Part shown: in pieces, positions 1-64,000 of the stretch
Numbering within the stretch: the stretch's first letter is position 1
How the letters are laid out: the number at the start of each line of letters is the position of its first letter
Origin: Paenibacillus bovis
GTDB lineage: Bacteria; Bacillota; Bacilli; Paenibacillales; Paenibacillaceae
DNA: 64,000 nucleotides
NCBI RefSeq assembly: GCF_001421015.2
Contig: NZ_CP013023.1
Coordinates: 3,775,501-3,839,500 of the forward strand
Direction: 5' to 3'
Made by a program: the position numbers and the translations under genes
Notes under the pieces: model-generated
Seen by the model: the letters and a program-made list of their open reading frames with translations, nothing else
What the model was told of the DNA's origin: nothing
Database searches by the model: none

Positions 1-3000
1 GAATTTCAGCTTTTGTGTAATCGTTCCGTTGACGCCATTATCGGTTTTCAGATAGGCACTTTGTGCCCCTTCCGGTATAGTCACACTGCCCAGTACGCTG
101 TTGTTGCCCTGCACACCGGAGCGGCTGTCAAATACCCAGTCACTGGTGAAGGGTCCAGGCTTGGTTTTGGCTTTGCTGTCGGCTGCAATGACCGGAGTCT
201 CAAAGCCACCATTTTTCAATTGAGCGGGCAGACTATTGGCCGGGCGGATAAAGAGACTGTCCAAAAATGCGGTACGATCCAGCTTGGGCAGTGCAGGATC
301 TGCCGAAGTCGCAATAAATTTGACAGTATGCTTGCCGCTGGTAACCGTGAATGGACGGGTCGTCACTTTCTGAAAATTAACTGAATCGGCTGTGTGCGAG
401 CTGATTTTCTGGTTATCCATGTACACATCGAACGTCTGTATGCCATAACCGGAACGTGTCGCCAGATCAAAGCTCAATTCGTACGTACCTGCCGGAAAAT
501 TCATCTGTTGACTGATCGTTCCGTTCACGCCGCCATCTGTTTTCAGATAACCGACCTGCAGTCCCTGCGGTGCTTTGATATCTTTGCTCACCAGCTGGCT
601 GCCGTTGGCAGATACTCCTGAACGGGAATCGAATGTCCACCCATTTGTAAAGGGTCCGGTACGTGTCGTTTCTGTGCCCGGCTTTTCAAAGCCTGCATTA
701 AAAATAGTCACGACCGGTGTCTCATCCGGAATCGTATTGGTGAAGAAGCAGCGTTTGGCAGAGCCTGGCGCAGGATCACCGCCAAAAGACTCATCCGTAC
801 ACTCTATACCATCTGTAAATGTTTTATATTTGAAGATACCATCGGCTCCATAAGCCACCATTGCTTTACCTTTGAAGTCGCACACTTTGCCTTCGTACAT
901 ACAGAACTCGTAACCATCCGGTCCCATAGCTACATCTTTTGTTTTATACAGGGCAGCGGTAATACCGGAGTTATCAAGTCCCGGCTTGATCGCTATCGCC
1001 TTGAGCATCCGGTTGCCGCCATTTGGCAGAATTGCACCGTATTTATACAAACTGGATGATGCAGTTGGTGTACTGCCATCCATCGTATAGTAGATTTGTG
1101 CACCCGGTGTCTTGGTCTCGATAAATACAGCTTCTGCCGAATCATAAGTTCCTGGTTTCAGGCTGAATGTCGGCGCATCCACACGATTTGGAACAGAGCG
1201 AGGAATTACTTTTATAAGTGCTATTCCATAAGCACCTGTCGCCTGACTGCTGCTGGCCTTGATCGCTATCATTCGCTCGGAAGCCAGATCCGGTGCTGTG
1301 TACAGACCATTCGCATCGATCGTTCCATTATTTGTTCCCAGTACCGTCCAGGTTACTCCACCTGCGGCTGCCAGCGACTGCTGCGTGTCGTCTGCTGCAT
1401 AGGTATCTGCATTAACGGTATTTTCGGATGAAGCGGCTTGTACATCTGTAGAATCTGCAATTGCGGCAGATTGACCTGCTACTTGTACGCTGCTATCGCC
1501 GGAATCCGTTCGATCAGAAGCTTGTGACGCTGCACTGTCCGCTTGATCTGCAAGGGTTGTGACTTCACCCAAAGCTGCTGCTTCTGATGCATCTGTGTCT
1601 GTCGACCGTGTAGTGGAAGCATCTGTATTGGCCGTGTTTTCTGTCGCATACGTATCTTCGGTGACAGCTGCCTGACCGTTGTAGGTTGCATCAATTACAC
1701 GAGCCTGCAGCTGCAGCGTACCAGCACCTGTGACGGTCTTCTCTACCGGCGTTACTTCCACCTGGGTCTGAGGCTTGGCTGTAGTGTAGATAGAGAAATG
1801 ATAGGCTGTATCACTATCGTTATCTGTAAAAGAACGTGTAGCTGCAAATGCTTTTTCAACCTGCGGAAGTATCGCATTTGCGTCAATATTTACATTGTCA
1901 CGATACGTCATTTTGTAAAAGGTTTTGTTGATTGTATTGTCGCCAAAATCAATATTCAGATTTCTGGCTTCGCCGCCTTTGGATTCTACCAACACTGTAT
2001 AATTGCCATCCTGCCCTTTGAAGGCAGCAGCACGTACATCGCTTGCACCGCCGGTGTCTACAGCAAGTACATCACTGTGTTCCGGAATATAGCGGTTCAG
2101 GAAACCGGCGGAATAATAAGTTTTGCGCGGCATCCGGTCGAGTGGCAGCGAACTCCACATTGTGTAGGTGCCGTTCGTGTCTCCATCGGGATCGGATGTC
2201 CAAGCTCCGTTCATTTGCCACATCAGTGCACCTTTCAGGCCATCATTCGCTGCGCGTATAATGGAGTTGGCAAAACCGGCATCCCAGCCACTGGCATCGT
2301 CGGCAGACCAGCCAAATTCGGTCATAACAACCGGCTTGCTCCCGGCTATACTTGTTCGCTGATCGACTACACTTTTCAGGCCATCATAGCTGGTGCCATA
2401 TACGTGAAAAGTATATGCATCAAAAACGCTATCGGCATTCTGCTTCATGTAGCTGATCCAGTCTAGCGCACCGGATTCTTCCGGGCCCCAGATTTCGATA
2501 CGGTCTCGCAAACCGTCTGCTTTGAGACGATCACTTACTTTGCGGCTCATTTCGGCAAAATAGGCTTTCTGATCTGCCGGACCTTCAAAGTCCCAACTGC
2601 CGTTAGATTCGTTATAAAAGGTCATGTATTTTACATTGTCGTAACCACGTTTGTTAATCAATTCATTTAGCGCAGCCGAGGCAGAAGCTGCATAAGCGTT
2701 GAGGTCGGTTGGGGCGCTTACATATGGATCTTTCAGGTTAGGAAAGTTAAACCAGTCCTGAACCGTCTTTCCGACTTTCCAGCCAAAGTTCAATTCCACT
2801 TCTGTACCGGCGCTTTGCAAAGCATCCATGTATCTGTAGAATTCTTTCATTTTCGGACTGTCAAATGTATACTGCCCTTTTTCCGGCTCCATCCAGTCGA
2901 TCTGGAACCATACTCTGGCTACCTTGGGCTGAATCTTCTGAATCCGATTCACATCCATAGCCCAGTAAGCATCGTTGTATCCGTATCGGGCCCCCAGATC

Positions 3001-3216
3001 CATTGTGTTTGTCGGAATGATATTGACTCCAACTCCCAGAAAATCCGAATGCGTAACCTTGTCCGGATCAATACTGATCGTACGTGTCACTGCAGTCGCT
3101 GCCGTTGGCTCCGCCGCCTTTGCTTGGGATGGTGCACTTACTGAAGGCAGAATAAGCGAAAGCAATAAAATGGACGTGCCCATAATGCTGAATGCCGACC
3201 TCGCTTTTTTGTTCAT
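1..3216 (-). CDS. Secreted multidomain glycoside hydrolase (clan GH-A type), 3' end cut by window edge
   Basis: 1072 residues are visible and the C-terminus lies outside the window. Residues 1-35 form a signal peptide ending near SQAKA. About 45-390 is a TIM-barrel-like catalytic domain with NES (E203, likely acid/base) and MTEFGW (E300, likely nucleophile), the GH-A clan pattern and close in style to GH39/GH5. Then follow an Ig-like domain split by a long acidic Ser/Thr/Ala insert, a chitobiase-C-terminal-like domain (about 679-730, motif YYTMDGSTP), a cysteine-containing module with VAYGADG and KTFTDG (about 765-825), and two tandem NxGFExP/FDSRSGV modules (about 830-990 and 992 onward), probably carbohydrate binding. 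The ATG at 3216 has a good GGAGAGGAAGG site. The substrate is not clear: a plant or fungal polysaccharide is an inference. Confidence 0.85.
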   Translation of the reverse strand, partial: MNKKARSAFSIMGTSILLLSLILPSVSAPSQAKAAEPTAATAVTRTISIDPDKVTHSDFLGVGVNIIPTNTMDLGARYGYNDAYWAMDVNRIQKIQPKVARVWFQIDWMEPEKGQYTFDSPKMKEFYRYMDALQSAGTEVELNFGWKVGKTVQDWFNFPNLKDPYVSAPTDLNAYAASASAALNELINKRGYDNVKYMTFYNESNGSWDFEGPADQKAYFAEMSRKVSDRLKADGLRDRIEIWGPEESGALDWISYMKQNADSVFDAYTFHVYGTSYDGLKSVVDQRTSIAGSKPVVMTEFGWSADDASGWDAGFANSIIRAANDGLKGALMWQMNGAWTSDPDGDTNGTYTMWSSLPLDRMPRKTYYSAGFLNRYIPEHSDVLAVDTGGASDVRAAAFKGQDGNYTVLVESKGGEARNLNIDFGDNTINKTFYKMTYRDNVNIDANAILPQVEKAFAATRSFTDNDSDTAYHFSIYTTAKPQTQVEVTPVEKTVTGAGTLQLQARVIDATYNGQAAVTEDTYATENTANTDASTTRSTDTDASEAAALGEVTTLADQADSAASQASDRTDSGDSSVQVAGQSAAIADSTDVQAASSENTVNADTYAADDTQQSLAAAGGVTWTVLGTNNGTIDANGLYTAPDLASERMIAIKASSSQATGAYGIALIKVIPRSVPNRVDAPTFSLKPGTYDSAEAVFIETKTPGAQIYYTMDGSTPTASSSLYKYGAILPNGGNRMLKAIAIKPGLDNSGITAALYKTKDVAMGPDGYEFCMYEGKVCDFKGKAMVAYGADGIFKYKTFTDGIECTDESFGGDPAPGSAKRCFFTNTIPDETPVVTIFNAGFEKPGTETTRTGPFTNGWTFDSRSGVSANGSQLVSKDIKAPQGLQVGYLKTDGGVNGTISQQMNFPAGTYELSFDLATRSGYGIQTFDVYMDNQKISSHTADSVNFQKVTTRPFTVTSGKHTVKFIATSADPALPKLDRTAFLDSLFIRPANSLPAQLKNGGFETPVIAADSKAKTKPGPFTSDWVFDSRSGVQGNNSVLGSVTIPEGAQSAYLKTDNGVNGTITQKLKF

Positions 3217-3316
3217 TCCTTCCTCTCCTTTTCGTATAAGGATATTAAGTACGTCCTTGTTTTGGCATCGTGTAACGGAATAGCTACTCTGTGATGTTGG
3301 TTATGTTATGGGAGCA

Positions 3317-3401
3317 GTTATACTACTTTGCCATGCCGCAACAACCGGGTAACAATAGAACTGAATACTTCTTCATCATAGGTTAAAGATAGCGCTTACA
3401 A
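3317..3401 (-). promoter_or_regulatory. Candidate promoter and cre (CcpA) site for the glycoside hydrolase
   Basis: On the minus strand TTGTTG and TATAAC (3317-3322) are 16 bases apart, about 100 bases upstream of the start. At 3387-3401 the minus strand reads TTGTAAGCGCTATCT, which fits the cre consensus WTGNAANCGNWNNCW at every fixed position. This suggests carbon catabolite control. It is a sequence match only. Confidence 0.45.
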
Positions 3402-3571
3402 ATTGAAGAATCCACAGAATATATTGAATAATATACAGAAATACCAACACGCGTTTTTGAGTATCATTGAACAAAATAAAGAAATACTTGAACAAATATC
3501 AAACATGCTGTGTAACCATATTTTCCGGTCGTTTTATCCTCTGCCGGTTATACTTCGCCAAAATTAGCCTA

Positions 3572-3701
3572 TTGCAATCCGCCAAAAACCGGATTATAAT
3601 GAGCCTACGATTTTGACCGGTCGAAATAAACAGACCTCCCGGAGCAATCTCCGGTGTTTCTGAATATACATGATTGAACATAAACCTTTTGGTTTTATAG
3701 A
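3572..3701 (+). promoter_or_regulatory. Candidate promoters of the T-box leader
   Basis: TTGCAA (3572-3577), a 17-base spacer and TATAAT (3595-3600) form a near-consensus sigma-A promoter. A second candidate, TTGAAC (3674-3679), 16 bases, TATAGA (3696-3701), lies just in front of T-box stem I. If the first is used the RNA has about 110 extra leader bases, including the small hairpin CCGGAG-CAAT-CTCCGG at 3638-3653. Confidence 0.55.
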
Positions 3702-3718
3702 TGCATATATACATTCCG

Positions 3719-3966
3719 TGACGGGAAAGAGTACGTTATGATTCTGATCTACAGAGAGTTGGATAAGGTGCAAGCCAACGTTCAGGATATAGCCGAAGCC
3801 ATCCCCGAGAAGCAGGCTGAACATTACAGTAGGTGCTGCCGCATTTCCAGCGTTAACGGGAACACGTATTGATAGATACGTTGCAGAGTGCCGCTTTGTC
3901 ATAAAGCGGAACCAGGGTGGTAACACGGGCAGAGCTCGTCCCTTTTCAGGGGCGGGCTTTTTTTGT
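3719..3966 (+). promoter_or_regulatory. T-box riboswitch, specifier GCC (alanine), with terminator
   Basis: All landmarks are present: the stem I base GACGGGAAAGAGTA (3720 on), AGAGAG and GGTGCAAGCC of the distal stem, the specifier loop GAA-GCC-A with GCC at 3798-3800, the T-box core AGGGTGGTAACACG (3915-3928), and a G/C hairpin ending in a T-run (3929-3964). GCC is an alanine codon. The TGGT at 3918-3921 would pair with a tRNA ending in discriminator A, as tRNA-Ala does. Uncharged tRNA-Ala would stabilise the antiterminator and allow transcription of the aminotransferase at 4102. Confidence 0.92.
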
Positions 3967-4101
3967 TTTCCGGAATTAAGAAAATACAGGCTGTACATGA
4001 TAATCCCAACTCAATCATCCATGACTTGATATGATCCAACCCAGGATAACAATAAAAAAAGGCGTTCCCTGACGGATACGCCTCACCGAGGAGGAACTAC
4101 A

Positions 4102-5277
4102 ATGAGTTCAATGACCAAAAGCAACCTGATTACTTCGCTGGTACAGGAAATGCCCCCATCGGGGATACGCAAATTTTTTGACTATGCTTCCGGACAGGAT
4201 AATATCATTTCTCTAGGGATCGGAGAACCGGACTTCACAACACCACGGGCAGTACGAGAAGCTTGTATCCGCGCGCTGGAAGAAGGCCGTACCGAGTATA
4301 CGCCCAACGCCGGACTGCTTGAACTTCGCGAAAGTATCGCTGGCTATCTGCACACCAGCTACCAGCTGGATTATGATCCTGTACACGAGATGATGGTGAC
4401 GATCGGCAGCAGCGAAGCGCTGGATCTGGCACTGCGGGTACTGATTAATCCGGGAGACGAGATTCTGGTTCCTTCCCCCTGTTATGTATCGTATTCTCCG
4501 ATTACCGGACTATGCAGCGGCACCACAGTAGAGATTGAGACCTCTGCGCAGAACGGATTCAAATTGACTGCAGCCGAACTAGAGTCCAAGATTACGCTGC
4601 GCTCCAAGCTGCTGATTCTCAGCTATCCGAGCAATCCGACCGGCGGCATTATGAGCTATGACGATTGGCTGCCGATCGCACAGCTGGTGGAAAAGCATGA
4701 TCTAGTCGTTATTTCCGACGAAATCTACGCTGAACTGACCTATGGCGCCAAGCATGTCAGCTTTGCATCGATGCCGGGTATGAAAGATCGTACCCTGCTG
4801 ATCAGCGGATTCTCCAAAGCATTTGCGATGACCGGATGGCGTATCGGCTATGTATGCGGTCCCGAGGAGCTAATTGAACCTATGCTCAAAATTCACCAGT
4901 ATACGGTGATGTGCGCGCCTATTCTGGGTCAGATCGCCGCTCTTGAATCGCTAAAACCGCACGGTCTCGAAGCCAAAGACCGGATGATGGAATCGTACAA
5001 TGAACGCCGCCGAATGTTTGTAACTGGCCTGCGCCAGATTGGGCTGCCTTGTCATGAACCTCAGGGTGCATTTTATGCCTTCCCTTCTATCGCGCATACC
5101 GGGCTGACATCCGATCTATTCGCCGAGCGGCTGCTCAAGGAAATGAACGTGCTGGCTGTACCGGGTACCGCTTTTGGTCAGGGTGGCGAAGGATTTATCC
5201 GCTGCTCCTATGCCACTTCCGTTCCCAAGCTGGAACAGGCATTGGAACGGATGCAGCAATTTATGCAGCAGCTGTAG
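4102..5277 (+). CDS. PLP-dependent class I/II aminotransferase (AlaT/PatA group), probably alanine transaminase
   Basis: This 391-residue fold-type I aminotransferase has the expected ISLGIGEPDF start, YPSNPTGG, SDEIYAELTY and the PLP-lysine motif SGFSKAFAMTGWRIGY. Length and motifs match the Bacillus PatA/YugH(AlaT) group, whose members act on N-acetyl-diaminopimelate or alanine. The alanine T-box directly upstream argues for an alanine-linked role (pyruvate to alanine). That is inference from context, not from active-site residues. The start ATG has GAGGAGGAA 7 bases upstream. A small hairpin (AGGCGT/ACGCCT, about 4060-4083) sits just before the ribosome binding site. The gene is single and ends in a shared terminator with the convergent peptidase. 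Confidence 0.9.
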   Translation: MSSMTKSNLITSLVQEMPPSGIRKFFDYASGQDNIISLGIGEPDFTTPRAVREACIRALEEGRTEYTPNAGLLELRESIAGYLHTSYQLDYDPVHEMMVTIGSSEALDLALRVLINPGDEILVPSPCYVSYSPITGLCSGTTVEIETSAQNGFKLTAAELESKITLRSKLLILSYPSNPTGGIMSYDDWLPIAQLVEKHDLVVISDEIYAELTYGAKHVSFASMPGMKDRTLLISGFSKAFAMTGWRIGYVCGPEELIEPMLKIHQYTVMCAPILGQIAALESLKPHGLEAKDRMMESYNERRRMFVTGLRQIGLPCHEPQGAFYAFPSIAHTGLTSDLFAERLLKEMNVLAVPGTAFGQGGEGFIRCSYATSVPKLEQALERMQQFMQQL

Positions 5278-5373
5278 GTAACAGAATAGAATAATAAATA
5301 CAATAAGGTTGTTTTACACTTGGAATGTCTGGATTGTGCTGAATCTGTAATGTGTACGGATCATCCGCACAAA

Positions 5374-5420
5374 AAAAGAAGAACATTCCATATGGTGCAA
5401 AGTGGAATGTTCTTCTTTTA
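5374..5420. terminator. Bidirectional intrinsic terminator
   Basis: A perfect stem AAGAAGAACATTCCA / TGGAATGTTCTTCTT with A-run before and T-run after lies between the convergent aminotransferase and peptidase genes. Confidence 0.9.
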
Positions 5421-5489
5421 ATTTTATACAATGCTTCCAAATCAAACTTGCCGGTTCCTGCCTACTTGCCTGCAGAGTCAGCTTATTAA

Positions 5490-6563
5490 TCAGCCAAACA
5501 GCTCGTTCACCAGGTCCCAATCCAGCTTCTGAATCACTGCGGTAAGCAAGGTAGCTGCCTGATCAAAATCCTTTTTCGCCATAATCGCGTTATGAGTATG
5601 GATATAGCGTGTCGGGAAACCGACCGACAGGGTAGGACAGCCTTTGCCGCTGAGGTGGAACTTGCCGCCATCGGTTCCGCCGCCAGGAATAGAATCTACC
5701 TGAAGCGGAATATGAAGCTCTTCTGCTGTATCCATCACCAGATCACGCAGGCCATTATGCGGAATCATGCTGGCATCGAACAGCAGAATCAGCGGACCAT
5801 CTCCCACGCTGGTCTGTGTCGGCTGGGATTCCAGGCCCGGCATATCGCTGGCTACACCGACATCCAGCGCAAAAGCAATATCCGGCTCTACCAGATTGGC
5901 AAGGGTGATTGCACCGCGCAGACCGACTTCCTCCTGTACCGTTGCTCCGGCATACAATACATTCGGATGCTCCTGTTCCTGCAGACGCTTCATCACTTCA
6001 ACAGCGAGTGCGCAACCGGCACGGTTATCAATCGCTTTGCCGACCCATAGCTCATCGTCGCGCATCGTGGTAAATTCGGATACCGGTACGACCCAGTCGC
6101 CCGGACGTACACCCATGGCTTTGGCATCCTCGGCATCTTTTGCTCCGATATCGATATACATGTTTTTAAGCGGAACGACTTTCTCACGTTCGGACGCTTC
6201 CAGAATATGCGGCGGTTTGGAGCCGACAATCCCGATATAATCACCTTTGCGCGTTTTGACTTTGACACGCTGGGACATAACCGAATGCGGCCACCATCCA
6301 CCCAGCTGCTGGAATTTCAAAAATCCTTTGGAGGTAATGCTGGTAACCAGAAATCCGATTTCATCCAGATGACCGGCGATCAGCACTTTGGGTCCGCCTT
6401 CGCGGCCTGTTTTTTTACCAGCTATACTGCCCAGGCGATCCTTGAGGAGTTCATCGGATAACGGTTCCAGATAACCTGCCATCTTATCCCGAACGCTACG
6501 TTCAAAACCGGATACTCCATCTGTTTCGGTGAGTTCCTTCATCATTTGTGTCATTTCATCCAT
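5490..6563 (-). CDS. M42 family metallo-aminopeptidase / endoglucanase-like (YsdC/FrvX type)
   Basis: 357 residues. Metal ligands of the M42 family are visible: AGHLDEIG (His, Asp), AIDNRAGC (bridging Asp), the catalytic pair VQEEVGLRG, DVGVASD, and the late GGTDGG and HTHNA segments. The family forms large cytosolic dodecameric shells that trim short peptides. Some members were named glucanases in error. The start ATG at 6563 has an AAAGGAGAG site. It stands alone, with its own upstream intergenic region, and shares the 5374-5420 terminator. Substrate preference cannot be read from sequence. Confidence 0.92.
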   Translation of the reverse strand: MDEMTQMMKELTETDGVSGFERSVRDKMAGYLEPLSDELLKDRLGSIAGKKTGREGGPKVLIAGHLDEIGFLVTSITSKGFLKFQQLGGWWPHSVMSQRVKVKTRKGDYIGIVGSKPPHILEASEREKVVPLKNMYIDIGAKDAEDAKAMGVRPGDWVVPVSEFTTMRDDELWVGKAIDNRAGCALAVEVMKRLQEQEHPNVLYAGATVQEEVGLRGAITLANLVEPDIAFALDVGVASDMPGLESQPTQTSVGDGPLILLFDASMIPHNGLRDLVMDTAEELHIPLQVDSIPGGGTDGGKFHLSGKGCPTLSVGFPTRYIHTHNAIMAKKDFDQAATLLTAVIQKLDWDLVNELFG

Positions 6564-6850
6564 GCTGTTGTCTCTCCTTTTATTATGAAGTAGTCAAAAC
6601 CATACAAGTCGGGCAGATCTTCATGATCTGCTGTGTGAATTGTAGTTTGCTTAATTCTTTTATCCTTATGCTTTGTACTCATTTCCAGCATGACGCTTCC
6701 GGAAACCAATAGCTATGAGATTGATTGTATGGTAACAAGGTTGGATTGGCAAACATTAGGCTGTGCACCATTTCCAGAATACAGGGCAACTTCGTATATT
6801 GCTGAATAGATGCGATAGATAGCTACACTGCATAGCCGGGACATTTTATC

Positions 6851-6910
6851 TCTGTTTCTGTTTCTGTTTCTGTTTCTGTTTCTGTTTCTATTTCTGTTTC
6901 TGTTTCTGTT
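6851..6910. repeat. Hexanucleotide tandem repeat, (TCTGTT)10
   Basis: Ten units of TCTGTT run without a gap. Unit seven has one substitution (TCTATT). The repeat lies between the esterase terminator and the peptidase start, about 290 bases upstream of the latter. Confidence 0.95.
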
Positions 6911-7026
6911 TTTACTTCTACTTTCAATTCTTTATCCTTATTTCTATTTATGCTTTTGCTCCCTCTATAGTATTCTGTTACTACTTTGGCCTGTTCTCTG
7001 TTCTTGATCTTAATGAAGCATGTACA

Positions 7027-7080
7027 AAAAAGAACAAAACACCGTCTCTTACCTGTATCATGACGGTGTTTTGTTCTTTT
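7027..7080 (-). terminator. Intrinsic terminator of the esterase gene
   Basis: Long perfect arms AAAAGAACAAAACACCGTC and GACGGTGTTTTGTTCTTTT stand about 20 bases after the esterase stop on the minus strand. Confidence 0.9.
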
Positions 7081-7098
7081 TACTTCTATATTGATAAT

Positions 7099-7842
7099 CT
7101 AATCCTGATACACACTCTCCAGGAATCGGTATACATCTTCAAATACCAGGTCATGCTGCTTGTCCATCGTCAAAATATGACCGGACTGATCATACCATTT
7201 CAGTTCCTTCACCGGTACGGTCAGCTCGTCATAGATGATCTGTGCACTTTCCAGATAAAGCTCTTCATCCAGCTCTCCCTGCATAATCAGTGTCGGTGCA
7301 GAGATCCGCTTGACCTGACGGGCAGTCGAAGCAATCAGCTCGCGCAGCTGATCCAGACTGTGCAGCGGCTCTTCCGCCAGCTGTTCCAGCTCACGCTCGA
7401 TCTGCATCTCTTCTTTGCCTTCAATCGACTTGAACCAGCGGGCGTATTCCAGTACCCGTCTGAGAATATCTTCATTGCCTTTCTCGCGTACAGGTGCGCA
7501 CATGGAGACAATCGCTTTGGCGGGAAACAAGGTACCCAGACGCAGCGAAAATACACCGCCGAGCGAGACACCGACTACAGCAACCTCTTCGTACCCTTCC
7601 TGCTCCAGATATTCATAGCCTTCCACAGCACTTTTCCACCATTCCGAGGGCTTGGTGTGCAGCAGTTCTTCCGGGGTACTCCCATGTCCTTTGTACAGCG
7701 GTCCATGACAGGTATACCCTCTATCATTCAGGAAACGTCCCAGTTTGCGGACATGCAGCGTATTGCCGGTATATCCATGCAGCAGCAGGGCAGCCTTCGC
7801 TCCTCCGCGATAGGTAAATGACTGAGGCGGAACCAGTTTCAT
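7099..7842 (-). CDS. Alpha/beta-hydrolase carboxylesterase (Est30 / monoacylglycerol lipase type)
   Basis: 247 residues, the usual size for the Geobacillus Est30 family. Motifs in order are LLHGYTGN (oxyanion loop), GVSLGG (nucleophile Ser), GELDEELY (acid) and SGHILTMD (catalytic His), which together give a complete Ser-Asp-His triad. There is no signal peptide, so it should act in the cytosol on short or medium chain esters. The start at 7842 has GGAGAGATG a few bases upstream. It is transcribed alone and ends at a strong terminator. Confidence 0.9.
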   Translation of the reverse strand: MKLVPPQSFTYRGGAKAALLLHGYTGNTLHVRKLGRFLNDRGYTCHGPLYKGHGSTPEELLHTKPSEWWKSAVEGYEYLEQEGYEEVAVVGVSLGGVFSLRLGTLFPAKAIVSMCAPVREKGNEDILRRVLEYARWFKSIEGKEEMQIERELEQLAEEPLHSLDQLRELIASTARQVKRISAPTLIMQGELDEELYLESAQIIYDELTVPVKELKWYDQSGHILTMDKQHDLVFEDVYRFLESVYQD

Positions 7843-8024
7843 CCGATCATCTCTCCAATTCTATTTTCTCTATACTATAAACAGAATGACTGCCTTAAAA
7901 GCAGAACCAGAAGTAAGAATACCATATTTGCTGCCATGAGCCTAATCCTGACCCAAGGGATCAGAAGCTCTGATAGCAGTCGGCAATCCTGCTTCCGACA
8001 GGAAGAGATCGATAGATTTCTGTC

Positions 8025-9068
8025 TTATTCGGTTACTGCGACACCGGACGGATAGGTAACTGTATAGTCGGCTTGTTCTATCCAGGTTCCATTGATCAGA
8101 TTCCGTCCCCGTATATGCACACCATGCTCGTAGATATCTACATAGTAGCATTCACTGCCTTCCAGATACTCATCTTCATCCGTCCACAGATAACTGACCG
8201 AAGAAGCATTGAACATCGTAGCCATCTGTCCCTGCCCGTCATACATCGTATGCGGTGATCCCAGCTGCCAGTGCGTATGTCCGGTAAACAGGATGACCTG
8301 AGGGTAGCCAGACAGAATATGACGCAGCGCTTCATCCTGATGAACTCCATACCAGCCCTGCTCTTCCAGCGAGCCGGATACCGTATTCATAAGTGGCTGA
8401 TGCAGGAACAGGAATATGGGACGTGTCCGGTCACCAGAGGTTGCCAGTGTGCTATCAAGCCATTCCAGCTGTACAGTGGATAGATGACAGTCTTTGGATA
8501 GCGACTGCTCGGTACCGATAAAAATAAAATGATACCCGCCAAGCCAGTGATCGTGATAGGAACCGGATGTGCCTGTTGCTTCATTAAAGTTGCCTATTCG
8601 CCGCTGCCATAGCTCCTGGGTAGCAGCATTATCCTTATTTGCCGGATCGGATTCGGCTGTCATCTGTGACTGATACTGCTCCCACAATTCCAGTAGCTGC
8701 TGTCCAGTCAGTCCCGTGAGCTCCTGCGGAGCTTCTTCCCAGATAAAATCACCCACATCATGATTGCCCATAGTAAAAAAGAAAGGTGGGAGTTGATCAC
8801 GATACTTTTTCCATATCCGGTGCATTTCCTGGTATTCCGCTTCCAGACCATGATCGGTCACGTCCCCGACATGCATCACGCCGAGACTGGGCTGACCGTA
8901 TGAGGCTATATCCGCCAGCGCCTTTTCCCAGTGAAGATTATGAATATGCTGCGGATCAGCGGTCACATGGGTATCCGTTATCACCTGGAAGCTTGCCAGC
9001 GGCCTTTTCCGGTTAGGATGCTCGATTTGCTCTGGCTGAGTGGCAGGAGTCCATTTATATTCGTTCAT
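8025..9068 (-). CDS. Metallophosphoesterase (calcineurin-like), last gene of a three-gene overlap
   Basis: 347 residues from an ATG at 9068 that overlaps the preceding stop (ATGA), suggesting translational coupling. The dinuclear-metal motifs are seen: DTHV (variant DxH), GDVTDHG, GNHDVGD, LHQPL and GHTHWQLG. A C-terminal beta-rich segment of about 90 residues follows. No signal peptide is present. The family includes phosphodiesterases such as GpdQ and CpdA. The nearby UgpB-like uptake genes make a glycerophosphodiester substrate possible, but that is only inferred. Five residues upstream another ATG exists (9083) but lacks a clear binding site. Confidence 0.88.
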   Translation of the reverse strand: MNEYKWTPATQPEQIEHPNRKRPLASFQVITDTHVTADPQHIHNLHWEKALADIASYGQPSLGVMHVGDVTDHGLEAEYQEMHRIWKKYRDQLPPFFFTMGNHDVGDFIWEEAPQELTGLTGQQLLELWEQYQSQMTAESDPANKDNAATQELWQRRIGNFNEATGTSGSYHDHWLGGYHFIFIGTEQSLSKDCHLSTVQLEWLDSTLATSGDRTRPIFLFLHQPLMNTVSGSLEEQGWYGVHQDEALRHILSGYPQVILFTGHTHWQLGSPHTMYDGQGQMATMFNASSVSYLWTDEDEYLEGSECYYVDIYEHGVHIRGRNLINGTWIEQADYTVTYPSGVAVTE

Positions 9069-9397
9069 TGTACATCGCTCCATTTCAATCCGATAATTCC
9101 GACGATAATCAGTACCATCCAGCAGATCGATGCTGTTCGGAGCCGTTCCCCGAACAGGTAATACCCGGCAATACTAATTAGTGTAATACCGACACCTGAC
9201 CAGATCGCATAAGCGATACTGATCGGCATATACCGCACCGCATAATTCAGCATGGTGAAGCTGGCTCCATAACAGACAAACATCAGCACCGAGGGCAGTA
9301 ACCGGCTGAATCCATCCGACATTCTCATCATAATCGTACCGGTCAGCTCCAGTACAATCGCCAGCAGGAGCAGCAGCCAGCCTGTGCTACCTGTCAT
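9065..9397 (-). CDS. Small multidrug resistance (SMR/EmrE family) transporter
   Basis: 110 residues with four hydrophobic helices. The essential membrane glutamate lies in helix 1 (AIVLELTGT), and AYAIWSGVG is the family signature in helix 3. Proteins of this family act as dimers and exchange protons for cationic compounds. Paired genes are common in Bacillus, but only one is seen here, so a homodimer is likely. The start ATG overlaps the stop of the HAD gene (ATGA), and its own stop overlaps the metallophosphoesterase start, so all three are probably one operon. Confidence 0.9.
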   Translation of the reverse strand: MTGSTGWLLLLLAIVLELTGTIMMRMSDGFSRLLPSVLMFVCYGASFTMLNYAVRYMPISIAYAIWSGVGITLISIAGYYLFGERLRTASICWMVLIIVGIIGLKWSDVQ

Positions 9398-10194
9398 TCT
9401 CCTGTTCCATCCTGCAGCTGGGCAAAGGAAGTAATAACAGCATCCGCAGACGATGCATCTACGCCTGCACCGATACCAATCGTGAGCAGACAGCCTGCCG
9501 CTCTGCCCATCTGCATATCTCCGTTGGTATCCCCGATAACGACTGTCTGTCCGGGCGCTATACCCAGCTCTTCACAAGCCAGCAAGACCATATCGGGAAA
9601 AGGCTTGCCCTGGCGCACCCTGTCATTGCCAATGATAATATCGAAATCATCTGTCATGCCCATCCATTCCAGATGCCTGCGGGCGTTATCTGTCTGGTCT
9701 GCAGTGACAACAGCCAGACGTATTCCCTGCTGTCTGCAGCGATCCAGAAATCCGCGCACTCCGGGCAGCGGATAAGCAGGTCTGGAGCGCTCCATAGACA
9801 GATCCGCTTGCCGGATACAGTCATGCACGATCGATTTGGATACCGCCCAGGATAAGCCGGTACGGTATACATGCCAGATCAGTACAGCATACACTTCATC
9901 CATCGTTCCCATCGCCAGTGGTCCCTGTGCGTCATAGTCAATCATCTTGCCCTGTTCGTTATGGACCGTTCCCCAGATCGCAGGAATATCTCCGGGCTCC
10001 AGCATATAGTTATGTGCTGCCAAATGCAGGTTGATATGCTGCATCACTTCATCCGTCCAGAATCCCCACATCCGGTTAAAATCAAGCAGTGTCCCATCTT
10101 TGTCCAGCAGTACTGCCTGGATAGATTGCCGGTTCCATAATTGCTTATTTATCTGATCGAGCAGTTTCGATTGGTTTGCCATGATTTCTGTCAT
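9394..10194 (-). CDS. HAD-superfamily hydrolase (phosphoglycolate phosphatase-like)
   Basis: 266 residues. HAD motifs are complete: DKDGTLLDF (nucleophile Asp in LLDKDGT), VVTAD (motif II), GKPFPDMV (motif III Lys) and VIGDTNGDMQMG (motif IV). A helical cap lies between motifs I and II. The chosen start, ATG 10194, has GGAAAGGAA about 10 bases upstream. An in-frame extension to 10290 lacks support. First gene of the HAD-SMR-metallophosphoesterase overlap. The substrate is unknown; a small phosphorylated metabolite is typical. Confidence 0.88.
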   Translation of the reverse strand: MTEIMANQSKLLDQINKQLWNRQSIQAVLLDKDGTLLDFNRMWGFWTDEVMQHINLHLAAHNYMLEPGDIPAIWGTVHNEQGKMIDYDAQGPLAMGTMDEVYAVLIWHVYRTGLSWAVSKSIVHDCIRQADLSMERSRPAYPLPGVRGFLDRCRQQGIRLAVVTADQTDNARRHLEWMGMTDDFDIIIGNDRVRQGKPFPDMVLLACEELGIAPGQTVVIGDTNGDMQMGRAAGCLLTIGIGAGVDASSADAVITSFAQLQDGTGE

Positions 10195-10417
10195 CTGTGC
10201 ATGTTCCTTTCCTGCGTTTACATAAAAACAATGCACAGCGCGATGCAGCTGCACACTGTTTTGTTCATTGATTGAGAACTGTAGAGTCATTCTTCTCTGG
10301 CAAATATCAGACTGCCAAAAGGATCATTGCATTCCTTTGCTGCATGAATATAACATCTGCCGATCAGTCCGCCTGTTCGATCATCTGCCGGGAGCAGAAA
10401 TGTTTATTTGTGCAATC

Positions 10418-11977
10418 TTAGCGGCTGTTGGCACGATCCAGCTCCTGCTGGGCTTTGACCTTGGCTTCCTGCAGTGCCTGTGCAGCTGGCACATTGTTGA
10501 TCTGTACTTGATCCGCTGCCACTTTGAGCGCATCGGTAATTTTACCGCCTGTCGGGTCCTGGAATGGTGCAGAGGCATGGGCAGCCTGCTTGAGCGGTAC
10601 TTCGATCTGTGGATTTTTCTTGCTGAATGCTTTGAACCCCGGATCTTCCAGTGCGGATTGACGCACCGCGATATAACCGGTATTCATCGACCATTGTGCC
10701 GTGTTGGATGCTTGGGAAAAGTAAGTCAGCCATTTGAATGCAGCTTGCTGTTGTTCGGGATTGGCTTTGGCCGGAATACCTGCCATGATGGCATTGGCGA
10801 CCGGTTTGCCTTCGCCTTTTCCTTCCCAGCCCGGCTGTTCCATTGCACCTACAATCTTGAAGTCCAGATCGCCCTGATCGCCGCTGGAACCCGTGTATCC
10901 AGCTGCTTTATTTTTCATTACATCATCTATCGTTTTATACCAGTATTCCCAGCCTTGTCCGCCAGAATGAATGCCCATAATCTGATCTTCATGAATCCAT
11001 TTGCGGAACATCTCCCATGTCTCAACCCACTCCGGAGAATCGATCGTGACTGTTTTGCCATCCGGGCTCAGAATACTGCCGCCTTTCCCCAGTACAGCAT
11101 CAATCATATTGTCACTGCCCCACATCGGCTCCCAGCCATAAAATGTTGTTTTTCCATTTTCCTTTTTGGTCATTTTGGCAGCAGCTGCCGCCAGTGCTTC
11201 CCAGGTTGTGAGGCTCGCCGGGTCAATTCCATTGGCTTTGAGCGTATCCTTGCGGTAATACATTACTTGGGTGGTACCGTACATCGGCAGGAAATACTGC
11301 TTGCCATCTACCTGTCCCTGAGTGAGGAATGTCTGTACAAAATCTTCTTTTTTGAAATCGGGATCAGCGGCAATAAAGGAATCCATCGGTGCATAGTAGC
11401 CTTTTTTCGCCCAATCTACATTAGAGCTCAGTACAGCAGCCGGCACCTGGCCGGAAGCGATAGCTGCCTGCAACTTTTGCCCGGTCTCGTCATAATCTGC
11501 CTGTACGATGCCTTTGACAACCACTTCTTTTTGGGAAGCGTTAAATGCATCGATCGTTTTCTTCATATTGTCGCCGAGCTTGCCACCCAGTCCATACCAG
11601 AACTCGATTTCTACCGGACCCTGGGACGCTGTAGTAGTGCCTGCTGCACTGGTAGCGCTGTTTCCCGGTGAACCGCAGGCTGTAATCATCAGGAAGCTGG
11701 CGATTACCATAAGCGACATAGCTGATTTCCATTTCAACAGTGAACGGCGCTTGGGTGTACGACGATGCTCGACCAGCGTATGGAAGCCCAGATCCGTATG
11801 AGAGGAATCATTGTTGTAATCCATAACAGGATTTCCTTTTCCAGCGGCATTTATTGTTGAAAAAGTATTTACTTTAGCCGTATTCATCCCTGTCATATTA
11901 TTCATTTCTTCATTCTTTATAATATTGTGAATACGTTGTTTACCGATCTCTTTTCCAAATAAACGAAATGTTTTCAT
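10418..11977 (-). CDS. Extracellular solute-binding lipoprotein (UgpB-like, family 1), long N-terminal extension
   Basis: 519 residues from ATG 11977 (AGAGG 9 bases upstream). A lipobox LMITAC lies about 98 residues in, preceded by RRSLLKWKSAMSLMV. Such a long stretch before the signal is unusual. An internal ATG (about 11824) after AAAAGGAAA would give a shorter, more normal lipoprotein precursor. The mature part (IEFWYGLGGKLGDN, AAIASGQVPA, VMYYRKD, NTGYIAVR) matches UgpB-type binding proteins for glycerol-3-phosphate, glycerophosphodiesters or sugars. It follows its two permeases, and no ATPase gene is nearby, so a shared ATPase must serve it. Confidence 0.9.
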   Translation of the reverse strand: MKTFRLFGKEIGKQRIHNIIKNEEMNNMTGMNTAKVNTFSTINAAGKGNPVMDYNNDSSHTDLGFHTLVEHRRTPKRRSLLKWKSAMSLMVIASFLMITACGSPGNSATSAAGTTTASQGPVEIEFWYGLGGKLGDNMKKTIDAFNASQKEVVVKGIVQADYDETGQKLQAAIASGQVPAAVLSSNVDWAKKGYYAPMDSFIAADPDFKKEDFVQTFLTQGQVDGKQYFLPMYGTTQVMYYRKDTLKANGIDPASLTTWEALAAAAAKMTKKENGKTTFYGWEPMWGSDNMIDAVLGKGGSILSPDGKTVTIDSPEWVETWEMFRKWIHEDQIMGIHSGGQGWEYWYKTIDDVMKNKAAGYTGSSGDQGDLDFKIVGAMEQPGWEGKGEGKPVANAIMAGIPAKANPEQQQAAFKWLTYFSQASNTAQWSMNTGYIAVRQSALEDPGFKAFSKKNPQIEVPLKQAAHASAPFQDPTGGKITDALKVAADQVQINNVPAAQALQEAKVKAQQELDRANSR

Positions 11978-12109
11978 CAATAGCAGCCTCTTCTCATTTT
12001 AAAATGTAATCGGTTCAAGTACTCCGGCAAACCAGCCTATTACGTTAGGATACGTATGTGTACAGTAGTCATCCGTACATTATGCTGCTATATCTTTTGC
12101 AACATTTGG

Positions 12110-13060
12110 CTAGTTTTTGTTCACACCTGCCGACATATTTACACTTTGCATAATCGTTTTCTGGGTAAATAAAAACAGAATCAGCAGCGGTGCAATCGTG
12201 AACGCACTGGCAGCCATAATCTGCGGCCATTTCAGACCGTAGGCTCCCCCTTCCACAAAAAAGCTGCGCAGCCCCGCCGATACCAGCTGCAGATCGGGGC
12301 TCTTGGTAATGAGCATAGGCCAGAAATAGTTGTTGTACTGCTCGATAAAGGTAATCAGTACCATCACTGCAAACGTCGAACGTGCCAGAGGCGTGATGAT
12401 CGTCCACAAAATCCGGAAATGGGAAGCTCCATCCAGTTGTCCGGCTTCTACCAATTCATGCGAAATCTGCATAAATGCCTGTCGAATCAGGAAAATCGAG
12501 AACACACTGACACAGTTGGAAAGAATCAGCCCCGTATAACTATCCAGCAGCTGCAGCTTGCTCAGTACGAGGTAGCTGGGCAGATAGACAGCGGTACTCG
12601 GGATCATATAACCCAGCAGCACTACGCCGGTGAATAACCCTTTGAGCCGAAAACGCATATGGGTCAAGGCATACGCCATCATGCTGGAGTTGATAATCTG
12701 CAGCAAGGAAATCGCTGCCCCTACACCGATACTGTTCAGAATATAGCGGGCAAATGGAGCGGCATGCCATGCATCCACATAATTGCTCCACAGAAAAGTC
12801 TCCGGCCAGAAAGTCGGTGGGAAACGGAAAATCTCATCATTGGTCTTGAATCCGCTCATTACCATCCAATAGAATGGAAAAGCCATCATCAGGCTGATTA
12901 TCGTTAGCATTACATAGCGCAGCATAGTTCCTGCTTTCCATGAATAACGGGTGATAGTCCCGTTTCTCCTCTCTGCTGCTCCCTTGCTGCCTGATTGTGA
13001 TTGGCCTGGCCGGGAATTGGACGATGGGTACGACGCTGTCTCCTTGTCTGCTCCTGTCAT
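12110..13060 (-). CDS. Carbohydrate/phosphodiester ABC permease, MalG/UgpE type
   Basis: 316 residues with six predicted membrane helices. The coupling-loop EAA motif is LVEAGQLDGASHFRILWTI. A Ser/Gly-rich cytosolic stretch of about 35 residues precedes the first helix (LRYVMLTIISLMMAFPFYW). The start ATG 13060 comes two bases after the previous stop; its binding site is weak, which fits coupling. It works with the permease upstream and the UgpB-like lipoprotein downstream. Confidence 0.92.
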   Translation of the reverse strand: MTGADKETASYPSSNSRPGQSQSGSKGAAERRNGTITRYSWKAGTMLRYVMLTIISLMMAFPFYWMVMSGFKTNDEIFRFPPTFWPETFLWSNYVDAWHAAPFARYILNSIGVGAAISLLQIINSSMMAYALTHMRFRLKGLFTGVVLLGYMIPSTAVYLPSYLVLSKLQLLDSYTGLILSNCVSVFSIFLIRQAFMQISHELVEAGQLDGASHFRILWTIITPLARSTFAVMVLITFIEQYNNYFWPMLITKSPDLQLVSAGLRSFFVEGGAYGLKWPQIMAASAFTIAPLLILFLFTQKTIMQSVNMSAGVNKN

Positions 13061-13062
13061 AT

Positions 13063-13941
13063 TCACTGGTAATGCACCATCTTTCGTCCGATCAGGAAGG
13101 AGCACCCTGATAACAAGACACAAATTAGAATAATAACGACTGCCACTGACGAAGCCTCCCCTACATTGAATGCCTCAAAGGCGGATTGATAATACAGATA
13201 CAGCAGCGTACGTGTTGAGCCTGCCGGACCGCCCTGTGTCATGACATTGATCTGATCATACGCCTGCAAGGACTGGATCGTCAGGATAACAGCCAGGAAA
13301 AAAGTAGTCGGTGAGATCAGTGGCAGGGTAATATGGCGAAACTTACTCCATGCGTTGGCTCCGTCTATTGAAGCAGCTTCCAACAGATCCGAGGGCAGAT
13401 TGCGCAGCGCCACCAGATAGAAGATCATTGCCCAACCTACCGATTTCCACAAGGTCACGATCAGTACCGCGATCAGCGCCCAGTTTGAATCCTGCAGCCA
13501 GCCGATCCCTGCCACACCGAACCAGCTTAGTACATGGTTCGCATAACCCACATCCGGCTGGAAAATCCACGACCAGACAATGGATACGGCTACTGTCGGC
13601 GTTACCCAGGGCGAGAAAATAAAAGCCCGGTATATACCCGAAGTCCGCAGCTTGCTGTTCATCAGCAGCGCCAGCAGCAGTCCGCCCACCATAATTGGAA
13701 TTACACTTCCCAGTCCGAACAAACCTGTTACTTTCAGCGCCTGATAGAACTCGGGATTGCCCAGCAGATAACGATAATTGTCCCAGCCGACAAACAGCTT
13801 GTCCGGACTCATAAAGTCCCAATCCGTAAAGCTCAGATAAAATATGTATCCAAGAGGTCCCAGCCAGAATACCAGCAGCGGAATGACCGCCGGCATGGTG
13901 AATAGCAGTGCCTCACCTTCCCGGAATATTTTCGTTTTCAA
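13063..13941 (-). CDS. Carbohydrate/phosphodiester ABC permease, MalF/UgpA type
   Basis: 292 residues and six membrane helices. The EAA-like motif DLLEAASIDGANAWSKFRH is present. I chose TTG 13941 because TAGGAG lies 8 bases upstream; a longer TTG start at 13962 would put the binding site inside the gene. It is the first gene of the operon permease-permease-binding protein. Its 5' region is shared with the divergent GbsR-like gene and holds a perfect inverted repeat. Confidence 0.92.
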   Translation of the reverse strand: MKTKIFREGEALLFTMPAVIPLLVFWLGPLGYIFYLSFTDWDFMSPDKLFVGWDNYRYLLGNPEFYQALKVTGLFGLGSVIPIMVGGLLLALLMNSKLRTSGIYRAFIFSPWVTPTVAVSIVWSWIFQPDVGYANHVLSWFGVAGIGWLQDSNWALIAVLIVTLWKSVGWAMIFYLVALRNLPSDLLEAASIDGANAWSKFRHITLPLISPTTFFLAVILTIQSLQAYDQINVMTQGGPAGSTRTLLYLYYQSAFEAFNVGEASSVAVVIILICVLLSGCSFLIGRKMVHYQ

Positions 13942-14014
13942 AGCATCCACTCCTACGTTCAATTTTTATTTAATTGTGTGCTTCATTCATGCATTTTCAT
14001 GTTATTATGTGTTC

Positions 14015-14034
14015 TGTACAAAAAATATTGTACA
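14015..14034. promoter_or_regulatory. Inverted repeat, candidate operator of the GbsR-like regulator
   Basis: TGTACAA, six bases (AAAATA), TTGTACA: perfect 7-base arms in the 196-base divergent region between the ABC operon (starts 13941) and the regulator (starts 14138). The position suits control of both. Binding is inferred. Confidence 0.5.
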
Positions 14035-14137
14035 TTCAAACGGGAAGATATGAGTTATCTCCATGTAAAAACATTGGTGATTCGTGTAAAATTTATAGCT
14101 TTAGCTGGAAATAAATCACATATCATGAGGTGACAGG

Positions 14138-14701
14138 ATGGAAAAGGAAATAAATGAGATTCCTAATGAAGACCAACGTTCCCGCCAGCAGGAATTGCGT
14201 ACCGAAATGATCGAAGCGATTGCACAGACGATGGATCTGTACGGCGTAAATCATTCATTCGGTCAGTTATATGGTGTGATGTATTTTGAAGATCGCCCCA
14301 TGACTCTTGAAGAAATGAAAAATGATATGAATATGAGCAAAAGCAATATGAGCTATGCTGTTCGCTCCCTGATGGAATCGCGTATGATCAACAAGCTCGA
14401 CGAAAAGCGCGATCGCAAAGATCAATATCAGGCAGAAACCAATTATTTCCGTACGTTCCAGAACTTCTTCGGTACACGACTGCAGCGCGAGATTGATGTT
14501 ATGACAGCTTCGATGAATGAAGTTATTCCCCAGTTGTCCGAGATTATTCTGTCCCGGCATACCACAGCCGAGGAGCGGGAGAGTTGCCTGCGTGATCTGC
14601 ACAAATTGCAGCATGCACAGCAGTATTATGAATGGCTGCAGCATTTTGTGAATGAGCTGCAGGCGGGTACTTATTTTCCTTCTTTGGCGCAAGATGAGTA
14701 A
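14138..14701 (+). CDS. GbsR/OpcR-family (MarR-like) transcriptional regulator
   Basis: 187 residues. The N-terminal winged helix includes MTLEEMKNDMNMSKSNMSYAVRSLMESRMI, followed by the GbsR-type wing and a helical C-terminal half. Known members in Bacillus (GbsR, OpcR) repress choline or glycine-betaine genes, and GbsR senses choline. Here the gene faces an ABC uptake operon with a UgpB-like binding protein, not an Opu-type one. The start ATG has GAGGTGACAGG directly upstream. It probably represses the divergent operon and itself; the ligand is unknown. Confidence 0.88.
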   Translation: MEKEINEIPNEDQRSRQQELRTEMIEAIAQTMDLYGVNHSFGQLYGVMYFEDRPMTLEEMKNDMNMSKSNMSYAVRSLMESRMINKLDEKRDRKDQYQAETNYFRTFQNFFGTRLQREIDVMTASMNEVIPQLSEIILSRHTTAEERESCLRDLHKLQHAQQYYEWLQHFVNELQAGTYFPSLAQDE

Positions 14702-14794
14702 TCCAGCAGATTGACGAATCTTGATTTTTGTTCAATGATGGATAAGACGGCAATATGATTGCCTCTATTCTGTCTTACATAAGGAGTGTTCCCC

Positions 14795-15769
14795 ATGAAA
14801 TACCGTAATCTTGGCCATACCGGCCTCAAAGTAAGTGAAATTGCGCTTGGCAGCTGGCTTACCTACGGTACTGCCGCCGAGCAGCAAGCCGCTGATCAGT
14901 GTATTCGTACAGCTTTTGAATATGGTATTAACTTTTTCGATACAGCAAACGCTTACAACCGTGGCGAGGGTGAAAAAGCCATCGGTGCCGCCCTGTCTGC
15001 TTATGAACGTTCCAGTTATGTACTGAGCACCAAGGTCTTTTTCCCAATGGGCGAGGGCCCCAATGATCGCGGTTTGTCACGTAAGCATATTATCGAACAA
15101 TGCGACGCCAGTCTGAAGCGTCTGGGTACCGACTATATTGATATTTATTTCTGTCACCGGTTTGATCAGGAGACACCGGTCGAAGAAACGCTGCGCGCGC
15201 TGGATGATCTGACCGCACAGGGCAAGATTCTATATGCCGGTGTCAGTGAATGGAGTGCCGCCCAGATTGCCGGTGCTGCTGCGATCAGCGATCGCCTTCG
15301 TCTGCGTCCACTCGCTTCCAATCAGCCAATCTATAATCTGTTTGAGCGGTATATCGAAGATGAAGTACTGCCGGTATCCATGCAGCATGGGCTGGGTCAG
15401 GTCGTCTTCTCTCCTCTCGCACAGGGTGTACTGACCGGTAAATACAAACCGGGACAGGCTCCGGCGGCAGGTACGCGCGCTGCCGACGATTCTGTGAATC
15501 AGGTGATTAACAGCTATCTGCGTGAGGATGTACTCGGCGTTGTGGCAGAGCTGAATGAATTGGCTGGCAGTATGGATATCACTTTGTCCCAGCTAGCTCT
15601 TGCCTGGGTACTGCGTCAACCGGGTGTTAGCTCCGCCATTATCGGGGCAACCAAGCCGCACCAGATTCAGGAGAATGTGGAAGCGGTAAATATATCTTTG
15701 AATACCGAAGTGCTGGAACAGATCGATCAGATCATGCTGAAAATCAAAGATTTTGCGCCTATGCGCTGA
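14795..15769 (+). CDS. Aldo/keto reductase (YghZ / Kv-beta-like)
   Basis: 324 residues. The AKR tetrad is visible: FDTANAYNRGEGE (Asp, Tyr), STKVF (Lys) and FCHRFD (His). The late GATKPHQIQENV binds the NADP phosphate. It resembles the AKR14/YghZ and potassium-channel-beta branch that reduces small aldehydes such as methylglyoxal. The start ATG 14795 follows AAGGAG by 9 bases; an upstream GTG overlaps that site and is not used. It comes 93 bases after the GbsR-like gene on the same strand. Confidence 0.93.
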   Translation: MKYRNLGHTGLKVSEIALGSWLTYGTAAEQQAADQCIRTAFEYGINFFDTANAYNRGEGEKAIGAALSAYERSSYVLSTKVFFPMGEGPNDRGLSRKHIIEQCDASLKRLGTDYIDIYFCHRFDQETPVEETLRALDDLTAQGKILYAGVSEWSAAQIAGAAAISDRLRLRPLASNQPIYNLFERYIEDEVLPVSMQHGLGQVVFSPLAQGVLTGKYKPGQAPAAGTRAADDSVNQVINSYLREDVLGVVAELNELAGSMDITLSQLALAWVLRQPGVSSAIIGATKPHQIQENVEAVNISLNTEVLEQIDQIMLKIKDFAPMR

Positions 15770-15904
15770 TCACCCCGTGGCAATTGGTCAGAATGGATAT
15801 TTCATTACATGATGACTGCAGCGCATGATCAGATCAATGAATATACAGCATGATCAGCATTTATCCGATCTGTTCAGACACTCCGCTGAAGGAGGATACT
15901 CATT

Positions 15905-16462
15905 ATGGAAATACAATTTAAGAATACAGTGATCGAAGCCGTGCAGGGTGATATTACCAGAGAGACTACAGATGTTATCGTCAATGCCGCCAATTCCAGC
16001 CTGCTGGGCGGTGGCGGTGTCGATGGAGCGATTCATCGTGCTGGCGGACCGGAGATTCTGGAGGAGTGTCAAAAGATTCGCGCTCGTCAGGGCGGATGCG
16101 CAACCGGTGAAGCTGTCATTACAACCGCAGGCAGACTGCCGGCTCGTTATGTAGTGCATACGGTAGGTCCGGTATGGAATGGTGGCAGCAATGGGGAAGA
16201 TAATTTGCTGCATAACTGCTACCTGAATTCTCTGGCACTGGCTAATGACCATGGAGCGACCAGCATTTCTTTTCCCAATATCAGTACAGGCATCTATGGC
16301 TATCCCAAATCCCAGGCTGCCGATGTAGCGATTCAGGCTATAAAGGAATATGTGCAGCTCAGTGGTAAAGGACATATGCAGCGTATCCGGTTCGTCTGCT
16401 ATGATGCAGAGAATCTGGCACTGTATGAGCAGAAACTGGAGCAGGCTTTTCAGCAGTCCTGA
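15905..16462 (+). CDS. Macrodomain protein, O-acetyl-ADP-ribose deacetylase type (YmdB/MacroD-like)
   Basis: 185 residues covering a single macrodomain. The ADP-ribose loop [20 protein letters not shown] and the second loop ISTGIYGYP match the MacroD class, including the Asn and Asp that help hydrolyse O-acetyl-ADP-ribose or mono-ADP-ribosyl esters. The start has GAAGGAGG upstream. It is monocistronic and ends at the long hairpin at 16487. It is one of three ADP-ribose-handling genes in the window; the other two are at 24.8-26.3 kb. Confidence 0.94.
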
Positions 16463-16486
16463 ATACACTATGAATAACAAAAAATA

Positions 16487-16583
16487 AACAAGACCCTGAT
16501 TCCAGGATCATTTCTGTGGAGCTTCCATGTATGCCTGCATGGAAAGTCTCCAAGAAAGTGATCCCCGATCAGGGTCTTGTTTG
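16487..16583. terminator. Long branched hairpin between convergent genes
   Basis: Outer arms AACAAGACCCTGAT / ATCAGGGTCTTGTT enclose inner pairs GGATCA...TGATCC, GGAG...CTCC and TTCCATG...CATGGAA, making an almost continuous stem of about 97 bases. It most likely ends both the macrodomain gene and galK transcripts, but it is larger than a normal terminator. Confidence 0.75.
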
Positions 16584-16684
16584 ATTGTTCAGATAAAAAT
16601 GGTTGTATCAAAAATAAACAGGCATTATCACCGAATAATAGCTATCTCGCCTCTATATCGCACTCCAAATTCTATACGAACAGC

Positions 16685-17980
16685 TTACAGCAGAGCGTTC
16701 AGACAGAAAGCCCCTTTTTCACGAATACGGATATCGTAAATGGATGTACCCAGCGTCTTCTCGATCAATGCTCTATAACCTGCTGCATGTTCATTCGGAA
16801 CTACAGCCAGAATAACACCGGCAAAGCCGCCGCCATGCAGACGACAGGCACCACCGCCGATATCCTGCAAATAGATTTCTGTAATAGCCAGCGCAATCGC
16901 CATACTCTGATCGTGATGATCCGAATCGCGGTAGCAGTTTTGCAGCCATTTCCAGGAAGAATTACCGGAAGCGGTCAGCAGGCTAAGGAATGCCGGCATA
17001 TCATTCTGGCGCAGCGCTTCAACCTGATGATCTACACGGCGATTCTCTTCCAGAAAATGCATTGCTCTCAGGATTGCACGATCCCCTGTCTCCCGGCGCA
17101 GGCGAGGCAGATCTGCATAGATCTGATCCAGCGTAATATCCCGGCAGAACTCGGCACCCAGCGCACGAGCCACAGCGAACATTTCATTCGGTACACTCGC
17201 ATAATCCTCTGTCAGATCGGCATGATTACCACCGGTATTTACTACTATCATGGAATAGCCTGCTGCCTGGAAATCATACTGCAGCTGCTCTACCTGAGGC
17301 TGGGAAGGATCAGCGAAGTCCATCGCGACCATACCGCCATAGGCACAGGCCATCTGATCCAGAAGACCGGATGGTTTGTTCCAGTATTGATTCTCGGCAT
17401 ATTGGCCGATTTTGGAGATATCGGCAGCACTTAGCGTACCCTGATTATAGAAATGATTCAGAATCGTACAGATCAGCATTTCAAAAGAAGCCGAGGAGCT
17501 CAGTCCCGAAGCTGCCAGTACATTGGTCGTTACATAGGCACGGAATCCGCCAACTTCCAGTCCTTTTTCCAGGAAACCGGATACAATTCCTCTCAGCAGC
17601 TTGGTGGTAGCGCTCTCAGAATCGGCTGCTGAAGATTCCTTTAGATTTATTTTGAACTCTCCCTCATATCCTTCGGAGACGAGAACAATAATGGGTTCAG
17701 ATGTAGGCACCGCTGCCGCAATGGTATCCAGATGAATACTGCCTGCAAGCACTTTGCCATGGTTATGATCGGTATGATTACCACCAATCTCTACGCGGCC
17801 CGATGCGCTAAACAGCTGCAATCCGCTCATATCCGCGCCGTAATGATTCAGGAAATTCCCGATCAGCTGCTCATAACGGGACTGCTGCATCTCCAGTTCG
17901 CCCTGTCCGTATAATCCGGTCAGCAGCTGCTGCATCCCTGTCTGACTCATATATTGCTGGATCTGTTCTAATGTATCCAT
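16685..17980 (-). CDS. galK: Galactokinase (GHMP kinase family)
   Basis: 431 residues, a little longer than the E. coli enzyme. The galactose motif is GRVEIGGNHTDHNHG (residues 61-75), the ATP motif AASGLSSSASFE (about 165-176), and the third GHMP motif GGACRLHGGGFAG near the end. It phosphorylates galactose at C1 as the first Leloir step in the cytosol. No galE or galT lies beside it. The start ATG 17980 has GTGGAGGG upstream; a longer frame to 18073 lacks a site. Confidence 0.93.
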   Translation of the reverse strand: MDTLEQIQQYMSQTGMQQLLTGLYGQGELEMQQSRYEQLIGNFLNHYGADMSGLQLFSASGRVEIGGNHTDHNHGKVLAGSIHLDTIAAAVPTSEPIIVLVSEGYEGEFKINLKESSAADSESATTKLLRGIVSGFLEKGLEVGGFRAYVTTNVLAASGLSSSASFEMLICTILNHFYNQGTLSAADISKIGQYAENQYWNKPSGLLDQMACAYGGMVAMDFADPSQPQVEQLQYDFQAAGYSMIVVNTGGNHADLTEDYASVPNEMFAVARALGAEFCRDITLDQIYADLPRLRRETGDRAILRAMHFLEENRRVDHQVEALRQNDMPAFLSLLTASGNSSWKWLQNCYRDSDHHDQSMAIALAITEIYLQDIGGGACRLHGGGFAGVILAVVPNEHAAGYRALIEKTLGTSIYDIRIREKGAFCLNALL

Positions 17981-18150
17981 GATGTACCCTCCACTTTTGT
18001 AAATATGTATCTTCACTTGTCTAAGTATAATCGTGTCTTCTCCGCAGGGACAGGATAAAATTCCAATATTCACGACAATTTGCTAATCCATGTCTATAGC
18101 CGTCTCATTATCCATCCCAGAAGGATAACAAAATTCCTTTTTTATACAGT

Positions 18151-18182
18151 AAAAGGCACCCGTATTACTTATCGGGTGCCTT
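18151..18182 (-). terminator. Intrinsic terminator of the trehalose synthase/phosphatase gene
   Basis: AAGGCACCCG / CGGGTGCCTT with a T-run on the minus strand, 70 bases after the stop. Confidence 0.85.
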
Positions 18183-18251
18183 GGATCATTTCTATAATAG
18201 AAGATACCTTGAATAGACGATACCTTGGTTTGCACAGTAAAGTCTTTTCTA

Positions 18252-20447
18252 TTATTTGTTACTCATATCTACAAAACGTTTGAGCAGCTGACGAATATTA
18301 CGGAAAGATTGCAGTCGGTAGTTGGCGTGTGTACTACCTGCTCCCACCTTGATAGAGAATGCATCTTCCGGCAACGCATCAAACAGATCCTCATCGGTAT
18401 GGTCATCGCCTACACCGAAGATAAAGTCATAATCTTTGCCCTGCATCATCTGATGGGCGCCATGACCTTTGTTCATGCGGGTATCCTTGATCTCCAGTAC
18501 TTTGTTGCCTTCCAGAATACCAAGACTCATCGACTGTGTGATCGAGAGCAGTGCTTCACGCAATTCATTGCGTTTCAGCGCACCGATTTCCGGCTCACAC
18601 TGTCTGTAGTGCCAAGCGAGAGAGTATTCTTTTTCCTCGATCAGGGAACCTGGTGTGCGGTCAGTATACATTTCCAGTACATGACGGATCGATTCTTTCC
18701 AATCATTATCCACACTCATGGTCATTCTCCACTCGCCGCCTGGCTCACGCAGCCATAGACCATGGGAAGCAATAATATGCAGATCCAGATCGCCCAGCCA
18801 TTTCTCAATTACATCGCGGTCGCGGCCGGTAATAATAACAACAGTGTTACGCTTGTCGGCACACAGATCACTCAGGATCTGACGCAGTTCCTCGTCCGGC
18901 TTGGCCTGATCCGGTGTTGGCTTGAATCCTACCAGCGTACCATCATAGTCCAGGAACAGCACGCGTTTGTTGGAATCTACATATGCTTTTTCCACATTGG
19001 AAGGTTCGGATTTGATGTCGATTACATCCTTGGTTTCCACCTGGGAATCTGTTGTATTTTTGAGTGCTTCGAGGAACTCGTCTGCCCAGAATTTCACATT
19101 GTAACGGGAAATCCGGCGATGCAGCATTTTGTTGCGCTCGATTTTCTCATGATCCGGCATATCCAGAGCCGTTTTGATACCGGCAGCAATCGCACCGTAA
19201 TCATTGGCATTGACGATAACCGCCTCACCCAGCTCACTCGCTGCACCGGCAGTCTCACTCATCACGAGCATGCCTTTATAGTCATTGCGAGCAGCAATAT
19301 ACTCTTTGGCTACCAGGTTCATTCCATCGCGCAGCGGAGTAACCAGCAGCACATCGCTGTTACGATAGAACGCAATCAGATCGTCCTGTGTAAAAGTACG
19401 GAAGAAGAACCAGACCGGCATCCAGCTCAGTGTACCGAACTGTCCATTCACCGCGCTGACCAGCTCTTCAATCTCACGCTTGAGATTATCGTAAGCTTCC
19501 ACACCTACACGGGAAGGAGCCACGATCAGGTTTAAGCGAACCTTTTCATGATATTCCGGATATTTGATCAGGAACTGCTTGAATGCCTTAATACGCTCAG
19601 GCAGTCCTTTCGTATAATCCAGACGGTCGACCGAGATAATATTTTGTACGGATTTGGTGCTTTCGATAAATTCCAGTGCTTCATTGGACAGACCATCCTG
19701 TCCCGAAGATTTGGAGAAGTATTCATAGTCAATGCCCATCGGGAATGCTTCTACCTGCACACTGTATGTTTCATAATTCACTTTGTAGAGGTTATGTTCT
19801 TTGCCTAGCAAACGGCGTACACTGCTCAGGAAATGACGTACATAATCATAAGTATGGAATCCGATCAGATTGGCGCCCATGAGTCCTCTAAGGATCTCTT
19901 CACGCCAGATAAGTAAACGATAAATTTCGAATGAAGGAAACGGAATATGCAGGAAAAATCCGATTTTGGTATCCGGATATTTCTCACGAATCATCTGCGG
20001 CAGCAGCATCAGCTGATAATCGTGAATCCAGATCGTGTCATTGGGTTCGATCACCGGATCAATGGAGTCAAAGAATTTCTGGTTGACCTTTTTGTAAGCT
20101 TCCCACGTATCGGTATTGTACTCGGTCGCATTGGTGAAATAATGGAACAGCGGCCAGATGGTTTCATTACAGAATCCATGGTAATACTGTTCGATTTCTT
20201 CTTCGGACAGGAAGATCGGCAGGCAATTGTACTCTTCACGCAGCTCCTGATCAATCTCTTTCTCGTCCTGTTCATTCAGATCATTGCTGGAAATACCAGG
20301 CCAACCGGCCCACAGGCTATCCCCCTGCTCATGATAACTTTTTAGTCCGGTAGCCAGGCCACCGATACTTTTACTATATTGAAGATCGGACTCATTTTTT
20401 TTCACTGTTACTGGTAGACGATTGGATACGAAAATTATTTTACTCAT
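18252..20447 (-). CDS. Fused trehalose-6-phosphate synthase / trehalose-6-phosphate phosphatase
   Basis: 731 residues. Residues 1 to about 465 form a GT20 OtsA domain: IIFVSNRLPVTV, SIGGLATGL, WAGWPGI, the UDP-glucose loop HDYQLMLLP and the late RDGMNLVAKE. From about 490 an OtsB-like HAD phosphatase follows (LDYDGTLVGF, VVIITGRDRD, GVGDDHTDEDLF). One polypeptide thus makes trehalose from UDP-glucose and glucose-6-phosphate. The Ots fusion is common in eukaryotes and less so in bacteria, where separate genes are usual. The start ATG 20447 has GGAGAGGAG; the upstream frame to 20681 is untranslated. Trehalose would serve as stress protectant. Confidence 0.95.
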   Translation of the reverse strand: MSKIIFVSNRLPVTVKKNESDLQYSKSIGGLATGLKSYHEQGDSLWAGWPGISSNDLNEQDEKEIDQELREEYNCLPIFLSEEEIEQYYHGFCNETIWPLFHYFTNATEYNTDTWEAYKKVNQKFFDSIDPVIEPNDTIWIHDYQLMLLPQMIREKYPDTKIGFFLHIPFPSFEIYRLLIWREEILRGLMGANLIGFHTYDYVRHFLSSVRRLLGKEHNLYKVNYETYSVQVEAFPMGIDYEYFSKSSGQDGLSNEALEFIESTKSVQNIISVDRLDYTKGLPERIKAFKQFLIKYPEYHEKVRLNLIVAPSRVGVEAYDNLKREIEELVSAVNGQFGTLSWMPVWFFFRTFTQDDLIAFYRNSDVLLVTPLRDGMNLVAKEYIAARNDYKGMLVMSETAGAASELGEAVIVNANDYGAIAAGIKTALDMPDHEKIERNKMLHRRISRYNVKFWADEFLEALKNTTDSQVETKDVIDIKSEPSNVEKAYVDSNKRVLFLDYDGTLVGFKPTPDQAKPDEELRQILSDLCADKRNTVVIITGRDRDVIEKWLGDLDLHIIASHGLWLREPGGEWRMTMSVDNDWKESIRHVLEMYTDRTPGSLIEEKEYSLAWHYRQCEPEIGALKRNELREALLSITQSMSLGILEGNKVLEIKDTRMNKGHGAHQMMQGKDYDFIFGVGDDHTDEDLFDALPEDAFSIKVGAGSTHANYRLQSFRNIRQLLKRFVDMSNK

Positions 20448-20628
20448 TGAATCTCCTCTCCTAACCAAAGTATAATGTAGAGTTAAATGTTTGTTTTTGA
20501 ATAGATAGTGCTCGGTAAAACCGGTGCTCCTATTGGTCAATGGCAAATTACCCTTATTTGCACATTCCGACTCAGTCTTGCTAATTAAGTTGCATGATTG
20601 TTTGACAAATCTTATGTAAATACATAGC

Positions 20629-20665
20629 AAAAAGCCTATAGAACCAGTCGTTCTATAGGCTTTTT
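20629..20665 (-). terminator. Intrinsic terminator of the YceI-like gene
   Basis: AAAAAGCCTATAGAAC / GTTCTATAGGCTTTTT perfect stem, 57 bases after the stop. Confidence 0.9.
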
Positions 20666-20721
20666 GCTGTTTCTGCTGCATGTACCCTAGTTTATACTAG
20701 AGCCCTACTGTTTGATCTGGA

Positions 20722-21426
20722 TCAGCCTTTATTCAGGACCAGTTCCAGCTGTACATTGATATCATTCTCGGTACTCATAACGACCGAGTGTGGATTGCTC
20801 ATGCCAAAGTCCTGGAAAGTAACCACTGTAGTCCCGGATAACAGAATCTTGCCATCCTGATAGACTCCTTTGGCATCAAATGTTACTTCTTTTTCTACAC
20901 CTTTGACGGTAAGCGTACCTTTCATTTTGAACTCATTGGTAGCGCCTGATGCCCACTCGGCTGGCAGTCCCTCAAAAGAAGTCGCTTTGAATGTAGCATT
21001 CGGGAATTTACTTACATCAAAAAAGTCTGCTTCTTTGACATGCTCGTCACGCTGCGCGGTTCCGGAATCAATAGCACTCATATCGATTTGTCCTTCAGCC
21101 GACATCTGCGCAGGATCGTCTACGTTTACTTTCCAGTTTCCTGTTACTTTTTCATCTACAAAGTTCACTGTTTCCTGTGAAGTCGTTACGGAGAAGTATA
21201 CTTTGGAGCCAGTGCTGATCGCCCAGTCTCCATTCAGCTCTTTGCCGGTTACACTTGTTCCACTGGTAGCTGTCTGGCCTTCGGCGGCTGCAGCTTCTGT
21301 CGGGATAACCTGCTGGATTTCTACTTTGTTCCCCATATAACTCTGCATAAATGTATAACCACCAACAGCCAGCAGTACCACTACAACTGCAGAAGCAATT
21401 ATCCAGTTTCTTGTTTTTTTCGTCAT
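20722..21426 (-). CDS. YceI-family lipid-binding-like protein, membrane anchored
   Basis: 234 residues. Residues 8-28 form one membrane helix (WIIASAVVVVLLAVGG), then a short linker and a YceI beta-barrel (NGDWAISTGSKVYFSV, GQIDMSAIDSGTAQRDEHVK, FDVSKFPNATFKATS, GTLTVKGVEKEVTFDA). The family binds isoprenoid-like lipids. The uncleaved anchor should place the domain outside the membrane. ATG 21426 has AAAGGAGAG. Monocistronic; the precise role is unknown. Confidence 0.9.
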   Translation of the reverse strand: MTKKTRNWIIASAVVVVLLAVGGYTFMQSYMGNKVEIQQVIPTEAAAAEGQTATSGTSVTGKELNGDWAISTGSKVYFSVTTSQETVNFVDEKVTGNWKVNVDDPAQMSAEGQIDMSAIDSGTAQRDEHVKEADFFDVSKFPNATFKATSFEGLPAEWASGATNEFKMKGTLTVKGVEKEVTFDAKGVYQDGKILLSGTTVVTFQDFGMSNPHSVVMSTENDINVQLELVLNKG

Positions 21427-21577
21427 TATTATTCTCTCCTTTGGTTAGATCATGACGTAAGTATAGTTGGTGAATGTGTCGGGAATATGTCGGTGATTCT
21501 TTTTATTTTCGATTGCATTTGGATATGATATTTAAGATGGAGAGCATTATACAATGGTTTCCAGGTAAAAATGAAAA

Positions 21578-21612
21578 AAGCTGCAATGATAAAGCTTGCA
21601 GCTCAATTTCCT
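21578..21612 (-). terminator. Hairpin with T-run on the minus strand
   Basis: AGCTGCAA / TTGCAGCT followed by TTTTTT on the minus strand, between the divergent YceI-like gene and the response regulator. It may stop antisense reading from the regulator gene. Confidence 0.5.
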
Positions 21613-21687
21613 GCTCATATACAATAGATATAAAAAAGTAAGTATTCTGTACAGACATGATACTGCTCAACAAGGAGTTTCACCCCT

Positions 21688-22371
21688 ATGAGTCTGATTC
21701 TGATTATCGAGGACGAACCGGCGATTGCCCGTGTATTGTCCGCTTATTTAAAAAAAGCAGGCTTTGAAGTGGAACATGCCGCAGACGGTCATACGGCCAT
21801 GGAAAAATTCCAGTCCTGCTCTCCTTCTCTCGTCGTGCTTGATATTATGCTTCCGGGCATGGATGGCTGGGAGCTGCTGCAGCTTATCCGCGCGCAGGGC
21901 GCTTGTCCGGTAATTATGCTGACTGCGCGAGACCGGATGGAAGACCGGCTGAACGGACTGGACAGTGGCGCCGATGATTATATGACCAAGCCTTTTACAC
22001 CGGAAGAAGTAGTGGCACGGGTGAACGCGGTGCTGCGCCGTCGCCCTTATTTGACCGATGGTGCGAGCAAGCGTCATTTTGGCAATCTGGTGATTGATTT
22101 GGCAGCCAAGCAGGTCTATCTCAATGGTGCAGAAGTGCCGCTCAGTCCGCGCGATCTGTCGCTGCTGCTGTTCCTTTCCGAATATCCCAATCGCACCTTT
22201 ACCCGGGATCATCTAATTGAACAGGTATGGGGCATGGATTATGAAGGCAGTGACCGGGCGGTTGATCTATCGATCAAACGGCTTCGCCAATCCCTCTCCC
22301 ACTGGTCTGCAGATACCGGAGAGATCCGTACATTACGAGGAATGGGGTATCAATTTTGGGTAAACGAGTAA
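21688..22371 (+). CDS. OmpR-family response regulator
   Basis: 227 residues. The receiver domain has acidic pocket ED (IIEDEPA), phospho-acceptor in VVLDIMLPGMDG, Thr in MLTARD and Lys in YMTKPF. The C-terminal winged helix (from about 130) ends FTRDHLIEQVWG...RTLRGMGYQFW. The start has AAGGAG 9 bases upstream. It overlaps the downstream kinase gene by 16 bases. No neighbouring target gene shows what it controls. Confidence 0.94.
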   Translation: MSLILIIEDEPAIARVLSAYLKKAGFEVEHAADGHTAMEKFQSCSPSLVVLDIMLPGMDGWELLQLIRAQGACPVIMLTARDRMEDRLNGLDSGADDYMTKPFTPEEVVARVNAVLRRRPYLTDGASKRHFGNLVIDLAAKQVYLNGAEVPLSPRDLSLLLFLSEYPNRTFTRDHLIEQVWGMDYEGSDRAVDLSIKRLRQSLSHWSADTGEIRTLRGMGYQFWVNE

Positions 22372-23834
22372 AACGCACGCGTTCCACATCGCTCCTGTCT
22401 TACTGGACGATACGATACTTCATTATTCTATGTATTGGGTTCACTATTATTGCCGCAGCAGCAATCTACTGGATGCGCGATGCGACCATGGAGAGCCGGC
22501 TCCAGACAGCCGGATTGCTCGGTCAGGAAGTCGCTGATCGTGTGACGTCTCCGGAAGGTCAGCTCACGATCCCGCCCAAGCTTGATTATATTGTCAAAAA
22601 CAGGCTCTTTTTCTTCAATATCGATGAATATATCTGCCTCATGATTACCGATCAAAAAGGCGATCTGAAATTCTCTCGTCCCGCTATGACCGAGCAGCAA
22701 ATGCACGATAAACTGACCGATGATCTGAGTCAGCCCCGGGATGATCGTTATGTAGCCATTACGACGCCGATCGACAGTAACAATGAACAGCTTGGCAAAG
22801 TTATTATTTTGCAATCCAAAAGAGCACTTACGTACAGCCCCCAGGAAATGATGGTATCTATTCTGCTGCTGGCTCTTCTGATACTGTCTGGCTGGCTGAC
22901 CCTTTACCTGCTGTCTCGCAAACTGGCTCGTCCGCTCGGCAGCGTAGCCGATGCCGCGCAGCAGATCCGTCAGGGCAATTATGATGTACAGCTTAATATT
23001 CATACACCCGAAAGGGAGATTCAGCAGCTGGTTTCTTCCTTTGAAGACATGGCCAAACGACTCAAGCATCTGGAGGAGTGGCGTGCTCTCTCGCTCGCCG
23101 GTGTAACCCATGAGCTGAAGACACCGGTTACTTCGATCAAGGGACTGGTTATGGCTGTACGGGATGAAGTGGTCGTACAGGAAGAAGCCCAGGAATTTCT
23201 CGATATCGCACTCAAGGAATCCGACCGGATGGAACGTATGGTCGCCGATCTGCTGGATTATAATGCATTTGCTTCGGGCAGTGTGGAGGTTCGCCAGGAT
23301 CATATCGATCTTCCTGTGCTGATATCTGAAGTCGTCTACCAGTGGAATCTGTTGCATGATACTACTCGCGTTCATGTTACGACCGATCTGCCTGCGACTT
23401 CTCTGTATACTATAGGTGATGCACTGCGTATTCAACAGATTATGGTTAATCTGCTAAATAACAGTCTGCAGGCAGCTGCTCCAGAACAGAGGCTGGAGCT
23501 GCATATCCGGATGTATACCAAGCAGCAGCAGATCCAGATCGAAGTGACCGATAATGGAACCGGCGTTGCTCCGGAAGAACAGGATTATGTTTTCGAGCGC
23601 TTTTATCGTGGTGAACACAAAAAGCGGGCAGTCCGGGGTCTCGGTCTGGGTCTTACTTACAGTCAGCTTCTGGCACACGCCCAGCAGGGAGAGCTTCTGT
23701 TAAAGCACAGTTCTTCTGCGGGTACGACCTTTATATTACAGATGCCACTGTCCGCTGATACTCTATCTATTCAGACAGCTGCCTATACAGCCAAACCTTC
23801 TTTTACCATGGAAGCCCTGTCCAAAAAGTATTGA
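22356..23834 (+). CDS. Membrane sensor histidine kinase
   Basis: 492 residues from TTG 22356, overlapping the regulator. No ATG fits before the first helix. Two membrane helices (about 17-40 and 160-182) flank an extracellular sensor of about 120 residues. They are followed by HAMP, the HisKA box GVTHELKTPVTSIKG, the N box MVNLLNNSLQAA, DNGTGVAPEE and the GLGLGLTYS G box. It pairs with the regulator at 21688. The signal is unknown. Confidence 0.94.
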   Translation: MGKRVKRTRSTSLLSYWTIRYFIILCIGFTIIAAAAIYWMRDATMESRLQTAGLLGQEVADRVTSPEGQLTIPPKLDYIVKNRLFFFNIDEYICLMITDQKGDLKFSRPAMTEQQMHDKLTDDLSQPRDDRYVAITTPIDSNNEQLGKVIILQSKRALTYSPQEMMVSILLLALLILSGWLTLYLLSRKLARPLGSVADAAQQIRQGNYDVQLNIHTPEREIQQLVSSFEDMAKRLKHLEEWRALSLAGVTHELKTPVTSIKGLVMAVRDEVVVQEEAQEFLDIALKESDRMERMVADLLDYNAFASGSVEVRQDHIDLPVLISEVVYQWNLLHDTTRVHVTTDLPATSLYTIGDALRIQQIMVNLLNNSLQAAAPEQRLELHIRMYTKQQQIQIEVTDNGTGVAPEEQDYVFERFYRGEHKKRAVRGLGLGLTYSQLLAHAQQGELLLKHSSSAGTTFILQMPLSADTLSIQTAAYTAKPSFTMEALSKKY

Positions 23835-24001
23835 ATAGCATCGTCCTGTTCAACAGGAGATACACTGCGCAAGGACAGGTTGATAATCAGGGTATCGCAA
23901 GCTGTTGGCTCGTGTGAAGACTATCTGCATGTATCGATAAAATAATGCAAAATCTCTGAATCTCTGAATCTCCGAATCTCCGATCAATATATCCGCCCAA
24001 C

Positions 24002-24054
24002 AAATAGACCGCAAAGCCTCTATGCATATTCTGCAGCGCTTTGCGGTCTATTTA
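24002..24054 (+). terminator. Intrinsic terminator of the two-component operon
   Basis: AAATAGACCGCAAAGC / GCTTTGCGGTCTATTT perfect stem. It also faces the convergent excalibur gene. Confidence 0.88.
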
Positions 24055-24128
24055 TTATCTTATCCATCATTATGTTCTATGTTTATCTATGATTGTACTG
24101 CGAATATCTTTTGCTCGGTAATTGCATG

Positions 24129-24383
24129 CTATTCGCAGGCAATTCCGTCCTTATCACGATCCAGACGGATACGGTATCCTGGATCACCTTTGTAAAGTGG
24201 AGCTTTACCGGCTTTGCGCACGGCTGTACAGTTTTTGTAGTATACGGTTTTTCCTTTGACCGCAGTATAAGCAGATGCCTGCTGCGAAGGCTTGGCTTCT
24301 ACTGTAGTAGATACTGCAATACCTGTACCTGCGAGCAAGGCTGCAGTCAATAATCCGGTGCATACTTTGTTCATCATTTTCAT
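24129..24383 (-). CDS. Small secreted excalibur-domain protein
   Basis: 84 residues. The signal peptide ends near VEAKP (about residue 31). Residues 46-84 are an excalibur domain: YYKNCTAVRKAGKAPLYKGDPGYR and DRDKDGIACE, with the Cys pair and the DxDxDG calcium-like loop. Excalibur domains sit on extracellular or wall proteins, often nucleases or surface proteins. Here the domain stands alone. The start has AAAGGGG 9 bases upstream. Function unknown; calcium binding is known for the family. Confidence 0.9.
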   Translation of the reverse strand: MKMMNKVCTGLLTAALLAGTGIAVSTTVEAKPSQQASAYTAVKGKTVYYKNCTAVRKAGKAPLYKGDPGYRIRLDRDKDGIACE

Positions 24384-24820
24384 CGTAATATCCCCTTTGT
24401 GTTTGAATAGTCAGATCATAATTGCACAGAAAGATTACTTATTTAGTTATCTTACGAATTGTATCATATCATATATTTATGTTTTATTTTACCTTTTTTT
24501 CAAAATTAAAATTTAATAAGTACTTACTAATGAAGTGACAAATTAAAAAGTACTAAAACACTCTAAACAATCAATTCTCTATTATGAATTTTTCATGTAT
24601 TGTAATCGCATAATAAGATTACAACAAAAAGCCTCGTAGCTATAGATCCTGAATATTCAGGCTTTGTTCTACAGCTATAAGGCTTTTTAATATATTATTT
24701 TATTTATCAAAAATCATTATAGTTGCTTACCCTTTAATTGTTTTTCTACTACCTATCGCACTGCCGTTGTAGATAGTTCTGATACTTATCCAGCTTATCT
24801 TATCCTGTCATAAACCTTTT
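24384..24820. other. AT-rich intergenic region with a terminator
   Basis: No gene is supported. It holds the excalibur gene's 5' region (24384-24470), an AT-rich spacer, and a branched hairpin at 24626-24688 (AAAAAGCCT...AGGCTTTTT with an inner CTGAATATTCAG palindrome) that probably ends the ADP-ribose operon. Confidence 0.7.
24626..24688 (-). terminator. Intrinsic terminator of the NrtR-NADAR-PARG operon
   Basis: Outer AAAAAGCCT/AGGCTTTTT and inner TAGCTATAG/CTACAGCTATA pairing, 130 bases downstream of the last stop. Confidence 0.75.
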
Positions 24821-25747
24821 TTATTCAAATACAGTCTGAAAAGCAGTCATCACTCCACCTGTTTTGGATCGATCCAGGATAGCAAATACGATTTTGTAAA
24901 ATAGCAGACCATATCCTTCTTTGAACAGAATATCATGGAACCAGCGGGCGACCTCTTCTGGACGGTTACGGAATACACCGCAGCCATAGGCTCCGAGAAT
25001 CAGGTTTTCTTCTCCCTGTTCATTCGCTGTCGCCAGAATATAGCGAATACGCTGCTTCATTACCAGCTCAATCTCATGCTCCCGCTCTGGCTCACGTTCA
25101 CGTACTACACCAGCGTTCACCGCCGGGGCAGTTATCATCGATACTTGGTAAGGCTGATCACGCAGCTGTCCCTGATCTTCGCGGAATATGGTTACATCGG
25201 GCGAATAGATCATGTAATCGGAATAGAGACAGCTCTTTTCCTGACGGTTATGCTTGTACATCTCTTCCATTTGTACGATAGCCGGGTACAAGGAAGAAGA
25301 ACGTGCCAGACTCTCTTCCTGCGCCTGACTGCCTCCGAGGAATCCACCACCCGGATTGCGAGCAGAAGCAAAGTTAAGCGCCAGTACATGCTGCTTCTCT
25401 TCATTAACCGCCAGACGCTGCGCGGCTGCGAGTGTGGATTCATTCGTACATTCGATCCGGTTGCGGATCTCCTGATAAATAGCTGCTGTATCCAGTGTAT
25501 CTGCCTGTTCGCGAATACGTGCTTCGACTGCATGCTGAATATCGGGCAGCTCAGATGGACGATACAGTCGTGAATGATCGATAGTATACTTTATCTGATT
25601 ATGGATCGTTATTGTTTCTCCCATTGCATTAATATATTGCCCGTTGTCCAGAATATCCAGGGTTTCCTGCGCCCATCTGGAACGAATCTCTCTGGCTCCC
25701 TGGGTGTTTTTAACTCCCTGTGTAGCGGAATTTATATGTTTGGTCAT
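24821..25747 (-). CDS. TIGR02452-family microbial PARG-like protein (poly/mono-ADP-ribose glycohydrolase fold)
   Basis: 308 residues. The macrodomain-type catalytic loop is seen: NFASARNPGGGFLGGS followed by AQEESLAR, i.e. GGG-X6-QEE with the glutamate pair of PARG enzymes. Later SDYMIYSPDV, TAPAVNAG and ILGAYGCGVFRN form the rest of the ADP-ribose pocket. It should release ADP-ribose from a modified macromolecule. ATG 25747 has AAGGA 9 bases upstream; an ATG three codons earlier touches that site. A GTAAAA hexamer repeat precedes the site. Third gene of the operon after the NrtR-like and NADAR genes. Confidence 0.9.
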   Translation of the reverse strand: MTKHINSATQGVKNTQGAREIRSRWAQETLDILDNGQYINAMGETITIHNQIKYTIDHSRLYRPSELPDIQHAVEARIREQADTLDTAAIYQEIRNRIECTNESTLAAAQRLAVNEEKQHVLALNFASARNPGGGFLGGSQAQEESLARSSSLYPAIVQMEEMYKHNRQEKSCLYSDYMIYSPDVTIFREDQGQLRDQPYQVSMITAPAVNAGVVREREPEREHEIELVMKQRIRYILATANEQGEENLILGAYGCGVFRNRPEEVARWFHDILFKEGYGLLFYKIVFAILDRSKTGGVMTAFQTVFE

Positions 25748-25759
25748 CCTTATCATTCC

Positions 25760-25799
25760 TTACTTTTACTTTTACTTTTACTTTTACTTTTACTTTTAC
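25760..25799. repeat. Hexanucleotide tandem repeat (TTACTT)6.7 in the PARG gene's 5' region
   Basis: Six perfect units plus TTAC. In the mRNA sense it reads AAGTAA repeated and runs directly into the AAGGA binding site of the PARG-like gene. Confidence 0.95.
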
Positions 25800-25835
25800 A
25801 ACTATTATGTTAAAGCTTTGTGCCTGGAGCTATTG

Positions 25836-26333
25836 TTATTTTTGGTGATCAGACAGCAATTGTTCCCTTAGCTCGGTAAGCACTTCTCCCAGCCAGTTGG
25901 TGCCTCGCCAGGTGCTGCGATTATGGACACGGGGGTCTTCTTCAGCCAGTCCAATTCCCCAGATGCGATCGGTAGGGCTAGCTTCTACTAATGTGGTTCC
26001 CTTAGTCGCCAGTAGAGCCTCCAGCAGTTCTTTATTTTGTGTGAATTTGGCATGGTTGCCTTCGTATACGATCTGTCTGGCATGCTCATCCCATACCTTT
26101 TTATCAAAATGCTGTACCTGACGGCCCAGCTGCTTTTGCTGCCTTGGATGTTTGGCAGACCGAATTTTGTCTGCTATTTCCTTATCCCCAAACAGCATTG
26201 CTTTACCGTACATCATATACTGCTCGGCACTATCAAATGTATACTCTCCCACTACAAAAACAGCCGGATACCACTGCGAGAATGGTGACTCACTCCGGTA
26301 AAAAAACGTAAATTTCTCCTTTGGTTTGCTCAT
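25836..26333 (-). CDS. NADAR-family protein (YbiA/RibX-like N-glycosidase)
   Basis: 165 residues, the normal domain length. Signature segments are FFYRSESPFSQWYPAVF, FDSAEQYMMYGKAMLFGD, KIRSAKHPRQQKQLGR, NHAKFTQNKELLEALLAT, ASPTDRIWGIGL and TWRGTNWLGEVLTELRE. Members cleave N-glycosidic bonds of riboflavin-pathway intermediates, and some reverse ADP-ribosylation of guanine. Being next to a PARG-like gene favours ADP-ribose reversal here. Start ATG 26333 has AGAGGGA. The gaps to its operon neighbours are about 90 and 88 bases. Confidence 0.92.
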   Translation of the reverse strand: MSKPKEKFTFFYRSESPFSQWYPAVFVVGEYTFDSAEQYMMYGKAMLFGDKEIADKIRSAKHPRQQKQLGRQVQHFDKKVWDEHARQIVYEGNHAKFTQNKELLEALLATKGTTLVEASPTDRIWGIGLAEEDPRVHNRSTWRGTNWLGEVLTELREQLLSDHQK

Positions 26334-26423
26334 TCTTATCCCTCTTTCCTACATTCATCTGTCTTCTATCTTCTATATATGTTCTGTAAATATTCCTGTT
26401 CTGTCGCTCACCCTTGAACGATC

Positions 26424-27329
26424 TTATGCGTCTTCCCATTCCGGGCGGAAACGATACAGCTGGGAAGGTCGATGTCCTGCGTCACGGGTATATTCATTGG
26501 TAGCCATTACACGCGGAGCGATTTTGCGCCGGAAAGCCGGTGCCAGTAGCTCACGATCCAGAATGGTCTCGTATACCTGTTGTAATGCTGACAGGGTAAA
26601 TAGCGGCGGCATCAGATTAAATACGATATCCGTATATTCTATTTTACTGCGCAGCCGTTCTACTCCATAAGCAATCATTTTGGCATGGTCAAAACCAATC
26701 CCTTCACTTTGCAGCACTTCCCATTCCACACCGGTAATAGTGCCACAATATGTACGGGTTACCTTCACTACTCCGGACAGCTCGATATCCTGATGACGGA
26801 GATGAATATGCACTTCCTTTTCCAGACGGCAGCCATCCGGCAGATGCGTCTTGGTCTCCTGCATAATCCGATAATTCAGCTCGAACCAACGTGCATCCTG
26901 GGCATCTTCTCCAGCACGTACCTGCTGTGTCGAGGAATCGACCAATGCCATATACGAAGTGCTGATCACCCGTGTACGAGGGTCCCGTTCCACCTCTCCC
27001 CACGTATACAATTGTTCCATATAAATCTCGTTCAGCCCTGTTTCGCTTCGCAGTTCACGCGCTGCCGCCTCGTCCAGGCTCTCTTTCATGCCAACAAATC
27101 CTCCGGGTAATGCCCACTGTCCCATAAAAGGATGTTCACCGCGCTGGATAAGCAGCAGTTGAAGCGACTTATCCGGGAGCTTGCGGTAGTTATCCTGTTC
27201 CTGATCTGTAATCGTAAAAATCAGCATATCCGCAGTAACCGAAGGGCGTTCATATATACCTGCATCGTATTGGTCGAGAAACTGCTGTTCGGTAAGCCCC
27301 TGATGATCCAGTGAATAACGATCACTCAT
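26424..27329 (-). CDS. NrtR-like Nudix/winged-helix transcriptional regulator
   Basis: 301 residues. The Nudix domain spans about 30-170 (LLLIQRGEHPFMGQWALPGGF). The Nudix box keeps GFVGMKE and ARELRSETGL, but the consensus REUxEE reads RELRSE, so one catalytic Glu is Ser. That fits NrtR regulators that sense ADP-ribose without cleaving it. The C-terminal part (LPPLF-like MPPLFTLSALQQVYE, AFRRKIAP) is the NrtR winged helix. ATG 27329 has GGAGG. NrtR controls NAD synthesis genes in many bacteria. Here it leads a NADAR-PARG operon, so ADP-ribose may be the inducer. Confidence 0.88.
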   Translation of the reverse strand: MSDRYSLDHQGLTEQQFLDQYDAGIYERPSVTADMLIFTITDQEQDNYRKLPDKSLQLLLIQRGEHPFMGQWALPGGFVGMKESLDEAAARELRSETGLNEIYMEQLYTWGEVERDPRTRVISTSYMALVDSSTQQVRAGEDAQDARWFELNYRIMQETKTHLPDGCRLEKEVHIHLRHQDIELSGVVKVTRTYCGTITGVEWEVLQSEGIGFDHAKMIAYGVERLRSKIEYTDIVFNLMPPLFTLSALQQVYETILDRELLAPAFRRKIAPRVMATNEYTRDAGHRPSQLYRFRPEWEDA

Positions 27330-27398
27330 CCGTATACCTCCATTTATATTAAAAATAATCACACATTCAGAATTAACTTTCTTATCTATATAACTATT

Positions 27399-27454
27399 TA
27401 ACAAATTGTTATTAACATAAAGTTAATATATCAAACAACGAATTTAAATGTCAA
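27399..27454 (-). promoter_or_regulatory. Promoter with overlapping inverted repeats of the NrtR-like operon
   Basis: On the minus strand TTGACA (27454-27449), 18 bases and TATATT (27430-27425) form a sigma-A promoter. The inverted repeat ATTAAC-N5-GTTAAT (27411-27427) overlaps the -10 and start site, and TAACAA-A-TTGTTA (27399-27411) lies just after. The position suits autorepression. Confidence 0.6.
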
Positions 27455-27712
27455 CGATTTGTGGATAAAGCTTGAAATATAGCCGTTAGAAGAGAGATAA
27501 TAGAAGAAGGAAATGTTATTAGGCCTGCCTGTGAGTAAAGACAAGCATCAGAATCAGATTTCAAACCCAATTATACTTTCCAATTTTTAGTAGGCTCGGT
27601 TATGACTAAAGAGTAATATAACCTGACGCTTTTGCCGATATAAATAGTGCAAGACAGCCAGTTAGCAGATCGGATAGAGACATCAAGCAATTCCCGGATA
27701 AGGAGAGATGAA

Positions 27713-28078
27713 ATGAGAGTTAACCCTATTGAGGCTGTACGACGTATTACAGCCGAAGTGGCAGCCTATACCCGTCAGATTCTGGTTCGTCGCGAACAGA
27801 AACAGACGGAGCGCTCCGAACAGCAGATCACGCAGACTCAGGATAAAGCAATCAACTTTGATCAATTTCTGGAAAAAGTACCGGCAGTTCAGCCAGTCAA
27901 ACCTGGTTACGTACAGCAGATAAACCGTCCCGAACCGATCGGATTCAAAGTGCCGGCATTTACTGCAGAAGCGTCAACGGCTTCTTCGCAGAGGTTGTCC
28001 AGTGCCCAAAAAGCGTATGAATTATCTATGATCGACCAAAATATGACCACAATCGAACCGTTTGATTCACGCGCCTAA
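27713..28078 (+). CDS. Hypothetical small charged protein
   Basis: 121 residues, not recognised. The N-terminal third is helical and charged (AVRRITAEVAAYTRQILVRREQK). The rest is Pro/Gln/Ser-rich and probably loose. No signal peptide or membrane segment. Start ATG 27713 has AAGGAGAG 5-6 bases upstream, and a strong terminator follows, so it is very likely expressed. It faces away from the NrtR-like operon. Confidence 0.75.
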   Translation: MRVNPIEAVRRITAEVAAYTRQILVRREQKQTERSEQQITQTQDKAINFDQFLEKVPAVQPVKPGYVQQINRPEPIGFKVPAFTAEASTASSQRLSSAQKAYELSMIDQNMTTIEPFDSRA

Positions 28079-28112
28079 GTCCAGCCCTCTGAACAATAAC
28101 AGGAGATAATAC

Positions 28113-28152
28113 AAAAAGCACCTTTTCCGAAAAACCGGGAAAGGTGCTTTTT
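28113..28152. terminator. Bidirectional intrinsic terminator
   Basis: AAAAAGCACCTTTTCC / GGGAAAGGTGCTTTTT between the convergent small protein and haem monooxygenase genes. Confidence 0.9.
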
Positions 28153-28180
28153 GCATGCTGCATTGTTTGGTATTATCCGA

Positions 28181-28513
28181 TTAGACAGTAGGCTCTGCCG
28201 CGCCTTTGACTGCTTTTACATCATACCGTGCATGAGTAACATTCAGTACGTATTCTGGTTTGGGTTGACCGGCATTTTGACGGTGTCCCTGAATATGGGC
28301 ATCGCTTTTCTCCCAGTTTTTCCAGGCTTCCTCGGATTCCCAACGGAACAGAATAACTACTTCTTCTTCTCCACGGCGAGTCTGTTTTACCATAATTTCA
28401 ATATTTATAAAACCTGGCTGCTGCTCGACGAGCGATCCCGGCTTGCTAAAACGTTCAACGATTTTGTCGGAGTTGCCTTCCGTAACAGTCATCGTACGAA
28501 GAATAACGAACAT
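28181..28513 (-). CDS. Haem-degrading monooxygenase, HmoA/IsdG-like ABM domain
   Basis: 110 residues, a single ferredoxin-like ABM domain. Trp and His of the haem site are in EAWKNWEKSDAHIQGH, matching the IsdG-family order; an Asn is present at FINIEI. Such enzymes open haem to free iron and are induced in iron starvation. That is supported here by a Fur box in the promoter (28611-28629). Start ATG 28513 follows GAGGTATAC. Monocistronic. Confidence 0.88.
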   Translation of the reverse strand: MFVILRTMTVTEGNSDKIVERFSKPGSLVEQQPGFINIEIMVKQTRRGEEEVVILFRWESEEAWKNWEKSDAHIQGHRQNAGQPKPEYVLNVTHARYDVKAVKGAAEPTV

Positions 28514-28610
28514 ATTGTATACCTCCTCATTTGGCTAAAACGAATCTAATCCCGGCTCACTGCTTATCAACAAATCCATGAACACTGAACAGAATAGATT
28601 CATTTTAAAT

Positions 28611-28635
28611 GATAAAGATTATCATTGTCAACACA
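28611..28635 (-). promoter_or_regulatory. Fur box in the haem monooxygenase promoter
   Basis: GATAAAGATTATCATTGTC matches 17 of 19 bases of the Fur consensus. On the minus strand it lies between TTGACA and a TAAAAT -10 (18 bases), so Fur-iron would block the promoter. Confidence 0.85.
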
Positions 28636-28666
28636 AATGAAGGTTAGCCTACTATTTTTAGCTTGC

Positions 28667-29803
28667 TTAAAATACGCTCTCATACAAAATCTCTCCAGTA
28701 CGAGACAAATCATACCCGCCTATCGCCTGCAGCTCCTGCTTGAACTCCACAGATTGCAAAATACGCTTAAGCAGCGCGATCCATTCTGCATTATCCGGCT
28801 TGTTGAGTACGACGAGATCGTAGCGCTCTGTTACGAGTGGAATAAATTCTACGCCTACCATAGTGGCTGCCCGTTCACTGCCTACGCCTGCATCCGCCTG
28901 CCCTGCAGCAATTCGCGCAGCTACGGCAATATGGGAAGTCTCTTCATTATTGTACCCTCTTACTGTAGACGGACGAATCTTGTGCAGCCGCAGCTGCTCA
29001 TCCAGCAGCACGCGCGCCCCTGCTCCCTTTTCCCGATTCACGACAGTCAATCCCGGCTGGCTCAGATCACTCCAGCCCTGAATACGGCGAGGGTTGCCCC
29101 GCTGTACATAGATTCCGGCCTGCCGAGAAGCCAGATTGATCAGGGTAAACGGACAGGACACCAATATTTTGCGTATATAGGGCAGATTGTATTCTCCACT
29201 GTCTCCATCAAACAAGTGCGTACTGACAATATCCGAATTGCCCATATACATCGAGACCAGACTGTCCATACTTCCGGCAAAAGATCGGAGCGGACGGTAG
29301 CGGTTATCTTTTTCCATGTAACGCGCCAGTAGATCCAGGCTTGTATCCTGCCCTGTAATAACAATCGTCTGATTATTGATCGGTGGAGGCACAGCTTCCT
29401 GGGTTACCGGTTGCATGGTACCGGTATTGCGAAGAATCTCTTCGGGACGTGCATAAGCGGCATGGACAAATTCCGGAGATACTGCGGAAGGGTCCGTATG
29501 AAGTGGATTGGCAGCTGGCATTACCCCACTTTTGCCAGGCTGCAAAGCCCGATCCGATGAAGCAGGTCCCGGCTGCACGCCGCTTTGAAGATCCCGGATA
29601 TTGATTGCGTTATTATTTTCTCGTATCATGCCATTTTTGGCACGTTGTTTGTAGGTCTCCAGATCATAATGATCTACACGCATCTGCTTGCCAACCCGGT
29701 AGGCAGGCAAATCTCCTTTTTTGATCAGATCATAGACCGTTAATTTGGATACTTTTAACAGTCTGGCAATCTCTTCCGTGGTATATGACACCTGTTCATC
29801 CAT
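28667..29803 (-). CDS. One-component molybdate-type regulator: excisionase-like HTH plus PBP-like domain
   Basis: 378 residues. Residues 1-55 are a MerR/excisionase-like helix-turn-helix (YTTEEIARLLKVSKLTVYDLIKKGDLPAYRVGKQMRV). After a loose linker, about 150-378 is a periplasmic-binding-protein-like domain (VITGQDTSLDLLARYM, YMGNSDIVSTHLFDGDSGEYN, VNREKGAGARVLLDEQL, QADAGVGSERAA) of the COG1910 type linked to molybdate or tungstate. It faces modA-modB and likely regulates them. ATG 29803 has GGGAGGAAC. It lies 220 bases from modA with repeats between. Confidence 0.88.
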   Translation of the reverse strand: MDEQVSYTTEEIARLLKVSKLTVYDLIKKGDLPAYRVGKQMRVDHYDLETYKQRAKNGMIRENNNAINIRDLQSGVQPGPASSDRALQPGKSGVMPAANPLHTDPSAVSPEFVHAAYARPEEILRNTGTMQPVTQEAVPPPINNQTIVITGQDTSLDLLARYMEKDNRYRPLRSFAGSMDSLVSMYMGNSDIVSTHLFDGDSGEYNLPYIRKILVSCPFTLINLASRQAGIYVQRGNPRRIQGWSDLSQPGLTVVNREKGAGARVLLDEQLRLHKIRPSTVRGYNNEETSHIAVAARIAAGQADAGVGSERAATMVGVEFIPLVTERYDLVVLNKPDNAEWIALLKRILQSVEFKQELQAIGGYDLSRTGEILYESVF

Positions 29804-29909
29804 AGGTGGTTCCTCCCTGTATCGCTTACAAGATACGTTCATCTTACCTGCGGAGACTGCAGATTGCAATTCGGAAAAACGATATATTCTTCGATTTTTC
29901 GATATCATT

Positions 29910-29929
29910 CGTTATATTTAGATATAAGT
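29910..29929. promoter_or_regulatory. Inverted repeat resembling a molybdate (ModE-like) operator
   Basis: TTATAT-TTAG-ATATAA at 29912-29927 sits in the divergent regulator/modA region. The left side CGTTATAT equals the half-site of the E. coli ModE operator. CGATAT is also repeated nearby (29880 and 29900). Confidence 0.45.
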
Positions 29930-30023
29930 AGTGATATTTAGTACAGTTTAGTTTATATTGATTGTATTACGATAAGATAAAATATGGATCATAACTATCT
30001 ATTTTCCCCAAGGAGGAACTGTA

Positions 30024-30890
30024 ATGTCATTCCTACATAAGAATAAGGCTGATAAGCCGCGCATGATGAAATATCATCTGCCTATCCTGATGATTCTGCT
30101 TGTTGCCGCCCTGACTGCCTGCTCTTCCGGCAGCCCGGCAGACTCAAACAGCAGCAAACAGCAGGGCGGCTGGGCTTCCAGTGGTACAACCGAATTGACA
30201 GTCTCGGCAGCAGCCAGCCTCACAGACAGTCTGCAGGAGATTCAAAACAGGTACGAACAGAAATTCCCCAATGTCAAATTGACTTTTAACTTTGCCGCTT
30301 CCGGTACACTGCAAAAGCAAATTGAACAGGGAGCACCGGCAGACCTGTTCCTGTCAGCAGGCAGCAAGCAGATGCAGGCTCTTGTCAAACAGAAACTGAT
30401 CGATCCCGATCATCAGACCAATCTGTTGACCAACGAGCTGGTGCTGGTTGTACCTAAAGATAGTACGGATATTCCAGCTTCTATACAGGATTTGCAAAAG
30501 TCTACGGTCAAACGCCTGGCGATCGGTACACCTGAATCGGTACCTGCCGGCATGTATGCCCAGCAGTCCCTGCAGGCAGCCAAACTGTGGGACACGCTGC
30601 AATCCCGTATCGTACAGACCAAGGATGTGAAGCAGGTACTCTCGTATGTAGAGACCGGCAATGCAGATGCAGGCTTTGTCTACAAAACGGATGCTCTGGA
30701 ATCCGATGGTGTGAAGATCGCTTTTACAGCCGATCCCAACAGCCACGATCCTATTGTATATCCGGCAGGCGTGCTGGCCGGTACCACTCATCGTGAGGAA
30801 GCTGCCCAGTTCTACGCCTATCTGCAGACAGATGAAGCCCAGGCTGTATTTGAGAAATATGGTTTCAGCAGAGTAGTCAGCGGCTCATGA
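30024..30890 (+). CDS. modA: Molybdate ABC transporter substrate-binding lipoprotein
   Basis: 288 residues. The lipoprotein signal ends at LTACSSG (about residue 33). Mature part: LTVSAAASLTDSLQEI, FNFAASGTLQKQIEQGAPADLFLSAG, VVPKDS, IGTPESVPAGMYA and VYKTDAL, all typical of ModA. It captures molybdate or tungstate outside the membrane. Start ATG 30024 has AAGGAGGAAC. It overlaps modB by four bases (ATGA). Confidence 0.94.
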   Translation: MSFLHKNKADKPRMMKYHLPILMILLVAALTACSSGSPADSNSSKQQGGWASSGTTELTVSAAASLTDSLQEIQNRYEQKFPNVKLTFNFAASGTLQKQIEQGAPADLFLSAGSKQMQALVKQKLIDPDHQTNLLTNELVLVVPKDSTDIPASIQDLQKSTVKRLAIGTPESVPAGMYAQQSLQAAKLWDTLQSRIVQTKDVKQVLSYVETGNADAGFVYKTDALESDGVKIAFTADPNSHDPIVYPAGVLAGTTHREEAAQFYAYLQTDEAQAVFEKYGFSRVVSGS

Positions 30891-31564
30891 GTGATATCTG
30901 GTCCTGGGAGGCGATAGGTTTTCCGGTTATGCTGTCGCTGCGGATCGCCTGCATCTCGGGTATTGTTTCTTTTGCAGCAGCGGTGTGGGTGGCAACCTGG
31001 ATGAATCGTTATACCTTTCGCGGGAAAATCCTGGTGGAGACAGTGTTTATGCTGCCGCTTGTACTGCCTCCCTCTGTCGTTGGTCTGCTGCTGCTGACGA
31101 TACTCGGCAGACGTAGCTGGATTGGACAGGCTGCCGAGTGGATTACCCGGCAGCCTATTGTTTTCAGCGTTACCGGAGCTGTTATCGCCTCGGCTGTGGT
31201 CGCTTTTCCTCTTGTGTATCAGACGCTCAAGACCGGATTCGCGCTGGTTGATCGGGATGTACTGGAATCTTCCCGCTCCCAGGGGGCGAGTGAATTGCAG
31301 GTGCTCTGGTATATGGTACTGCCTCTCTCCTGGCGTTCACTTGTGACGGGATTTGTACTCGGCTTTGCAAGGGCACTCGGGGAGTTTGGAGCTACATTAA
31401 TGGTTGCGGGCAATATTCCGGGCAAGACACAGACGCTGCCGACAGCTATTTATTTCGCGGTGGATGCCGGTCATATGGAGCTCGCCTGGAGCCTGACCAT
31501 CATTACAATTTTGATTTCTTTTATCCTGCTTTTATTAACCGGAAAAATCCGTGGTACTGATTGA
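30887..31564 (+). CDS. modB: Molybdate ABC transporter permease
   Basis: 225 residues with five membrane helices. The PPSVVGLLLL segment and the EAA-like loop DVLESSRSQGASELQVLWYMVLP, followed by GFARALGEFGATLMVAGNIPGKTQTLPTAIY, are ModB/CysT signatures. ATG 30887 overlaps the modA stop. No modC ATPase follows: the stop is inside a terminator hairpin, so an ATPase from another locus must be used. Confidence 0.94.
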   Translation: MSDIWSWEAIGFPVMLSLRIACISGIVSFAAAVWVATWMNRYTFRGKILVETVFMLPLVLPPSVVGLLLLTILGRRSWIGQAAEWITRQPIVFSVTGAVIASAVVAFPLVYQTLKTGFALVDRDVLESSRSQGASELQVLWYMVLPLSWRSLVTGFVLGFARALGEFGATLMVAGNIPGKTQTLPTAIYFAVDAGHMELAWSLTIITILISFILLLLTGKIRGTD

Positions 31565-31582
31565 TCAGGCTGCGGATTTTTT
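31542..31582 (+). terminator. Intrinsic terminator overlapping the modB stop
   Basis: GAAAAATCCG / CGGATTTTTT with inner CTGAT/ATCAG and a T-run. It proves the transcript ends without modC. Confidence 0.85.
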
Positions 31583-31865
31583 GCTATTTATGGATAGGTA
31601 TGAGCTTTGGAAGGTGCAGTAGTTAAGAAGATGAATAGTATAGTTTGATGAATAAATTGGAAAGAAATGTAGCTTTACCTAGTCCTTTCTTTATATAATT
31701 GAATTACTATCCGTTTGTACAGCGGCTAATTAACAGGGTATACCTACGTATACATATCCAGTGAAAGACAGATGATCGGTGTTCATTTTTATAAGGAATT
31801 GGGAATTGAATACATGATCCAACCTCCGGTAATCTGTCTGGCTCAAAAGAGGGGACATCCAAATC
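31583..31865. other. Intergenic region before the acetyltransferase
   Basis: About 280 bases of AT-rich DNA after the modB terminator. No gene and no clear promoter or repeat was seen. Confidence 0.5.
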
Positions 31866-32729
31866 ATGCTAAAACTTCGTCAATTATCAGATATTTCCGA
31901 GCTTCAGGTAGTATGCGAGAAATATGAACAGATCATGCTGAAGCTTAATTGGGACATGCTCAAAAATCGTACTCCAGGCAGCACGGAAGACTTTTTCCAT
32001 TATGATCAGGACCGGCTGGTAGCTTATTTGGCTGTTTACCAATTTGGTCCCAATATTGAAGTATGCGGTATGACACATCCTGATTATCGTCGTCAGGGCC
32101 TATTCACGAAGCTCTGGCAGCAGGCTGCAGACAGTGGTGTCTTTTCCGGAGCCCATCACGTACTGCTGAATGTCCCCCGTGCTTCTGCTTCCGGACAGAA
32201 CTGGATTCATACCATCCGCACATCGCTCAAAAGCGTAGAATATACGATGAAACTGGACGAACATGGGTCGCTGCTTGATCCTGTTGTGCATGAGATTGCT
32301 TCCCTGCGGCTATTCCGAGAGGAAGATGCTCCCCTATGGGCACGTCTTGATGCCGATGCATTCGATATTCCGGAATCCTCCACGATGACTGCCCTATCGA
32401 ACCCTCATGGTCCCCTATCCAAAATTATGCATGTCATTGAACACCAGGGGTTGGCAGCCGGCAAAATCGAAGTCAGTCGCGAGGATAAACAGAGCTGGAT
32501 ATACGGATTTGCGATTGATCCTGCTCTTCGCGGGCATGGCCTCGGACGCAGTGCGCTGCGCCAGATCGCTGCTGAAGAAAAAAGACTCGGACAGGAAGTA
32601 TGGCTTAATGTAGTCGCAGATAATAACCGGGCGCTTCATTTGTACGAATCCTGCGGATTTGTGCATCAGGATATTCAGGATTATTATGAATATCAGGGAA
32701 TCCCTATGCGATCTGCAGCGCAGGTATAA
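31866..32729 (+). CDS. Tandem GNAT acetyltransferase
   Basis: 287 residues, two GNAT domains. The N-terminal one has PDYRRQGLFTKLWQQ (acetyl-CoA loop RRQGLF). The C-terminal one has IDPALRGHGLGRSALRQI and LNVVADNNRALHLYESCGFV. The second fits the acetyl-CoA site best. Start ATG 31866 has GAGGGGAC. Monocistronic with its own terminator. The acceptor is unknown. Confidence 0.9.
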   Translation: MLKLRQLSDISELQVVCEKYEQIMLKLNWDMLKNRTPGSTEDFFHYDQDRLVAYLAVYQFGPNIEVCGMTHPDYRRQGLFTKLWQQAADSGVFSGAHHVLLNVPRASASGQNWIHTIRTSLKSVEYTMKLDEHGSLLDPVVHEIASLRLFREEDAPLWARLDADAFDIPESSTMTALSNPHGPLSKIMHVIEHQGLAAGKIEVSREDKQSWIYGFAIDPALRGHGLGRSALRQIAAEEKRLGQEVWLNVVADNNRALHLYESCGFVHQDIQDYYEYQGIPMRSAAQV

Positions 32730-32738
32730 CCAGATATA

Positions 32739-32768
32739 GACAGCGGATAACTGCCGCTGTCTTTTTTG
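32739..32768 (+). terminator. Intrinsic terminator of the acetyltransferase gene
   Basis: GACAGCGG / CCGCTGTC then TTTTTT, 10 bases after the stop. Confidence 0.9.
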
Positions 32769-33113
32769 TTTTCCGTCTGATCCTTCCCTGTGCACAAGAC
32801 TCCATTCTCTACTCATCACAAATTCCGATAAAGATATAGAATGACTGTATTCCTTATGGATAGACTGTTGTTTATTAGGTTATGTCTTATCTGGATATAC
32901 GAAAAAGCGTTGATCGCTGTTATGGAGGTCCGGTCCATAACAGGATCAACGCTTTTTCTCAGAACGGCTGAACATTCCGTACATGACTGGGACAGAAGGC
33001 TCAACCGTCCTGTTTCCCCTGTAACAGGGAAGCCGTATGTTCCTGTAGTGCATTTATGTGAAAAGATAACAGCATCAAAATGATGGGGGATTTTGATACG
33101 TCTCCTTTTTCAC
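32769..33113. other. Intergenic region with a long hairpin
   Basis: No gene is supported. A strong hairpin lies at 32901-32958: GAAAAAGCGTTGATC / GATCAACGCTTTTTC with inner CTGTTATGGA / TCCATAACAG, nearly fully paired over 58 bases. It may end the unknown gene at 33114 or act alone. Confidence 0.6.
32901..32958. terminator. Long perfect hairpin, probable bidirectional terminator
   Basis: 15-base outer and 10-base inner arms, with A-run and T-run at the ends. It stands 156 bases downstream of the gene at 33114 on the minus strand. Confidence 0.7.
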
Positions 33114-33896
33114 CTACATCAGGCTCCAATGTGGAGCAAGGTATGCCATACCAGCGTTCGTCCCGCAGCTGGTGCAAGAACGATTTCCGCCCGGTACGGC
33201 ATGGCGGAGCAAATGAAGATAATCGATGGAAGCACGATACTGATCGGCATGAGGTACATGCTGTCTGACTGTGCCTTCCATAAGGTTGAACAATTCTATC
33301 CGCTCCGGCATAACACCGAAAGCCGCTTGGCAAAACACGGAAGACAGATGAATAAACGCTTCTGCCAGCTGAGGCTCATGCTCAAGAAAGAACTTCTGGA
33401 CAATCAGGCTCTTGTGTCCGGATGGTTCTGCATCCGGTTGCGCTGTTGTCCAGGGAACCTGCCAGGCCGCCTGCAAAATCAGGGACAGCTCTGTACCTAA
33501 TTCCGGCACCATAACCTGATGCTGCTCGTACAGTATTACCGGGTGAGCAGCCGAATGATTGAGCGGCAGCATTTCGGTAAGACGCTGTGTGAGCAGATCC
33601 TTTAGATCCCAGTAATGCTGCTCGCTCTCAAAGTATTGAGGGCGCCTGGGCCAGCGGTAATCCAGCAGTTCTCCCATATGGGCGATTTCGCGCAGTTCCG
33701 GCTGCAGACTGTAGTAGCGATTGATCGCATGTCCTACAGCATATTGTGCCTGCTGTTTCCAGTTTGGCTTTTGCTGCCGATGGCGCGGTGTTCGTTCTGT
33801 GCGAATCTCAGTGGTATAGGTTCTTCTCAGCCAATCTTCCAGCTGATAGTCCCGAATTACGGCATTATCGTCGGTCAATGTCGCAGGGTCAGTCAT
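33114..33896 (-). CDS. Unrecognised cytosolic protein, co-transcribed with a flavodoxin
   Basis: 260 residues, no family recognised. It has no signal or membrane segment, a basic stretch (TERTPRHRQQKPNWKQQ), an Arg/Trp/Tyr-rich segment (LLDYRWPRRPQYFESEQHYWDL), and a C-terminal SCTSCG pair. I chose ATG 33896 with GGTGA 7 bases upstream. A GTG at 33926, immediately after the flavodoxin stop, is the alternative. It follows the flavodoxin without a gap, so it shares the Fur-controlled promoter and may work in iron or redox metabolism (inference). Confidence 0.7.
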   Translation of the reverse strand: MTDPATLTDDNAVIRDYQLEDWLRRTYTTEIRTERTPRHRQQKPNWKQQAQYAVGHAINRYYSLQPELREIAHMGELLDYRWPRRPQYFESEQHYWDLKDLLTQRLTEMLPLNHSAAHPVILYEQHQVMVPELGTELSLILQAAWQVPWTTAQPDAEPSGHKSLIVQKFFLEHEPQLAEAFIHLSSVFCQAAFGVMPERIELFNLMEGTVRQHVPHADQYRASIDYLHLLRHAVPGGNRSCTSCGTNAGMAYLAPHWSLM

Positions 33897-33926
33897 TATG
33901 TGTTCACCATCTTCCGTACACTTCAC

Positions 33927-34379
33927 TTATACAAGGCTAACCGCCGTGCTGGCAAATTGTTTGCCGAAGCTGCGGCATGTTTCTTTGTCTTCAGCAGAAG
34001 GATTAAGTTCGATCTTCAGGCTCTCCTGCACAATCTCGGCTCCGCGTTCTCTGAGCTTGTCGGTCAGCAGATCTACTGCCGCTGCATATTGATCGTAGGC
34101 AGTATCTCCACTGCCAAATACAGCTGCTTTTTTACCATTCAGATCCAGATTGTCCATATCTTCATAGAAATCGAGGAATTCATCCGGCAGCTCGCCATCT
34201 CCCCATGTATAAGCACCAAGCATTACAGCATCATATTCAAGCAGAATGTCTGCATCCACATCCATGGACTGCTTCAGTTCCGCAACTCCACCTGCGGATG
34301 TAATGCCCTCTGCAATAAGGTCTGCCATCTCTTCGGTATTGCCTGTCATACTGGCAAAAACGATTAATATTTTTGGCAT
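33927..34379 (-). CDS. Flavodoxin
   Basis: 150 residues. The FMN phosphate loop FASMTGNTEEMAD, the isoalloxazine loops YTWGDGELPDEF and GSGDTAYDQYAAAVD, and the length all fit short-to-long bacterial flavodoxins. It replaces ferredoxin as electron carrier when iron is scarce. That agrees with the near-perfect Fur box in its promoter. ATG 34379 has CAGGAGGAT. First gene of a two-gene unit. Confidence 0.95.
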   Translation of the reverse strand: MPKILIVFASMTGNTEEMADLIAEGITSAGGVAELKQSMDVDADILLEYDAVMLGAYTWGDGELPDEFLDFYEDMDNLDLNGKKAAVFGSGDTAYDQYAAAVDLLTDKLRERGAEIVQESLKIELNPSAEDKETCRSFGKQFASTAVSLV

Positions 34380-34431
34380 ATATATCCTCCTGTTGTGCGT
34401 TGTTTCTCTCACTTCTTTTCTCTGACAACAT

Positions 34432-34460
34432 CATAATTGATAATGATTATCATTGTCAAC
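34432..34460 (-). promoter_or_regulatory. Fur box in the flavodoxin promoter
   Basis: GATAATGATTATCATTGTC (34439-34457) matches 18 of 19 bases of the Fur consensus. On the minus strand TTGACA (34460-34455), 17 bases and TTATGA form the promoter with the Fur box filling the spacer. Confidence 0.92.
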
Positions 34461-34590
34461 TTTTTATTTAAATTTGTTTTTTATTTTTTTGATTTTCCTA
34501 TCTGATCGACTCCATAATTCCTTTTACTACGCGGTTTTTTGGCCATTTATCGTGCTGCGGATTATATAGTTAAGCCATGTATATATAACA

Positions 34591-34622
34591 AGAAACGCCG
34601 AAATATGCTCCGGCGTTTCTCA
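34591..34622 (-). terminator. Intrinsic terminator of the small gene pair at 34.7-35.4 kb
   Basis: AGAAACGCCG / CGGCGTTTCT, 37 bases downstream of the stop at 34657. Confidence 0.8.
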
Positions 34623-34656
34623 ATTGGATGGATATGAATCTCAATGAGTGAATGAT

Positions 34657-34926
34657 TTACAAATGTCCGATTCCCAAGATAGTTACGTTCTCTCCCTCAA
34701 GGAACATCTGCACTCTCTCTTTTCTGCCAATCACGAGTTCCCATTGATTTTCAGCGGCACCTCGTATTTTTTTGATTTCAATATGCTCTAATCTGGCTGC
34801 CTGGATCGCTCCATATTCAACTACCTGTTTGCGCCAGCGATCACATTTATCCTGTTCTGCTTTCTGAAGAGATTCAAAGTCTGCATCAAATTGATTTTCA
34901 TCGGCATATATCAACGTATAGGGCAT
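34657..34926 (-). CDS. Small protein with RelE/ParE-like C-terminal pattern, or immunity partner
   Basis: 89 residues, not firmly recognised. The second half (IKKIRGAAENQWELVIGR, then ERVQMFLEGENVTILGIGHL) recalls the core of RelE/HigB-type proteins: KKLRG, WEL-strand, Arg, then a hydrophobic strand. The usual basic tail is missing. It follows the papain-fold gene by 44 bases, so it may instead be that protein's immunity partner. ATG 34926 has AGGTGG 9 bases upstream; ATG 34932 is also possible. Confidence 0.6.
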   Translation of the reverse strand: MPYTLIYADENQFDADFESLQKAEQDKCDRWRKQVVEYGAIQAARLEHIEIKKIRGAAENQWELVIGRKERVQMFLEGENVTILGIGHL

Positions 34927-34970
34927 CCGCATAGACCACCTTTCCATAATATTGTTGTAATAAACCGTTG

Positions 34971-35381
34971 TTAGGAGTATATAGGCCACACATAAAATTT
35001 ATACCCCGTGCTGGTCGGCAGCTGTGCATGTGTACTATTCTGAAAATCATAATAGTACATCCCACCCATCGCTTTCTGGGCAGCGACCATATGTCCAACG
35101 TCCTGATCACTTGCATAACCCACACAAAATTTCTGATTATCACCAAACTGCAGCATCGCTCGTTCAGCTTCTTCCAGAGTTGCAAACCGCTCATAGCTGC
35201 CATCCGACATTTTCATCGTCACCAGCATGGCGGAGATCGCTTCGCTATCATGTGGGGGACCATCCATATAACCGGTTTGCTCGAAAACCTGATAGGGAGT
35301 AAGCGCTGGGATGTGAAGGCCGGCAATGGTACAGAGTGTACAATTTTGATCGGGAATGGTTTCCGGGTTTTTCTCATGCAT
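34971..35381 (-). CDS. Small papain-fold-like protein (candidate toxin or deamidase/peptidase)
   Basis: 136 residues, no signal peptide. The order of key residues fits a papain-like fold: Q12-N-C14-T-L-C17, then after a helical stretch GHMVAAQ (H97) on a strand, and YYYDFQN (D112). This Cys-His-Asp order with NCxxC is typical of papain-fold toxin domains in polymorphic toxins. A peptidase or glutamine deamidase role is inferred, not proven. ATG 35381 has GAGGAGGAAAAG. The next gene on the strand, 44 bases away, is the small RelE-like/immunity candidate. Confidence 0.6.
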   Translation of the reverse strand: MHEKNPETIPDQNCTLCTIAGLHIPALTPYQVFEQTGYMDGPPHDSEAISAMLVTMKMSDGSYERFATLEEAERAMLQFGDNQKFCVGYASDQDVGHMVAAQKAMGGMYYYDFQNSTHAQLPTSTGYKFYVWPIYS

Positions 35382-35477
35382 CTTCTTTTCCTCCTCAACT
35401 CATTATGATTGACAGCCTGTACGGAGACATTTTGCTGATTATGCTGTCTACTTATAATGGAATCGAGGAGCCATTAT

Positions 35478-36107
35478 TTACAAAGGAATACTAAAAGATC
35501 CGTAGCTGCCGACAGCTTCATCCAGATCGATCGAAAGACCATGAAAGCTGCCGCTGCCCGTCTGTCTAATATTCCAGCCTGTAAATGTCCGGGAATGCGT
35601 CCAACCTGATGATTCTGCCAGCCAGGTGTAATGAATACCGGGGATATGCTGAATCGCATACTCACATGTAAGGCCCGAACCGTAGATACCTATCTTGTAC
35701 GCATCGCCTCGTGCCTTGAATGTACTTACCAGAGTTTGCATATATTGATGAATACCGTGGCTGAGATCCGCTACAGATGCATCATAATCGATAGTGAAAT
35801 AAATCGCTGATCCCACTGGCTGATGAATTACATTTCTGGCATAGTCATAAGCACTTTTAGCATCCTCACGGCCTGATAATTCCGTAAAATAACCGGATGT
35901 AGTCGGATATCCATTTTCCCATACCGCGACTATTTTTATTCCTCCCCTGCTTAGTACCTCAGCTTCTTCCAATGTCAGATTTTTCTCGGGACGATTAACA
36001 TTATAATATCTGCCTACAAAAGCATATCCTTGCTTGTGAAAATTATCCACTTCATGGATGCAGGATTGTGTGGTATCCAGTCCTTTTACTGTTTGTTCGA
36101 CACTCAT
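35478..36107 (-). CDS. DUF1906 glycoside-hydrolase-like protein (Rv2525c type)
   Basis: 209 residues covering one DUF1906 TIM-barrel: KGLDTTQSC, FVGRYY, GIKIVAVWENG, AIYFTIDYDAS, YKIGIYGSG, YTWLAESSGW and the final GLSIDLDEAVG. The family resembles GH25-type lysozymes and is seen in secreted or phage-related wall enzymes. This one has no signal peptide. Start ATG 36107 with CAAAGGAGC; the longer frame is untranslated. It lies downstream of the split sigma genes and may be one of their targets. Confidence 0.88.
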   Translation of the reverse strand: MSVEQTVKGLDTTQSCIHEVDNFHKQGYAFVGRYYNVNRPEKNLTLEEAEVLSRGGIKIVAVWENGYPTTSGYFTELSGREDAKSAYDYARNVIHQPVGSAIYFTIDYDASVADLSHGIHQYMQTLVSTFKARGDAYKIGIYGSGLTCEYAIQHIPGIHYTWLAESSGWTHSRTFTGWNIRQTGSGSFHGLSIDLDEAVGSYGSFSIPL

Positions 36108-36218
36108 GTTATTCAGCTCCTTTGTTTTTTGTAAAATTAAACAGGAGTTCGCCGCCCTATCAAGAATAATATGAACAGGTACCGGATAGATCTCCTCTCT
36201 ACCAAAGAGGAGTGTACC

Positions 36219-36238
36219 TAACAAGTTGCCGCTTGTTA
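36219..36238. repeat. Inverted repeat between the sigma pair and the DUF1906 gene
   Basis: TAACAAG-N6-CTTGTTA perfect arms, without a T-run, 110 bases upstream of the DUF1906 start. It could be an operator or a weak terminator. Confidence 0.55.
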
Positions 36239-36269
36239 AGTCTGTCTCAAAGAGTACAGATACTCAATC

Positions 36270-36506
36270 TTAGGATTGGGACTCTGTGCTTTTTATTTTA
36301 CGAATTACATATTCCAGCAAATCAGTCTGCAAGGCCTGCATGATCTCCTCTTCGGGCAGCCGAATATACCGGCTGAGTTTTTGCATATCCTGCTGAAAAT
36401 AGGCGATCAACCGCTCCTGGCTTCCTTCCTCTGCCTGTACTATAGCTGCGCATATTTCAGCAAATTCTTTTTGCTCCTTAGTTCCTGCAGCGCTTTGTTT
36501 TTCCAC
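36270..36506 (-). CDS. RsoA-like small protein (HTH_16/sigma region 2-like co-factor)
   Basis: 78 residues from a GTG with AGGCGG 7 bases upstream. The central part (IVQAEEGSQERLIAYFQQDMQKLSRYIRL, then EEEIMQALQTDLLEYVIRK) follows the HTH_16/RsoA pattern, which resembles sigma region 2. It overlaps the upstream sigma gene by 67 bases in another frame, an unusually deep overlap. In B. subtilis SigO needs RsoA for promoter opening; gene order here is the same. Confidence 0.7.
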   Translation of the reverse strand: MEKQSAAGTKEQKEFAEICAAIVQAEEGSQERLIAYFQQDMQKLSRYIRLPEEEIMQALQTDLLEYVIRKIKSTESQS

Positions 36507-36808
36507 CTGTTCACCGCCTGCTGGGTCAGATTGAGTTGCTCTGCCACCTGTTTCTCCGACAGATCTTGCACATACAGCTTTTGAATAATTAGCCTGGCTT
36601 TTGATGAGGAAATATGGCTGAGTGCATACTGAATAAACTCATCTTCGCATAACTGCTGCAATTGACTGCACGCACTATCGACTTCGTTGTAATCCTCTGC
36701 CCACTCGCACTCTCGCTTGATATGTGCTCTTGTCTTGCTCTGCAGACGCCATGCACTTCGTTTGAGCTCGACCAGACATTCCTCATAAGTACACAACACA
36801 GGATTCAT
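36440..36808 (-). CDS. Sigma-70 region 4-type factor (SigO-like)
   Basis: 122 residues. The C-terminal half is a region 4 helix-turn-helix: ARLIIQKLYVQDLSEKQVAEQLNLTQQAVNRWKNKALQEL. The N-terminal part is helical and charged and lacks a clear region 2, so -10 recognition probably comes from the overlapping partner. It is shorter than B. subtilis SigO. ATG 36808 has AAAGGAGGTGA. It is divergent from the RhiA-like gene and upstream of the DUF1906 gene. Confidence 0.75.
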   Translation of the reverse strand: MNPVLCTYEECLVELKRSAWRLQSKTRAHIKRECEWAEDYNEVDSACSQLQQLCEDEFIQYALSHISSSKARLIIQKLYVQDLSEKQVAEQLNLTQQAVNRWKNKALQELRSKKNLLKYAQL

Positions 36809-36971
36809 TTGATATCACCTCCTTTGCTGCCATTTACTTGCAGTATAGATTAGCTCCAATTATACGAAGCGAAATTTCCATATTCAACCAATTTATTTTT
36901 GGAAATCGTTTGTAAATCAAGGTCTGTCGATTCCATTCTATATAGGAGCGACAAATCGCTTCTGAACAGTG

Positions 36972-36985
36972 ATAGCGGCCGCTAT
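36972..36985. repeat. 14-base perfect palindrome upstream of the RhiA-like gene
   Basis: ATAGCGGCCGCTAT lies 17 bases before the ribosome binding site, in the divergent region with the sigma gene. It may bind a dimeric regulator or fold in the leader. Confidence 0.6.
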
Positions 36986-37015
36986 TCCAAAAAAACATAT
37001 CCGGGAGGAATATCT

Positions 37016-37633
37016 ATGGGACAGCAATATGAAGTGGTTTTTATCAATAATTCATCCAACGCGGGACATGCCTGTTTGTATCAGACGCTGCCAAAGCAAA
37101 GCAGCTCCTCTTCGATTCAATCACTTGCCTGGTTGACCGAAGGTGCTCACAGCAACACCAAAGTCCGCTTCGACTGGTCGGTTGATTATTGCTTTGTCTG
37201 GTCGGAGACAGGTACGTTGAAGCCCGGCGTTATCTTTGATGCTTCTCAGACGATTGATGTTCCTTCCCTGCAAAGCAGCAACAGCATTACTCTTTCCCGT
37301 GATCAATATGGCTTCTTTTTTCAGGCTCCTGTAAAAGGGGTAGCCGGTCAACTGACGATGGCTTTTGATGAAACCGTCCCTTCCTCTCTCGGTGCGGCAG
37401 GAGTAGGCATGTCCGGAGCGGGAACCTTTATTATTCCCACCCAGCCCAATTATGAAGAAATTTTCACTCCCCATCCGGAATACTGGATCACTTTCGGCAA
37501 CTACACTCAGGGTCAGGTCATGAATATAGAAGGGATTACACACACACAGCAGATTGATTTCCCGGCTAATGTGTATTCCATGACGGCAACACTGAATGCA
37601 GACAATTCCTGGACTCTTAGTCCAACCGAGTAA
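37016..37633 (+). CDS. RhiA-like protein
   Basis: 205 residues, beta-rich, no signal peptide. It starts YEVVFINNSSNAGHACLYQTLP, continues SLAWLTEGAHSNTKVRFDWSVDYCFVWSETG and FDASQTI, and matches what I know of Rhizobium RhiA and its homologues in soil bacteria. RhiA is quorum-controlled and linked to the rhizosphere; its biochemical role is unknown. ATG 37016 has CGGGAGGAA. A terminator follows. It is divergent from the split sigma factor, so it could be a target. Confidence 0.75.
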   Translation: MGQQYEVVFINNSSNAGHACLYQTLPKQSSSSSIQSLAWLTEGAHSNTKVRFDWSVDYCFVWSETGTLKPGVIFDASQTIDVPSLQSSNSITLSRDQYGFFFQAPVKGVAGQLTMAFDETVPSSLGAAGVGMSGAGTFIIPTQPNYEEIFTPHPEYWITFGNYTQGQVMNIEGITHTQQIDFPANVYSMTATLNADNSWTLSPTE

Positions 37634-37664
37634 TTACCGTATTACACACTGCTGCTTATGATGG

Positions 37665-37693
37665 GGCCGCCTTTTTACTAGGTGGCCTTTTTT
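37665..37693 (+). terminator. Intrinsic terminator of the RhiA-like gene
   Basis: GGCCGCC / GGTGGCC then TTTTTT. Confidence 0.85.
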
Positions 37694-37887
37694 ATGCATG
37701 ATTTTATAAATACCAGCAGCCAGGGTGCCCGGGATTGGCTGTATCTCTTTTATACAGGATGGTAGAGTCATTCTTATAGTGATTGCTGTCATTCGTTATG
37801 TAATATAATTCCATGACTGTCATGTCATCAAACGCTGTGCAAAACCGGTCTATAGAGACCGGTCAAGTGGCGTCAGGAAGTCTGAAG

Positions 37888-38532
37888 TTATTTGGCCTGC
37901 AGATACATGAGTGCACTCATGCGATCATTCACGCCCATTTTGGCATAAATAATACTGATGTAGTTACGCACAGTTCCACTATGAATATACAGCTGCTGGG
38001 CAATCTGCTTATTGGTAAGCCCCTTTCTCATAAGCGTGATAATCTCCTGTTCCCGCCTTGTAAAATCAGCGAACTGACCGAAAGCGGTTCGGTCAGTCTC
38101 TATTAATTGCCGATTTATCATTTCTGCCAGCTGAATAGCGACAGCTGCCGGCATCGTAAACTGTCCGGCTGTCACACTGCGAATCGTCTGAATCAATAGA
38201 CGGCTGTCCATATCCTTGAGTAGATAACCATTGGCTCCGCTTCTCATACCTTCCATAATATATTGCTCATCCATAAAGGTGGAGAGCAGCAGCACAATCA
38301 CATCGGGATGATGCTGTTTGATTTTACGGGCGCAGCATATTCCATCCATAACCGGCATCTGAATATCCAGCAGCACAATATCAGGCTCGTTCCGGTGTAC
38401 CATTTCCCAGGCTTCCTGGCCGTTCGCAGCTGTATTCACGACGATGATGTCTTCTTCCAATTCCAGTATGGTCTTTAGCCCTTCCCTCATCAGCGTCTGA
38501 TCATCCGCCACCAGCAATTTCAGCTCATTCAT
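37888..38532 (-). CDS. NarL/FixJ-family response regulator
   Basis: 214 residues. Receiver: VADDQTLMREGL, phospho-acceptor in IVLLDIQMPVMDG, and YLLKDMD. LuxR-type output: FTRREQEIITLMRKGLTNKQIAQQLYIHSGTVRNYISIIYAKMGV. It belongs to the DesR/LiaR-like group. ATG 38532 has GGGAGAAG and overlaps the kinase stop by 8 bases. Targets are unknown. Confidence 0.94.
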   Translation of the reverse strand: MNELKLLVADDQTLMREGLKTILELEEDIIVVNTAANGQEAWEMVHRNEPDIVLLDIQMPVMDGICCARKIKQHHPDVIVLLLSTFMDEQYIMEGMRSGANGYLLKDMDSRLLIQTIRSVTAGQFTMPAAVAIQLAEMINRQLIETDRTAFGQFADFTRREQEIITLMRKGLTNKQIAQQLYIHSGTVRNYISIIYAKMGVNDRMSALMYLQAK

Positions 38533-39382
38533 AAGCTTCTCCCGCTGCATTACATATCGGCATCTGAATAAACAGTTGGGTCCAGTCGGGAGTGTTCGAA
38601 CACAAATTAAGCGTCCCCCCTCCATCTTCGACCCGCTGCTGTAATGTACTTAATCCAAACCCAAAATGAACCTTAGATGGGCAGCTGCCTTTATTGGCAA
38701 GTTTGAATACGATCTGCTCGTTCTGCTGATGCAGCCAAAACCGGAAACAGCCGCTGCGTCCATGCCGGATTCCGTTCGTAATTCCTTCCTGCAGCGCCTG
38801 ACAGATCAATTTCTGCTGGGAATAAGCAAGCTCCGGGAGAGATCCGACGGCACAATCAATCTCAATAGAAGTGTGTTTATAAATATTATTAATAATGAGG
38901 GCAATTTCGGAGGTTAGATTCATCGAGGGAGTCTGACTGGCCATATGATGAATAAATCGCCGAATCTCCTCGATTCCGTGCCGGATCAGTTCCTGAGAAG
39001 ATTCGAGCTTTTCGCGTGTCACAGTTGGATTGATATCCAGCAGCTTTTGGGCTATGTCCAGCTGGATCACGGAAATAGTCAGTGTATGACTGACAACATT
39101 ATGAATATCCCTTGCAATGCGACGTCGTTCTTCGGTTAGCAGCTGCTCGGTGATCCATTGCTCAGTCAATAATGTGCTAGGATATTGCACTGGAGATGTA
39201 CAATAATGAAAATCTGCCTGTTTATTAGGGAAACTGTGCGAAGAAGCAGACAAACCAAGCGGAATGGTCTGTTCGTCTATCGCTGCATGCGGTATGACAG
39301 GAATGTCTGCGTATTTCTTCTGTGAACGCTGATTTTGTTTTGTTTTGCAATGCAGTGCCGATCCAACGTTGGCTGATTTCAT
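38525..39382 (-). CDS. Soluble HisKA_3-type sensor histidine kinase
   Basis: 285 residues with no membrane helix. The first 75 residues are polar and unrecognised. Then the dimerisation/phospho-acceptor helix EERRRIARDIHNVVSHTLT (His in DIHN), the ATPase N box QEGITNGIRHG and the G box FGFGLSTLQQRV follow. Most HisKA_3 kinases such as DesK or LiaS carry membrane sensors, so this one must sense inside the cell or through a partner. ATG 39382 has GGGAGGAGC. Operon with the regulator. Confidence 0.9.
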   Translation of the reverse strand: MKSANVGSALHCKTKQNQRSQKKYADIPVIPHAAIDEQTIPLGLSASSHSFPNKQADFHYCTSPVQYPSTLLTEQWITEQLLTEERRRIARDIHNVVSHTLTISVIQLDIAQKLLDINPTVTREKLESSQELIRHGIEEIRRFIHHMASQTPSMNLTSEIALIINNIYKHTSIEIDCAVGSLPELAYSQQKLICQALQEGITNGIRHGRSGCFRFWLHQQNEQIVFKLANKGSCPSKVHFGFGLSTLQQRVEDGGGTLNLCSNTPDWTQLFIQMPICNAAGEAYE

Positions 39383-39912
39383 TGTAACGCTCCTCCCTCG
39401 TATCATTTTCAGGGAAACAGAATATAAGCATGTCCACAAACAGCGAAAGCATCCGAACCGATACTCTTGATTATGAATGGATGATCGCTCTGTAAATGAT
39501 GCTAAGATCTATGCATTGATCTTCGATGTCTCTCTGTTTCTCTCCATCCCTCCTTCTTTTCTTGCCAACAGAATTATCCATTAAAGGATAATAAATCCTG
39601 TTTATATTTATTATATCGCTGTTCTGAGCAAAATATGCAGGTATCTCCATCATGGACCGGTCTCTTTCTGCTTCGTATTTATCTGCTTATCCGGCTGTCC
39701 AAACTGAAACATCTGTAGCGCCTATCCTGCTATTGTTGTACAATAAAATGCGGTAAACCTATTTGACGAGCGGGTTATTATTGTCTATTTTCGTGTTTCT
39801 GCAGCCAATATTCACAGCTGTCGAGAAACGATGTTTCCTGTTTACAGAATAAACAGCTTTTTGTACAGCTTACCCGGGCTCTGAAAGAAATAAATCATAA
39901 GGATGGTTATAC
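39383..39912. other. Intergenic region with a promoter for the methyltransferase
   Basis: 530 bases with no supported gene. A good promoter TTGACG (39763-39768), 17 bases, TATTTT (39786-39791) points to the methyltransferase at 39913. The left 300 bases hold pyrimidine-rich, AT-rich DNA and presumably the kinase promoter. Confidence 0.55.
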
Positions 39913-40776
39913 ATGTATATTGCAGATCAATGGAAAGATTATGAATTAATCGATACCGGTGATGGAGAGCGTCTGGAGCGTTGGGGAGAAATTCTGCTGC
40001 GTCGTCCCGATCCACAGATCATCTGGCCCAAAAAATCCGATGATCCACGCTGGAATCAGGTACACGGTCATTATCACCGCAGTTCCTCCGGTGGTGGCGA
40101 ATGGGAATGGAAACGCAAAATTCCGGAAAAATGGGATCTTGGTTACCAGCAGTTGAAATTCCATATCAAACCAACCAACTTCAAGCATACCGGTCTGTTC
40201 CCGGAGCAGGCAGCCAACTGGAGCTGGATGATGGACAAAATCCGCAATGCCGGACGTCCAATCTCTGTGCTTAACCTATTTGCCTATACAGGCGGAGCAA
40301 CCGTAGCCGCTTCTTCGGCAGGCGCGGAAGTAGTACATGTCGATGCAGCCAAAGGCATGGTCCAGTGGGCCAAAGAAAATCATCAATTATCCGGTATCGG
40401 CGATCGTCCTGTACGCTTTATTACTGATGACGTATTCAAGTTTGTACAGCGTGAACAACGCCGCGGCAACAAATATGACGCTATTATTATGGACCCTCCT
40501 TCCTACGGACGCGGACCGGGTGGAGAAATGTGGAAGCTGGAACAGAGCCTGTATCCATTCCTCGAATCCTGCATGAGCATTATGTCCGATCAACCGTTGT
40601 TCCTGCTAATCAACTCGTATACTACAGGTCTGGCTCCAACCGTATTGTCCAATATCCTGAGCATGACGATGAAGCAGCGTTACGGCGGTACCATTTCTTC
40701 CGGAGAGATCGGTCTGCCGATTACCAATTCGGGGATGACTCTTCCATGCGGTATTCTGGGCCGCTGGGAAAGCTGA
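39913..40776 (+). CDS. Class I SAM-dependent rRNA methyltransferase (RlmK-like)
   Basis: 287 residues. SAM site: VLNLFAYTGGATVAASSAGAEVVHVDAAK. Catalytic loop: IIMDPPSYGRGPGGE. The N-terminal half contains the KIPEKWDLGYQQLKFHIKPTNFKHTGLFPEQ segment of the Methyltrans_SAM family, close to RlmK/RlmI but without a PUA domain. Probable target: 23S rRNA. Six bases separate it from the pseudouridine synthase, so both likely belong to one RNA-modification operon. Confidence 0.9.
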   Translation: MYIADQWKDYELIDTGDGERLERWGEILLRRPDPQIIWPKKSDDPRWNQVHGHYHRSSSGGGEWEWKRKIPEKWDLGYQQLKFHIKPTNFKHTGLFPEQAANWSWMMDKIRNAGRPISVLNLFAYTGGATVAASSAGAEVVHVDAAKGMVQWAKENHQLSGIGDRPVRFITDDVFKFVQREQRRGNKYDAIIMDPPSYGRGPGGEMWKLEQSLYPFLESCMSIMSDQPLFLLINSYTTGLAPTVLSNILSMTMKQRYGGTISSGEIGLPITNSGMTLPCGILGRWES

Positions 40777-40782
40777 TCAGGT

Positions 40783-41508
40783 ATGAGCACATCGAACACA
40801 TCTATTCCAGTTTTATTCGAGGATAATCATGTACTGGCTGTAGTCAAACCGGTGAATATACCTTCTCAGGAAGACAACACTGGTGACCCTGATATGCTGA
40901 CCCTGCTCAAAGCGGATCTCAAGCAGCGGCATAATAAACCAGGCAATGTATTTCTGGGTCTGGTTCATCGGCTGGATCGTCCAGTTGGTGGCGCAATGGT
41001 GTTTGCCAAAACGTCCAAAGCCGCTTCCCGCTTGTCCGAGACGGTACGCAGCCGCAGTATGATCAAGCAGTATGCTGCTGTTGTACGCGGTGTACCTGCG
41101 CGTACACAGGGTACTTTAAAAGACACGCTGCTCAAGGATTCACGCACCAATACAGTTGCGGTCGTGAAACCGGGAACAGCCGGTGGCAAAGAGGCTGTAC
41201 TGGATTATGAAGTTATCGCCAGTACAGGAGAGCTCTCGCTTGTACTGATTCATCTGCATACCGGACGTTCGCATCAGATTCGTGTACAGATGGCCCATAG
41301 CGGTCATCCGCTGTATGGTGATCAGAAATATGGTGCCGAGGTAAACAGCAAAGGCGAGCAACTGGCACTCTGGTCGGTATGCACAGGTATACCGCATCCG
41401 GTCTCCAAAGAAATGATGACATTTGTCTCGCTGCCTCCGCGTACACGTCCATGGACCCAATGGAATGAAGCGGTATATGAACAGATTCGAGTTCAGCTTG
41501 GTGAGTAA
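40783..41508 (+). CDS. RluA-family pseudouridine synthase
   Basis: 241 residues without an S4 domain. The catalytic motif is VHRLDRPVGGAMVFAKT (Asp in HRLDR), and the later LIHLHTGRSHQIRVQMAHSGHPLYGDQKYG is typical. It isomerises uridines in rRNA or tRNA; the exact site is not clear. Start ATG 40783, probably coupled to the methyltransferase. It ends at a strong terminator. Confidence 0.93.
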   Translation: MSTSNTSIPVLFEDNHVLAVVKPVNIPSQEDNTGDPDMLTLLKADLKQRHNKPGNVFLGLVHRLDRPVGGAMVFAKTSKAASRLSETVRSRSMIKQYAAVVRGVPARTQGTLKDTLLKDSRTNTVAVVKPGTAGGKEAVLDYEVIASTGELSLVLIHLHTGRSHQIRVQMAHSGHPLYGDQKYGAEVNSKGEQLALWSVCTGIPHPVSKEMMTFVSLPPRTRPWTQWNEAVYEQIRVQLGE

Positions 41509-41581
41509 TCCGCCTGGTGAATCGAGATAAATTTCACATAATAAATGAGTTTATAAAATAAACAAGTTTATAGAACAATCT

Positions 41582-41642
41582 AAAAAAAGCTTTTCCACAT
41601 GTATTCTCGGGGTAGTCAAAGAATACAGGGAAAAGCTTTTTT
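41582..41642. terminator. Bidirectional intrinsic terminator
   Basis: AAAAAAAGCTTTTCC / GGAAAAGCTTTTTT with inner GTATTC/GAATAC, between convergent pseudouridine synthase and parC. Confidence 0.9.
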
Positions 41643-41650
41643 GGTTATTT

Positions 41651-41724
41651 GTATTTAGTATTTAGTATTTAGTATCTAATGTTTAGTATTTAGTGCTTAT
41701 TGCTCGTTTAGTGCTTATTGCTCG
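41651..41724. repeat. Short tandem repeats: TATTTAG units and two 18-base copies
   Basis: Units of TATTTAG with small changes run from 41652 to about 41693. Then TTTAGTGCTTATTGCTCG occurs twice head to tail (41689-41706, 41707-41724). They lie just past the parC stop and look like slipped-strand products. Confidence 0.9.
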
Positions 41725-41750
41725 TTATGGGTTACTGTCATTTTGATCGA

Positions 41751-44213
41751 TTACTTACTGGCAGCAGATGATGATAAGTCTTCCAATACAGTAATAATCG
41801 TATCATTTTTGTCGAGTGTTACAATCGATTTGCCGATATGTCGGCGTTCATCAGTCTGCAAAGCAAGCTTGCTGTTAAATGGAATTGTACGATTTGGCGG
41901 TACGATCGCTATAAAGGATCGATTATCTTTGCAGACAAAGGCGGCAATAATCCGATTGCCATTCGGCTTCACACGTTTGCCTTCTTTGAGTTCAAAGGTT
42001 GATACTCCCTTGCCTCCGCGGCTCTGTGTCTGGTACTGCAGCATAGATGTACGTTTGGCATAACCTAGATCCGTCATGACCATCAGCTGCCCATCTTCTT
42101 CCCCATCTACCCACAGTGAAATAGCTACCTCATCATTGTCCATCAGTTGAATACCACGTACTCCGGTAGATACTCTGCCCATTGGACTGACTTCCTCCGC
42201 ACGGAAGCGGATACTCATCCCGTTACGTGTAATCAGCATCAGATCACGTGCCTGATCGCCACGGCTGACCGATATTACTTCGTCGCCTTCACCCAGCTTG
42301 CAGGCAGCTACAGCGCCGGAGCGCTTGGTTGCATAATCTTTCACTTCGGTACGTTTGACCTGTCCGCGCTTGGTGACAAATACGAGACTACCTGTCTCTT
42401 CTTCCAGATTGCGTACCGGAATAATATCAACTATCCGATCTTCCCTGGTCATCGAAATTACATTGACAATGGCTGTACCAGTCTCTTTCCATTTGAAATC
42501 CGGAATCTGATGCACCGGCAGCAAGAAATACTGACCGCGCTGCGTGAAGATCAGCAAACTGTCCAGCGTATTGACATCGATCACCTGACGAATAAAGTCA
42601 TCTTCTCTCGCTCCCGAACCGCTGCGCTCTGCTCCCGATCGGTTGAATGACATCATGCTCGTACGCTTGATGTAACCGCCATTGGACAGCGTAACCAGCA
42701 CGTCTTCCGAATTTACCATAACTTCCAGATTGACTTTCAGTTCTTCTACTTCATAACGGATTTCGGAGCGACGCTCGATTCCGTATTTATCATAGCTTTC
42801 CATCAATTCTTTTTTGATGACACCGATCAGCTTTTTGTCGCTGTCCAGAATCGATTGGAGATTTTTGATTTTTTTCTGGATATCACTCAGTTCTTTTTCG
42901 ACCTGATTAATTTCCAGATTGGTTAGACGATACAATTGCAAGCTGAGAATCGCATCGGCCTGACGCTCGGTCAACCCGAACATCCACTGTAGATTCTGAT
43001 GGGCATCCTGACGGTTTTTGGATGCTTTGATCGCTGAGATCACTTCATCCAGAATATTCAGTGCTTTGGCGAGACCTTCCAGTACATGCGCACGATCTTC
43101 CAGTTTATCCAGATCATAGCGTGTACGGCGGGTTACCACTTCACGCTGGTGAGCGATATACGCCTGCAAGATACTTTTTAGACCGAGCTGCTGCGGGGCC
43201 TTGTTGACGATAGCTACCATATTAAAGTTATAAGCTACCTGCAGATCTGTTTTTTTGAGCAGATACGCCAGTATGCCTTCGGCATCGGCATCTTTTTTCA
43301 GTTCCACTACAATACGCAGACCATCCCGTCCGCTCTCGTCGCGTACTTCGGCGATACCTTCTACTTTTTTCTCCAGGCGGATATTTTCCATAGCTGTTAC
43401 CAGACGTACCTTGACCACCTGGTATGGAATCTCGGTAATAACAATCTGCTGCTTGCCGCCGCGCATGGTCTCGATTTCTGTTTTGGAGCGTACATAGATA
43501 CGTCCTTTACCCGTTTCGTAGGCATCACGAATACCGCTGCCGCCCATAATAATGCCACCGGTCGGGAAATCCGGACCTTTGACATAATTCATCAGTTCGT
43601 CCAGCTCCATCGATGGATTCTCCATCAGAGCGATACAAGCTTCGATTACTTCACGCAGGCTGTGCGGTGGAATCTCGGTCGCAAAACCGGAAGAAATACC
43701 ACTGACTCCATTAACCAGCAGATTCGGATAACGAGCCGGCAGAACGGTTGGTTCCTTGGTCGTATTATCGAAATTATCTTTGAACTGTACTGTATTACGG
43801 TCTATATCACGCAGAATCTCCATGGCAATAGAAGATAAACGTGCTTCAGTATAACGCATTGCTGCTGCTGGATCATCATCGGGAGAACCCCAGTTACCAT
43901 GACCATCAACCAGCGTATGTCCCATTTTCCATGGCTGTGCCATACGTACCATGCCATCATAGATAGAAGAATCACCGTGCGGGTGATAGTTACCCATCAC
44001 ATCACCGACGGTTTTAGCGGATTTGCGATAGCCTTTTTCCGGTGTATTGCCGGATTCGTACATTGCATAGAGAATACGGCGCTGTACCGGTTTTAGTCCA
44101 TCCCGTACATCGGGAATCGCGCGATCCTGGATAATATATTTGGAATAACGACCAAATCGGTCTCCGACGACTTCTTCAAGAAACGCCGGCATGTACTGTT
44201 CATTTGTAGCCAT
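41751..44213 (-). CDS. parC: DNA topoisomerase IV subunit A
   Basis: 820 residues. It begins [36 protein letters not shown]. The QRDR segment [18 protein letters not shown] has the normal Ser. The active-site Tyr lies in [11 protein letters not shown]. The C-terminal part carries six beta-pinwheel repeats ([55 protein letters not shown]). It decatenates chromosomes with ParE. ATG 44213 has AAGGTGA. In relatives it directly follows parE; here an AIPR gene and its terminator lie between, so parC needs its own promoter. Confidence 0.97.
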
Positions 44214-44286
44214 CCGTTCACCTTACCTTCCAGCCGCAGCCGGATTATTTTATCAAACCTGAATCAAATAGAAATAGCCATTCGTG

Positions 44287-44333
44287 CAAAAAGGAATGAA
44301 AACCCTTATTGTATATAGGTAGTTTTCATTCCT
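44287..44333 (-). terminator. Terminator between the AIPR gene and parC
   Basis: AGGAATGAAAAC / GTTTTCATTCCT followed by TTTTT on the minus strand. It would stop transcripts from parE-AIPR before parC. Confidence 0.85.
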
Positions 44334-44378
44334 AATAGTAAAATTCTAAAATGAAGGTGCTCTAAATATATTTAAAAT

Positions 44379-46154
44379 TTATTGTCCACTACTTGCTATT
44401 AAATACTGTCTTAATTTATCTGTAGTCTCTTTTCTCTCAAATAATTTTCGATCATTTAAATCCAATTGTTGTATTACGATCATATTATTTATCTGTTCAA
44501 TTGCCGCTAGAATAACTGAATTAGACTCATTTTCAGTATTAATTCTCTTTTCAACTTCAAGTGCTAATTTTTTCATATCCCTTGAATTAAATGAATGATG
44601 AGTATGAGTTAATTTTTCATCTATTTCTAACATATATTTAGCAGCCATCAAGATATGCCATTTTGCTCTAGAAAACTTTTTGTAGTCTTTTTGTTTTCTA
44701 AAGAAGGTTTCCACACGGTATAGCATTAATGCACTAACATAGTATGGTTCTGGAAAATCTTCTTTTTTGAAAATATTTCCTTTTACTTTTCTTGCTACTG
44801 TACCATAATGTCCTGAAACTCCATGAGGATTATCCATAAACATGGAGGTGACAGCTTTTATTTGCTTAGGAATATTAATAATCTTAGATTGTTGATATTG
44901 AGAATTCCTGTATTGATTTGATCTTCTTTCATAATATATATTTATGTCTCTTTTAATATTGGGCAATTTTTCTACCAAATCGTTTTTAGAATTGTAGAAT
45001 TCTTCAAGCATTTTATGAAAGCTACTTAAGGAATCCAATTGTTCAGGTTTTAAGCCCGTTTGACTATTTGTAGCAGTAACAATTTCGTTTTTAGTATCTT
45101 CATCTGTTGTAGCAATAATTCTAATAGGAATAGAGATGTTCTTTTCCTCAATTTCTTTATAGTTATCAAAAATAACATTACTAGTTTGGCAGCCATTTAC
45201 AATTTGGTAATTAACAAGATTAAATGTTTCTCCTACTGGTTTAATATCATCTGCTACTACAGTAACTCCATTGTTTAAGAGACCAAATAATTGAGATTCT
45301 TCATTCAAAAGTCTTTCTTTCATACTATTGTTAACATCATTATTATCCACACCTAAATAATCTCTAATATTGTCTTCAAATACATTTTTGATTCCCGCAG
45401 TAGATCTATCATAAAGTAAGTTCATATATTGTTGAATATCCACTAATCCAAAGTATGCAGACGTAACTTTTTCGCCTTTATAAGAAAAAGTTACATTTTT
45501 AGGAAATAAAAAGGAAGCTTCTAAATCAGCATCTATCTTACGATATAACTTTTGTATTTCCTTTACTCCTAGAGGGTAAAATTCGATTACATCTGATAAA
45601 TATCCGGTATTATTTAACCGTTTTTTTCCTCGATTGATACTCTCGTGTATATCTTTACTTAATTCGGTAGTTGTAGATGAGGTTGCATAGTACATTAGAC
45701 AATTCGGATTTTCTTTTTTAAATAATTTTGAATTTTTATAAATAATATTCTTTATTTCCCAAAATTTTTCCAATTCTTTTATTGAACATTTTTCCTCAGT
45801 GATAAATTCTTCAACTATATTTATAAAATAATTAACTTTAGAATCATTAAAGCTCGAAGAAGTTTTGGCCTGAACAAATATAAAATCTACTGAAAATTTA
45901 TTTTTATTTAAAATAATTTCTTCGATGTCTTCTTCATTTAATATAAGTTTATTATTAACAAGGATAGCTATTCCATCAATTCCTTTGGAAGTCCCAGTTT
46001 CCATTTCTTGAAAATTTCTTTCTGAATCAATGACATGATTATTTAAAACACAATAATTTATAAATTGTTCAAATAAATTGTCTTCATTTTCTTCTTCAAG
46101 TTCAAATTTTTCTTTAAATTGATGCAAAAAATTTTTGACAATTATATTTTCCAT
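44379..46154 (-). CDS. AIPR-family protein (abortive infection phage resistance type) inserted between parE and parC
   Basis: 591 residues and far more AT-rich than its neighbours (Lys/Asn/Ile-rich, AAA/AAT/ATT codons). The N-terminal 100 residues look like a PD-(D/E)XK nuclease variant: E29, D60 in KGIDGIAI, and Q95-A-K97 in FIFVQAK. The AIPR core follows: FEDNIRDYLGVDNNDVN, LFGLLNNGVTVVADD, QIVNGCQTSNVIFDN, IIATTDEDTKNEIVTATNSQT. The family was named from phage abortive infection. ATG 46154 has AAAGGTGA. It is a likely horizontally gained single-gene defence system. Confidence 0.9.
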   Translation of the reverse strand: MENIIVKNFLHQFKEKFELEEENEDNLFEQFINYCVLNNHVIDSERNFQEMETGTSKGIDGIAILVNNKLILNEEDIEEIILNKNKFSVDFIFVQAKTSSSFNDSKVNYFINIVEEFITEEKCSIKELEKFWEIKNIIYKNSKLFKKENPNCLMYYATSSTTTELSKDIHESINRGKKRLNNTGYLSDVIEFYPLGVKEIQKLYRKIDADLEASFLFPKNVTFSYKGEKVTSAYFGLVDIQQYMNLLYDRSTAGIKNVFEDNIRDYLGVDNNDVNNSMKERLLNEESQLFGLLNNGVTVVADDIKPVGETFNLVNYQIVNGCQTSNVIFDNYKEIEEKNISIPIRIIATTDEDTKNEIVTATNSQTGLKPEQLDSLSSFHKMLEEFYNSKNDLVEKLPNIKRDINIYYERRSNQYRNSQYQQSKIINIPKQIKAVTSMFMDNPHGVSGHYGTVARKVKGNIFKKEDFPEPYYVSALMLYRVETFFRKQKDYKKFSRAKWHILMAAKYMLEIDEKLTHTHHSFNSRDMKKLALEVEKRINTENESNSVILAAIEQINNMIVIQQLDLNDRKLFERKETTDKLRQYLIASSGQ

Positions 46155-46253
46155 ATAAATCACCTTTCTGGCATCTTATATATAAATATTAATTATTATT
46201 GCTGTACTTCTGTGCATAACTTTTTAATGTAATTTAATCTGATTATTGACTAA

Positions 46254-48239
46254 TCACTCTTCGTATTCTGTAAAATCGACATTTTCGACGATCCAGCGTT
46301 TGCGTGGATCTACCTTGTCACCCATGAGCGTCGATACACGGCGCTCTGCCTTCGCTGCATCTTCGATCTGTACCTGCAGCAGTGTACGGCTCTCCGGATT
46401 CATGGTCGTTTCCCACAGCTGCTCCGGATTCATCTCACCCAGACCTTTGTAACGCTGCAGCTCTACATTGCGTCCAAATTCCTTGAGCGATTTTTCCAAT
46501 TGCTCATCGGTCCAAGCATAACGTTCATTGGTCTTTTTGCCGGAACGCTGAGTAATCTTGAACAATGGCGGCTGAGCGATATAGATACGTCCCTGATCAA
46601 TCAGCGGCTTCATGTACCGGTAAAAGAACGTCAGCAGCAGCACCTGAATATGCGCTCCGTCCGTATCGGCATCGGTCATGATAATGATTTTGGAATAATT
46701 GCTGTCTTCGATCGCAAATTCGGGGCCGATACCGGCGCCAATCGCCGATGTAATCGCCCGGTATTCCTCATTCTTCATAACGTCTGCCAGCTTGGATTTC
46801 TCCGGATTCATCGGTTTACCCTTGAGCGGCAAAATCGCCTGAATCTTGGAGTCCCGTCCCTGCTTGGCTGAACCACCGGCAGAATCACCTTCGACGATAA
46901 ACAGCTCGTTACGTGAAAAGTCCTTGGACTGTGCCGGACTCAGCTTGCCGTTCAGGTTAGAACTCTCGCTGCGTTTGCGGCCGGTACGCATATCATCACG
47001 TGCCTTGCGTGCAGCTTCGCGTGCTCTAGAAGCTTGTATGGCCTTTTTGATCAGTTTCTGGCTGACCTGCGGGTTCTCTTCAAGAAAACGCTGCATGCTT
47101 TCTGCTACGACTGCATCCACGGCTCCACGTGCAGAAGAACTGCCGAGCTGATCCTTGGTCTGACCGACAAATTCCACTTCGGCCATCTTGACGCTGATTA
47201 CAGCCATCATGCCTTCGCGCAGATCGCCGCCTTCCAGATTCTTTTCCTTTTCTTTGAGCATGGCGTTTTTGCGGGCGTAATCATTCAGCACACGCGTGTA
47301 TGCTGTCTTGAATCCGGTCTCGTGCGTACCGCCTCCGCGTGTAGGAATCGAATTGACAAAGGATGCGATCGTCTCGGTATAACCTGCATTATACTGCAGC
47401 GCAATCTCTACCTCGATATCATCACGTTCTGCATTGAAGTGAATCACATCATGCAGTACATCCTTGCCTTCGTTCAGATATTCCACAAACTGGCTGGCGC
47501 CGCCTTCGTAATAAAAACGATCGGCTTTGTCATTACGCTCATCGCTCAGTAGAATCTCCAGACCCGAGTTCAGGAAAGCGATCTCCTGCAGACGCTCGGA
47601 CAGCGTATCATAGTTTAGGGCAATACCGTTTTGGAATACCCGGATATCCGGCTTGAAGGTCACTTTGGTGCCGGTAATTTTGGTTTTACCGATCACTTCA
47701 AGGCCGGTTGCCGGTTCTCCGACATGCTCTTTGCCTTTTTTGTCTACCCAGTATTCAAACCGCTGGCGGTGAATAGCGCCATCACGGTAGATTTCCACTT
47801 CCAGCCATTCGGACAGTGCATTGGTAACCGACGCACCTACACCGTGCAGACCGCCGGATTTTTTGTATCCCCCGCCGCCGAATTTACCGCCGGCATGCAA
47901 AATGGTAAATACGACCTGAGGCGTTGGAATGCCGCTTTTGTGCATTCCCGTCGGAATTCCCCGGCCGTTATCGTATACGGTTACGGAACCGTCTTTGTTT
48001 AGGCTAATCTCAATTTTGTCGCAATGCTTTGCAAGATGCTCGTCGACTGCATTGTCCACAATCTCCCAGACAAGATGATGCAGTCCAGACGAACTTGTAC
48101 TACCGATATACATCCCCGGACGCTTCCGTACGGCAACAAGCCCTTCGAGCACCTGAATGTCGTCAGCATCATACCCTGTAGCTGGCGGATTAACGCCATC
48201 CCGGGATGAATTTGTAAGTGAATCGATCTGTTCGACCAT
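46254..48239 (-). CDS. parE: DNA topoisomerase IV subunit B
   Basis: 661 residues. GHKL ATPase: EIVDNAVDEHLA, VYDNGRGIPTGMH, GGGYKKSGGLHGVGASVTNALS. TOPRIM: ELFIVEGDSAGGSAKQGRD and IIMTDADTDGAHIQ. The tail LQRYKGLGEMNPEQLWETTMNPESR is typical. ATG 48239 has AAAGGGGGG. It pairs with ParC (41751), from which it is separated by the AIPR gene. The 99 bases after the stop are AT-rich and belong to the inserted segment. Confidence 0.97.
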   Translation of the reverse strand: MVEQIDSLTNSSRDGVNPPATGYDADDIQVLEGLVAVRKRPGMYIGSTSSSGLHHLVWEIVDNAVDEHLAKHCDKIEISLNKDGSVTVYDNGRGIPTGMHKSGIPTPQVVFTILHAGGKFGGGGYKKSGGLHGVGASVTNALSEWLEVEIYRDGAIHRQRFEYWVDKKGKEHVGEPATGLEVIGKTKITGTKVTFKPDIRVFQNGIALNYDTLSERLQEIAFLNSGLEILLSDERNDKADRFYYEGGASQFVEYLNEGKDVLHDVIHFNAERDDIEVEIALQYNAGYTETIASFVNSIPTRGGGTHETGFKTAYTRVLNDYARKNAMLKEKEKNLEGGDLREGMMAVISVKMAEVEFVGQTKDQLGSSSARGAVDAVVAESMQRFLEENPQVSQKLIKKAIQASRAREAARKARDDMRTGRKRSESSNLNGKLSPAQSKDFSRNELFIVEGDSAGGSAKQGRDSKIQAILPLKGKPMNPEKSKLADVMKNEEYRAITSAIGAGIGPEFAIEDSNYSKIIIMTDADTDGAHIQVLLLTFFYRYMKPLIDQGRIYIAQPPLFKITQRSGKKTNERYAWTDEQLEKSLKEFGRNVELQRYKGLGEMNPEQLWETTMNPESRTLLQVQIEDAAKAERRVSTLMGDKVDPRKRWIVENVDFTEYEE

Positions 48240-48567
48240 TCATGGCCCCCCTTTATTTATTGCAATCATGCTTCGTGCTGCTCAACCTACGCTTTAGTAG
48301 TATAATGGTTTGTCCAACATTACGCCATAGCCAGCCGAACAATCGTTTTCGGTATCAGAAAGGATCATTATACCACTCCCGTCAATCCGCCGCTCTCCAT
48401 CACTATACCCTATTACGTAAGTCTATCACCGATTACATTTTACATTAAATGTAATTTATAAACACGCTGTTCGCTTATAATGCAAACACATGTTTCCATT
48501 TCTTTATTTATTCTAAATCAAACTATGCTTTTCGTAAAGAAAATGTTGTAAATAAAACGGATGATAA
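48240..48567. other. parE upstream region with an inverted repeat
   Basis: No gene. A perfect inverted repeat ATTACATTT-TACATT-AAATGTAAT lies at 48432-48455. On the minus strand a TATAAT occurs at about 48370 without a good -35. The repeat may be an operator or part of the end of the gene at 48568. Confidence 0.6.
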
Positions 48568-48984
48568 TCACCAGTGTATACTTTTATAGTAGGCAGCAAT
48601 TTCAGCTGATACATATTGGAACAGCACCTTTTCTGCTGTCTTGCTACCCATCAGTGCTTCAAAAATACAGCAGTTCAGTATATCTCTTGTCCGTTCATCG
48701 GAATCTTGAAACAGCTCCTCCACGAATTGAAAAATGCGCCGAAGCTCCTGCTCAAGTCGTCTTCTGTCCGTATAGGCACTTTTGATTATCTGTATATGGA
48801 GACTGTCCTCTATTTCTGATCCGTGTGTTGCCAAATGAATAACAGCCTGTACAAAGGAGCCGAATCCTCCATATCGTACATAGACCAGATCATCATCCAG
48901 TTCATATACATGATCAAACACGGGGAAGCGGTCTTCTAACCTTGCCAACATCAGATGCTCCCATTCTTCCTGTAGGTGTGTCAT
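48568..48984 (-). CDS. Hypothetical protein, possibly immunity-like (DUF7674-type pattern)
   Basis: 138 residues, no signal or membrane segment, acidic. It has a VYVRYGGFGSFVQAVIHLA segment, then RIFQFVEELFQDSDERTRDILNCCIFEAL, a layout I associate loosely with small immunity-like proteins. I do not recognise it firmly. ATG 48984 has AGAGAGAAG. It stands alone upstream of parE on the same strand. Confidence 0.6.
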   Translation of the reverse strand: MTHLQEEWEHLMLARLEDRFPVFDHVYELDDDLVYVRYGGFGSFVQAVIHLATHGSEIEDSLHIQIIKSAYTDRRRLEQELRRIFQFVEELFQDSDERTRDILNCCIFEALMGSKTAEKVLFQYVSAEIAAYYKSIHW

Positions 48985-49044
48985 TATTATGATCTTCTCT
49001 CTTTCTTTTATAAAATAGCACTATAGATATTACCACTATATGAC

Positions 49045-49093
49045 ACAAGCCTGCTCGCAGATGCGTGGGCATCGTATCGAGACAGGCTTGTTT
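49045..49093 (-). terminator. Hairpin downstream of the ABC-2 operon
   Basis: ACAAGCCTG / CAGGCTTGT with inner CTCG/CGAG, between the genes at 48568 and 49214. Confidence 0.7.
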
Positions 49094-49213
49094 ATTGGAT
49101 CGATTATAAAATAGTACGCCGCCGATTATCCCTTAATCAGCCCTAGCGTTTGCATGATACAGGAAAGGGACACATGAAGACATTCAACAAAAAAGACAGG
49201 TTCAACAGCTATC

Positions 49214-50203
49214 CTAATTCATTACATCCCTTTTTGTAAATACGGCAAATGATACAACCAGCGAAACAGCTGCCCAAATACCGAGCACAGCCAATGAGAA
49301 CGGCAGGGTCATGCCATCTATCGGCGCAGGACTGCCTGACAGGTAATTGGTCAGACCCAGATTAACCATAAACAAATACTTGGCGCTGCTCCAGGAAGAA
49401 GCCATGTTGGTCAGAATCGTCCCGGCAATCAGTGCCGCCATCATAATAACAATACTGGCTGCCGTACTGCGTACCAGTACAGACACCATAAAAGCAAGCA
49501 GTCCGACAGTCAAACCGACAAACCAGATCAATCCCATCTGCATCAGGATAAATTGCCATTGATCCACTGCATGTACTGTCGCCATATCCACTCCTGCCTC
49601 GCTTGGCTGGAAGCCGGTAAATACAGGAATAGTAAAGCCGGAGTAGCCAAATGCAAGTCCCGATATCACATAGCAGATAATAAAGGTGGATACGACGATC
49701 AGCGAGACAAACATGGTCAGCGTAATCAGCTTGCTGAGCAGGATTTTCCATCGTCGTACCGGTCTGGTAAGCAGCATCTTGATGGTACCACCGGTTCGCT
49801 CCCCGGATACCAGATCCGAAGCGATCGTCATAATCAGCAGCGGTATAAACAGACTGCTAGAGTTGTCTAGGAATTCGCGGGTAAAGGTAACGCCGCCCGG
49901 TTCATTCGGATTTACATCATTTTGTAAGTAGTACTGCATCTGCTGGATAAAGATGCGGCGGTATTTTTTCCATTCTTCCGGCACCCGGTCACTGCCGAGC
50001 GAGTTCTGGTTATCGGTAATCGCCTGCTGCAGCTCGGTGCGCCAGTCATCGCCAAACTTGGTGCGATTTTCCTGCGCCTGGCGCATCTGCGCATAAGTAA
50101 ACATCGGTACCAGTACAAGCAGCACGAGCAGGATGACATAAAACCGCTTTTTCTTGATAATTTTGATTGTCTCATTCTGTACAAGCGGCCAGATGCTATT
50201 CAA
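49214..50203 (-). CDS. ABC-2 type transporter permease
   Basis: 329 residues with six membrane helices: one near residue 20-40 (FYVILLVLLVLVPMF), a large external loop, then five helices from about 130. I chose TTG 50203 because GGAGG lies 9 bases upstream; the GTG at 50212 would touch that site. It overlaps the ATPase stop by 8 bases. The pair resembles BcrA/BcrB-like or Nat-type exporters. Substrate unknown. Confidence 0.9.
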   Translation of the reverse strand: MNSIWPLVQNETIKIIKKKRFYVILLVLLVLVPMFTYAQMRQAQENRTKFGDDWRTELQQAITDNQNSLGSDRVPEEWKKYRRIFIQQMQYYLQNDVNPNEPGGVTFTREFLDNSSSLFIPLLIMTIASDLVSGERTGGTIKMLLTRPVRRWKILLSKLITLTMFVSLIVVSTFIICYVISGLAFGYSGFTIPVFTGFQPSEAGVDMATVHAVDQWQFILMQMGLIWFVGLTVGLLAFMVSVLVRSTAASIVIMMAALIAGTILTNMASSWSSAKYLFMVNLGLTNYLSGSPAPIDGMTLPFSLAVLGIWAAVSLVVSFAVFTKRDVMN

Positions 50204-51206
50204 TCGTCTCACCCTCCGTAATGCCGAGGAACAGCTGCTCCAGGGTAGGATTTAATTTGCGTACATTATGAATCTGTATATTGGCGCTGACCAGAGCCTG
50301 TATAGTCGTCGATATATGTTCTTCCGGTGTACGGGTAATCATACTGTTCAGCTTCAGCGATGCCGCTGTATCGTTGTCCAGATGCGCAGATTCCAGATCC
50401 AGCACCGTAACATCCGGCAATTCTTCGAGAATGCGTGCTCCCTGTTCAGCCGGTTCCAGTTCCCAGATAACGAGATGTTCCCTGTCTTCTACCAGTTCGT
50501 TTACACTGCCTACTGCTATTACCTTGCCATTGCCTACAATAGCAACACGGTCACACAGTAGCTGAATCTCGCTGAGTAAATGACTGGATACAAATACAGC
50601 CATCCCCTGGGCAGCCAGCTCCCGGATAAACAAGCGCATATCGCGGATTCCTTTGGGATCGAGTCCATTGGTAGGCTCATCCAGAATAAGCAGTCTCGGT
50701 CTGCCGAGCAGCGCCTGGGCTATTCCGAGACGCTGACGCATTCCCAGTGAGTATTTGCTTACTTTATCGTGAATCCGCTCATCGAGACGTACGATTTCGG
50801 TCACTTCCTGAATACGCTGTTCGTCTACCCCAGGCTGCATGCGGGCAAAATGCTGCAGGTTTTCCCAGCCGGTCAGATAGGGATACATCTCCGGATTCTC
50901 GACAATTGAGCCTACATAGGCCAGTGCCTTTTCCGGTTGACGGGTTACATCGTATCCGCAGATTGTAATTTGCCCTTCGGTCGGACGGATCAGATTGACC
51001 AGCATGCGGATCGTGGTCGTTTTGCCTGCTCCATTGGGACCGAGAAATCCAAAAATTTCGCCTGCCCGTACATTAAAAGTCACATCTTTGATAATCCAGC
51101 GCTTGCCGATCTTTTTCTTTACTTTTATAGCGGATAGTACAATCTCTGAATCGGTCTGCTCTTCACGGGCAGACGAAGCATTTATGTCCGAATTGGATAT
51201 ATTCAT
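50196..51206 (-). CDS. ABC transporter ATP-binding protein (BcrA/CcmA type)
   Basis: 336 residues. Walker A GPNGAGKTTT, signature YSLGMRQRLGIAQALL, Walker B RLLILDEPTNGLDP, H-loop VSSHLLSE. About 100 extra residues follow the ATPase domain, as in drug-exporter ATPases. About 28 extra residues precede it. ATG 51206 with GGAGGG 12 bases upstream, rather far; the longer frame lacks a site. Operon with the permease at 49214. Confidence 0.93.
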   Translation of the reverse strand: MNISNSDINASSAREEQTDSEIVLSAIKVKKKIGKRWIIKDVTFNVRAGEIFGFLGPNGAGKTTTIRMLVNLIRPTEGQITICGYDVTRQPEKALAYVGSIVENPEMYPYLTGWENLQHFARMQPGVDEQRIQEVTEIVRLDERIHDKVSKYSLGMRQRLGIAQALLGRPRLLILDEPTNGLDPKGIRDMRLFIRELAAQGMAVFVSSHLLSEIQLLCDRVAIVGNGKVIAVGSVNELVEDREHLVIWELEPAEQGARILEELPDVTVLDLESAHLDNDTAASLKLNSMITRTPEEHISTTIQALVSANIQIHNVRKLNPTLEQLFLGITEGETIE

Positions 51207-51324
51207 CAGTTGATCTTCCCTCCTATAGCCTGTACTCGTATAACATTGAGAAAATACTGCATCACAGCAGAGTCCCGGCAAATGGCTTCTGCATCGCAGC
51301 ACTTATGATTAGATGATAAAACGA

Positions 51325-52155
51325 TCAACGGATACTTTGAACGATACGCGCGGCAATCTGCTCATAACCGTCACCATTAGGATGAAAATGATCTGCAGAC
51401 AGATACTGATCCAGATTATTCTGGAATAGGTCAAATGTAGGAATAACCATCATATGTTCATTGGTATTGGTGATACTTGCAGCTTTCGTGTTCCAGGCAC
51501 TTACTGCCTGATTACCTGGTACACGAAGCTCCTTGAGATCTCCAAACGGATTATACAAACCCAGATAAATAATCTGTGCATCCGGATTGATTTCTGCCAA
51601 TCGATCCAGAATCTTTTGCAAGCGTGCGGCAGCCTGCGGCTGATTGGTCAGCAGCTGGTTGGCAGTAGGTGCCTTTTCATCCAGATTACCTAGTGCTTCC
51701 CCCCCATTGAACAGATCATTCGCTCCTATCGACAGCATAATGACATTCGCCTGACGAAGTGTATGCTGGACACCGGATTCCTCCAGTGATTTGATAACCT
51801 GTCCTGTTTTCTGTCCGTTAATACCCAGATTGGCAACCAGCTTGGCATCGACTCCTTGCTGCTGCAGCAAATTGACGGTACGACGCACAAATCCGCTGCC
51901 ATCATCGTCACCTGTACCTTTGGCGAGTGAGTCGCCGAGAGCGGCTACGCGTATTCCTTCTGTCGCCGGATCAACGGCTGGCTGCGATCCATTTTCTGCA
52001 GGGCTAGCAGTATTGCCTGCCGTGTAGGAGCTGCCTACCGGATTGACAACATCATTTACCGCATATACAAAACCGCCGATCAGCAGTAACGTTGCTATGA
52101 TAGAAGCAATGCTGGTAATTCTCCATATTCGTGCTGATGATGAAGATGGTTTCAT
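51325..52155 (-). CDS. Membrane-anchored SGNH/GDSL hydrolase
   Basis: 276 residues. One N-terminal membrane helix (TSIASIIATLLLIGGFVYAV), a linker, then the SGNH blocks: ALGDSLAKG (nucleophile Ser), NLGINGQ, SIGANDLF, and SADHFHPNGDGYEQIA (Asp, His). It resembles YpmR-like lipases/esterases on the outer face of the membrane. ATG 52155 has TTGGAGGTC. It lies 118 bases downstream of the ABC-2 ATPase start, on the same strand. Confidence 0.92.
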   Translation of the reverse strand: MKPSSSSARIWRITSIASIIATLLLIGGFVYAVNDVVNPVGSSYTAGNTASPAENGSQPAVDPATEGIRVAALGDSLAKGTGDDDGSGFVRRTVNLLQQQGVDAKLVANLGINGQKTGQVIKSLEESGVQHTLRQANVIMLSIGANDLFNGGEALGNLDEKAPTANQLLTNQPQAAARLQKILDRLAEINPDAQIIYLGLYNPFGDLKELRVPGNQAVSAWNTKAASITNTNEHMMVIPTFDLFQNNLDQYLSADHFHPNGDGYEQIAARIVQSIR

Positions 52156-52506
52156 CCTGTGACCTCCAAGTATCAGATTATAGTGAATAAATGAATAGTA
52201 CTTTTTATTATATACACTATGTATACAACTTCCAAATGATCAGCAGCTATCTATTGCATGTCGATCATTTGGAAATGACTTTATTATAAAAGCAAGATGG
52301 AAAAGGACGCTACCTGACCGAAGCCAACTGCAGAAGATGCTGGATTGGCTGGGCGATTGGAGCGTCCCTTTCCCGATATGGTATTTACAGGTATTTGCTG
52401 GAATTGTGGCATAGAAAAATAAATGTTCAACTTGGTATCTGACATAGCGATCTTCAATCCAATCAGCGGCCTGGCATGCTAGTCAAACTTGAATACTGCC
52501 GGTACA
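52156..52506. other. Intergenic region with two large inverted repeats
   Basis: No gene. It holds TTCCAAATGATC / GATCATTTGGAA (52230-52241 and 52263-52274) and a 75-base branched hairpin at 52299-52373 (GGAAAAGGACGCT / AGCGTCCCTTTCC with inner AGCCA/TGGCT). One may end the GH13 transcript; a small RNA cannot be excluded. Confidence 0.6.
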
Positions 52507-54219
52507 TCATTGATTTAGCTTGTATACTCTGGCTTCGTAGGGCTGCAGATCCATCTCGCGAATATCCTGCTGCTCATCTACCGTATAATTGCTGATCAAC
52601 AGCTGGTACTGCTCGTATTGCACACTGTTTTCCAGTTGGAAATGGACAGGCTGATCGCAGAAGTTCAGTACAACCAGCAGCTGCTTTCCTTCATATGTGC
52701 GTACATAAGCGTAGATCTGCTCATCTTCCGGCAGCAATAGATGGTAATCTCCGTAGACGATAATATCATGCTCTCCACGCAGAGCGATCAACTTTTGATA
52801 ATAATAGAAAATGGATTCCTGATCTTTTAATGCTTCGGCTACATTGATTTTGTCATGATTCGGATTAACCGTTATCCATGGCTGACCTGTTGTAAATCCG
52901 GCATGTTCCGAATCATCCCACTGCATCGGTGTACGCGCATTATCCCGGCTCTTGATATAGATGGACTCCATCACTTTATCAGGATCTATACCGGCAGCTG
53001 TATACTCCTGGTACATGTTTAACGTTTCAATATCCTGATAATCATCGATAGATGGCATACGGATATTGGTCATCCCAATCTCTTCACCCTGATAAATATA
53101 AGGGGTTCCCTGCAAAGTATGCAGCAGCGTTCCCAGCATTTTGGCAGATTCTTTGCGATAACGGGTATCATTACCAAACCGTGATACCATTCGCGCCTGA
53201 TCATGATTGTTCATATAATTGCTGTTCCAGCCTTTATTATGCAGCAGCGTCTGCCATTTGCTGATAATCGCTTTGATCTCGGAAAGCTTCCATGGACGAA
53301 TATCCCATTTACCGCCCTTGCCGGCATCTACCCGCATCAGTTCAAAATGAAATACCATATTCAGCTCATTGCGATCTTCGCCTACATACAACGCACCATC
53401 TTCCGGCGTTACATTGATCGCTTCGCCGACCGTCATAATATCGTATTTGGACAGTACCTTTTCGTTCATCTCCTGCAGGTATTCATGCACACGCGGACCA
53501 TTGACAAAATATTTGCCGCCAAAGTGATACGGAAACTTCTGATCCGGCTCTGCGGTACCAAGTTCCGGCGTTTCTTCTCGCGCATCGGGCAGCTTGGGGT
53601 CTTTGGAGATCAGATTGATTACATCCATTCGGAATCCATCGATCCCTTTATCCAGCCACCAGGTCATCATTTTGTATACTTCTTCCCGTACCGTCGGGTT
53701 TTCCCAGTTCAGATCAGGCTGCTTTTTGGAAAATAGATGCAGATAGTATTCTTCTGTCGTCTCATCATACTGCCACGCCGATCCGCTGAAAAAAGAGCTC
53801 CAGTCGTTGGGCTCACGTCCATCCTTGCCCGGTCTCCATATATAATAGTCACGATACGGATTATCTTTGGATTGGCGTGATTCCATAAACCAGGCATGTT
53901 CATCAGAGCTATGATTGACCACCAGATCCATAATCAGCTTCATTCCACGCTGATGCAGACCATCCAGCAGCTGCTCCCAATCATCCAGTGTACCGAATTC
54001 ATCCATGATATTCTGGTAATTGCTAATATCGTAACCGTTATCATCATTGGGAGACTCATACACCGGACAGAGCCAGATCACATGCACTCCCAACAACTGA
54101 AGATAATCCAGCTTGCTGATAATACCCGGAATATCACCTATTCCATCCCCGTTACTGTCCATAAAGCTGCGCGGATAGATCTGATACACGACACTTTCTT
54201 TCCACCATGTCTTTTTCAT
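52507..54219 (-). CDS. GH13 alpha-glucosidase / oligo-1,6-glucosidase
   Basis: 570 residues, the normal size for GH13_31 enzymes. It begins WWKESVVYQIYPRSFMDSNGDGIGD. Catalytic pieces: DLVVNHSSDEH, GFRMDVINLI (nucleophile Asp), MTVGEAINVT (acid/base Glu) and NNHDQARMVS. It has no signal peptide, so it acts on imported short maltose- or isomaltose-type sugars. ATG 54219 has AGAGGTGG. No PTS or ABC sugar genes are adjacent. Trehalose-6-phosphate hydrolase is less likely but possible. Confidence 0.92.
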   Translation of the reverse strand: MKKTWWKESVVYQIYPRSFMDSNGDGIGDIPGIISKLDYLQLLGVHVIWLCPVYESPNDDNGYDISNYQNIMDEFGTLDDWEQLLDGLHQRGMKLIMDLVVNHSSDEHAWFMESRQSKDNPYRDYYIWRPGKDGREPNDWSSFFSGSAWQYDETTEEYYLHLFSKKQPDLNWENPTVREEVYKMMTWWLDKGIDGFRMDVINLISKDPKLPDAREETPELGTAEPDQKFPYHFGGKYFVNGPRVHEYLQEMNEKVLSKYDIMTVGEAINVTPEDGALYVGEDRNELNMVFHFELMRVDAGKGGKWDIRPWKLSEIKAIISKWQTLLHNKGWNSNYMNNHDQARMVSRFGNDTRYRKESAKMLGTLLHTLQGTPYIYQGEEIGMTNIRMPSIDDYQDIETLNMYQEYTAAGIDPDKVMESIYIKSRDNARTPMQWDDSEHAGFTTGQPWITVNPNHDKINVAEALKDQESIFYYYQKLIALRGEHDIIVYGDYHLLLPEDEQIYAYVRTYEGKQLLVVLNFCDQPVHFQLENSVQYEQYQLLISNYTVDEQQDIREMDLQPYEARVYKLNQ

Positions 54220-54421
54220 AAAGCTTCCACCTCTCTGTATGTAATGGATTCCGCCGATAGAATTGTTCCTGCTTGAATGTACTTCTTTATTATTTCCCCA
54301 TCTGTCTGTAGATGAAGCAGGCGACCCAGCAGAAGATGTGAACTTCATACGACAACCTGCTATTCTTGATCTTTATTTCTGCGGAATCATTGCGCATTCG
54401 TTATATACAAAAAGCGATGCA

Positions 54422-54451
54422 TTGGACAAACGTATTGCACAGGTGTATACT
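54422..54451 (+). promoter_or_regulatory. Candidate promoter of the tRNA-Lys gene
   Basis: TTGGAC, 18 bases, TATACT, about 70 bases upstream of the tRNA. Confidence 0.5.
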
Positions 54452-54521
54452 ATTCAAAGTAATAGTTGTTATGCATATTAATTTGCTACTTGGTATGTAT
54501 CCAAGCACAACATTTTATTAC

Positions 54522-54594
54522 GGGACATTAGCTCAGCTGGTAGAGCATCCGACTCTTAATCGGCAGGTCGCGGGTTCGATCCCCACATGTCCCA
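54522..54594 (+). tRNA. tRNA-Lys (anticodon CTT)
   Basis: 73 bases. The acceptor stem GGGACAT/ATGTCCC is perfect and the D arm GCTC...GAGC is intact. The anticodon loop CTCTTAA gives CTT, reading AAG. The T loop is TTCGATC. Two mismatches are visible: T-C at the top of the anticodon stem and C-A in the T stem. CCA is not encoded. It stands alone, followed by its own terminator. Confidence 0.9.
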
Positions 54595-54645
54595 TTTACA
54601 GGTTACCGGTATGCAATATAGAACGGGAACCTTTTCTCGCAAATC

Positions 54646-54685
54646 AAAAGCCACAGCGTCTGCTTTCTGGACACTGTGGCTTTTT
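54646..54685 (+). terminator. Terminator of the tRNA transcript
   Basis: AAAAGCCACAG / CTGTGGCTTTTT, 52 bases after the tRNA. It can also serve the convergent gene at 54732. Confidence 0.88.
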
Positions 54686-54731
54686 GGTTATCTTTGAGGG
54701 ATCGTTTGGCACGCCGCTGATCAGGACAGGA

Positions 54732-55421
54732 TTAACCGGTCACCGCGTGTTGGATAGATTCCGATTGGGTTAGATGCATCTGCACTTTTTGATCGGATTT
54801 TGTTCGCATGAATATGAATGGGTCGACTACAGGCAGCTTGCCTTCTTCGATATAGGTTGCGAGCAGCACTTGCAGCTCCTGTAAAGTATGGGCTGTCAGA
54901 TGCAGAATGAGTGTATTCTTTTTCACTTCCAGCTGGTTACTGTCATCCTTGGCTATAGCCAGAACAACCCTGGCTTCGAGAGAAGCTGATTTTTTGAACC
55001 GGATCGCTTTCATTTTACGGGGCTCACCCGCTCGCTGTAGTGCACTTAGTTTTTTGGATAGTTTGGCAGCAGATACAGTATCCAGCGATATAGTTAGTTC
55101 ATTTTTGCTGCGCGGATTGAATCCATAATGAAGCTTGGCAGAATCGATCGATTTTTCCGGTTTTTGCTTCTTTTGGGTTGCAGAATCAGCAGCAGATTGA
55201 TTGATCATAGCTGTTAGCTGCTTATACAGCTGCTCCGGAGAATCGCTGCAGACCAGCTGCTTTTTACCGATTTTGGCAAAAGGCTGACGGCGGCAGGTTT
55301 TACACTCGCTCAGGCAGCCTTTGCGCTGCTGCTCGATCTCGGGAAAATGTACTCCGATATCCTGATAGACTTTTTTGGTACCCAGCTTGTCATTTTTACT
55401 GCAATATTTGATCGTCTCCAT
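54732..55421 (-). CDS. DUF1450 (YuzB-like) protein with an extra C-terminal domain
   Basis: 229 residues. Residues 1-75 match DUF1450: IKYCSKND, GCLSECKTCRRQPFAKIGKKQLVCSD, with a CxxxCxxC-like Cys cluster that could bind a metal or FeS centre. YuzB itself is about 78 residues, so the remaining 150 (KLHYGFNPRSKNELTISLDTV, ALQRAGEPRKMKAIRFKK) form an added domain I do not recognise. ATG 55421 has GGGGGAA. Monocistronic. A redox or metal role is inference. Confidence 0.75.
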   Translation of the reverse strand: METIKYCSKNDKLGTKKVYQDIGVHFPEIEQQRKGCLSECKTCRRQPFAKIGKKQLVCSDSPEQLYKQLTAMINQSAADSATQKKQKPEKSIDSAKLHYGFNPRSKNELTISLDTVSAAKLSKKLSALQRAGEPRKMKAIRFKKSASLEARVVLAIAKDDSNQLEVKKNTLILHLTAHTLQELQVLLATYIEEGKLPVVDPFIFMRTKSDQKVQMHLTQSESIQHAVTG

Positions 55422-55579
55422 GACTGTAATTCCCCCATCTTGCGATGTGATGCATCGGCTGAAATGTAACTTTATAGTAGGGAGTGCTCTGTAGATTGTC
55501 AATAGAATGTACAAGCAGCGATTGCATCAACCGCTTATTATCCTGCAGGATCACCGTTGCCCAGATCTGCTGCATTCAA

Positions 55580-55632
55580 AAAAAGACCCTTGCAGCATGC
55601 TCGACAAGCGAGGCATCCTGCAGGGGTCTTTC
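55580..55632 (-). terminator. Terminator of the CAP-domain gene
   Basis: AAAGACCC-TT-GCAG / CTGC-AGG-GGTCTTT paired arms, 50 bases after the stop. Confidence 0.8.
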
Positions 55633-55682
55633 CCGTTCCCATTTCTATGGAACTATTCGTCTGCATATACACACATTTATAA

Positions 55683-56246
55683 TTATTTACCGATAAATTC
55701 CTGAACCCAGATGCCATTCACATAGCCTACACCGATATGTGTATAATTTTTGCTCAGTATATTGGCTTTGTGTCCTGCGCTGTTCATCCACGAATTCATA
55801 ACCTGTGCCGGTGAAGTCTGGCCTTTGGCAATATTCTCGCCAGCTGCGCGGAAGCTGATTTTGTACGTTTTCATCATATCAAACGGCGAACCATAAGTAG
55901 GTGAAGTGTGACTGAAATAATTGTTTTTGTACATATCCATTGCTTTGTCCTGTCCCATGGTCTGCAGGTTGGTATCTACGGCCAGCGCTTTTAGTCCGGC
56001 TTTGCTGCGCTCCTGATTGACCAGGTCCACTACCTGAGCGGCAAATGCGTACGTATCAGCTGTAGCGGTTGCTGTGTTCTGCCCGGTCAGCGTACGATCC
56101 GAAGATAATTTGACATAAGCTTTGTGTGTATAATGTGAATGGTTGGATGCTGCTGCCTGCGCACTCGCTGGGGCGATCAGGCTGGCTGCGATAAGCCCTG
56201 CAGCTGCTGCCGATGCGGCGATACGTTTTAGTTGTGTAAATTTCAT
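55683..56246 (-). CDS. Secreted CAP-domain protein (YkwD-like)
   Basis: 187 residues. Signal peptide 1 to about 31 (AGLIAASLIAPASAQA-AA). The CAP domain covers about 65-187: VVDLVNQERSKAGLKAL, MGQDKAMDMYKNNYFSHTSPTYG, GENIAKGQTSPAQVMNSWMNSAGHKANILSKNYTHIGVGYV. Conserved His and Glu pairs are present. Such proteins are secreted by many Bacilli; their activity is unclear. ATG 56246 with CAGGAGG 13 bases upstream. Confidence 0.92.
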   Translation of the reverse strand: MKFTQLKRIAASAAAAGLIAASLIAPASAQAAASNHSHYTHKAYVKLSSDRTLTGQNTATATADTYAFAAQVVDLVNQERSKAGLKALAVDTNLQTMGQDKAMDMYKNNYFSHTSPTYGSPFDMMKTYKISFRAAGENIAKGQTSPAQVMNSWMNSAGHKANILSKNYTHIGVGYVNGIWVQEFIGK

Positions 56247-56370
56247 AATAAGTACAAATCCTCCTGTGAAATGAGTGTGTTCAAATCCGCCTAAGATTTT
56301 ACCATTTACTCCTATATATCGGCAACTTTGCATGAAATGTGTGCAGTTATATAGAAAATTATGTGCATGC

Positions 56371-56404
56371 AAAAAAGACATCGGCGCTATACCGATGTCC
56401 TTTC
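56371..56404 (-). terminator. Terminator downstream of the barstar-domain gene
   Basis: GACATCGG / CCGATGTC followed by TTTTTT on the minus strand, 200 bases past the barstar-gene stop and upstream of the CAP gene. Confidence 0.75.
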
Positions 56405-56544
56405 AAAAGCTCAGGATGCAGCTATATGAGCTGAAGCAATCTCCAGATTTGTAGTTCAGCTTCTCTAATAACTCCTATCTTTATTGTACTTTTATATCTG
56501 CGACTAAAACAGCAACAGCATTTTCACTTTTACTTTTACCTTTT

Positions 56545-56612
56545 ATTCTCTATTCTCTATTCTCTATTCTCTATTCTCTATTCTCTATTCTCTATTCTCT
56601 ATTCTCTATTCT
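56545..56612. repeat. Perfect heptanucleotide repeat (ATTCTCT)9.5 at a stop codon
   Basis: Nine exact ATTCTCT units plus a partial one. In the gene's sense it reads AGAGAAT repeats beginning inside GAA-TAG, so the stop codon of the barstar-domain gene is part of the first unit. Units contain TAG in more than one frame. Confidence 0.97.
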
Positions 56613-57373
56613 TTGATAATTGTAACTCCACTTTCTTCCAAAATAGAAATACTGGTCTGAATGACTTCCAGCATAGTATAGCCATTCTCGTTTTTTCTTT
56701 GCAGCAGTTCATTATTCTCCATATATTGATAATCCGACCAGATCACTGTAAAAGGCGGTACCGGTCCAAAATCGCCGCACAGACAATCGTCTATTGCATC
56801 CAGGCTGCTGCCATAGTATCCTGCAGGTCCATTTAGTTGTTCACCCAGCATCAAGAAAAAAGCATACTGATCTGTAATCAGACGTCCGTCCAGATGAATA
56901 GTGACCCCCTCCTGTCCCTGATTTCTCCAGGAATTGGTCTGCAGCGCATAGCTTTGGGCAACTTTCTGCCAGATCTTGCGTTCTTCCAGAGTAAAATCAA
57001 TCCACAAACCGCTTCTCAGCTGCAGCGGATCACGAAGCAAATCCCACATTTCAAAAATACGCCGGGTTCGTGCTACCTGTTCATACGTATGAACCAGTAC
57101 TTCCCAGTCACCATCATGTGAAAAAGGAAGTGATTCTATAGGTTTTATTACTCTTTTCAACGGGAAATCATAATGACCAATCATCGCTCCACGGGTATCC
57201 AGAATGCCAACGTAGATATGATCCAGTGATTGGTCAGCAGTATAGTCCGGGTTTTTAAGAAATCCATAGATCGATAAGTGCTGTCTGCAGCTCTCATCAT
57301 TTTCTAGCCGCAGTTCTTGAAAATAACCGATATTTTGTTCGTTCCAGTCATAAATCGTGTATTTATCGTTCAT
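56606..57373 (-). CDS. Barstar-domain protein with unknown N-terminal domain
   Basis: 255 residues, cytosolic. Residues about 155-225 match barstar: VTIHLDGRLITDQYAFFLMLGEQL, GPAGYYGSSLDAIDDCLCGDFGPVPPFTVIW. Barstars block secreted RNases of the barnase type. The N-terminal 150 residues (YDWNEQNIGYFQELRLEND, MWDLLRDPLQLRSGLWIDF) are not recognised. No ribonuclease gene lies beside it. ATG 57373 follows AAAGGAAC. Immunity against a barnase-like toxin is the family's known role; here the target is unknown. Confidence 0.8.
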   Translation of the reverse strand: MNDKYTIYDWNEQNIGYFQELRLENDESCRQHLSIYGFLKNPDYTADQSLDHIYVGILDTRGAMIGHYDFPLKRVIKPIESLPFSHDGDWEVLVHTYEQVARTRRIFEMWDLLRDPLQLRSGLWIDFTLEERKIWQKVAQSYALQTNSWRNQGQEGVTIHLDGRLITDQYAFFLMLGEQLNGPAGYYGSSLDAIDDCLCGDFGPVPPFTVIWSDYQYMENNELLQRKNENGYTMLEVIQTSISILEESGVTIIKE

Positions 57374-57447
57374 ACTTCTGTTCCTTTGCTGTGTTTTATG
57401 TAATCCGGCTATAGTATATCCCGTATATCATACAATACATTGATTTA

Positions 57448-57483
57448 TAAAAAACGACTTCCCTTATGCAGGGAAGCCGTTCT
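57448..57483 (-). terminator. Terminator of the purT-GNAT unit
   Basis: AACGACTTCCCT / AGGGAAGCCGTT with TTTTTT on the minus strand, 18 bases after the GNAT stop. Confidence 0.9.
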
Positions 57484-57500
57484 TGTGTATCCGTTTGTGA

Positions 57501-57956
57501 TTACATTTGCTTGATAAAATTACAGCCGATCTTCTCATAACCCATATGCTGGTAGAATGAGCAGGAAGACAAACGCTCGTCACGGTTCATTCCGGTGACA
57601 AATACGGAATGATCTCCGGCTTCACGCGCCTGGCGCTCAGCTGTCGTAATCAACTCACGGCCAATCCCCTTGTTGCGGTAAGCTTCCGAAATCACCAGGC
57701 CGGTGATCTGGGAAGTCTGATGACCGGTATCGTAAGATGTTTTGCGATACAGTGCAATCATACCCACTACCTGTCCTTCACGCTCAGCGACAAGGGTCAT
57801 AAATTGCGGCTTGCCTTCCAGGGCAGCCATCCGGTCACGCAGTACACTCTCTGTCATTGGATAACAAAGTTCACGCATCAGGCCAGTCAAAGCTTGAACA
57901 TCTTTACTTTCGAATTTACGGACTTCCGCAACAGGCATTAATACACTAGTCGACAT
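57501..57956 (-). CDS. GNAT acetyltransferase
   Basis: 151 residues, one GNAT domain: TLVAEREGQVVGMIALY, ITGLVISEAYRNKGIGRELITTAE (acetyl-CoA loop RNKGIG), SSCSFYQHMGYEKIG. ATG 57956 has GAGGAG 7 bases upstream, inside the end of purT (11-base overlap), so it is coupled to purT. The acceptor is unknown. Confidence 0.9.
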   Translation of the reverse strand: MSTSVLMPVAEVRKFESKDVQALTGLMRELCYPMTESVLRDRMAALEGKPQFMTLVAEREGQVVGMIALYRKTSYDTGHQTSQITGLVISEAYRNKGIGRELITTAERQAREAGDHSVFVTGMNRDERLSSCSFYQHMGYEKIGCNFIKQM

Positions 57957-59118
57957 GTACATACTCCTCTTTTAGCAGAGCGGCCGCTTCAACGGCACGC
58001 TTCCGCGCGATTTCCACACTTTCGTCCGCACTGAGTGCCACTGCCATCCGGCGTCCCGGTTTGGTCTCCGGTTTGCCGAATACCCGTACTTGCGTACGCG
58101 GCAGCTTCAATGCTTCTTCCAGTCCGCCAACAACAAAATCTTTTGAAGTCTGTGTTGCCTTGAGTGTTGCCGATGCGCCAGGGGTAAGCAGATGGACGCC
58201 AGGAATCTCAAAACCGAGAATGGCCCGCACATGCAGGGCAAATTCGGACAAGTCCTGGGTTACCATCGTAACCATACCCGTATCATGCGGCCTTGGCGAT
58301 ACTTCGCTGAAGACTACACCATCCGCCGTAAGAAACAGCTCTACTCCGAACAATCCGTATCCTCCCAGATGTCCGGTAATAGTGCCGGCGATATGCTGTG
58401 CTTCTGCCAGCTGTTCCGCAGTCATGTAATGCGGCTGCCACGACTCGACATAATCTCCATCCCGCTGAATATGTCCGATTGGCGGACAATACAGGGTACC
58501 TGAGGCTGAACGCACCGTTAGCAGTGTAATTTCACTTTCAAAATGGACAAAGGCTTCGACGATGACCCGTACTGACTTGCCTCTGGCTCCTTCAAGCGCC
58601 GTGTTCCAGCATTCCTCCGCATCCTGCGGAGTACGGCATACGCTTTGTCCTTTACCGGACGAGCTCATCAGAGGTTTTACTACGCAGGGTGTTCCAAGTT
58701 CGGCGACGGCTGCTTTGAGCTGCTCGAGATTATCCGCGAACCGGTACGCTGCTGTTGGCAAGCCCAGTGTCTCGGCTGCCAGACGGCGTATCCCCTCACG
58801 ATCCATCGTTAATCTCGCAGCTGTAGCAGTAGGAACGACATGATAGCCTTCCTGCTCCAGCTCTACCAGCACATCCGTCGCAATCGCTTCAATTTCGGGT
58901 ACGATCAGATCCGGCTGCTCCAGAGCAATCACTTCTCTGAGCTGTTGCCCGTTCAGCATATCAATCACATGAGAACGGTGAGCAACCTGCATAGCAGGTG
59001 CATCCGGATAGCGGTCTACAGCGATACATTCCACGCCGAGACGCTGAGCTTCGATAACTACTTCTTTACCAAGTTCTCCACTGCCAAGCATCAGAATTTT
59101 CTTCGCCTGGCGAGACAT
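57946..59118 (-). CDS. purT: Formate-dependent GAR transformylase (PurT)
   Basis: 390 residues, as in E. coli (392). ATP-grasp fold: ILMLGSGELGKEVVIEAQRLG, VDRYPDAPAMQVAHRSHVIDM, CVVKPLMSSSGKGQSV, IVEAFVHFESEITLLTVR, FGVELFLTADGVVFSEVSPRPHDTGMVTM. It makes formyl-GAR from GAR, formate and ATP in purine synthesis. I chose ATG 59118; an ATG five codons earlier (59133) is also possible. A 13-base inverted repeat lies upstream. Coupled to a GNAT gene. Confidence 0.95.
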   Translation of the reverse strand: MSRQAKKILMLGSGELGKEVVIEAQRLGVECIAVDRYPDAPAMQVAHRSHVIDMLNGQQLREVIALEQPDLIVPEIEAIATDVLVELEQEGYHVVPTATAARLTMDREGIRRLAAETLGLPTAAYRFADNLEQLKAAVAELGTPCVVKPLMSSSGKGQSVCRTPQDAEECWNTALEGARGKSVRVIVEAFVHFESEITLLTVRSASGTLYCPPIGHIQRDGDYVESWQPHYMTAEQLAEAQHIAGTITGHLGGYGLFGVELFLTADGVVFSEVSPRPHDTGMVTMVTQDLSEFALHVRAILGFEIPGVHLLTPGASATLKATQTSKDFVVGGLEEALKLPRTQVRVFGKPETKPGRRMAVALSADESVEIARKRAVEAAALLKEEYVHVD

Positions 59119-59133
59119 TGGGGCCCCCCACAT

Positions 59134-59692
59134 AATAAACAGCACTCCCTTATCCACTTTTTTACACTGCGTCAAGCTTGCATACGACTCGAACTGCAAA
59201 ACTCTCCGTTGGTACAGATTGTGCTCTTTGTCTATTTTCTTGGCTGTTAAGTGATTAACACATTGTAAAATTCCCGACGATGTTGATGATGAACTTTACA
59301 ATGTGTTGACACTCTTATTTTCTTACCTTCCAAGTTAGATTGCAACCCACTTTACTTAAATTTTTGAACAAATCTCGAAATTTATAAAATGATATCGCTT
59401 TCATTCACGAATTTTGTCACAATTTGTATGTTTGCTTGTTCCCTGCTTTTTACAGGAAGTCTTTTTTTAAATAAAACACCCTTTATCCGCTGATTTTGCT
59501 TCAGCGGATAAAGGGTGAGAATGGAAATAAAAGGATGTTGATATCGACATTTCGATTATGTCTGTTATTTTATATATGTCTAAAAATCCGGTATTTCACT
59601 TGCTGTATATTGAATATGATTTGCAAAAGGAACATGTTTAGATACAGCCGATCTGTCGATCGCTTTTCGATCAGGTTGATTAGGCAATCAAT
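59134..59692. other. purT upstream region and ABC-exporter terminator
   Basis: No gene. It holds a 13-base inverted repeat AACACATTGTAAA / TTTACAATGTGTT (59257-59269 and 59295-59307, 25 bases apart) and the exporter terminator (59473-59517). The repeat may be an operator for purT or a leader structure. Confidence 0.6.
59473..59517 (-). terminator. Terminator of the heterodimeric ABC exporter operon
   Basis: CACCCTTTATCCGCTGA / TCAGCGGATAAAGGGTG perfect 17-base arms and TTTTATTT on the minus strand. Confidence 0.92.
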
Positions 59693-61561
59693 TTACAAAA
59701 AGCGGAATTGGGCTTCAATCAGTCCGTTGTATACTCCTTTGCGCTGAATCAACTGTTCATGCGTTCCCTCTTCCTTGATCTCTCCATGATCAAGCACGAC
59801 GATATGATCCGCATGACGAATCGTCGATAACCGATGGGCAACGATAAAGGATGTTCTTCCTTGCAGCAGTACTTTGAGCGCTTCCTGAATCCGCAGCTCG
59901 GTCTCCGTATCGATACTGGCGGTTGCTTCATCCAGTATCAGAATACGCGGATCTGCCAGCAGCGCCCTGGCAAAAGACAGCAGCTGACGCTGCCCCATCG
60001 ACAGCACATTGCCGCGCTCTTCGACTTCGGTATCATATCCTTTGGCCAGCTTCTCGATAAATACATGGGCATGAACGGCTTTGGCAGCAGCTTCTACCTC
60101 TTCGTCGGTGGCATCCAGACGGCCAAACCGGATATTGTCACGAATGGTTCCCGAGAAAATAAAGGTATCCTGCAATACGATACTGATCTGACTGCGCAGA
60201 CTTTCCAGCGTCACATCACGCAGATCCTGTCCATCGATCGTGATTTGACCGCTTTTGATATCATAGAACCGGCTGATCAGATTGATGATGGTGGATTTAC
60301 CCGAGCCAGTATGACCGACCAGAGCGATCGATTGTCCTGCCTGGACATTCAGATTGATTCCCTTGAGCGCCGGACGACCGGGTTCATATTCAAATACAAC
60401 ATCCTTGAATACAATATCGCCGCGAATACGAGGCATCGGCCGTGCATCCGGCTTGTCCGCTACCGACGGCTCTTCATCCATAAATTCAAAAATTCGCTCC
60501 GAGGATGCCATCGCGACCAGCAGCTGATTATACATATTGCCGAGCCGGTTAATCGGGTCCCAAAAGTTGCTGACGTAGTTGGCAAACGCAACCAGAATCC
60601 CGATCTCGATCTCCCCGCTCGCAATCAGCATCGTACCGAATCCGAACAAGATAACAGAGCCGAGTCCACCGGTTACTTCGATCAACGGTCCAAACATCTG
60701 GTTCATCGCAGATGCCTTATCCCACGACTGCTTGCTCGACAGATTCATGTTATCAAAATACTTCATGTTTTGTTTTTCCTGAGTATAGGCCTGGGTGACA
60801 CGGATTCCCTGAATAGATTCATTCAAATGGGAATTAATCCGTGAATTTTTCATCCGTACTTCCTGCCAGGAACGGCGGATCACTTTACGAAGCTTGGTAG
60901 AAACGAAGAACATGATCGGCACCGTCAGCATAACCGCCAACCCCAGCTTCCAGTTGATGAACAGCAAAATAATAACGATTCCCAGAAGCTGTACACAGTC
61001 AATCATGACGTTAACCGCTCCATTGGTAAACAGATCCTGCAAGGAATTGACATCATTCGTGACGCGTACGAGTACCGAACCCGCTGGTCTTTTGTCAAAA
61101 AAAGAAAAGGACAGACGCTGGATATGGCTAAACAGGTCAGAGCGAAGATCATAAATGACTCTTTGCCCGATAATATTGGTGTACTTGATCCGGTACGCAT
61201 TCGCTGCCCACTGAATCAGGTACAGCACAAGTGCCAGCGCAGTCAACCCATACAGCAGCTTCAGACTGGGTATACCGTTGGCTGGCTGAATAGCACGGTC
61301 GATCGCCATCCCGGTAATAAGTGGAACCGCCAGTTTGGTCACCGTGCCCAGTACCATCATGAGCAGGATAAAGGGCAGCAGCTGTCTCGCATACGGCTTC
61401 ATGTAGCTGAACAGGCGACTGAACTGTCCCCAGTTAAACGCTTTGTCGATCAGCTCGTCATCCTGGTAAATAAACCGCTCTTCGACCCGTACGGATGCGG
61501 AAGTATCCGCCACCTTTTGCTTGTCATCCACCGATATATTATTCATGGACGGGTTACTCAT
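59693..61561 (-). CDS. Heterodimeric ABC exporter, subunit with the catalytic Walker B (YheH/BmrD-like)
   Basis: 622 residues. A 60-residue N-terminal extension, six membrane helices, then the ATPase: GHTGSGKSTIINLISRFYD, signature VLSMGQRQLLSFARALL, Walker B ILILDEATASID with the catalytic Glu, and AHRLSTIRHAD. Its signature is LSMGQ instead of LSGGQ. Together with the 607-residue partner it should form an asymmetric multidrug-type exporter like BmrCD. ATG 61561 overlaps the partner's stop by 8 bases. Confidence 0.93.
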   Translation of the reverse strand: MSNPSMNNISVDDKQKVADTSASVRVEERFIYQDDELIDKAFNWGQFSRLFSYMKPYARQLLPFILLMMVLGTVTKLAVPLITGMAIDRAIQPANGIPSLKLLYGLTALALVLYLIQWAANAYRIKYTNIIGQRVIYDLRSDLFSHIQRLSFSFFDKRPAGSVLVRVTNDVNSLQDLFTNGAVNVMIDCVQLLGIVIILLFINWKLGLAVMLTVPIMFFVSTKLRKVIRRSWQEVRMKNSRINSHLNESIQGIRVTQAYTQEKQNMKYFDNMNLSSKQSWDKASAMNQMFGPLIEVTGGLGSVILFGFGTMLIASGEIEIGILVAFANYVSNFWDPINRLGNMYNQLLVAMASSERIFEFMDEEPSVADKPDARPMPRIRGDIVFKDVVFEYEPGRPALKGINLNVQAGQSIALVGHTGSGKSTIINLISRFYDIKSGQITIDGQDLRDVTLESLRSQISIVLQDTFIFSGTIRDNIRFGRLDATDEEVEAAAKAVHAHVFIEKLAKGYDTEVEERGNVLSMGQRQLLSFARALLADPRILILDEATASIDTETELRIQEALKVLLQGRTSFIVAHRLSTIRHADHIVVLDHGEIKEEGTHEQLIQRKGVYNGLIEAQFRFL

Positions 61562-63377
61562 GGTATCTCACCTGCTCTCCACTGCCGGGCTGCGGCATCT
61601 CTCTGTTCCATTCTTCCGGCTGATCCGGATCGTCTATCTCCTGCTGACGCGAGATATGATCGGCATATTGTACCTGATAGATATCCTGATACGGACCGGC
61701 AGTCTGAATCAGCTGCTCGTGCTTGCCGCGCTGAATCACTCGTCCTTCCTCAAGTACCAGAATCTCGTCCGCATGACGCAAGGAGGAAATCCGGTGAGCA
61801 ATAATAAAGGTTGTCCGTCCTCGCATCACTTCCTGGAAGCCAGATTGTATCTCATGCTCGGTCTCCATATCCACCGCACTCGTCGCATCGTCCAGGATCA
61901 GTATTTTCGGGTTTTTGAGTAGTGCGCGGGCAATCGCCAGACGCTGCTTTTGTCCACCCGATAATCCGAGACCACGTTCACCTACGATAGTATCGTATCC
62001 TTTGGGCAGCTCCATAATAAACTCATGGGCTTTGGCCAGGGTTGCTGCGCGGATAATCTCTTCCATGGTCACTTCTTCCATACCATAAGCGATATTGTTC
62101 TTGATCGTGGAAGAGAACAGAAATGTCTCCTGGAATACAGAGGCGATCTGTGCACGCAGATCCTCGATCCGAATATCCCGGATATCGGTGCCATCCAGTG
62201 TAATCCGTCCTTCGTTGACATTGTACGCACGCATTAACAGCTGAATAATCGTGGATTTACCGGAGCCTGTTCCACCCAGCAGCCCGATCACCGAGCCCGG
62301 AGGCGCATTCAGATTGATATCTACTACAGCTGCCAATTTATTGCCGTAAGCAAAAGTCACATGATCAAACATGACATGTCCTTTGATTTCGTGCATCGGC
62401 TTGGCGGTATGTTCATCCTTGATATCTACCGGCTGATTCAGAATTTCCAGAATCCGTTCGGTAGATGCTTTGGACTGGGTGTAGTTGTTAATATGAAAAC
62501 CGAGTCCCCACATCGGGCCGATTATGTACCAGATCAGGGTGAAAAAAGCGACCAGTTCTCCAAGTGTCATAGAACCCTGAATAACCAGTGTACCGCCAAA
62601 TCCGAGCAAAATTACGATACATACCGAAGCCAGCAGTTCCATAACCGGGAAATAGCGGCTCCACAGGGAGGAAGCAAAAATCTGGTTGGTGCGGTAACGC
62701 TCATTGCGCAGCGAAAACTTGTCCACTTCGTGTGCTTCGCGGGCGAATGACTTGATTGTACGCACACCGGTGATATTTTCCTGTACAGCAGTAGTCAGGG
62801 AACTTAGCGCAAGACGCATTTCCTGAAAAGCCGGATGAATGCGTGATTCAAAACGCAAAGCGACATATACCAGAAAAGGGATAGAAATCAGGGTAACCAG
62901 AGTGAGCTGCCAGTTCAGCGAGAACATGACTATGGAACCGAAGATGACCATAAGGAATACATTGAGCAGCTGGGCAAAGCCAAATCCGATAAAGTTACGG
63001 ATCGCCTCCAGGTCTCCGGTCAGACGGGACATCAGATCTCCTGTTTTGGCAGTATCATAATAACGGAAGGACAAAAACTGAAGCTTTTCATAGCAGGCAT
63101 TGCGAAGACGGTAGGCGAGGAAATTGCCGAGACGCCCTCCGAAAAATCCGTGCAGGAACTGCATACATGCTTTGAGAATGGTAACAACGAACAGTCCGAT
63201 TACCAGCATGGGAACCTGGTCATACCGCCTGAGCTTGATAATATCATCAATCAGGTACCTCAGCAGATTCGGATAGACCAATCCGAGAGCGGTAGCGGTT
63301 GCAAGACAAAAGATAGAGAGATAGAGATAGCTCTTTTTTTCGCGGTAAAAGCCTTGCAGTTGCCTGAGAACGTCCAT
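61554..63377 (-). CDS. Heterodimeric ABC exporter, subunit with degenerate site (YheI/BmrC-like)
   Basis: 607 residues. Six membrane helices, then GGTGSGKSTIIQLLMRAYN, normal signature LSGGQKQRLAIARALL, but Walker B ILILDDATSAVD with Asp in place of the catalytic Glu. That is the typical asymmetric pattern. ATG 63377 has AAAGGAGGAAC. First gene of the operon. A TTGCGA-19 bases-TATAAT promoter candidate lies at 63518-63548 on the minus strand. The long spacer recalls MerR-type control, but no such gene is near. Confidence 0.93.
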   Translation of the reverse strand: MDVLRQLQGFYREKKSYLYLSIFCLATATALGLVYPNLLRYLIDDIIKLRRYDQVPMLVIGLFVVTILKACMQFLHGFFGGRLGNFLAYRLRNACYEKLQFLSFRYYDTAKTGDLMSRLTGDLEAIRNFIGFGFAQLLNVFLMVIFGSIVMFSLNWQLTLVTLISIPFLVYVALRFESRIHPAFQEMRLALSSLTTAVQENITGVRTIKSFAREAHEVDKFSLRNERYRTNQIFASSLWSRYFPVMELLASVCIVILLGFGGTLVIQGSMTLGELVAFFTLIWYIIGPMWGLGFHINNYTQSKASTERILEILNQPVDIKDEHTAKPMHEIKGHVMFDHVTFAYGNKLAAVVDINLNAPPGSVIGLLGGTGSGKSTIIQLLMRAYNVNEGRITLDGTDIRDIRIEDLRAQIASVFQETFLFSSTIKNNIAYGMEEVTMEEIIRAATLAKAHEFIMELPKGYDTIVGERGLGLSGGQKQRLAIARALLKNPKILILDDATSAVDMETEHEIQSGFQEVMRGRTTFIIAHRISSLRHADEILVLEEGRVIQRGKHEQLIQTAGPYQDIYQVQYADHISRQQEIDDPDQPEEWNREMPQPGSGEQVRYHE

Positions 63378-63749
63378 GTTGTTCCTCCTTTATTCACCTG
63401 TCAGGTTAATTAGCATAATGAAGCTTACCACCGTCGCCAATTGCCCGCAAAGAGGATAAGAGACCGTTTACAGGCGATGTTGTCAAATTAATGCCATAAT
63501 CGACATATAATGGACTGATTATAATGAAATCATGCAAAATGCTCGCAATACCAGCGGTTTATTCCTCAGTCCCGATTTTTGTAAACTATTGTCTCCTTTT
63601 ATAAAGTAAAAGCGTTATAACTTTAAATTTGAAACATCTAATTTCTGCATTCTAACATAATAATAAGGAAGTATTAAGTATGTAAAAATAGAAGACTACT
63701 CCCGGAAAGGAATAGCCTTCTATAAGTTTAGTGCACAATTATATTGTTA
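63378..63749. other. Intergenic region with exporter promoter and a terminator
   Basis: No gene. It holds the exporter's leader and promoter candidate (63518-63548) and the hairpin 63684-63722 (TAGAAG-CTA-TCC / GGA-TAG-CTTCTA with T-run on minus), which ends the gene at 63750. Confidence 0.6.
63684..63722 (-). terminator. Terminator of the gene at the right edge
   Basis: TAGAAGNCTANTCC / GGANTAGNCTTCTA and TTTTT on the minus strand. Confidence 0.8.
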
Positions 63750-64000
63750 TTAATGAAGCTGGGATACTTCTGATTCGGCTGCCAATATATCCAGTTCGGC
63801 AGCAAGGTGATGCCAGCGGTCAGGACCATCGGACATGCTGAGCGAAGCTTCTGTAGCTTCTGCCCATTCTGCGATCTGGCGATGCATTTCCTCTACCGTC
63901 TCCCGGAAACGTATATTCAAACCGTCAATATAATAAGCCGCGAGCCGTTCACGCTGCTCTTCCAGCAGATGGCCGATCATATTGTCGATGCGTGCAGTCA
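63750..64000 (-). CDS. Hypothetical helical protein, 5' part outside the window
   Basis: The reading frame is open to the right edge, so the start may lie outside; ATG 63980 has no good binding site. The visible 80 or so residues are charged and helical (LLEEQRERLAAYYIDGLNIRFRETVEEMHRQIAEW). No family is recognised. Confidence 0.6.
   Translation of the reverse strand, partial: TARIDNMIGHLLEEQRERLAAYYIDGLNIRFRETVEEMHRQIAEWAEATEASLSMSDGPDRWHHLAAELDILAAESEVSQLH

Follow-up and report, generated by a model that had tools for sequence, protein, structure and literature searches.

An NrtR-family operon with NADAR and PARG genes in Paenibacillus bovis: a probable branch of a NAD/ADP-ribose regulon

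The question raised by this locus is why the gene for an NrtR-like regulator should be followed by genes for two enzymes, a NADAR and a PARG, whose relatives reverse guanosine ADP-ribosylation and 2'-OH RNA ADP-ribosylation, respectively (portions of PMC11833690). An initial annotation of the window--that is, of the whole 64,000-nucleotide stretch of Paenibacillus bovis DNA analysed here--proposed an operon devoted to de-ADP-ribosylation. The three same-strand reading frames that it described are present (Table 1), their identities are upheld by Pfam and TIGR02452 profile scores, and they form a single minus-strand operon with a strong terminator at its end; this terminator, placed earlier near 24626, folds at -33.3 kcal/mol (z = -7.7), which none of 200 shuffles equals. 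An in-frame TTG at 27404 might give the regulator a longer form.

Table 1. Coordinates of the operon's genes and control elements within the window
Feature	Position	Strand	Details
NrtR-family repressor gene	26424-27329	minus	301 aa from ATG at 27329; Nudix-like sensor, ~60 aa insert, C-terminal NrtR winged helix
NADAR gene	25836-26333	minus	165 aa; YbiA-type
PARG gene	24821-25756	minus	311 aa; bacterial-type, TIGR02452
Promoter	27425-27454	minus	TTGACA (27454-27449), 18-nt spacer, TATATT (27430-27425)
Operator palindrome	27408-27430	minus	TATATTAAC-TTTAT-GTTAATAAC, 23 bp; overlaps -10 box
Second, weaker operator copy	27394-27416	minus	14-bp register, 3 mismatches
Intrinsic terminator	24620-24695	minus	downstream of PARG gene

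The promoter previously assigned to the operon is the top-scoring of eight promoter-like sites in the region, but sites of this kind are no more numerous there than expected by chance (mean of 9.0 in shuffles); what makes it credible is that a conserved operator sits on its -10 box. Comparative evidence identifies the 23-bp palindrome as this operator: it has one mismatch to the pattern GWTANTAWC-N5-GWTANTAWC and recurs in relatives ahead of the same transcription unit. A shorter candidate, a simple 7-bp inverted repeat, was dropped in favour of the palindrome after this comparison.

Conserved linkage of the three genes, which had been set beforehand as a test, was found in relatives. Among 98 genomes of the family, all 30 PARG genes, distributed over 10 genera, and 34 of 46 NADAR genes (the other 12 being elsewhere) are located within 4 kb of the repressor; these genomes are kin rather than independent samples. 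The repressor search returned 45 rows from 42 genomes; dropping three partial rows (E ~1e-41 to 1e-44), which covered roughly the first 160 positions only, left 42 places in 40 genomes, 36 of which adjoin at least one of the erasers and 28 both. Within the genus, the full gene order is found in 12 of 16 members, with NADAR, PARG or both missing in the other four; genome G015 keeps the repressor with both enzymes absent beside it. That the three genes came together by chance or by hitch-hiking and share no function is hardly credible: it would fit the six repressor places lacking either enzyme, but not the invariable association of PARG with the repressor nor the fact that the cluster stays in order even where no wider synteny with the window exists, and linkage across the 98 genomes rejects it as far as this sample goes. 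At 62 of 80 named loci, mostly those of more distant regulators, the retrieved stretch contains neither eraser, so the coupling is confined to a single subfamily of NrtR.

The regulator matches both NrtR_WHD (PF21906, 1.3e-17) and NUDIX (PF00293, 2.2e-16) in Pfam and, among PDB structures, AraR (5bs6) and SoNrtR (3gz5); against NCBIfam NF050029 (ADPR-responsive repressor NtrR) it scores 160.7 bits, below the curated cut-off of 400, and so is not assigned to that equivalog. Among the residues that contact ADP-ribose, the comparison covered R63, the equivalent of SoNrtR Arg41, which is invariant in all 17 aligned regulators. ADP-ribose suppresses DNA binding by two NrtRs, but within the same family Corynebacterium glutamicum NdnR responds to NAD and AraR to arabinose (sections of PMC4666351), so that the ligand cannot be read from family alone; by analogy, ADP-ribose is the presumed inducer of the operon. 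The substitution of Ser for a catalytic Nudix Glu, noted earlier, is indeed seen in the window, where the box reads RELRSETGL, Ser replacing the first Glu of the EE pair, but it is not general to the regulator: judging from aligned orthologs, it marks the clade to which the window belongs, being found in 6 of the 16 genus members with the window's own among them. The other 10 retain an intact EE, and thus some of these regulators may also hydrolyse their ligand.

In both enzymes the catalytic residues examined are intact. The NADAR (Pfam NADAR, 6.9e-55) has residues E37, K44, R71, W81, E117, D122 and W125, mapped to those of structure 8bau, invariant in 13 of 13 sequences, with residue roles taken from the accessible part of PMC11543638. 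It is of the YbiA type, with Glu at the E125 position as well as the catalytic residues in all 13, rather than of the DarT1-linked BC4488 type, which has Asp there; it is predicted to be a guanine-ADP-ribose hydrolase. The PARG (Pfam PARG_cat_microb, 3e-52) belongs to TIGR02452 (3.4e-86; 289 bits against a cut-off of 50) and matches the PARG structures 5zde (1.1e-53) and 3sig (1.2e-52). It carries the motif GGGFLGGSQAQEE, and the GGGFL and AQEE segments of the GGG...QEE catalytic motif are invariant in 13 of 13; it is predicted to be an O-linked ADP-ribose hydrolase.

What else the repressor may control is indicated by the distribution of its operator. The exact palindrome occurs in 32 of the 98 genomes, all of them among the 40 with the repressor; it occurs in 0 of the 58 without it, and a reversed-pattern control in 0 of 98. 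The 35 promoters bearing it precede nrtR (21), genes for an SPFH protein and an NADK2-like protein (8), pnuC-nadR (5) and, in genome G073 alone, an ADP-ribosylglycohydrolase (ARG); in the window's own genome an operator of this pattern stands before both the nrtR operon and the SPFH-NADK2-like pair. When one mismatch is allowed, 16 genomes give 39 matches, of which 19 lie at nrtR promoters, 16 at those of SPFH and 4 in other places, and the reversed control gives 19, a level of noise that leads us to rest the argument upon exact matches. The NADK2-like protein matches NADK2 structures by profile (4e-10) and no Pfam family; a limited literature search on the pair found nothing. Outside the family, the Clostridia locus L072 has nrtR, SPFH and NADK2-like genes within one same-strand stretch. 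A nadR search, run without a positive control, gave 0 of 16 in the genus. Since the same operator precedes pnuC-nadR and the SPFH-NADK2-like pair, the regulator is connected with NAD metabolism and the unit is broader than the de-ADP-ribosylation operon first proposed: the operon, the linkage and the catalytic residues stand, but that scope was too narrow. These patterns make the operon appear to be part of a wider NAD/ADP-ribose regulon that combines removal of ADP-ribose adducts with rebuilding of NAD(P).

These ties to NAD could also reflect mere metabolic housekeeping, whereby NADAR and PARG clear small by-products of NAD turnover (reactive riboflavin intermediates, or free or spontaneous ADP-ribose conjugates) and NrtR simply balances NAD supply. 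Consistent with this, the NADAR scores well over the cut-off of TIGR02464, a riboflavin-intermediate N-glycosidase model; distant regulators from the same search adjoin nadD-like and NAD kinase genes; and a second NrtR of the same genome adjoins pncA-like and pncB genes, with an operator that is similar but weaker, so that cross-talk between the two NrtRs is possible. Yet no riboflavin genes occur among those identified behind the 35 operator promoters, and the presence in the regulon of PARG and of one ADP-ribosylglycohydrolase suggests ADP-ribose conjugates rather than riboflavin; we regard the housekeeping explanation as improbable.

A dedicated defence role, in which the operon undoes ADP-ribosylation of host macromolecules by phages or competitor toxins and NAD resupply is secondary, is doubtful, if somewhat less so. 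A like logic has been predicted for ARG with a Nudix repressor and no coupled transferase (PMC9503650, section 3.8), PARG can serve as an immunity protein against RhsP2 (as excerpted from PMC11833690), and NADAR-domain proteins are among the defence proteins discussed in the available portion of PMC13092281. The absence of one or both enzymes from four genus members fits such a role, as do PADLOC matches of the NADAR to candidate-defence model PDC-M42C (3.2e-46) and, weakly, of the regulator to PDC-S07 (1.1e-5). Against it, the NADAR reaches 47.2 bits where the NCBIfam NADAR anti-phage model (NF053876, DS32) has a curated cut-off of 240; no PADLOC model matched the PARG, SPFH or NADK2-like proteins; and the repressor's other targets, NAD salvage and the NADK2-like gene, are as expected for a housekeeping NAD regulon. 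Ten neighbouring window proteins that were scanned likewise gave ordinary families (a two-component pair, YceI, Excalibur, binding-protein transport, acetyltransferase; one has no Pfam family), with weak PADLOC matches on generic domains (best 5e-9). The absence of a DarT-like toxin, noted earlier for the window, extends to the whole genome: the search for a DarT partner gave no match there and one among 16 genus genomes. As to poly-ADP-ribosylation by the bacteria themselves, a PARP family search gave 0 of 16 in the genus, its control being silent as well. A macrodomain gene does lie at 15905, as reported (Pfam Macro, 3e-49), but the 400 or so bases upstream of it contain no operator (the best match has 5 mismatches), and so nothing found ties it to the operon.

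The reading that we favour, and consider reasonably probable, is that of an operon under the control of its own NrtR-family repressor, within a small NAD/ADP-ribose regulon, that answers NAD loss and ADP-ribose adducts. At rest, a repressor dimer would occupy the palindrome over the -10 box and keep the operon low, as its position and family suggest. Breakdown of NAD, or its use in ADP-ribosylation, would raise free ADP-ribose, which, by analogy with SoNrtR, would bind the Nudix-like domain and bring the repressor off the DNA. Going by the activities of relatives, the NADAR would then strip ADP-ribose from guanine and the PARG from ribose 2'-OH, phosphate ends and other O-linked sites. The same repressor would free pnuC-nadR, in those relatives that have it, for nicotinamide riboside uptake and resynthesis of NAD, and the SPFH-NADK2-like pair, possibly restoring NADP. 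Because the genome lacks a DarT match and the operon lacks a transferase, the adducts most likely would come from outside ADP-ribosyltransferases, with toxins or phages as the presumed trigger. Only tentatively, and as something short of an even chance, do we extend this to a NAD-loss alarm dedicated to ADP-ribosylating or NAD-destroying attack, in which one ADP-ribose-sensing repressor co-induces enzymes that erase ADP-ribosylation from nucleic acids (NADAR acting on bases, PARG on sugar and phosphate ends, with ARG in some cases) together with NAD/NADP rebuilding by PnuC-NadR and an NADK2-like kinase that an SPFH protein anchors at the membrane.

NADARs of this kind and bacterial PARGs thereby gain partner genes as well as a regulator and its operator, and the search for their trigger can start from whatever lifts repression of the operon. 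If the model holds, it describes a bacterial response in which the repair of ADP-ribose adducts goes together with resupply of NAD, and it indicates the SPFH-NADK2-like pair as part of that response.

Nudix-controlled ADP-ribose-eraser systems have already been predicted (PMC9503650, section 3.8). Those ARG-centred Nudix/WYL systems, found among others in actinobacteria, planctomycetes and proteobacteria (as parts of that paper relate), share with the present operon a Nudix-HTH repressor, an ADP-ribose eraser, proposed induction by ADP-ribose, no coupled transferase and, sometimes, NADAR or Macro. Here, however, the core is PARG plus NADAR, and an exact operator precedes ARG in just 1 of the 98 genomes (although the ARG of PMC9503650, '(Poly)ADP-ribosylglycohydrolase', may overlap PARG); partners of the phosphatase, chaperone or nuclease kind were not identified; and the regulon takes in pnuC-nadR and SPFH-NADK2-like genes. 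The operon thus works like the ARG-centred systems yet is not classed as one. With NrtR regulators of NAD metabolism, as portrayed in portions of PMC4666351, it shares the Nudix-like domain plus winged helix, an operator palindrome and NAD salvage targets, but differs in having ADP-ribose erasers among its targets, the inter-domain insert, and an intact Nudix box in many members. DarT1-NADAR toxin-antitoxin pairs (PMC11543638, in part) have a NADAR eraser too, but one of the Asp type and with an adjoining DarT; the Deinococcus radiodurans operon (PMC11833690, in part) also has a bacterial-type PARG, but with RNA/DNA ligase and kinase/phosphatase genes in place of NrtR and NADAR. NADARs beside NadM and NadV are likewise tied to NAD resupply, but are phage-borne, and the relevant portion of PMC9503650 names no PARG or Nudix repressor with them. 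What is new here is the PARG and NADAR core, the operator and the tie to NAD resupply. In a separate scan of viral contigs, covering 80 Nudix relatives, PARG was found in the retrieved stretch of none and NADAR in that of seven.

The genes for an NrtR-family regulator, a NADAR protein and a bacterial-type PARG form, as judged from reading frames and family profiles, one minus-strand operon with intergenic gaps of about 90 and 80 bases. A promoter scan of the operon region placed a single good promoter before the regulator, and folding revealed a strong intrinsic terminator 3' of the PARG gene; frames, promoter-like site and terminator are thus all present, as the initial annotation had claimed for a three-gene, same-strand operon. 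A TTACTT hexamer repeat (6.7 perfect copies) immediately precedes the PARG start and is possibly an expression-tuning element; no repeat of this type was found in the corresponding gap of two compared genomes (G003 and G006).

Features of the operon and of related loci (plain positions refer to the window, L-numbers to fetched loci, and G000:C1 to the contig of the same genome)
Feature	Location	Strand	Remark
NrtR-like regulator gene	26424-27329	-	
NADAR gene	25836-26333	-	
PARG (TIGR02452) gene	24821-25756	-	
TTACTT repeat	25760-25799		
Putative operator palindrome	27408-27430	-	1 mismatch
SPFH-domain and NADK2-like genes	G000:C1:3752923-3755023 = L247:3924-6024		outside window
SPFH-NADK2-like promoter	G000:C1:3754949-3755023		two operators, one exact
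Second NrtR locus, same genome	L036:8002-10920		
ADP-ribosylglycohydrolase gene, G073	L279:1752-2630		PF03747, 5e-70
Clostridia bacterium PG1894_211 gene run	L072:5051-9992		same strand

The initial annotation had also proposed examining relatives for linkage of the three families, and such linkage is conserved. Every one of the 16 genus genomes (this one included) has an ortholog of the regulator; within 16-kb stretches, 12 have the full series regulator-NADAR-PARG, the regulator is joined by PARG alone in one and by NADAR alone in one, and it stands by itself in two, in one of which (G015) it occupies the syntenic site as if both enzymes had been lost from there. Among 98 family genomes (eight of the genus), where 'linked' means within 4 kb of the regulator, PARG was found in 30 genomes, with 30 of 30 PARG genes linked, as are 34 of 46 NADARs; the 42 regulator places have both enzymes (28), NADAR only (6), PARG only (2) or neither (6). 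Named GTDB-species loci were taken from the best 80 of 578 confirmed; L051, one of the 18 discussed next, and compared genome G009 are very probably a single genome. The 18 regulators closest among these 80--from Paenibacillus, Brevibacillus, Cohnella, Clostridia and others--are accompanied by both enzymes in six loci (including Bacillus sp. FJAT-28004, whose NADAR is split across two frames), by PARG in four (one a short frame in Brevibacillus) and by neither in eight (one ending at a contig edge); the remaining 62 of the 80 had no NADAR or PARG by profile within the fetched stretch, some stretches being shortened by contig ends.

Comparison of upstream regions revealed GWTANTAWC 9-bp near-palindromes spaced every 14 bp at or just past the -10 box, two of which make up a 23-bp palindrome, near in size to the known site of SoNrtR, described in the available part of PMC4666351 as a 27-bp fragment. 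Every other site in the 64-kb window has at least three mismatches to this putative operator. Of 27 upstream regions, 20 have a site with two mismatches or fewer no more than 420 bases from the conserved start motif, and shuffles did as well in 0 or 1 of 300 cases; as for the other seven, the site is farther up in G006, it precedes pnuC in five loci, and in Acetivibrio the start motif was not found, the operator there being detected by both matrix and pattern. (In G006 a long GATGTA hexamer repeat, about 350-420 bases 5' of the start motif, lies between motif and operator.) Because the matrix was built from 15 genus sites, including that of the window, the named loci except L051 constitute an independent test.

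Exact copies of the palindrome were found in 32 of the 98 family genomes (of the reversed pattern, used as control, in none), all 32 being among the 40 that bear the regulator, with none among the 58 that lack it (hypergeometric 1e-18, uncorrected for kinship). The 45 exact sites represent 35 promoters, which by place and neighbor belong to nrtR (21), to a pair in which SPFH precedes an NADK2-like gene (8), to pnuC-nadR (5) and to an ADP-ribosylglycohydrolase (ARG) gene (1). The last, in G073, has the operator about 230 bases upstream and is apparently an ARG version under the same repressor. An SPFH-NADK2-like promoter bearing the operator, with at most one mismatch, is found in 11 of 16 genus genomes; the NADK2-like protein matched no Pfam family but matches mitochondrial NADK2 structures by profile (4e-10). 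In place of the GGDG usual in NAD kinases it carries GQDG. Five loci, those of P. vini, P. mesophilus, P. helianthi, P. dakarensis and Cohnella terricola, have the operator ahead of pnuC-nadR-nrtR, and three of them continue into NADAR and/or PARG; FJAT-28004 retains pnuC and nadR remnants between operator and nrtR. In Clostridia bacterium PG1894_211 the run is nrtR, a 697-aa frame, SPFH and NADK2-like, the latter two lying about 2 kb 3' of nrtR, beyond that frame.

The regulator's sequence relatives in the PDB are AraR and SoNrtR. R63, which we map to the SoNrtR Arg41 that contacts an ADP-ribose phosphate (PMC4666351, in the part available), does not vary among the 17 sequences aligned, one of which is the pncA-pncB paralog. 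The Nudix box reads RELRSETGL, so the Glu-to-Ser replacement previously pointed out in this protein is real, with Ser at the first Glu of EE; it holds for six of 16 genus members (this one and its five nearest, 78-96% identical) but not for the regulators in general. Because EE is kept in the other ten and in 14 of the 18 closest named loci (from the best 80 of 578), its loss is, on sequence grounds, a trait of some lineages. The second NrtR of this genome (263 aa) adjoins an isochorismatase-family (pncA-like) gene and pncB, with an operator-like site (matrix score 18.2) immediately before it.

PARG is related to the bacterial PARGs 5zde and 3sig, and its GGGFL and AQEE motifs are invariant (13 of 13). 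NADAR is related to 8bau and E. coli YbiA, and its Glu117 places it in the YbiA type. Its E37, K44, R71, W81, E117, D122 and W125, likewise invariant in 13 of 13, correspond--by our own mapping from the 8bau alignment, with a two-residue offset--to Phytophthora NADAR E43, K50, R79, W89, E125, D130 and W133, which contact ADP-ribose or catalyse (PMC11543638, in part). Because NADARs hydrolyse guanosine RNA adducts and PARGs 2'-OH adducts (PMC11833690, in part), the predicted pair may cover complementary ADP-ribose linkages.

The operon is real, conserved and coherent in mechanism, and is a variant of an already predicted kind of system: section 3.8 of PMC9503650 predicts Nudix- or WYL-repressed, ADP-ribose-induced ARG systems directed against viral ADP-ribosylation and sometimes including NADAR and Macro, so that the idea of the initial annotation was already in print for a sister system. 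That paper's main text has no terms starting PARG, TIGR02452, PnuC, SPFH or NAD kinase; it expands ARG to '(Poly)ADP-ribosylglycohydrolase', a term that may in part cover PARG as well. In a literature search that mostly left aside subscription papers, which makes absence weak evidence, TIGR02452 had only an off-subject mention (judged by title), NADAR and PnuC came together only under unrelated titles, and nothing was found on an NrtR regulon in Paenibacillus or a bacterial NADK2-SPFH operon. What is added here is a defined, putative operator, together with a link to NAD resupply that was not expected.

Sequence comparison thus shows a conserved operon, a likewise conserved operator on its promoter, a regulon of predicted ADP-ribose eraser and NAD(P) genes, and intact active sites. 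At rest the regulator would repress the operon; ADP-ribose would free the operator from it, the enzymes would take adducts off nucleic acids, and the regulon would restore NAD(P). The usual trigger, we speculate, is an outside ADP-ribosyltransferase or NADase of phage or competitor origin. DarT is nearly absent from the genus, with a match in one of 16 genomes; the window genes flanking the operon are of ordinary kinds by Pfam, with only weak PADLOC matches on generic domains. Phage NADARs adjoin NAD salvage genes, according to the available part of PMC9503650. On seven of 80 viral contigs (L131, L167, L189, L191, L192, L194 and L200) NADAR lies near a Nudix or NrtR-like gene, and these are phage versions of a similar pairing.
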